Source: a virus. Taken from it: a DNA stretch of 21,123 nt. Location: positions 1 to 21,123 of the IMG/VR virus record IMGVR_UViG_3300017956_000170. The stretch is one strand, 5' to 3'. Shown here piece after piece: positions 1-21,123 of this stretch. Under the pieces are notes generated by a model. That model saw nothing but the letters and a program-made list of their open reading frames with translations, did no database searches and was not told where the DNA came from. The stretch's first letter is position 1, and every line of letters starts with the position of its first letter. Made by a program: the position numbers and the translations under genes.

Positions 1-60
1 GTTCGAGAGATGAACTGCAGGGGTTCGTTATATGAACTACCGTAGTTCGTCAGATGAACT
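1..60. repeat. Three 16-bp palindromic repeats at 22-bp spacing
   Basis: Three copies of GTTCG-N5-ATGAACT begin at 1, 23 and 45, exactly 22 bp apart, so they lie on about the same face of the helix. Each is an inverted repeat, GTTC-N7-GAAC, with a variable centre (GAGAGAT, GTTATAT, GTCAGAT). The 22-bp period is not a multiple of three, which argues against a coding repeat. Regular phasing of palindromes suggests a cooperative protein-binding array, either an operator or a replication origin. The array may continue left of the window. Confidence 0.75.
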
Positions 61-62
61 GG

Positions 63-101
63 AACTATACCTAATAACTAAACCTATTAACTATACCTAT
101 A
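63..101. repeat. Three 13-bp tandem direct repeats
   Basis: Units of AACTAtACCTAaT lie head to tail at 63-75, 76-88 and 89-101 (AACTATACCTAAT, AACTAAACCTATT, AACTATACCTATA), followed by a partial unit GAACTATTT. They follow directly on the 22-bp-period palindromes. The 13-bp unit is neither in frame nor in an open frame. The arrangement resembles iterons upstream of a replication origin or an early operator; that role is inferred. Confidence 0.7.
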
Positions 102-153
102 GAACTATTTGTTTGTGTTATTAAGTATATCAGTAAAAATATTGTTAAATAAT

Positions 154-182
154 TTGTAGTATAACCCGAAATATGATATCAT
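154..182 (+). promoter_or_regulatory. Extended -10 promoter, leaderless start for gene at 189
   Basis: TTGTAG (154-159), a 17-bp spacer, and TATCAT (177-182) preceded by TGA, giving an extended -10. The predicted transcript start falls at or next to the ATG at 189, and no Shine-Dalgarno sequence precedes that ATG. The same promoter layout recurs at other sites in the window. Confidence 0.6.
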
Positions 183-188
183 AGTAGT

Positions 189-452
189 ATGGACAAAGAA
201 GAAAGAATAAAGTATCCGTGCAAAATTAGTGATTTAACTATTTACACAGATATGAAGATGTTTCTAGTAGCACTAGAGCAGGCAGGTGTTCCGTATAAAG
301 ATTTATACTGGTGCATTTTGAACGATAAGAATAAGAAGTTGTTTGCTTTGTATTCAACTTGGCATTACGCTGGGAGACCATACGATGGCGAGGAACGATG
401 GGAAGAGTTTAAATCTTTAGACTTTAGCTTTATTGGGGATATTACAGTCTAA
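189..452 (+). CDS. Small hypothetical protein, 87 aa
   Basis: I do not recognise this protein. It is 87 residues, soluble, with many aromatic residues (YWCILNDKNKKLFALYSTW, then GRPYDGEERWEEF), no signal peptide and no membrane segment. The alternating strand-like pattern in the middle suggests a small alpha/beta fold. The ATG at 189 lies 6 nt after an extended -10 box with no ribosome binding site, so translation is probably leaderless. It lies between the repeat arrays and the promoter for the replication-like gene at 590, which suggests an early-expressed phage gene. The function is unknown. Confidence 0.8.
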   Translation: MDKEERIKYPCKISDLTIYTDMKMFLVALEQAGVPYKDLYWCILNDKNKKLFALYSTWHYAGRPYDGEERWEEFKSLDFSFIGDITV

Positions 453-453
453 T

Positions 454-482
454 TTGTAATTTATTGCATTCCGTGATATAGT
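454..482 (+). promoter_or_regulatory. Extended -10 promoter upstream of gene at 590
   Basis: TTGTAA (454-459), 17-bp spacer, TATAGT (477-482) preceded by TGA. It begins just after the stop codon of the 189-452 gene. A start near 489 would give an untranslated leader of about 100 nt before the GTG at 590. Confidence 0.5.
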
Positions 483-495
483 TAAAGGAGTATTG

Positions 496-566
496 GTAAT
501 AGCGATATTACAGGTGCTCAATTAAAGTTAGCAATAGTGGTGGGGCAACTCATCACTTTTGCTTTT
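496..566 (+). promoter_or_regulatory. Structured 5' leader with possible attenuator hairpin
   Basis: The leader of the gene at 590 holds two hairpins. The first is GTAATA-GCGA-TATTAC (496-511), a 6-bp stem with a GNRA-type loop. The second spans 531-562: arms GCAA-U-AGUGGUG and CAUCACU-U-UUGC form 11 pairs with one U-U mismatch and an 8-nt loop, followed by TTTT at 563-566. The second resembles a weak intrinsic terminator, so it may attenuate transcription into the downstream operon. No known riboswitch consensus was recognised. Confidence 0.45.
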
Positions 567-589
567 AGTAGAAGAAATAGGAGAAACAA

Positions 590-1354
590 GTGTCTGACGA
601 TATTAACAGTCCTTATGAGGACGATTTAGAACAAGCCCAAACTTCACTAAGAATAGTGGAAGGTGGCAAAGATAAAACACCAGTTCTTTCAACAATGGAA
701 GAGCTTATTGAAGAAGGCAAAGTAGGTGTTACTTGGAACGAATTTTTAGAAATTGTTCAATGGCTTTCAATACGATATACAAAAGGTGATGATACACCTA
801 GTGAATGGACAGATATACAGCTAAAGGCTATGTATTCAGATTTACAATACTGGACATTCAAGGATATTCAGTCTGCAGTTATTAAGTTGCACAACGAAGG
901 TTCTTATTCAGCACCAAACAGTTCACAGATTATTGGCAAGATTAATAAGCTTGGCTATAAAGAAGTTTTATCGCAGCAAAAGATTAAACAAATTGCTCGT
1001 GGTGAAGTCGGCGAATGCAAGGCAGGAGGCGAACACGAGTGGTTTGAGCTAGGTTGGCTTCATAATGAGTACGGAGACCCGGAATTTTATGTCGCTTGTA
1101 ATAAGGCTGTTTCTGTTGAAGCTAAGGCATGTGGAGCAGAAAAAGTAATTCCAGCACCAGAACACCAAGAGTTTTCTAAACCAGAGCCAATGTGGCTTGA
1201 AAAATTTGTAGAAACTGCAAAACAGATGAAAATTCCAGACCATAGGATTGATTGGATGTTGTCTAACGCTAGACCTCATCTCAGAACTTATGCTGAACAT
1301 ATTGAGAAGTATGGTGAGCCAAAAGAAAAAGCTGTACAAGGGGAGATAGAGTAA
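590..1354 (+). CDS. Possible helicase-loader-like replication protein, 254 aa
   Basis: The start is GTG at 590 behind a good AGGAG (579-583) at 6-nt spacing. Residues about 45-125 form a helical region with spaced tryptophans and the pattern FKDIQSAVIKLHNEG-x-YSAPNSSQIIGKI. This resembles the N-terminal helical domain of phage helicase loaders of the G39P type, which end in a similar A/P-rich segment. About residues 143-180 hold Cys, His, Cys and Cys (ECKAGGEHEW, then ACNKA and KACGAEK), a possible zinc site. The C-terminus is lysine/glutamate-rich and helical. It is translationally coupled to the next gene by a TAATG overlap. The replication role is a tentative inference from weak pattern similarity; other DNA-metabolism roles are possible. 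Confidence 0.85.
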   Translation: MSDDINSPYEDDLEQAQTSLRIVEGGKDKTPVLSTMEELIEEGKVGVTWNEFLEIVQWLSIRYTKGDDTPSEWTDIQLKAMYSDLQYWTFKDIQSAVIKLHNEGSYSAPNSSQIIGKINKLGYKEVLSQQKIKQIARGEVGECKAGGEHEWFELGWLHNEYGDPEFYVACNKAVSVEAKACGAEKVIPAPEHQEFSKPEPMWLEKFVETAKQMKIPDHRIDWMLSNARPHLRTYAEHIEKYGEPKEKAVQGEIE

Positions 1355-2082
1355 TGTTATACAAACAACATATCATAGACGAATATTACGAAAGTAAAGC
1401 CCAAGAAGTCAGAGAAGCTATTGGTTTCTATTGGGCAACAAGAACAAGAGACAATATTAAAAATATTGGCGACTCATTTATCAGAAGCTTAGATGTTATT
1501 CAAGAGATTGACCCAGAAACTGGAGATTTCTTTGAAGCTGAAAAAGATGATACTGAATTATGTTCACAAGACTTTATGGATTATATGGATGTAGCTATGT
1601 TCAATGCAATCAGTGAATGCAGTGTTGAAGAAAATGCTAAAGGTGATTACAAAGAAGATTGGACAACAAAAGAATTACAGAAGTTAACTTTTAATCTTCT
1701 AGACAATAATTTTGCTAAGTATAGGAAATTAACAGTTGAAGAGAAAAAGAACTATGTACGCCAGACTTTGTGGAATTACGATGACTATAAAGAAAGTTTT
1801 CAGTTTTCTTTAAAGAAGTTCACTAACGAGCTTATTCAGAAGTTCATGATTGTTGATTATGATGAACAAGAATATGATGAAGAGCCTAGTGAGTTTAACT
1901 GTACCATCAAAGATGTTTATACACTTATTGTTGACTTCCAAAAAGCAAATGAAGGAATGCCGACAAAAAGAGAAGATGCTGAAAATCACTCAGAGGAAAG
2001 CTTAGACTTAATTTCTAAAGCAATGTTCTCTGAAGATTTTATAGATTATGTTGTGAATTATATCTTTAATGATGTAAAATAA
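1354..2082 (+). CDS. Hypothetical acidic protein, 242 aa
   Basis: The ATG overlaps the stop of the preceding gene (TAATG), so the two are probably translated together. The protein is strongly acidic and mostly helical by pattern, with stretches such as DYDEQEYDEEPSE near the C-terminal third. It has no signal peptide, membrane segment or recognisable catalytic motif. Two cysteines occur in the N-terminal half without a metal-binding spacing. It ends immediately before a non-coding region rich in RNA-like stems. Coupling to the putative loader suggests a role in early phage metabolism. The function is unknown. Confidence 0.85.
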   Translation: MLYKQHIIDEYYESKAQEVREAIGFYWATRTRDNIKNIGDSFIRSLDVIQEIDPETGDFFEAEKDDTELCSQDFMDYMDVAMFNAISECSVEENAKGDYKEDWTTKELQKLTFNLLDNNFAKYRKLTVEEKKNYVRQTLWNYDDYKESFQFSLKKFTNELIQKFMIVDYDEQEYDEEPSEFNCTIKDVYTLIVDFQKANEGMPTKREDAENHSEESLDLISKAMFSEDFIDYVVNYIFNDVK

Positions 2083-2133
2083 GATTTCTCGAACAATCGA
2101 GAAAAATATATAAGATGGACACTTGTATATTAA

Positions 2134-2262
2134 GGAATATTGTCCGGAAAGGTTAAACTTACCAAGAGGAAACTCGAAGATTGTTTAATTGAAGCCGACA
2201 GACATATCTTAAAATATCACAGTTGCGAGACAGTGTTGGGGGGTCACTCCCCCCATATTCCA
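2134..2262 (+). ncRNA. tRNA-like acceptor/T-arm element within RNA region
   Basis: GGAATAT (2134-2140) can pair with ATATTCC (2255-2261), a 7-bp acceptor-like stem followed by A as a discriminator. Directly inside the 3' strand is a T-arm-like hairpin, GGGGG-GTCACTC-CCCCC (2238-2254), with a 7-nt loop. About 97 nt lie between the two, including a GAG-GAAA-CTC hairpin. That is too long for an ordinary tRNA and too short for a tmRNA, and the loop lacks the canonical TTCRA sequence. A competing local hairpin, GGACA/TGTCC plus ATATT/AATAT (2117-2145), also uses the 5' strand. It is a fold hypothesis only. Confidence 0.3.
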
Positions 2263-2264
2263 CT

Positions 2265-2361
2265 AGGGAGCCGGAAGTATAACTAAATGTTGTATAGGGA
2301 TACAAAAATACTAAATGTAGTGATTAAGTATAAGTTATAACAAATAGGCTCCCTTTTTTTT
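2265..2361 (+). ncRNA. Branched small RNA element ending in U-tract
   Basis: AGGGAGCC (2265-2272) pairs with GGCTCCCT (2347-2354), followed by eight T's (2354-2361). Inside are TATAACT/AGTTATA (2278-2284 with 2333-2339), TTGTAT-AGGG-ATACAA (2290-2305) and ATACT/AGTAT (2308-2312 with 2327-2331). All stems are nested and compatible. The 3' end has the form of an intrinsic terminator, but with a branched RNA instead of a short loop. This could be the 3' end of a small RNA or the terminator of the 590-2082 operon. Confidence 0.5.
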
Positions 2362-2435
2362 ACGCCCTTGTTGGGAAGGTCCCAACTCGTAATAGCATTA
2401 TTTGAATAATGATACAACTAGTTGCGTGGCGTAAA
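2359..2435 (+). ncRNA. Cloverleaf-like RNA element
   Basis: TTTACGCC (2359-2366) pairs with GGCGTAAA (2428-2435). Within it are three consecutive hairpins: GTTGGGA-AGG-TCCCAAC (2370-2386), CATTAT-TTGA-ATAATG (2396-2411) and CAA-CTAG-TTG (2415-2424). The result is a four-way junction of 77 nt, the size and outline of a tRNA. The stem lengths and loop sequences do not match a tRNA, and no T-loop or anticodon loop of standard form is present. The function is unknown. Confidence 0.45.
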
Positions 2436-2438
2436 CAA

Positions 2439-2542
2439 CGACGAGCAAACGAGAGGGTATAATAGGATAGTCGGCTGTAGACTCGCAAGAGTTTACACTT
2501 TTGTCCGATACCCTCCCATCGTCGACTCTCTTCGGAGAGTCG
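2439..2542 (+). ncRNA. Long hairpin with GCAA loop, then UUCG hairpin
   Basis: CGACGA (2439-2444) can pair with TCGTCG (2519-2524), and GAGGGTAT (2453-2460) with ATACCCTC (2508-2515). Inside these, TCGG/CCGA (2471-2474 with 2505-2508) encloses TGTAGACTC-GCAA-GAGTTTACA (2476-2497), nine pairs including one G-U with a GNRA loop. The adjoining CGACTCTC-TTCG-GAGAGTCG (2523-2542) is a perfect 8-bp stem with a UUCG loop. Two of the most stable tetraloop types side by side strongly suggest a functional RNA. The UUCG hairpin shares two bases with the outer stem, so those two may alternate. Confidence 0.5.
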
Positions 2543-2578
2543 TATTCAAAATGGCTCAAAAAAAATTTCTTTTATGAT

Positions 2579-2607
2579 TTGCAATTAAATTCAATCTATG
2601 GTATAAT
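2579..2607 (+). promoter_or_regulatory. Extended -10 promoter for gene at 2636
   Basis: TTGCAA (2579-2584), a 17-bp spacer, and a consensus TATAAT (2602-2607) preceded by TGG. A start near 2614 gives a leader of about 22 nt carrying GAAAGGA before the ATG at 2636. This fixes the gene start at 2636 and excludes upstream in-frame starts. Confidence 0.75.
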
Positions 2608-2635
2608 GGATTATAACGAAAACGAAAGGAATAAA

Positions 2636-2896
2636 ATGAACGATAAAAAAGAATTCATTTACGAAATAATAAAAATAACTAGAGGATTAGATGTTCATCC
2701 TTACCACACATTTGAAGTTGTGGGTGCAGACAGCATTGAGCTAGATGTATTCGGATACGCTAATCCTACTGAAGTATTCACAAAGTGGGCTACCAAAGCT
2801 CAAAGAGAATACGGTAAAGTACATAAAACAGATGCCAGAGATAGTTATATCTTTAGGTATCCCATTATTGAACAACAACGAGAGGAGGAAGAATAA
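2636..2896 (+). CDS. Small hypothetical protein, 86 aa
   Basis: The reading frame is open from 2501, but a consensus promoter at 2579-2607 and an SD (GAAAGGA, 2624-2630) place the start at ATG 2636. The first part reads MNDKKEFIYEIIKITRGLD, then a mixed strand/helix pattern with VFTKWATKAQREYGKVHK in the second half. There is no signal peptide or membrane segment. It ends in REEEE, a Glu-rich tail whose codons (GAGGAGGAAGAA) supply the ribosome binding site of the next gene, which starts in the TAATG overlap. First gene of a small-gene operon; function unknown. Confidence 0.75.
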   Translation: MNDKKEFIYEIIKITRGLDVHPYHTFEVVGADSIELDVFGYANPTEVFTKWATKAQREYGKVHKTDARDSYIFRYPIIEQQREEEE

Positions 2897-3159
2897 TGGC
2901 AAAGTGTAGTGTTAGCTGGTGCAATGGTACCGGTACATGGCGTTACAGAGGTGATAGGGTCACCAAACTTGGACAGGCAAGTCACAAGAATGGTTTCGCT
3001 GTAGGTGCACACGAATTCTACAAAACTTACTTTTGGATTTGTGCAAATCACCATAATGGTAATTTCAGTGATTATTCTGATGATAAGAACTATAAAAAGT
3101 GGAGAAAGCAATCAAGTATTGCTATTGACATTTACCGTGCAAACTGGGGAAATAATTAA
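2896..3159 (+). CDS. Small protein with possible zinc site, 87 aa
   Basis: The start is the TAATG overlap with the upstream gene, with a purine-rich SD inside that gene's Glu-rich tail. The protein is basic and aromatic. It has Cys4 and Cys9 (MAKCSVSWC) and later WICANHH near residue 50, so CxxxxC plus CxxHH could bind zinc. The spacing does not match a named zinc finger I can identify. No signal peptide is visible. A hairpin with a downstream T-run follows the stop codon and probably terminates this two-gene unit. Function unknown. Confidence 0.75.
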   Translation: MAKCSVSWCNGTGTWRYRGDRVTKLGQASHKNGFAVGAHEFYKTYFWICANHHNGNFSDYSDDKNYKKWRKQSSIAIDIYRANWGNN

Positions 3160-3180
3160 TCCCCAGTACTTGCTTTTTTA
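3143..3180 (+). terminator. Intrinsic terminator-like hairpin
   Basis: ACTGGGGA (3143-3150) pairs with TCCCCAGT (3160-3167), eight pairs with a 9-nt A+T loop. A TTTTTT run follows at 3174-3179, a few nt further from the stem than usual. The hairpin includes the end of the 2896-3159 gene and its downstream T-rich part overlaps the -35 box of the next promoter. Confidence 0.55.
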
Positions 3181-3198
3181 AATAAGGTATGATATAAT
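3170..3198 (+). promoter_or_regulatory. Extended -10 promoter for small-gene operon
   Basis: TTGCTT (3170-3175), a 17-bp spacer, and a consensus TATAAT (3193-3198) preceded by TGA. It is the best promoter match in the window. The start would fall at about 3204-3205, right at the ATG at 3204, 20 nt before the SD-preceded ATG at 3225. Confidence 0.8.
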
Positions 3199-3224
3199 AG
3201 ATTATGATGAAAAAAGGAGAACTT

Positions 3225-3410
3225 ATGCAAAAAATTATGCACAGGATTTATACAGTATGTTTAGTAATACTAGAAAAAGTAGACGCTAGAAATACAGCTT
3301 TTAAAAGAGTAACTCATAAAGTTACTAGAAAAGTATACGACAAAGCTTTTTACGCTGCATTTGGCGTAAGTGCTTACGATTATGATTACGATTGGAGCCA
3401 AAAGTGGTAG
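3225..3410 (+). CDS. Small basic hypothetical protein, 61 aa
   Basis: Two in-frame starts are possible. ATG 3225 has GGAG (3216-3219) at 5-nt spacing and is chosen here. ATG 3204 sits exactly at the predicted transcription start and could be used as a leaderless start, adding seven residues. The protein is basic in its first two thirds (HRIYTVCLVILEKVDARN, then KRVTHKVTRKVYDKAF) and ends in a Tyr/Asp-rich stretch, YDYDYDWSQKW. A short hydrophobic run near residues 8-16 is too short to be a clear membrane helix. First gene of the operon running to 5092; function unknown. Confidence 0.65.
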   Translation: MQKIMHRIYTVCLVILEKVDARNTAFKRVTHKVTRKVYDKAFYAAFGVSAYDYDYDWSQKW

Positions 3411-3808
3411 AGAAATTTTTATTTAAATCTATTGGGAAACTAATAGGTGGTAAGTATTGGTTTAGCGATAGCCATTTACCATATTCTTTTTGGGTCATCA
3501 TTGATGGTAAAAGAGAATACTTTCAATTTAGATTTCAATGGTTTAAGAAACTTATGTTCTTTTGGGCTTTAAAATCTAAAAATATAGAAGCTGGTGGTGG
3601 TGCTATCACTTACTCTAATAAAGTTTGGAGAGCTTGGAAGCTAAGACATAACATTCTTTATAGACTTCACTACAAGTGGGATAGACCTTACGGTATGGGT
3701 ATTCACGCAGAAATACCTTACAGATGGACTATTAATCTTAAGTTTAAAGATAAAGTCACATACAAGAGAGAAGAGGCTGTCAATAATGCTGTAGGATGGT
3801 TTGTATGA
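3404..3808 (+). CDS. Basic aromatic hypothetical protein, 134 aa
   Basis: The best start is GTG 3404, with GGAG (3394-3397) at 6-nt spacing, overlapping the end of the preceding gene by 7 nt. A TTG at 3392 is in frame but lacks an SD. The protein is rich in Lys, Arg, Trp, Phe and Tyr, for example YFQFRFQWFKKLMFFW, and has a strand-like alternation throughout. No signal peptide or known motif is visible. The high basic and aromatic content could suit nucleic-acid or membrane-surface binding; that is speculation. Function unknown. Confidence 0.75.
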   Translation: MVEKFLFKSIGKLIGGKYWFSDSHLPYSFWVIIDGKREYFQFRFQWFKKLMFFWALKSKNIEAGGGAITYSNKVWRAWKLRHNILYRLHYKWDRPYGMGIHAEIPYRWTINLKFKDKVTYKREEAVNNAVGWFV

Positions 3809-3987
3809 GAGAGTTTACAATACATTTTACAATTTCTGATATGGATGTCTTTCCGTGTGAGTATGATGATGAAGATGCTGTTGATTGGGCTAGAGAGAGA
3901 GTTCATGAAAAGCTTAAAAAAGACGGAGTCAATGCTTATGATTTCGTATGTACAGTTAAGGAAAAAGTGGTGGAGGAAGAGGAATAA
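3805..3987 (+). CDS. Small acidic protein, Glu tail, 60 aa
   Basis: The start is taken at ATG 3805, which overlaps the upstream stop (ATGA) with AGGA at 3792-3795. An ATG at 3796 is in frame but abuts that AGGA and has no usable spacing. It has a beta-alpha-beta appearance: REFTIHFTISDMDV, then a helix (DEDAVDWARERVHEKLKK), then a strand (AYDFVCTVKEKVV) and a VEEEE tail. It resembles the next protein in layout and C-terminal sequence, so the two may be old duplicates. The Glu codons provide the SD for the gene at 3987. Function unknown. Confidence 0.7.
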   Translation: MREFTIHFTISDMDVFPCEYDDEDAVDWARERVHEKLKKDGVNAYDFVCTVKEKVVEEEE

Positions 3988-4196
3988 TGGCAATGAAAAG
4001 ACTACAAGCAATAATAAATGTTTCCGGTATATGGAATATGGAGTTTGACGAAGACAAATGGTCAGAACACACAGACCAAGATTTGGTTGAGAGTTTTTTC
4101 ATCAATCACGTATCTGAACAAGGGTTAGGTTTATTTGATGTACAATATTCAGTAAAAGAAATCCCCGAGGGTGAAGAACTAGCTGAGGAAGAATGA
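3987..4196 (+). CDS. Small acidic protein, Glu tail, 69 aa
   Basis: It starts in a TAATG overlap behind a GGAGGAAGAGGAA purine run. Layout matches the preceding protein: a strand (RLQAIINVSGIWNMEF), a helix (DQDLVESFFINHV), a strand (GLFDVQYSVKEI) and an acidic LAEEE tail. The shared FxVxxxVKE-type strand followed by Glu residues is the main reason to suspect that the two are paralogues. No catalytic motif is seen. The stop overlaps the ATG at 4193. Function unknown. Confidence 0.75.
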   Translation: MAMKRLQAIINVSGIWNMEFDEDKWSEHTDQDLVESFFINHVSEQGLGLFDVQYSVKEIPEGEELAEEE

Positions 4197-4384
4197 AAGA
4201 GAATGAAATTAGGATAAAGAAGTTTACTGTTCCTATAGAAGGCAGTATAACTCTTATTGGTGTTGATTTTCTAGATGCAATGAAGAGCGTCGATGAAAGA
4301 TTATCTTTGGCACCAAAGAACTTAAACTTGAGACCAAAAATGGGACAAGTAAAAGTTCGACCGTTTCACGATGAAGAAGAGTAA
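4193..4384 (+). CDS. Small protein, Glu tail, 63 aa
   Basis: The start overlaps the upstream stop (ATGA), with GAGGAAGA immediately before it as the SD. Layout is strand (IRIKKFTVPIEGSITLIG), helix (VDFLDAMKSVDERLSL), basic linker, strand (MGQVKVRPF) and a HDEEE tail, again similar to its two neighbours in size and plan. It is more basic than they are. The next gene begins 40 nt later with its own SD, so the Glu tail is not needed here for coupling. Function unknown. Confidence 0.7.
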   Translation: MKENEIRIKKFTVPIEGSITLIGVDFLDAMKSVDERLSLAPKNLNLRPKMGQVKVRPFHDEEE

Positions 4385-4423
4385 ATAGCAGCTAGCTATT
4401 CAATTTAATATAAGGGGGTTCGT

Positions 4424-5092
4424 ATGTCTGAAATTTCAGAAATACAAGCTAAACTATACAGCCAATGTGCAAAATGTAGTAGACCTATGCAACCAAATAA
4501 CGAGGGTGGATTAGACCTCGAAGTTTCTGGTGGCTATGGTGATTATATTGACTCATACGATGGGACAACTACATTTAGATTGTGTCATAAGCACGCTCAT
4601 AAATTTGCCAACTGGTTAGGCAACTCAGATGCACTTACTATGTACTGGGGTCATAGCCACGCAGGTTATGAGCCGGGTTTTTGGTTCGGTCATCCAAGCT
4701 GGGAACAGCGTACTTGGTTATCGTACATAACTATATTCTTTCATAGTTGGTATAAACTAGGCTGGAAAAAAGCTAAATATTATTTAGTAGAACAATTTCG
4801 TTCTCACATAAACTGGTCTAGGGTCAACATTAACGACCATAGTACACCAGTTAAGTGGGGGAAATTCTTCTTCCGTCTATTCTTTTTAGACAACCATAGT
4901 AAAGGTTTCTTTGTTGGACTTAAGCGTAAGTTCCAAAGCAAACTTTACAATTTTTCTAAAAATTATTACCGTAGCCAGACTTCGTTATATAGCGAAATTT
5001 GGTATAAAGCTTTAAACGATGGCTTTTCTGAATCAGAAACAGCTTATCTTAAAGACTTAGGTCTTGCTTTAGCAAAAGCAGAAGAGGAGTAA
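4424..5092 (+). CDS. Zinc-ribbon-like hypothetical protein, 222 aa
   Basis: The start ATG follows GGGGG (4414-4418) at 5-nt spacing. The N-terminal ~75 residues look like a zinc-binding module: CAKC at residues 15-18, then a strand region around GGLDLEVSGGYGDYIDSYDG, then LCHKHAHKF. This is a CxxC...CxxH layout seen in small phage and bacterial zinc-ribbon proteins. The remainder is basic and aromatic, with many Trp, Tyr, Phe and Lys residues (RLFFLDNHSKGFFVGLKRKF). It ends in KAEEE although no gene follows directly. The last gene of its operon, it is closed by a strong terminator. DNA binding is possible but not shown. Confidence 0.8.
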   Translation: MSEISEIQAKLYSQCAKCSRPMQPNNEGGLDLEVSGGYGDYIDSYDGTTTFRLCHKHAHKFANWLGNSDALTMYWGHSHAGYEPGFWFGHPSWEQRTWLSYITIFFHSWYKLGWKKAKYYLVEQFRSHINWSRVNINDHSTPVKWGKFFFRLFFLDNHSKGFFVGLKRKFQSKLYNFSKNYYRSQTSLYSEIWYKALNDGFSESETAYLKDLGLALAKAEEE

Positions 5093-5102
5093 TCCTTGAA
5101 CA

Positions 5103-5133
5103 AAACCCCTCGAAAGAGGGGTTTAGTTTTTTT
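5103..5133 (+). terminator. Intrinsic terminator
   Basis: AAACCCCTC-GAAA-GAGGGGTTT (5103-5124) is a perfect 9-bp stem with a GNRA tetraloop, followed by AG and a run of seven T's. It separates the small-gene operon from the packaging and head operon. A TATAAT box at 5135-5140 lies immediately beyond but lacks a recognisable -35 element or TGn. Confidence 0.9.
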
Positions 5134-5160
5134 CTATAATTAGTAGTAAAATAGAGGAGA

Positions 5161-5207
5161 CTCTAGTTACCCAGAATATCCGTAAATAAGTATAGTAGAC
5201 TAGAGGA
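5161..5207 (+). promoter_or_regulatory. Possible RBS-sequestering hairpin of terL
   Basis: CTCTAGT (5161-5167) is exactly complementary to ACTAGAG (5199-5205), and the 3' arm contains the first part of the terL ribosome binding site AGAGGA (5202-5207). Formation of the 7-bp stem would partly hide the SD from the ribosome. The 31-nt loop is large, so the effect may be weak. Confidence 0.35.
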
Positions 5208-5210
5208 ATA

Positions 5211-6473
5211 ATGGGTAATAGAGACATTCTTGAAGACACACCAGTAAAGAAGAAAAAGTATCTTGACATAAAATTTCCACCTCTTCACGAAGCACAACAA
5301 GAAGTAAGAGACAGTGAAGCACGTTGGAAAATATTATGTGCTGGTCGTCGTTTTGGTAAATCAAGGCTTGGAGTGCAATTATGCATGGAAAAAGCATTAG
5401 CAGGTGGTAGAGTTTGGTGGGTTGCACCTACATTCGCAATAGCTAGAGTTGGTTGGCGTGATGTTGTAGCAGCAGCAGGTGTTTTTCCTAAAGATTCTGG
5501 TGTAGATGTAAAAGTCGGTGATATGACTGTACATTTTCCCGGTGGTGGTTCTATTGCTGTTAAATCTGCTGATAATCCACAAAGATTAAGAGGTGAAGGT
5601 TTGCATTATCTTGTTATGGATGAGGCTGCTTTCGTAAGAGAAGAAACTTGGACAGAAGTACTTCGTCCTACTCTTACAGAAAATAAAGGTTCTGCATTAT
5701 TTATCAGTACTCCTATAGGAATGGACAATTGGTTTTATAAATTATGGGAAAAAGCAGAGACAGCAGAAGATTGGGCTAGATTCCAATACCCAACTATTTC
5801 TAATCCAATGATTGACCCAGCAGAAGTAGAGTCAGCAAGAGAAGATTTAGGTGAATTAGTTTTTGCTCAAGAGTATTTAGCTGATTTTATATCTGAAGGT
5901 GCTCAAGTATTCAAAACTGAATGGTTTAATTATTATAAAGAAGGGGTAGGAACGGTATGGGCAGATGGCAAAAAATATGACATAGACAAAGACTTAGTCA
6001 AATTTGCTACTGTTGACTTAGCTGTTTCCACAAAAGAATCTGCTGACTACACCGTTATCGGTGTATTTGGTCACAACATTGAAGATGATAAACTATTTCT
6101 CTTAGACATGTTTCGTGACAGAGTAGAAGCACCAGATATTGTTCCTCAAATAAAAAGAATGGTAGGAATACACAATCTTGAATGGGTAGGAATTGAAAGA
6201 GCTGGTTATCAGTTAGCAATAGTTCAGTTTGCTAGAAGAGAAGGTCTCAGAATCAAAGAATTAAGGGCTGACAAAGACAAGCGTTCACGAGCACTACCTT
6301 TGTCTGCTAAGATGGAGAGAGGACAAGTATACTTTCCAAAAGATAAAGACTGGATTCTTGCAGTAGAGCGAGAGTTACTAACTTTTCCAGTTGGGGAGCA
6401 CGACGATACAGTTGATGTATTGGCGTACGCTTGTTTACAAAGTGCAACTAAGAGAAAATGGGAAGCTTATTAA
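5211..6473 (+). CDS. terL: Terminase large subunit
   Basis: This is the ATPase-nuclease motor that cuts the concatemer and pumps DNA through the portal. The N-terminal ATPase shows Walker A GRRFGKS (residues 45-51), Walker B YLVMDE (133-138) and the coupling motif FISTPIG (164-170). The C-terminal RNase-H-like nuclease shows acidic residues at D269 (ATVDLAVS), E329 (VGIERAG) and D398/D399/D402 (HDDTVD). The length of 420 aa is normal for the family. The SD AGAGGA lies just upstream, and the stop codon abuts the portal ATG with no gap. No small terminase is adjacent; the HTH protein at 15159 is one candidate, but that is speculative. Confidence 0.97.
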   Translation: MGNRDILEDTPVKKKKYLDIKFPPLHEAQQEVRDSEARWKILCAGRRFGKSRLGVQLCMEKALAGGRVWWVAPTFAIARVGWRDVVAAAGVFPKDSGVDVKVGDMTVHFPGGGSIAVKSADNPQRLRGEGLHYLVMDEAAFVREETWTEVLRPTLTENKGSALFISTPIGMDNWFYKLWEKAETAEDWARFQYPTISNPMIDPAEVESAREDLGELVFAQEYLADFISEGAQVFKTEWFNYYKEGVGTVWADGKKYDIDKDLVKFATVDLAVSTKESADYTVIGVFGHNIEDDKLFLLDMFRDRVEAPDIVPQIKRMVGIHNLEWVGIERAGYQLAIVQFARREGLRIKELRADKDKRSRALPLSAKMERGQVYFPKDKDWILAVERELLTFPVGEHDDTVDVLAYACLQSATKRKWEAY

Positions 6474-8972
6474 ATGGCTGAAGAAAAAAGTTTTTTTAAG
6501 CGAGCAGCAGAATACTTGCAAGCTCCACCACAAAGATTAACCCTCAAAAGAGGACCACTTGACAAATATGAACAAGTTCAAGGTTCAGTTTGGGGATATA
6601 ATACCCAATCTGGTTATTTTCCACAAAAACTAATTGATGAACTAGGTGATGGACTCGGTAATTCAGCTGTAGTCGCATGTCTTAATGTATTGGCAACTTC
6701 TTTTGCTGAGCCAATGCTTAAAGTTTATAAAAAAACAGACCAAGGTAAAGCAGAAATTGTAAATCATCCATTAGAAGTTTTAATGCAAAGACCAAATGAA
6801 TTTATCTCTGGTAACATTCTTTCTCACTATATAGTTACTTCATTATCTGCACACGGTGATGCTTTCTTACTGAAAGTCAAAGACGGTCAAGGTAATGTTG
6901 TTCAGCTTGTCCCATTAATGCCTTCTTATGTAAAAGTAAGAGGTAACGAAAGAGAATTAATTACTCACTATGAATACCACGCTGTTCAAAAAAGTAATCA
7001 ACTCAATGCAGACTATATAGAAATACCAAGAGAAAATATGGTTCACGTACGTCAAGGTATGGACCCAGACGACCATCGTAGAGGTTTTGCACCACTACGT
7101 TCAGTTATGAGAGAACTAGCTGGTGATGAAGCAGCTGGACAATTTTCCGTAGCTTTGTTGCACAATATGGCTGTTCCGGGAGTTATCTTAAGTCCTAAAG
7201 ACGACACAATGGGTGGACCAAGTAGAGAAGAAGCTGAAGCAATTGCTCAGTCTTTCAAATCAAAATTCGCTGGTGCCAATAGAGGTGCACCAATGATTAT
7301 GACTGGCTCTATGGATGTAGATGTAGTTTCATTTACACCAGAACAAATGAATTTAAAAACATTGAGAAGATTGCCAGAAGAGAGAGTTTCTTCTGTACTT
7401 GGAGTCCCAGCAATTCTTGCAGGGCTTGGTGCTGGTTTGGACGCAGCAACTTACAACAATACGAAAGAATTAAGAGAGTTCTTTACAGAACAAAAAATGA
7501 TTCCTATGTGGAGTGCAGTTGCTCAAGAAATTTCACACCAGTTATTACATGATAATTTTGAAAAAGAAAACTATGAATATTTTTGTGCTTATGACTTAGA
7601 CCAAGTTAGAGCACTAGCAAGCGATAAAAAAGACCAAGTATTAACAATGAACTCTGGTGTACAGGGTGGCTTTGTTACTGTTGGTGAAGCTAGAAGAGCT
7701 TTGGGACTTGACACTGACGATAGTCACGATGTATACCTTAGACCATTAAATATGATTGCAGTGGCAGAAGGTGATACAGGGATTATGAACTCAACAAATG
7801 AGGAGCCCGTCCCTTCTGCAATTGCACAAGAAGAAGAAGAGGATGAAAAAGCTACTTTAAATACATCTAGATTTCAACCAGAAGTTCGTAGAACTAAAAG
7901 AACTATTGGTAGAAGAAAACCTACAAAGAAAACAGTAACTATTGATTTACATATGGAATTTGCTTCAGCAGAATCTGAGTTTGTTCCGATTGAATTGAAA
8001 GCTGCTCCGATATCAGCTAAGGTTAAAAAAGTATTACAAAAGAAAGTAGAAGACCACAATGCAAAGAATCCAAAATATAGAGCAAGTTATGGAATGTTGG
8101 CAGCTGTCTTCAGACGAGGTGTTGGTGCCTATAGAACTAACCCAGCTTCAGTGCGAGGTAATGTTTCTTCAGCAACCCAATGGGGAATAGCCAGAGTTAA
8201 CGCCTTTTTGAAAGGATTAAAAGGTAAATTTCCAAGAACAGCTTTTGACCAAGACTTACTTCCTAGTGGACATCCATTAAGTTCAAAAAAATCAGCTAAA
8301 GCAGCTTCAGTTAAAGTCGGAGATGCAGTTAGTTGGTCAATCAATAAAGACCCAGACCCACCTTCAACTGTTCATGGAATAGTTACTTCTGTAAAAGAAG
8401 AAGAAGCAACAATGATAGTTTGGGCAATTATGGAAGATGGCTCTCATAAAAAAACTGACAGAAGTGTCACTCAACCAATTTCTAAATTAAAAAAAATTAA
8501 AGATTGGCGTAAAGAGTCTAAAGCTCCAAAAGATATAACAAATTTTCCTAGCTCTGGAGATAATCAAAAAATTAGTTTGAGTAATTCAAACTTTAAACAA
8601 TTTCCAGATAAAGCATATGTAGACAACTTAAAAAAGAATTACCCAAAAATATGGAGAAGAGCTGGTACCGGTGGTAACCCTCCTACTTCATTTACAGGTA
8701 ATGATGCCTACAGAAACTGGACAAAGTACAAAGCAGGAGATAGAAGTGCTTCAGTACTTAGCTGGGTAAAAAGACGAGAACGTTTTATGTCTCGTCATCA
8801 AGGAAACACTCGTTTGAATGGAATTATTGCTGTCATGAAATGGGGTGGCGTAACGAAATCTGGCGTATCTGCAATGAAGAAAATTGTCAATGAACAGAAA
8901 AAAAAGGAAGATGAACGACGTAAGAAGGCTATTAACCTAATTACCGGGAACACTGACGATTTGACAGATTAG
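6474..8972 (+). CDS. HK97-family portal protein with large C-terminal fusion
   Basis: Residues 1 to about 430 are an HK97-type portal: a PLEVLMQRPNEF segment, AHGDAFLLK, FAPLRSVMREL, and the stem region LPEERVSSVLGVPAILAGL. The portal forms the dodecameric ring through which DNA passes. At 832 aa it is about twice the usual length. The extension contains an acidic then basic linker, an RGVGAY...ARVNAFL...DLLPSGHP module (about 527-601), a Tudor/SH3-like module beginning VKVGDAVSW and ending SKLKKI (about 613-670), and a helical module with IWRRAG...RH...AVMKWGG (about 709-800) ending in a highly charged helix. I have the impression that similar modules occur in other phage head proteins, but I cannot name them with certainty. 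All modules are in one uninterrupted frame. Confidence 0.93.
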   Translation: MAEEKSFFKRAAEYLQAPPQRLTLKRGPLDKYEQVQGSVWGYNTQSGYFPQKLIDELGDGLGNSAVVACLNVLATSFAEPMLKVYKKTDQGKAEIVNHPLEVLMQRPNEFISGNILSHYIVTSLSAHGDAFLLKVKDGQGNVVQLVPLMPSYVKVRGNERELITHYEYHAVQKSNQLNADYIEIPRENMVHVRQGMDPDDHRRGFAPLRSVMRELAGDEAAGQFSVALLHNMAVPGVILSPKDDTMGGPSREEAEAIAQSFKSKFAGANRGAPMIMTGSMDVDVVSFTPEQMNLKTLRRLPEERVSSVLGVPAILAGLGAGLDAATYNNTKELREFFTEQKMIPMWSAVAQEISHQLLHDNFEKENYEYFCAYDLDQVRALASDKKDQVLTMNSGVQGGFVTVGEARRALGLDTDDSHDVYLRPLNMIAVAEGDTGIMNSTNEEPVPSAIAQEEEEDEKATLNTSRFQPEVRRTKRTIGRRKPTKKTVTIDLHMEFASAESEFVPIELKAAPISAKVKKVLQKKVEDHNAKNPKYRASYGMLAAVFRRGVGAYRTNPASVRGNVSSATQWGIARVNAFLKGLKGKFPRTAFDQDLLPSGHPLSSKKSAKAASVKVGDAVSWSINKDPDPPSTVHGIVTSVKEEEATMIVWAIMEDGSHKKTDRSVTQPISKLKKIKDWRKESKAPKDITNFPSSGDNQKISLSNSNFKQFPDKAYVDNLKKNYPKIWRRAGTGGNPPTSFTGNDAYRNWTKYKAGDRSASVLSWVKRRERFMSRHQGNTRLNGIIAVMKWGGVTKSGVSAMKKIVNEQKKKEDERRKKAINLITGNTDDLTD

Positions 8973-8990
8973 AATAGTATATGATATATG
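8961..8990 (+). promoter_or_regulatory. Promoter inside portal 3' end, for protease/capsid
   Basis: A perfect TTGACA (8961-8966), an 18-bp spacer, and TATATG (8985-8990) preceded by TGA. It would start a transcript near 8997, 20 nt before the protease ATG, allowing extra expression of protease and capsid. The -35 box lies within the last codons of the portal gene. Confidence 0.5.
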
Positions 8991-9017
8991 AAAGGTATAT
9001 ATTAAAGCGAGTGAGAT

Positions 9018-10349
9018 ATGGAAAATAATAAATTTAACAAATCAATAGAATTTAAAACTACTGATGATGAAAAAGGAAGTGTAGAAGCTGTATTTTCAGT
9101 TTTCAACAATGTCGACACAGACGGCGATGTTGTTCTTCCGGGTTCAATAAAGTCTGGATTCAAGGATAACCAAGTCCCAATGGTGTTTGCACACAAGTGG
9201 GACCAGCCAATTGGAAAAGGTGTCATAACTTCAGATGACAGTAAAGCTACATTCACAGGAAGTTTCTTTATGGAAACTGAGGCTGGTAGGGAAGCTTATA
9301 ATCTAGCAAAAGAAATGGGCGACCTACAAGAATGGTCTTTCGGTTTCCGTATAAACGACTATGAATCCGGTAAGTTTCAAAAAGATGGCATGGAAGAAGA
9401 AATAGATGTTCGTTTCTTAAAAGATTTAGAAGTCTTCGAAGTTAGCCCAGTACTCGTCGGTGCTAACAGAGAGACTTATACACTCGCAATTAAGTCTGGT
9501 GAAGAAGCTGTTTATGAAGCAACTAATATTGAAGAAAAAACAGAAGTAGCTCCAGAAGTATTTTCTACTCAAGAAGAAGCCGAAGCTAGAGCTAAAGAGC
9601 TTGGATGCGAAGGCTCACATTCACACGATTCTGATGGAACAACAGTATATATGCCTTGCAAGACTCACGAAGAGTTTGAACAGGCTGTTACTGCTGATAA
9701 TGAGAAGTCTACTGACCCAGAAGAGCAAAGCTCTTGTGGTTGTGGCAGTGAATGCTGTGGTAGTAAGAAAGCACACGGAGATTGCTCATATAGCGATGAC
9801 GGTAAATGTGCTAAAGAAATGGAAAAAGGTTTAGAGATTTCAGATGACGATTCCAGCATGACAGGAAAACGTTTTTCTGACGAGGTTAAAGATGTGCTTG
9901 CAGCATTAGAGAGCCTCATTGTAAGAGCGAAAGCAATTTCAGTCTTACGTGAAAAAGATGGAAGAGTAATATCGGAGAATGCTAGTTCTGCTCTTAGAGC
10001 AGTTCAAGAGGACTTAAATGACGCTTGGACAGAAATAGATTCTATCTTAGATGAAGTTTCTGATACTGATGAAACTCCTACAGAGGAAGAAGCTCCAGTT
10101 GATGAAGCTCCTGTTGAAGAAATTCAAGAGGATGCAGAAGTTGCTGAAGCAGAAGCTGAAGTAGAAGTTATTGAAGTTGAAGAAACTGTTGAAGATGATT
10201 CTAATTCTGAGACCGAAGAGTCTGAAGTTGAAGTTGAAACAGAAGCTCCTTCTTTAGAAGAAGTTGATGATGAGATTGACGCTTTATTCGCAGAGGGACA
10301 AGCATTAATTGCAGATTCACTTGAAATAGAACTAGACGACGAAGTATAA
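9018..10349 (+). CDS. Prohead protease (S78-like) with acidic C-terminal extension
   Basis: Residues 1 to about 165 are an HK97-type prohead maturation protease. The segment VFNNVDTDGDVVLPG, the likely catalytic His59 (FAHKWDQPIG) and Ser107 (EWSFGFR), and the closing EVSPVLVGAN are typical. The family cleaves the capsid delta domain during maturation. The chain then continues: a TQEEAEARAKELGCEGSHSH...YMPCKTHEEF module, a Cys-rich patch SSCGCGSECCG with more Cys after it (about 239-265), a helical segment with LREKDGR (about 295-350), and a very acidic Glu/Asp/Val-repeat tail. The 443-aa length is about twice that of a minimal protease. The extension may act as a scaffold. Followed directly by the capsid gene. 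Confidence 0.9.
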   Translation: MENNKFNKSIEFKTTDDEKGSVEAVFSVFNNVDTDGDVVLPGSIKSGFKDNQVPMVFAHKWDQPIGKGVITSDDSKATFTGSFFMETEAGREAYNLAKEMGDLQEWSFGFRINDYESGKFQKDGMEEEIDVRFLKDLEVFEVSPVLVGANRETYTLAIKSGEEAVYEATNIEEKTEVAPEVFSTQEEAEARAKELGCEGSHSHDSDGTTVYMPCKTHEEFEQAVTADNEKSTDPEEQSSCGCGSECCGSKKAHGDCSYSDDGKCAKEMEKGLEISDDDSSMTGKRFSDEVKDVLAALESLIVRAKAISVLREKDGRVISENASSALRAVQEDLNDAWTEIDSILDEVSDTDETPTEEEAPVDEAPVEEIQEDAEVAEAEAEVEVIEVEETVEDDSNSETEESEVEVETEAPSLEEVDDEIDALFAEGQALIADSLEIELDDEV

Positions 10350-10379
10350 GTAATAATTTATTTTGGAGAATAAAATATA

Positions 10380-11603
10380 ATGGCAAATTATAAAGAAGAA
10401 ATTTCCAAGGTAAGGGCTGAGTTAAAAGAGGCTTTTGATTCTGCAACTGAAGGTAAATATACCCCAGAAGCAAAAGAAAAAATCAAAGGTCTTAACACTG
10501 AGCTTGCTGGTCTTATTGACGCAGAAAACTTAGAGCGTACCAAAGCTAAAAATGAAAAAGCTATGGAGCAAGAAGTTTATGCATCAGAAGAGCCACAAGC
10601 TGGTCCATCTACTGTAGGTGAAGCATTCGTTAATTCTGATGCTTATAAAGGCTACAAAGAAGATGGAGTCAAAGGTGTAGACTCAACAGTAAAGTTCTCA
10701 CCAGCATATGGTGAAAAAGCAACATTAGGTGCTGGACTTACTGCATCCTTCCCACCGGAAGTATTAAGACAACCGGGAATCTTAGAGTCAGCTCTTAGAG
10801 ACCCAGACGCTGTCATTGGTCTTTTCGACCAGATTGAAACAAACCAAAATTCATTTGCATATATGGAAGAAACAACTTTCACAAATGCTGCTGCCGAGCA
10901 ATCAGAAGAAGCTACTACAGCTGAAGCTGAGCTTGACTTCACAGAGCAAACTGCACCAATCCGTAAGGTCGGTGTTTTCTTGCCTGTAACAGAAGAATTG
11001 TTAGCAGATGTAAATGGAATTCAAGGTTATGTCAACTCAAGACTAGGAACAATGATGAAACTACGTTTGGACAACCAACTCCTTTCCGGAGACGGTTCTG
11101 CTCCAAACATGGAAGGTGTATTAACAAAATCTGGAATCAATACATTTGACTACGCTTTACCATACGCTGGTGAACTAGGAAAAATTGGTCAAATCTACCA
11201 AGCAATCACTGAAATCAGAAAAGATGCTTTCGTAGAACCAGATGCAATAATTATGCATCCATCAGACTGGTACGACATCGTAACTTCAGTCACAGAAGTA
11301 GACACAAGTGGTTCTAAGAACCCATTATTTGTGGTTGCTGGTGGCTTTGGTACTGATGCTGCTCCAAGAATTTGGGGTCTTCCAGTCGTAGCCTCCACTG
11401 CAATATCAGCAGGTACCGTACTTGTTGGTAAATTCGGTGGTGGTGAAGCAGCTCACGTTGTGATGAGAAGTGGTCTCGACCTAGCTGTCTCAGACTCACA
11501 TAGCGACTTTTTCCTTAAAGGAAAACTAGCTATTAGAGCTACAATGAGAGTCGGTCTTGCTGTTTACAGACAAGAAGCTTTCTGTAAGATTACAAACATG
11601 TAA
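10380..11603 (+). CDS. HK97-fold major capsid protein
   Basis: This 407-aa protein builds the icosahedral head. Residues 1 to about 65 are a charged helix like the HK97 delta (scaffold) domain that the prohead protease removes. The rest matches the HK97 capsid pattern: LGAGLTASFPPEV at the start of the mature domain, an IRKVGVFLPVTEELLADV segment of the E-loop/P-domain type, DNQLLSGDGSAPNMEGVL, MHPSDWYDIV, WGLPVVAST and a C-terminal ATMRVGLAVYRQEAFCKI strand. The SD is GGAG (10365-10368), 11 nt from the ATG, a little long. A strong terminator follows the gene. Confidence 0.96.
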   Translation: MANYKEEISKVRAELKEAFDSATEGKYTPEAKEKIKGLNTELAGLIDAENLERTKAKNEKAMEQEVYASEEPQAGPSTVGEAFVNSDAYKGYKEDGVKGVDSTVKFSPAYGEKATLGAGLTASFPPEVLRQPGILESALRDPDAVIGLFDQIETNQNSFAYMEETTFTNAAAEQSEEATTAEAELDFTEQTAPIRKVGVFLPVTEELLADVNGIQGYVNSRLGTMMKLRLDNQLLSGDGSAPNMEGVLTKSGINTFDYALPYAGELGKIGQIYQAITEIRKDAFVEPDAIIMHPSDWYDIVTSVTEVDTSGSKNPLFVVAGGFGTDAAPRIWGLPVVASTAISAGTVLVGKFGGGEAAHVVMRSGLDLAVSDSHSDFFLKGKLAIRATMRVGLAVYRQEAFCKITNM

Positions 11604-11605
11604 TT

Positions 11606-11663
11606 AGTTCAATATTATCTGGGGTAGTAACCCTGCCCCAGATAGAACTATTAAATTTTTTTT
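11606..11663 (+). terminator. Intrinsic terminator after capsid gene
   Basis: TATCTGGGG (11616-11624) pairs with CCCCAGATA (11636-11644), nine perfect pairs, with an outer AGTTC/GAACT (11606-11610 with 11645-11649). Eight T's follow at 11656-11663. Its position right after the capsid gene would set a higher mRNA level for the capsid than for the connector genes downstream, assuming partial read-through, since no promoter was recognised between it and the next gene. Confidence 0.88.
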
Positions 11664-11677
11664 ATTAAGGAACAAAA

Positions 11678-11932
11678 ATGGAATATATAAAAGTAGAAAA
11701 TGATATTTGGAAATTAGCAGACGGAAGTCTCTATGAAGGAGATGTTTCCGGTGTTAGTGGTCAAGCTTCAAAGATTGCTAAAAAAGGTCATGAATACAAT
11801 TCAGATTACCTAGCAAAGCATGGTTGGGGCGTTAAAAAAGCAGCTCCTAAAGAAGAAGCTCCTAAGAAAAAATCAACCAAAAAATCAATCGAAAATAAAG
11901 CCGTTAAGCCAGAAGACGTAGAAGACAAGTAA
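11678..11932 (+). CDS. Small Lys-rich head-module protein, 84 aa
   Basis: The ATG follows AAGGAACAAAA as SD. The first ~50 residues (EYIKVENDIWKLADGS, then YLAKHGWGV) look like a small folded domain, and the C-terminal ~30 residues are a Lys/Glu/Pro-rich tail (KKAAPKEEAPKKKSTKK). The opening M-x-YIKV is also found in the protein encoded at 17753, which has an acidic rather than a basic tail. Its place between capsid and connector is typical of small head-decoration or assembly proteins, but no such family is recognised. Function unknown. Confidence 0.8.
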   Translation: MEYIKVENDIWKLADGSLYEGDVSGVSGQASKIAKKGHEYNSDYLAKHGWGVKKAAPKEEAPKKKSTKKSIENKAVKPEDVEDK

Positions 11933-11942
11933 GGTTTAGCCA

Positions 11943-12629
11943 ATGGCACTCTCTTCTGTTTCAGACGTTAAAAAGGCTATTGGTATAGACGTTTCAGCAA
12001 GTGATGAGACAAACATCACTGATATTTTTATACCGGCAGCAGACGCAGCAATTAAAAATTTTGTTGGTTATGAGCTCGAATATAATGGAGCTATAGTTGA
12101 CACATTTGATGGGGCTAATCAAGAAGAACTATTTACTTCAGTAGCACCAATAATTTCAATTACTTCACTATATGAAGACTCAGTTCTCTATACAGAAGGT
12201 AATGAAGAACATTATGTTGCTTATAAACAAACAGGAAAAATCAAAAGAACAAATAACAAAAGATGGTCAGATATTAGATTACAAAATGTTGTACTTACTT
12301 ATGCAGCTGGTTACTCAGATTCAGAAGTAACAGCAGAAAACATACCATCAGACTTAAAATTTATTAGTGCTAGAGCAGCTGGAAGGTTATTTACAGCTTC
12401 AGCAGCACTCTCATCTCAACAATCAACTGGTGAAGTTTCAACTCATAACGCTGATAATTCAACAGATTCACAGTTTCAGTTAGTAACAGAAGAATCTATC
12501 GGTGATTATAAAGCAAAATATGAGTCAGTTGTAGATTTAATGAACCAAGAAATACTTAATACTCAAGATAAATCAGTATTAACTAAATATAAGAGACAAT
12601 ACTTCACATCTGCATCAATTTTAGACTAG
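11943..12629 (+). CDS. gp6-like head-tail connector protein
   Basis: This 228-aa protein follows the pattern of phage gp6-like connectors (adaptors) that form the ring below the portal. It starts SVSDVKKAIGIDVSASDETNITDIFIPAADAAIKNFVGYEL, the helical opening of that family, continues through a strand region with SITSLYEDSVLY, and has VVLTYAAGYSD and NIPSDLKFISARAAGRLF in the middle. The C-terminal ~60 residues are a helix-rich tail with Ser/Gln/Asn linker. The SD is weak (TAAGG). The position after capsid and before head-closure and tail genes agrees with this role. Confidence 0.85.
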   Translation: MALSSVSDVKKAIGIDVSASDETNITDIFIPAADAAIKNFVGYELEYNGAIVDTFDGANQEELFTSVAPIISITSLYEDSVLYTEGNEEHYVAYKQTGKIKRTNNKRWSDIRLQNVVLTYAAGYSDSEVTAENIPSDLKFISARAAGRLFTASAALSSQQSTGEVSTHNADNSTDSQFQLVTEESIGDYKAKYESVVDLMNQEILNTQDKSVLTKYKRQYFTSASILD

Positions 12630-12638
12630 ACTGTAGTC

Positions 12639-12833
12639 ATGGAAGATAAAGATATTAAATTTAACAAGGCTCAAAGACAAGCATTTTTAAGAGCAGTTGA
12701 CCTAGACCAGTTTATGGAAGCTGTTTTAGAGCAAATGAACTCATTGAGAATGCAAAAAGTTAATTTAGTTCAAGATATGGACGATATAGTAAACGATTAC
12801 TTAAGCATTTGTAAAAAATACCCAATTAAGTAA
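12639..12833 (+). CDS. Small helical hypothetical protein, 64 aa
   Basis: The protein is predicted to be almost entirely helical (FNKAQRQAFLRAVDLDQFME, then AVLEQMNSLRMQKVNLVQDM), with a heptad-like pattern of Leu, Val and Met suggesting a short coiled coil. The ATG at 12639 has no clear SD, so its translation may depend on ribosomes leaving the connector gene 9 nt upstream. No family is recognised. It lies between connector and DUF6065-like genes. Confidence 0.7.
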   Translation: MEDKDIKFNKAQRQAFLRAVDLDQFMEAVLEQMNSLRMQKVNLVQDMDDIVNDYLSICKKYPIK

Positions 12834-12854
12834 ATAAAAAAGTCTGGGAGGGCT

Positions 12855-13598
12855 ATGAAAATTCGAGGAATTGAATTTAGAACAGATATTGAGGGGTTAG
12901 AAAAGACACATCCACCTCAATCATCAAACTTTTATATGCCAAAATGGTTCAAAACAATGCCATCTATAATAGAACAGCAACCAGAACCTAAACCACCTAA
13001 TTATTTTGGAAAAATAGGAGAAACTGCAAAACAATTCTATTCATTTACTGTAAAAAAATGTCCTGCCATTGTAGATTTCTTAACTCAAGGATATGTAATA
13101 CCTTTTTGGTGCGATATGCTTATACAAAGAGACCATATGATGCTTGAGTGGGACAATAAAGGTTTCCCATCTAAACTAGAATTTCACGATGGACAACAAG
13201 TAACACATTGGAAGTTTAAATCTACAGATTTTAAGACACCAGTTAAGTTTGAAAACCCTTGGCGTATATATACACCTAAAGGATATTCTGTAGCATTCTT
13301 TCAACCGGAATATCAGTTTGAAACAAGGTTTTCTGTATTACCGGGTGTAGTAGAAACTGATAATTATCATCAAGTACACTTCCCAGCAATCATTCACGAC
13401 ACACAAGATTTTGTAATTAAAGCTGGAACACCTTTCATGCAAGTTTTTCCTTTCAAAAGAAAACAACTTGATTTAGTTGTGGGTCAAATGACACAAGCTA
13501 TGAAAGATGAAGAATTAGAAAATAATGTATTTTTGAAGCAATACTTTAAAGAATCATATAGAAAGCTGTTAAAATGGAGAGGCAATGGCAAGATATGA
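12855..13598 (+). CDS. DUF6065-like protein, 247 aa
   Basis: A strong SD (GGGAGGG) precedes the ATG. Features include FYMPKWFKTMP near the N-terminus, TVKKCPAIVDFLTQGYVIPFWCDML (about 65-90, quoted here as the core around KKCPAIVDF and GYVIPFW), and a middle region of beta strands with PVKFENPWRIYTPKGYS. This combination resembles an uncharacterised family found in marine phages (I believe DUF6065), with strand-rich, cupin-like appearance. It has no signal peptide. It sits inside the head-to-tail operon but is not a known structural protein. The 3' end overlaps the FmdB-like gene. The family name is from memory and needs checking. Confidence 0.8.
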   Translation: MKIRGIEFRTDIEGLEKTHPPQSSNFYMPKWFKTMPSIIEQQPEPKPPNYFGKIGETAKQFYSFTVKKCPAIVDFLTQGYVIPFWCDMLIQRDHMMLEWDNKGFPSKLEFHDGQQVTHWKFKSTDFKTPVKFENPWRIYTPKGYSVAFFQPEYQFETRFSVLPGVVETDNYHQVHFPAIIHDTQDFVIKAGTPFMQVFPFKRKQLDLVVGQMTQAMKDEELENNVFLKQYFKESYRKLLKWRGNGKI

Positions 13599-13824
13599 TT
13601 ATAAATGTTCAAAGTGTGAATATGTGTTCGAGGTAACGCACTCAATACACGACGAACCAAAGGTGAAATGTGAAAAATGTAAAGCAATTTCTACTAGACA
13701 AATTAGCAATAAAGTATATCTTTACGGAACTGTTGGTATTGATTGGAATACTAACCCTAATGGTGCTTCTGAATCGATGAAGAAAAAAGCTAGTAAAGCT
13801 GCCAAAAGAAAACAACAGTTTTAA
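13585..13824 (+). CDS. FmdB-family zinc-ribbon protein, 79 aa
   Basis: MARYDYKCSKCEYVFEVTHS followed by KVKCEKCKAISTRQIS is the usual FmdB zinc ribbon: two CxxC knuckles about 20 residues apart, at residues 8-11 and 29-32. Family members are small putative regulators, common in bacteria and occasional in phages. The C-terminal half is a Gly/Asn turn region then a Lys-rich tail (KKKASKAAKRKQQF), which may bind nucleic acid. The start overlaps the upstream gene by 14 nt with GGAGAGG as SD. Its stop overlaps the stop of the convergent minus-strand SET gene. Role in the phage unknown. Confidence 0.85.
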   Translation: MARYDYKCSKCEYVFEVTHSIHDEPKVKCEKCKAISTRQISNKVYLYGTVGIDWNTNPNGASESMKKKASKAAKRKQQF

Positions 13825-14123
13825 ACAGAATAAGTTTTATAACCTAAAGTCAATTCCTCATCCGGCATAATATCTTTTGTCGTAATTAAATAAATATTTG
13901 GTCCTATGTCTATAAGTTCGCAGTTAGGGTCTTCACTATGATTCACAAAACCACCAAGTGGTGTTCTTATCATTCCGTGTTGGTGTTCAATATTTTTTAC
14001 GTGACTTAAACCTAAATTTTTACCTTTGTCTATTATTTGAGTGCTAAATAATCCAAGACCGTGTATTTCAGATTCACGGATAGTTAGATTTGACGGTAAA
14101 GGATAATATTTATCTTCTTCCAT
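13821..14123 (-). CDS. SET-domain protein (lysine methyltransferase-like), 100 aa
   Basis: A compact SET domain. Motifs: IHGLGLF (residues 20-26), the GxG that contacts S-adenosylmethionine; GGFVNHSEDPNC (57-68), the NHxxxPN core; KDIMPDEELTLGY (83-95), the ELTxxY motif with the catalytic-type Tyr at 95. SET proteins transfer methyl groups from SAM to protein lysines. At 100 aa it lacks most of the central insert and the post-SET cysteines, so it is near the minimum size. The ATG overlaps the upstream 41-aa ORF. It shares a minus-strand unit with the lysin. Possible targets are host or virion proteins; unknown. Confidence 0.85.
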   Translation of the reverse strand: MEEDKYYPLPSNLTIRESEIHGLGLFSTQIIDKGKNLGLSHVKNIEHQHGMIRTPLGGFVNHSEDPNCELIDIGPNIYLITTKDIMPDEELTLGYKTYSV

Positions 14124-14235
14124 CTTCTCTAGCCTCTAAACTTTTTAACAATTCATCGCTGAGTTTCCAATCAGAATTTGCTACTTCTAATCTTCTAAGT
14201 CTAAATTCTTTATAAAATCTTTTAAAACCCTTCAT
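14110..14235 (-). CDS. Small basic peptide, 41 aa
   Basis: A short ORF bridging two genes. On the minus strand its ATG (14233-14235) overlaps the end of the lysin gene and is preceded by GTGGAGAG, and its TAA (14110-14112) lies just inside the SET gene. The peptide begins MKGFKRFYKEFRLRRLEVAN and is basic and helical, ending EAREDGRR. Tight overlap with both neighbours and a good SD argue that it is real. It may also serve only to couple translation of the SET gene to the lysin gene. Function unknown. Confidence 0.6.
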   Translation of the reverse strand: MKGFKRFYKEFRLRRLEVANSDWKLSDELLKSLEAREDGRR

Positions 14236-14761
14236 CTCTCCACTTCTTTTCAAATTTCTTTACATCACCCCAACAAAACTTACTAGAATTCCAATCTCTC
14301 CATCTAGTTTTACTGTAGGTATCTTCAGCTAGTTTACTAGCCATCCATATATTGTAATAAGGATTAAATTGAATAGTTTCATATTTGAACCCTTCTCTTA
14401 CATAAAATTCTTGTTCTGGCAAAAATTCTAAAGGTATTCCAGAATATGTTAGTATCTTAGAATCAAATTCTGGAGCGTCAAACTTTTCTGCAATCCAGTT
14501 CCAAGTTGAAGGTATAAATTGCATGACACCCGAATCATCAGCAGATTTACGGTAAGCTGAAGATTTACCTCTAGATTCACACCAACCTATACGCATTGCT
14601 GTATATAAATTCTTTTCATCAAAATTTTCTACATAAATATGAACATATTCAATCATAGAACTTGGTATGACTTCAGTACATTCTCTGTAATCGTCTAGGA
14701 TTTCTGGGGTCATTGTAGAAGGCATCAAAGACGCCATAAATATCATACATTCAACTATCAT
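14222..14761 (-). CDS. Transglycosylase-like lysin (lysozyme fold), 179 aa
   Basis: The segment AMRIGWCESRGKSSAYR with SGVMQFIPSTWNW is the SLT/Rpf-type lysozyme-like core; E62 in WCESRG is the likely catalytic acid, and the GVMQF and STW motifs follow at 78-87. Later, FNPYYNIWMASKLAEDTY and the terminal WNSSKFCWG complete the fold, and Cys61 and the Cys of FCWG could form a disulphide. These enzymes cut peptidoglycan glycan strands, so this is probably the phage endolysin or a virion lysin. The N-terminus (MIVECMIFMASLMPST) is hydrophobic but lacks basic residues. An upstream leaderless ATG in another frame would supply them. Confidence 0.85.
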   Translation of the reverse strand: MIVECMIFMASLMPSTMTPEILDDYRECTEVIPSSMIEYVHIYVENFDEKNLYTAMRIGWCESRGKSSAYRKSADDSGVMQFIPSTWNWIAEKFDAPEFDSKILTYSGIPLEFLPEQEFYVREGFKYETIQFNPYYNIWMASKLAEDTYSKTRWRDWNSSKFCWGDVKKFEKKWRDEGF

Positions 14762-14786
14762 ATACTTTTTTCTTTCTCATACTATT

Positions 14787-14814
14787 ATTATAACATAATA
14801 TGGGAAATTTACAA
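14787..14814 (-). promoter_or_regulatory. Minus-strand extended -10 promoter for lysin unit
   Basis: Read on the minus strand: TTGTAA (14814-14809), a 16-bp spacer, and TATAAT (14792-14787) preceded by TGT. The predicted start falls at 14780, exactly at an ATG (14780-14778) that opens MRKKKVYDS-stop in a frame different from the lysin. This unit would cover lysin, the 41-aa ORF and the SET gene. Confidence 0.7.
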
Positions 14815-14815
14815 G

Positions 14816-15043
14816 TTATATTTTTAAAGCTTCTTGTATAACTTCTTGTTCAGAATTGCCTGTTACACCGGTGATAAATTCGTTAACAAATCTACCATAT
14901 TTGTCTTGTACTTGCTTGTATACTTGACCCTCGTAAGAGTTTGTATACTTATTCCAAGCTACAAATAGTGTATTTTCACCGATTTTAAGCAGTTTTTGAT
15001 GCTCATCACTGGCAATAATTTCTGGTTTAAATGCTTCTAACAC
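14816..15043 (-). CDS. Hypothetical protein, 75 aa
   Basis: The start is GTG (15043-15041) behind a full consensus AAGGAGG (15055-15049) at 5-nt spacing. The protein is strand-rich: EIIASDEHQKLLKIGENTLFVAW, quoted in part as KIGENTLFVAWNKY, then a YEGQVYKQVQDKYGRF segment and a C-terminal helix (NSEQEVIQEALKI). No signal peptide or motif is recognised. It has its own minus-strand promoter and is separated from the lysin by another promoter, so it may be expressed independently. A strong SD suggests high expression. Confidence 0.8.
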   Translation of the reverse strand: MLEAFKPEIIASDEHQKLLKIGENTLFVAWNKYTNSYEGQVYKQVQDKYGRFVNEFITGVTGNSEQEVIQEALKI

Positions 15044-15070
15044 AAAAACCTCCTTGTACTATACCCTTTA

Positions 15071-15097
15071 ATTATACCATATTGTACTCAAATGCAA
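15071..15097 (-). promoter_or_regulatory. Minus-strand promoter for 75-aa gene
   Basis: Read on the minus strand: TTGCAT (15097-15092), a 15-bp spacer and a consensus TATAAT (15076-15071) preceded by TGG. The spacer is shorter than usual, which the extended -10 may compensate. The start would lie near 15064, leaving an SD-containing leader. It is divergent to the plus-strand promoter at 15125. Confidence 0.6.
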
Positions 15098-15124
15098 GGA
15101 AAAAAAAGAAAATGTGTAAAAATC

Positions 15125-15153
15125 TTGCTAAAAAAACGTTTATGTGATAAAAT
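15125..15153 (+). promoter_or_regulatory. Extended -10 promoter, leaderless start at 15159
   Basis: TTGCTA (15125-15130), a 17-bp spacer, TAAAAT (15148-15153) preceded by TGA. The ATG at 15159 lies 5 nt beyond the -10 box with no SD, so the mRNA probably begins at the start codon. Confidence 0.65.
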
Positions 15154-15158
15154 GGAGT

Positions 15159-15905
15159 ATGGAAGATAATAATATAACTAAACCTACGATAGAGCAAGCA
15201 GAGTTCCTATTTAAGAAATTTCCTAACAAGAAACTTCGTGATTGGGCTGATGAATGGGGTATGTCACATGAAAATGTACGCCTTATGAAGAAAAAACTTG
15301 GCTTGCCTACAAGAACTACGCCTATAAACAATATGGTGGCTGATGAAATAATAGCATTTATTAGAGATGGAAAGGGAACAATAAACACTGCTAGAACATA
15401 CGCCAATTACCCATTTGGAAAAGGAAAGTTTCTATATTGGTTGGATGAAAATCCTCAATATAAAGATATTCTAAAAGAAGCTGAAGCAATTGCTGAAGAG
15501 AAGAAAAAGAATCCTACTCATAAGCGATGCATAGTTACTGGAGAATGGTTACCAGTATCAGAATTCTACAAAGACAAAGGAACGGTTGACGGATACTCAA
15601 GAAGAAGTAAAAAAGCTGTTCAGTCTATGGTAAGAGAATATTACTACAACAGAAATGTAACAGAACCTGTAGTAGAAAAGAAGCAATGTTCTGCACTCCC
15701 AGAACTTGGTGAATTACCTGCACACTATTTTCATAGAAATAGAAGGTTAACATCTGGATTGCAACAATATTCAATAGCGTTTCAGACAGCTTATTCTGCT
15801 AATTTAAATTCAGCAGACCCAGAAGTAAGAAAGAACGCACACGGATTAGCTAAGAAAAAAGCATTAAAATATTTTGCTGAATTAGGGTACACACCTAAAA
15901 GTTAA
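15159..15905 (+). CDS. HTH DNA-binding protein with degenerate zinc-finger-like segment
   Basis: The ORF is open from 15144, but that ATG lies inside the promoter; ATG 15159 is the leaderless start, giving 248 aa. Residues about 25-48 (KLRDWADEWGMSHENVRLMK) form a helix-turn-helix. Residues about 125-165 read CIVTGEWLPVSEFYKDKG then DGYSRRSKKAVQSM, which resembles the TGE-lp-seFyk-dGy-CKxC zinc segment of phage proteins, but three of the expected cysteines are absent. The C-terminal third is basic and helical. It stands alone at the head of the tail operon, with its own promoter and terminator. It may be a late-gene regulator or, less likely, a displaced small terminase subunit. Confidence 0.8.
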   Translation: MEDNNITKPTIEQAEFLFKKFPNKKLRDWADEWGMSHENVRLMKKKLGLPTRTTPINNMVADEIIAFIRDGKGTINTARTYANYPFGKGKFLYWLDENPQYKDILKEAEAIAEEKKKNPTHKRCIVTGEWLPVSEFYKDKGTVDGYSRRSKKAVQSMVREYYYNRNVTEPVVEKKQCSALPELGELPAHYFHRNRRLTSGLQQYSIAFQTAYSANLNSADPEVRKNAHGLAKKKALKYFAELGYTPKS

Positions 15906-15923
15906 TCTGTTATTATTGATGTA

Positions 15924-15942
15924 CGTCAACTTTTTGTTGACG
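15924..15942 (+). terminator. Hairpin downstream of HTH gene
   Basis: CGTCAAC-TTTTT-GTTGACG is a perfect 7-bp stem with a 5-nt loop. It is not followed by a T-run. It lies 20 nt upstream of a stronger terminator and could protect the mRNA 3' end or serve as an operator palindrome. Confidence 0.4.
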
Positions 15943-15961
15943 GGCATACTATACTCAAAAG

Positions 15962-15986
15962 CCCCTTCTTCGTGAGGGGGTTTTTT
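15962..15986 (+). terminator. Intrinsic terminator after HTH gene
   Basis: CCCCT (15962-15966) pairs with AGGGG (15975-15979), with AAAA upstream and TTTTTT downstream (15981-15986) able to extend the stem after one mismatch. The next promoter's extended -10 begins three nt after the T-run. Confidence 0.75.
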
Positions 15987-15988
15987 GT

Positions 15989-15997
15989 TGGTATAAT
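15989..15997 (+). promoter_or_regulatory. Extended -10 box, leaderless start at 16005
   Basis: TGG followed by a consensus TATAAT (15992-15997), 7 nt before the ATG at 16005. No good -35 box is present at 17 bp (TTCGTG), since that position lies in the terminator hairpin. The extended -10 may be sufficient. No SD precedes 16005. Confidence 0.5.
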
Positions 15998-16004
15998 TAT
16001 AATT

Positions 16005-16346
16005 ATGCCAAAGATACCAACTTCAGTACTAAATGAATCAATTACGATTCAAACATTAAGTGGTTCCTCCGTAGATGATAGAGGTCTTTCTACTGCTACA
16101 TTTTCAGACTCAGCAACTTCAGTTCAATGTAGAATTGAACACACGAGAGGTTCAGAATTAACAACAGACGGTAGAACAGAAGAAAACGATATCTTCATTG
16201 TGACAATGGGACCAGACGAATCAATAACTCCTCAAGACAGAATTCAGTGGCAAAATAATTATTATGATGTAAAAGTCGTTAAAAATATAAAAGACCGTTT
16301 TGGTAATGTTTTCTATAAAGAAGTAGAAATGACAGCAGGCTACTAA
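16005..16346 (+). CDS. Head-closure / head-tail adaptor protein, 113 aa
   Basis: The ORF is open from 15972, but that start lies in the terminator; ATG 16005 behind an extended -10 gives MPKIPTSVLNESITIQTL, the normal N-terminus of SPP1 gp16/HK97-type head-closure proteins. The sequence continues with a strand-rich barrel pattern: SVQCRIEHTRGSEL, DIFIVTMGPDE, RIQWQNNYYDVKVVKNI, a typical small beta-barrel. This ring closes the connector after packaging and joins the tail. It overlaps the next gene by TAATG. Family assignment is from pattern and position. Confidence 0.8.
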   Translation: MPKIPTSVLNESITIQTLSGSSVDDRGLSTATFSDSATSVQCRIEHTRGSELTTDGRTEENDIFIVTMGPDESITPQDRIQWQNNYYDVKVVKNIKDRFGNVFYKEVEMTAGY

Positions 16347-17302
16347 TGGCACAAAGATTAAGACTTAATAGGTCATTAAGAACGCTTAAAAAAATTGATT
16401 CTAAATCAAAGCGTTATCAGTTTGGTAAGATTGCTAGTTTTCAAGATTTAAGAAGTTTCTTTTACGAATATTCTCTCTTTATTGGTGATATTCAAGCATT
16501 GCCGGGTATGCCTCAACTTGGTGCTTTAGGAAATGCAAGACATTATATGCTAAAAGGTGGTCGTATTATGGGTGACGTAAACGCTGCTATAGGTACATTC
16601 AATAAATTAAAAAGTGGAGACACCAATATTGAAGGAGCAGGAGAACGTATATTTAGAAGATTTGGTGGTAGAACAACAGGTAAACTTTTATTAATGGTTC
16701 CCGGAAACAACATGTTTTCTCGTGCAGCTCGTTCCGTAATAGGTGCTAACACTCAAAGAGCTTTTGACAGTTTTACCAAAAAACAATTTAGAAAAAATAT
16801 TCCAGAAAAAGCAATAGTTCACGTCGAAGGAGGATTCAATGCTCAGTTAATAGCTAACCATATTGATGATGCTATAGCTATGGTAACAGAAGATGTTATA
16901 AGACAAGTGTACCCATTCGTTCCAGTAGTATCTGGAAAATTAAGAGGAACTTTAAGAGCAGATTTTGGAAGAGATAAAGCTAAAGGTGGAAGTATGCCAT
17001 CTGGTGAAGTCATTATTGGTGATAGTACTACTCGTACATATCACGGAATGATAGAGTTTGGTTCTGGTAAAGGTTTCAACGTAGGTACAAAAGCTTTAGA
17101 CAGATACTTCCCAGTACCAGAAGCAGTAAAAGTTTTGAAATCATCACCAAGAAATCGTCCTGCTGTTAACTCAAAACATGGTAAAGGTGCCATGATGCGT
17201 AGAGGTGCTAGAAACACAATTGAGAGATTTGCAAAGAGTCCATCAAATGTAAAAGTTAGTACTCTCAACCTCATAGCCGAAGCAAATAAATTAAGGAAAT
17301 AA
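16346..17302 (+). CDS. HK97 gp10-like neck/tail protein, 318 aa
   Basis: The ATG overlaps the previous stop (TAATG). Residues about 165-275 carry the HK97 gp10-like pattern: a helical opening (ANHIDDAIAMVTEDVIRQV), FVPVVSGKLRGTLRADF, then GEVIIGDSTTRTYHGMIEFG. These proteins lie at the head-tail joint. The first ~160 residues are an unusual basic extension (RLRLNRSLRTLKKIDSKSKR, FRRFGGRTTGKLLLMVPG) of unknown purpose, making the protein about twice the normal length. The C-terminal ~45 residues are basic (PRNRPAVNSKHGKG, MMRRGARNT). Confidence 0.8.
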   Translation: MAQRLRLNRSLRTLKKIDSKSKRYQFGKIASFQDLRSFFYEYSLFIGDIQALPGMPQLGALGNARHYMLKGGRIMGDVNAAIGTFNKLKSGDTNIEGAGERIFRRFGGRTTGKLLLMVPGNNMFSRAARSVIGANTQRAFDSFTKKQFRKNIPEKAIVHVEGGFNAQLIANHIDDAIAMVTEDVIRQVYPFVPVVSGKLRGTLRADFGRDKAKGGSMPSGEVIIGDSTTRTYHGMIEFGSGKGFNVGTKALDRYFPVPEAVKVLKSSPRNRPAVNSKHGKGAMMRRGARNTIERFAKSPSNVKVSTLNLIAEANKLRK

Positions 17303-17303
17303 T

Positions 17304-17756
17304 ATGGTTCAGAATTTACCAGACGGAGAAATATTAGCTAGAACTTGGGCTTTAAGTAAAACAAGCATTACTGACTTAGTTCAACAAAAAATTGCAACAA
17401 GACTTCCTACTGGTTCAGATATGCCTTTTATTGTTATTCAAATGCTTGGTGGAAGTCCACTAGGTGGAGAGTCTTTAATATACCAAGCTCAACTTGTAGT
17501 AGATTTTTATGCAGGTAAATATGCAACTAACTCAACCAAAGGACAGCCAGATTATTCTTCTGCATTCTCTTTAGGTAACACTTTCATAAGAGAAGCTTTT
17601 GACCACGCACCTACAAAACTAACTAGTGTAGGTGGAGAGGTTGGAATGGTTCACGGTTTTGATTCAATATCTGGTCTTGGAAGAGTAGAGGAACCCGAGC
17701 TCGGTTTGGCACGCTATACTTGTGATATGGTAATGATTTATGGAGCGATATCGTGA
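17304..17756 (+). CDS. Tail terminator / tail completion protein, 150 aa
   Basis: SD AAGGAAA lies before the ATG. The protein fits small tail-terminator (lambda gpU / HK97 gp11-like) proteins in size, position and pattern: a helix at the start (DLVQQKIATRLP), then strands (PFIVIQMLGGSP, IYQAQLVVDFYAG), a helix (FSLGNTFIREAFDH), and a final strand pair (YTCDMVMIYGAI). These proteins cap the tail tube and join it to the neck. The gene ends in a GTGA overlap with the next. Confidence 0.75.
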   Translation: MVQNLPDGEILARTWALSKTSITDLVQQKIATRLPTGSDMPFIVIQMLGGSPLGGESLIYQAQLVVDFYAGKYATNSTKGQPDYSSAFSLGNTFIREAFDHAPTKLTSVGGEVGMVHGFDSISGLGRVEEPELGLARYTCDMVMIYGAIS

Positions 17757-18043
17757 AATATATAAAAGTTAATCCATATATAAGAGTTTTTGATTCCATT
17801 AGGGATGAAAAACTTGATGTAATTTTTGACAAAATGAACTGGGTCGAAGTAAAAGACTCTGATTGGAACAGGCTGAAAGAAGCTCAAACCAAACAGGGAG
17901 ATTTACTACTACCTAATTTTGTTGAAAAGACAGATGGTATGGGTGAAATTAAAAACTTTACTGCTGCTGAAAAAGTAGAAGAGGAAGTTTTAGATGATGA
18001 GTGGTTCGACAATCCTGCTGACACAGAAGTAGAAGAGGAATAA
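17753..18043 (+). CDS. Small acidic protein, Glu tail, 96 aa
   Basis: The start is GTG 17753, overlapping the upstream TGA; GGAG lies about 7 nt upstream. It opens MKYIKVNPYIRVFDS, close to the opening of the 84-aa protein after the capsid gene. The C-terminal ~35 residues are very acidic (EKVEEEVLDDEWFDNPADTE) and end EVEEE, like the small proteins at 2636-5092. Position before the tail tube suggests a structural or assembly role. No family is recognised. Confidence 0.75.
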   Translation: MKYIKVNPYIRVFDSIRDEKLDVIFDKMNWVEVKDSDWNRLKEAQTKQGDLLLPNFVEKTDGMGEIKNFTAAEKVEEEVLDDEWFDNPADTEVEEE

Positions 18044-18056
18044 CGAAAAGTTATTC
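18038..18056 (+). other. Hairpin between 96-aa gene and tail tube gene
   Basis: GAATAAC-GAAAA-GTTATTC is a perfect 7-bp stem including the stop codon of the upstream gene. No T-run follows, so it is not an intrinsic terminator. It could be an mRNA-processing or stabilising element at the 5' end of the tail tube message. Confidence 0.4.
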
Positions 18057-18078
18057 ATAGAGTAAGTAGGTATAAGAA

Positions 18079-18684
18079 ATGGCACAAAGTATTAGTGAGG
18101 TCATACTAGGTACTGGTAACTTGTTTACGGCTTTAGAGAGTGATTTGAATGGTGGTTCACCAAACACAACATTCCCAGCAAATCCGTCAGCAGGACCAGA
18201 CCCTAGCTATTGGACCAATATCGGATATTCAGAGGGTGGATTCTCTCTTGAATATGATAAAACTTTTGAAGATGTTATGGTTGCAGAGGAAATAGACCCT
18301 ATTAAGACAATCAAAACAGCTCAAGAAGTGAGAATCACAGGTGAATTAGCACAAGCATCATTAGCTAACTTAAAGTTAGCAATGGCTGGTGGTACAAGCA
18401 CCGTTGCAACACCAGAAGCAGGCTACACCGAGTTAACTCCACCAGCAACAGATGGATTTTTGGAGTATGGATTAATTCTTAGAGTTAATGCACCGGGTGC
18501 AGCTGAAGGTGGAACTCAGAAAGTCAGAGACATTTATGCTCCTAGAGCAGTAAACGTCGGAGCTTTCTCAATGGTTCACGCTAAAGCACCACAAAAGGTA
18601 ACAATAACTGTTGAATACAAATTATTGAAACCTAACAGTGATGCTCCGTTTAGTCACTTGTTTAAAGTAATAGACGAAGTTTAA
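18079..18684 (+). CDS. Major tail (tube) protein, 201 aa
   Basis: This matches siphovirus tail tube proteins in size, position and pattern. Features are TGNLFTALESDLN near the start, GYSEGGFSLEYDKTFEDVMVAE, and IKTIKTAQEVRITGELAQAS followed by LKLAMAGG, which are typical of this family (fragments each quoted short), and a C-terminal KVTITVEYKLLKP strand. The protein polymerises as rings around the tape measure. The SD (AGTAGG) is weak for a highly made protein; the hairpin upstream may help. Directly followed by the tail chaperone genes. Confidence 0.88.
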   Translation: MAQSISEVILGTGNLFTALESDLNGGSPNTTFPANPSAGPDPSYWTNIGYSEGGFSLEYDKTFEDVMVAEEIDPIKTIKTAQEVRITGELAQASLANLKLAMAGGTSTVATPEAGYTELTPPATDGFLEYGLILRVNAPGAAEGGTQKVRDIYAPRAVNVGAFSMVHAKAPQKVTITVEYKLLKPNSDAPFSHLFKVIDEV

Positions 18685-18703
18685 CAAAACCTTAGGAGGG
18701 TAA

Positions 18704-19060
18704 ATGACAGACAAATTTAAAGACTTCGATGAAGCAATCAGAGAAGTAGACGACGCAAAGATTACTTTCAAGGTAGCTGGGGAGACATTCGATTGTCCTG
18801 CTCAGCTACCAGCGAAAGTTGTCTTAACGCAATTAAAAATGCAAAATGAGCTCGGAGGCATTGACCAAAAAGACATTGGTGAGTGGCTCAGAATGATTAT
18901 TGGAGAAGAAACTTTCGACAAGCTTTTGGAAAAAAACATATCTTGGACAATCTTAGAAGAACTTCTAGGTTGGCTATTAGTCCAATATGGAATTGTTCAA
19001 TCAGCTGAAGAATTAGAAAGCTCTGATAGTGAAGGGGGAGAAGAAGAAGACCCAAAATAG
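18704..19060 (+). CDS. Tail assembly chaperone, short form (gpG-like), 118 aa
   Basis: A strong AGGAGG SD precedes the ATG. It is a 118-aa acidic protein with FDEAIREVDDAKITFKVAGE (in part), PAKVVLTQLKM, IGEWLRMIIGEE and a terminal LLGWLLVQYGI helix, as in phage tail assembly chaperones that lie between the tube and the tape measure. These bind the tape measure during tail assembly. The final codons CCA-AAA-TAG are part of a slippery heptamer, CCCAAAA, so a fraction of ribosomes should move into the -1 frame and make the longer form. Confidence 0.85.
   Translation: MTDKFKDFDEAIREVDDAKITFKVAGETFDCPAQLPAKVVLTQLKMQNELGGIDQKDIGEWLRMIIGEETFDKLLEKNISWTILEELLGWLLVQYGIVQSAEELESSDSEGGEEEDPK
19051..19057 (+). 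other. Programmed -1 frameshift site CCCAAAA
   Basis: The heptamer C-CCA-AAA in the gpG frame is a perfect X-XXY-YYZ slip site, immediately followed by TAG. After slipping, reading continues ATA-GAC-ATC-ACT into the open -1 frame to 19356. Another G-run (19034-19038) lies 17 nt upstream but does not fit the pattern as well. No strong stem follows at once. Confidence 0.85.
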
Positions 19061-19356
19061 ACATCACTATTGAGGATATTTTGGAAAGATGGTCTGCAGT
19101 TGAATCTGATTTTCAACGCTTCTTTAATCTTCAACCATTAGAACTTTCTTGGAGAAGGTTCAAAAATTTAATATTCAGTCTGGTCTCTCAAGAGTCTTCT
19201 TTCTATGCCCCGTACCTTACTGAGTATATAGAGCAATCTAGAGAGGAAATAAATTCACAATATTCATCCGATAAAGATAATCGTGTAAAGATTAACTTAG
19301 ACACGGCATTAGATGAATTAGGTGGAGCAAAAGAGAGTGTAAGTTTTAATGAGTAA
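19057..19356 (+). CDS. Tail assembly chaperone, frameshift extension (gpT-like part)
   Basis: This is the -1 frame part of the long tail chaperone. Joined at CCCAAAA it adds 99 residues, starting IDITIEDILERWSAVESDF, for a total of about 217 aa. It has LSWRRFKNLIFSLVSQESSF and APYLTEYIEQSREEI, helical and aromatic, as in other T-domains that contact tail tube subunits. Read as a separate ORF it would start with TTG 19081 without a convincing SD, which favours the frameshift. The TAA stop overlaps the tape measure start by 8 nt. Only the long form normally recruits tube protein. Confidence 0.8.
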   Translation: MDITIEDILERWSAVESDFQRFFNLQPLELSWRRFKNLIFSLVSQESSFYAPYLTEYIEQSREEINSQYSSDKDNRVKINLDTALDELGGAKESVSFNE

Positions 19357-21123
19357 AATTAGCTTAGGTGATTTAGTAGTTAACATACAGGGTAATACCT
19401 CTGGTATTAACAATGCTGTAGCTGCTGCTCAAATGAAAGCTACTAGTGCTTTTAAAAAGGTAGGTTCTGCTGCTTCCGGTATGATTACTGGTGCAGTTGT
19501 TGCAACTTTATCAGCAGTTGCTATCGCAATGGCAGCTGGTGCTAAATCTGCAATAGATTTCGAAGCAGCATTCGCTGGTGTTAGGAAAACTTTAAATGCT
19601 ACTGACGACCAGTTCAAACAAGTATCTGATGAATTAATAAATATGGCAAGGTTCTTGCCACAGACAGCTACAGAACTTGCTGGTATTGCACAAGTTGCTG
19701 GTCAGTTAGGAGTTGCAGTTGATGATGTTTCCAAGTTTACCGAAGTAATAGCTAAATTAGGTGGAGCAACAGACTTAGCTGGTGAAATGGGTGCTACTTC
19801 AATGGCTAGATTTATGAAAGTCATTGGTCAACCAATCAAAAACACTGAAGCCTTTGCAAACGTCTTAGTTGAATTAGGTAACAATACTGCTACAACAGAA
19901 TCTGAAATAATTCAGTTAGCTCTTAACTTTGGTGCTTTAGGTTCACAAGTAGGTCTTACTGGTGAAGAAATATTAGCATTCTCAGCAGCAATGAGAGAGA
20001 TGGGACAACCTGCTGCAGCTGGTGCAACTGCACTTAATAAATTATTTACAAACTTAAATAAAGCTGTATTAGGTGAAGGTGGTCTTGCAGAGTTTGCAGA
20101 TATCGCTGGTATGGGAATGCTTGAATTCCAAGAACTAGCTGAAACGAGTATGGCTGCTGCTGCTCAAGCAGTATTAGAAGGTTTGAATGATATGACTGCT
20201 AATGGTAAAGACCAAGTTGCAGCGTTAGACACCGTAGGATTAGCAAGAGACAGAGTTTCTCGTGCATTAATTTCTATGTCTGCAAATGAAGAAGGTTTAG
20301 CAAAAGCAAGAAAAATAGCTAACGAAGAGCTTATGAAACAAGCTGCGTTAGACAAAGAGTTTGCAGAAAGACAAAATACTGTTGCAGGACAAATGGACAT
20401 TCTTAAGTCCAAGATAAACTCTTTTGGTATAAGAATGGGTGAATTCTTATTACCAGTAATACGTAAAATTGTAGCAGCCTTAGGTAGGTTCTTCGATGGT
20501 CTATTTTTCATAGTTCAAGCTTCTAAAAATTTCATAGATGCTATAAAAGCTATTAAAGACGGTATACATCCAGCTGTTAAAGGTGGTGGTGCATTAGCAC
20601 TTCTAATAGCTGCTTTAAGCAAGATTAAATCAATTTTTAGTTTTGTAATTAACCAAATTAAAAAATTTACAGGACTGTTTACTAAAGCAGCTCCAAAAGT
20701 AGGTATATTTGCTAAAGCATTTGGATTTGTAGGCAAAATGGCTTTAGGTGCTGTAGGTTCCATAGTTGCATTTGGACCAGCTATTACTAAATTTGGCGAT
20801 AAGCAAGCACTTATAGACGACTTTGCAGGTAGTGTAGAAAAATTGACAGATAAATTTAATGTACTTAAAACACAAGGAGTAGGTGGATTAGACCAAATTA
20901 CAGACAAAGCATTAAACGATATGTTTGAAGGAATGAAAGAGGGTGACCTTGGAAAAGTTCTTAAGGACTTGTTTGATGCAGGTGAATTAGATTCAGATGA
21001 TGTTAAAAGCCTTGCAGAGTTTGGTAAAAAAATTGGTGAAGATATAATGACAGGCTTGAAAGATGAAATTGGTGTTGGAGAAGCAGCCTTTGGTAGTTTG
21101 ACTCAAGGAGATGTTCAAGCACA
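19349..21123 (+). CDS. Tail tape measure protein (partial, 3' end beyond window)
   Basis: ATG at 19349 overlaps the chaperone stop; the frame stays open for at least 591 codons to the window edge. It begins SKISLGDLVVNIQGNTSGIN, and has the TP901-type core: AIDFEAAFAGVRKTL, then ARFLPQTATELAGIAQVAGQ (in part), MARFMKVIGQP and SAAMREMGQPAAAGATALNK. Residues about 330-470 hold hydrophobic and amphipathic helices (VIRKIVAALGRFFDGLFFIV; LALLIAALSKI) that may insert into the host membrane. It sets tail length. It is the longest late gene by usual proportion; the SD is weak, indicating translation coupled to the chaperone. Confidence 0.92.
   Translation, partial: MSKISLGDLVVNIQGNTSGINNAVAAAQMKATSAFKKVGSAASGMITGAVVATLSAVAIAMAAGAKSAIDFEAAFAGVRKTLNATDDQFKQVSDELINMARFLPQTATELAGIAQVAGQLGVAVDDVSKFTEVIAKLGGATDLAGEMGATSMARFMKVIGQPIKNTEAFANVLVELGNNTATTESEIIQLALNFGALGSQVGLTGEEILAFSAAMREMGQPAAAGATALNKLFTNLNKAVLGEGGLAEFADIAGMGMLEFQELAETSMAAAAQAVLEGLNDMTANGKDQVAALDTVGLARDRVSRALISMSANEEGLAKARKIANEELMKQAALDKEFAERQNTVAGQMDILKSKINSFGIRMGEFLLPVIRKIVAALGRFFDGLFFIVQASKNFIDAIKAIKDGIHPAVKGGGALALLIAALSKIKSIFSFVINQIKKFTGLFTKAAPKVGIFAKAFGFVGKMALGAVGSIVAFGPAITKFGDKQALIDDFAGSVEKLTDKFNVLKTQGVGGLDQITDKALNDMFEGMKEGDLGKVLKDLFDAGELDSDDVKSLAEFGKKIGEDIMTGLKDEIGVGEAAFGSLTQGDVQA

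Follow-up and report, generated by a model that had tools for sequence, protein, structure and literature searches.

A conserved structured RNA with a tRNA-like domain in an intergenic gap of a tailed-phage genome fragment

Locus, fold and extent of the RNA

The window, i.e. the whole stretch of DNA analysed, is the complete IMG/VR record IMGVR_UViG_3300017956_000170 (21,123 nt), a fragment of a tailed phage carrying genes for terminase, portal, protease and capsid. The source is an uncultured, probably marine phage; the top matches of the terminase among cultured phages are below 30% identity, and the DNA of the gap under study (2083-2635, 553 nt) gave no match to cultured phages. The gap sits between two intact + strand genes which are its conserved neighbours, an upstream gene encoding 242 aa (1354-2082) and a downstream gene encoding 86 aa (2636-2896), both without a known family. 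Elsewhere, the window encodes a 100-aa SET-domain protein (PF00856, E 1.9e-10; 13821-14123, - strand), adjoined by the gene for a zinc-ribbon protein (13585-13824), and a transglycosylase-like protein (SLT, E 1.3e-5; 14222-14761, - strand). The gap had been described as free of open reading frames, which needs qualifying at its 3' end, overlapped by a TTG-started frame (2501-2896); this frame is the downstream gene itself, read in frame, whose conserved start is the ATG at 2636, preceded by GAAAGGAATAAA. No conserved protein was found within the gap.

All the stems named in the original prediction are present: stems at 2265-2354 (AGGGAGCC/GGCTCCCT), 2359-2435 (TTTACGCC/GGCGTAAA) and 2453-2515 (GAGGGTAT/ATACCCTC), and hairpins at 2476-2497 (TGTAGACTC-GCAA-GAGTTTACA) and 2523-2542 (CGACTCTC-UUCG-GAGAGTCG). 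The + strand of the gap folds at -162.9 kcal/mol, far better than its dinucleotide shuffles (-119.0 ± 7.3 kcal/mol; z = -6.05; 0 of 100 as good), and the reverse strand has a z of -4.8. Across 16 related loci the mean z is -5.9 for the + strand versus -4.9 for the - strand, the + strand being the more negative in 13. In the variable stems of two of the modules described below, M2 and M3, there are 11 G-U departures and no A-C departures, which, together with paired stems changed on both sides, indicates an RNA read from the + strand. The gap holds a real, conserved + strand RNA structure. A replication origin, packaging site or other element acting at the DNA level, with hairpins functioning in single-stranded DNA, would suit the location upstream of the terminase and structural genes, but the 11 to 0 count marks a + strand RNA and the + strand folds better in most loci; this reading is disfavoured, and we consider it highly improbable.

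The proposal of a new structured RNA was borne out by the fold energy, by recurrence in relatives, by covariation (present in M2, M3 and M4) and by the absence of an Rfam match: Rfam 15 models, including those of GOLLD, ROOL, tmRNA and group I introns, gave no match at gathering thresholds in the whole window and, over 1950-2750, no meaningful match at E ≤ 10. None of the three contrary outcomes named beforehand (no covariation, a shuffle-like fold, a protein in the gap) occurred. No description of the RNA was found in the literature searched, which took in few subscription papers. Look-alikes of the group I intron elements P, R and S (GTTGCGGGA, GACTAAATG and GATATAGTC) were noticed by eye, but there is no Rfam match and no interrupted gene, and the S-like piece belongs to the M4 helix; a group I intron was rejected.

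The structured RNA proper is about 2087-2545 (~460 nt), ending near 2545; its modules are, in order, 5' hairpins, a tRNA-like domain, M2, M3, M4 and M5. The 5' hairpins (2085-2131, + strand; MFE fold and alignment A1) consist of TTTCTCG..CGAGAAA and a hairpin with UGGACACUUG in its loop, a motif recurring in relatives. The final 90 nt of the gap hold the promoter of the next gene (2579-2607, + strand; TTGCAA-17-TATAAT, its -10 preceded by TG), and the element stops before it, a limit the original prediction had overlooked. Similar promoters are found in relatives, and with a promoter of its own the downstream gene is independent of the RNA's transcript. A candidate promoter for the RNA, found by consensus scan (2051-2080, + strand; TTGTGA-18-TAAAAT), overlaps the end of the upstream gene and would set the start near 2087; it is weak in the window (p about 0.1 versus shuffles).

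Orthologous gaps between the same two genes were found in related phages by searches with the terminase and the upstream protein. A scan with the 3' strand of M4 (GATACCCTCCCATCGTCG) as probe gave 38 viral-contig stretches, 25 distinct by sequence, with similar surroundings. A separate scan with the M2 core motif gave 19 contigs, all also on the M4 list, indicating that M2 goes with M4 and that the association is not made by the M4 probe alone. Bacterial (host or prophage) copies were rejected, the five genome matches to the M4 18-mer sitting in unrelated sequence, and so were the extra matches of a relaxed M4 pattern, all of them surrounded by unrelated sequence.

The tRNA-like domain and tag-less tmRNAs

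The original prediction had seen no identifying motif; it overlooked that the 5' third of the RNA is a tRNA-like domain of 132 nt (2134-2265, + strand) with acceptor and T-arm geometry. The domain has the general elements of tRNA-like structures: a 7-bp acceptor stem, GGAATAT (2134-2140) with ATATTCC (2255-2261); a T-arm, GGGGG-(G)TCACT(C)-CCCCC, directly 5' of the acceptor 3' strand and stacked on the acceptor; and an unpaired N73 tail, here A73 at 2262 and then CTA. A D-arm-like helix is formed by TGTCCGG (2141-2147) with CCGACA (2195-2200). The acceptor stem is 97% paired in the related phages versus 52% when strands are swapped between phages, its first pair is G1-C72 in 16 of 16 domains examined, and the remaining positions covary; the T-stem is 95% paired versus 67% with swapped strands. 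A strict acceptor and T-arm search places the domain at this position in the window locus, with any match in 5 of 100 shuffles, and detects the same geometry in L006, L011 (twice), L017 and five type B loci (any match in 1-8% of shuffles); in L015 and in types C and D the domain departs from this geometry and was recognised by eye. The tail reads N-CTA or N-CGA, except for two with N-CTT; in types A-C, the loci in which the domain, M2, M3, M4 and M5 follow one another, it abuts the next stem. ARAGORN called no tRNA or tmRNA in the window and 32 related loci, and the standard anticodon arm is absent. G3-U70 together with A73 is the alanine identity set for AlaRS; G3-U70 followed by A73 is present in the domain of L015 and in the second domains of L010 and L011 (L010b, L011b), and the window domain has A3-U70 instead, and CTA rather than CCA.

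Several sequence motifs vary in position around the domain. Between types A and B (the window locus, L038 and others), the UGGACACUUG hairpin and the motif GCGGGACA swap sides of the 5' acceptor strand, as if the domain were permuted. The motif UUGCGGGACAG or GCGGGACAG recurs in L034, L056, L038, L039, L017 and L136: it lies inside the tRNA-like domain in L017 and ahead of it in type B, sits in a hairpin preceding M4 in type D, and belongs to the apical part of a mini-tmRNA in L136. The invariant M4 strand AUACCCUCCCAUCGU has complementary stretches within the domain, at up to 14 of 15 positions in type B (L038, L039, L044, L057) and 9 of 9 in type D (L020) and L011; this complementarity is absent in the window.

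Also overlooked by the original prediction was a tag-less tmRNA domain in two relatives. Directly behind its first domain, L011 carries a second one (2244-2326) matching the Rfam tmRNA model RF00023 at 42.1 bits (E 1.9e-13), and L010 has one in the same slot (1273-1353; 33.0 bits, E 6.7e-10); both scores are below the gathering cut-off of 47 bits, with E ≤ 1e-9. These second domains (81-83 nt) are complete tRNA-like domains without a tag-coding part, and the tmRNA-type domains of the relatives in general (79-83 nt) leave no room for one. Further tag-less tmRNAs lie elsewhere in the genomes of close relatives, one of them at 48.6 bits, above the Rfam cut-off. The second domains of L010 and L011 reach 61-65 bits with the tag-less tmRNA model, both being part of its training set, and the L017 domain matches it weakly and in part (23.9 bits, E = 0.007). 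The window domain has no match to the model built from tag-less tmRNAs (R1; top score 5.9 bits), none to RF00023 at gathering in the whole window or at E ≤ 10 over 1950-2750, and none to the tag-coding mRNA-like part, and it departs from the tag-less tmRNA signature (GGGGCUGA..T-arm..CAGCUCCAC with G3-U70). Its location hints at a kinship with tmRNA. A search of 16 related contigs detected no SmpB gene, so any SmpB partner would be the host's.

A strict pattern located 72-84-nt tag-less mini-tmRNAs in 45 viral stretches (e.g. L042:4605-4683, L054:300-380, L055:4565-4643, L099-L140), and those tested all go uncalled by ARAGORN. Lying some hundreds of bases away from one mini-tmRNA, L093:2018-2294 (- strand) has a sub-threshold match to alphaproteobacterial tmRNA (21.7 bits, cut-off 50). 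Among cultured phages, two candidate places, in Pseudomonas phage PA_L9 and Microbacterium phage Vitas, are not claimed as tag-less tmRNAs. In a published survey, DS6A is the one phage example of a tag-less tmRNA; the DS6A RNA is reported to inhibit endogenous tmRNA in E. coli, and organelles too have tag-less tmRNAs (PMC11915505, the last citing Mao et al. 2009).

Modules M2 to M5

M2 (2266-2361, + strand) has the closing stem GGGAGCC/GGCTCCC, an inner stem ATAACT/AGTTAT, a multibranch core with the conserved ACTAAATGTAGTG, nearly invariant in relatives, and a terminal U-run. The closing stem, curated by hand like those of M3, is 100% paired versus 79% in the control with strands swapped between phages; both sides changed in 4 of 7 columns, with 5 G-U and no A-C departures. 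In many relatives this GC-rich stem, closed round a near-invariant core, runs into a stretch of 6-8 U and could be taken for the terminator of a cis-acting regulator (a leader, riboswitch or attenuator). Nevertheless, the downstream gene is set apart from the RNA by a promoter of its own, L017, L038 and L039 have a U-run that is interrupted or out of place, and no riboswitch family of Rfam matches, making a cis-acting role improbable. The core ACTAAATGTAGTG resembles a stretch of tmRNA 3' halves; a full or permuted tmRNA, considered because of this likeness, was rejected, the order of the parts being wrong and no model matching.

M3 (2359-2435, + strand) is closed by the stem TTTACGCC/GGCGTAAA and contains the inner hairpins GTTGGG..CCCAAC and CATTATT..AATAATG; its hand-curated closing stem is 98% paired versus 60% with strands swapped between phages, with changes on both sides in 7 of 7 columns, 6 G-U and no A-C departures. 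An extra M3-like module is inserted before M4 in one relative (L054:4534-4684).

M4 (2440-2523, + strand) is built of GACGA/TCGTC, GAGGGTA/TACCCTC and GTCGG/CCGAT, then a variable apical stem with a GNRA or UUCG-type loop; its 3' strand GATACCCTCCCATCGTCG is common to about 25 phages, and the apical stem has compensatory changes in 7 of 7 pairs. M5 (2523-2545, + strand; alignment A2), the hairpin CGACTCTC-UUCG-GAGAGTCG with the conserved GTAT, is the 3' end of the conserved RNA and shows one A-U to G-C compensatory pair (10 of 24 sequences). Over M4-M5 in alignment A2, 95.5% of cells are paired versus 86.5% in shuffles, and the covariation score is 0.227 versus 0.086 (0 of 500 as high), in a shuffle control that ignores sequence relatedness; sliding the pairing partners, the control that corrects for relatedness, destroys the signal. 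Two other roles were considered for this region. A small-RNA gene at M4, equipped with a -10 of its own (GGGTATAAT, with GTCGG 6-9 nt downstream), would lack a -35 and is not claimed, its -10-like TATAAT lying in or beside a helix; and an anti-Shine-Dalgarno role of ACCCUCCCAUCGU was rejected, its complement being matched in the window by nothing but the other strand of the element itself.

The many stacked closed modules, the size and the phage origin are compatible with a large ornate scaffold of the GOLLD/ROOL kind that would assemble into RNA-only multimers, with the tRNA-like domain as a guest: palindromic M3 elements (CATTATTTAAATAATG) could pair between molecules, and GOLLD linkers sometimes hold phage tRNAs, both GOLLD and ROOL occurring near tRNAs (PMC12286853). 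The failure of the GOLLD and ROOL models to match at E ≤ 10, and the absence of M2 and M3 from most type D loci, leave such an assembly distinctly unlikely.

Possible function and comparison with known RNAs

As to function, we infer a dedicated phage noncoding RNA in which the tRNA-like domain would act as a mimic engaging host tRNA-handling factors and M2-M5 would form a stable scaffold; this is the reading we prefer, tentatively and at somewhat less than even confidence. The RNA would be transcribed separately, from a promoter located where the upstream gene ends; possible partners are RNase P or RNase Z, elongation factor Tu, and the tmRNA partners AlaRS and SmpB. In at least some relatives, the tag-less tmRNA in the slot would be expected to act as a competitor of host tmRNA, dampening trans-translation in the infected cell; as the window domain lacks the tmRNA signature, only the broader reading as a tRNA mimic applies directly to it. 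Mimicry is supported by the fold and strand data, the G1-C72 pair in all 16 domains, the adjacent T-arm and the N73 tail with CTA/CGA, the tmRNA domains of L010 and L011, the alanine identity set of L010b, L011b and L015, the further tag-less tmRNAs of close relatives, the DS6A precedent, the downstream gene's own promoter and the promoters of types B and D, which have TTGACT-16/17-TATAAT or TAAAAT over the end of the upstream gene (p ≤ 0.005 versus shuffles). Against it count the dissimilarity of the window domain to tmRNA (with A3-U70 and CTA), the weak promoter in the window, the lack of an SmpB gene in the 16 related contigs and, in types D and E, the small ORFs flanked by the domain on one side and M4-M5 on the other.

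This last arrangement bears on the main rival to mimicry, in which the domain would form the 5' end of a single transcript unit, either as a shield protecting it from 5'-end-dependent decay or as a signal for processing by RNase P/Z, with M4-M5 as the transcript 3' end and, as cargo between them, small ORFs (types D and E) or M2-M3 (types A-C), serving stability or maturation of the transcript. Type D (L020, L034, L042, L056, L064) supports it: there, and in L068, the domain follows the upstream gene and M4-M5 lies about 1 kb downstream, with small ORFs of no known family in between. The type D promoter TTGACT-16-TATAAT sets the start at, or a few nucleotides from, G1 of the domain, and M4-M5 closes the unit after 3-4 small ORFs; the fixed NCTA/NCGA linker by which the domain 3' end abuts the next stem and the downstream gene's own promoter are also in line with it. 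However, the type C domain and the upstream gene's stop codon overlap, with no promoter found by the scan at the 5' end of the domain, M2-M3 are strongly conserved yet have no coding capacity, and the tmRNA signature of L010 and L011 exceeds the needs of a shield. We rate the 5'-end structure as unlikely. Returning to mimicry, its bolder form, in which tRNA-like or tag-less-tmRNA cassettes would be exchanged on a conserved M2-M5 scaffold and act against host ribosome rescue as a new multi-domain RNA class, is doubtful.

An undescribed phage RNA family here joins the few large noncoding RNAs known from phages, and it offers a functional lead of a kind still wanting for GOLLD and ROOL: a tRNA-like domain, accompanied in two close relatives by a tag-less tmRNA, which hints that the RNA may interfere with the host tRNA or ribosome-rescue machinery. 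The analysis also suggests that tag-less tmRNAs, missed by ARAGORN, are more widespread in viral contigs than the single reported phage (DS6A); phages may thus often interfere with trans-translation, in a way that is open to test.

Among the closest known systems, phage tRNA genes share the acceptor/T-arm geometry with G1-C72, but the window RNA has no standard anticodon arm and, like the 32 related loci, no ARAGORN call. With tmRNA (RF00023) it shares an acceptor and T-arm domain without a decoding anticodon, and the second domains of L010 and L011 match that family significantly, whereas the window RNA has no tag reading frame, no pseudoknot ring and no match to the model. GOLLD and ROOL are likewise large, ornate, phage-encoded noncoding RNAs; the window RNA is smaller, has another module order and matches neither covariance model (1950-2750, E ≤ 10). 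The tag-less tmRNAs of DS6A and organelles are tmRNA-type domains without the coding part, phage-encoded in DS6A, such a domain being present in the slot of L010 and L011 and elsewhere in other relatives. With its 132 nt the window domain exceeds these in length; it carries neither G3-U70 nor the tmRNA sequence signature, has CTA in place of CCA, and is joined to some 280 nt of additional structured RNA.
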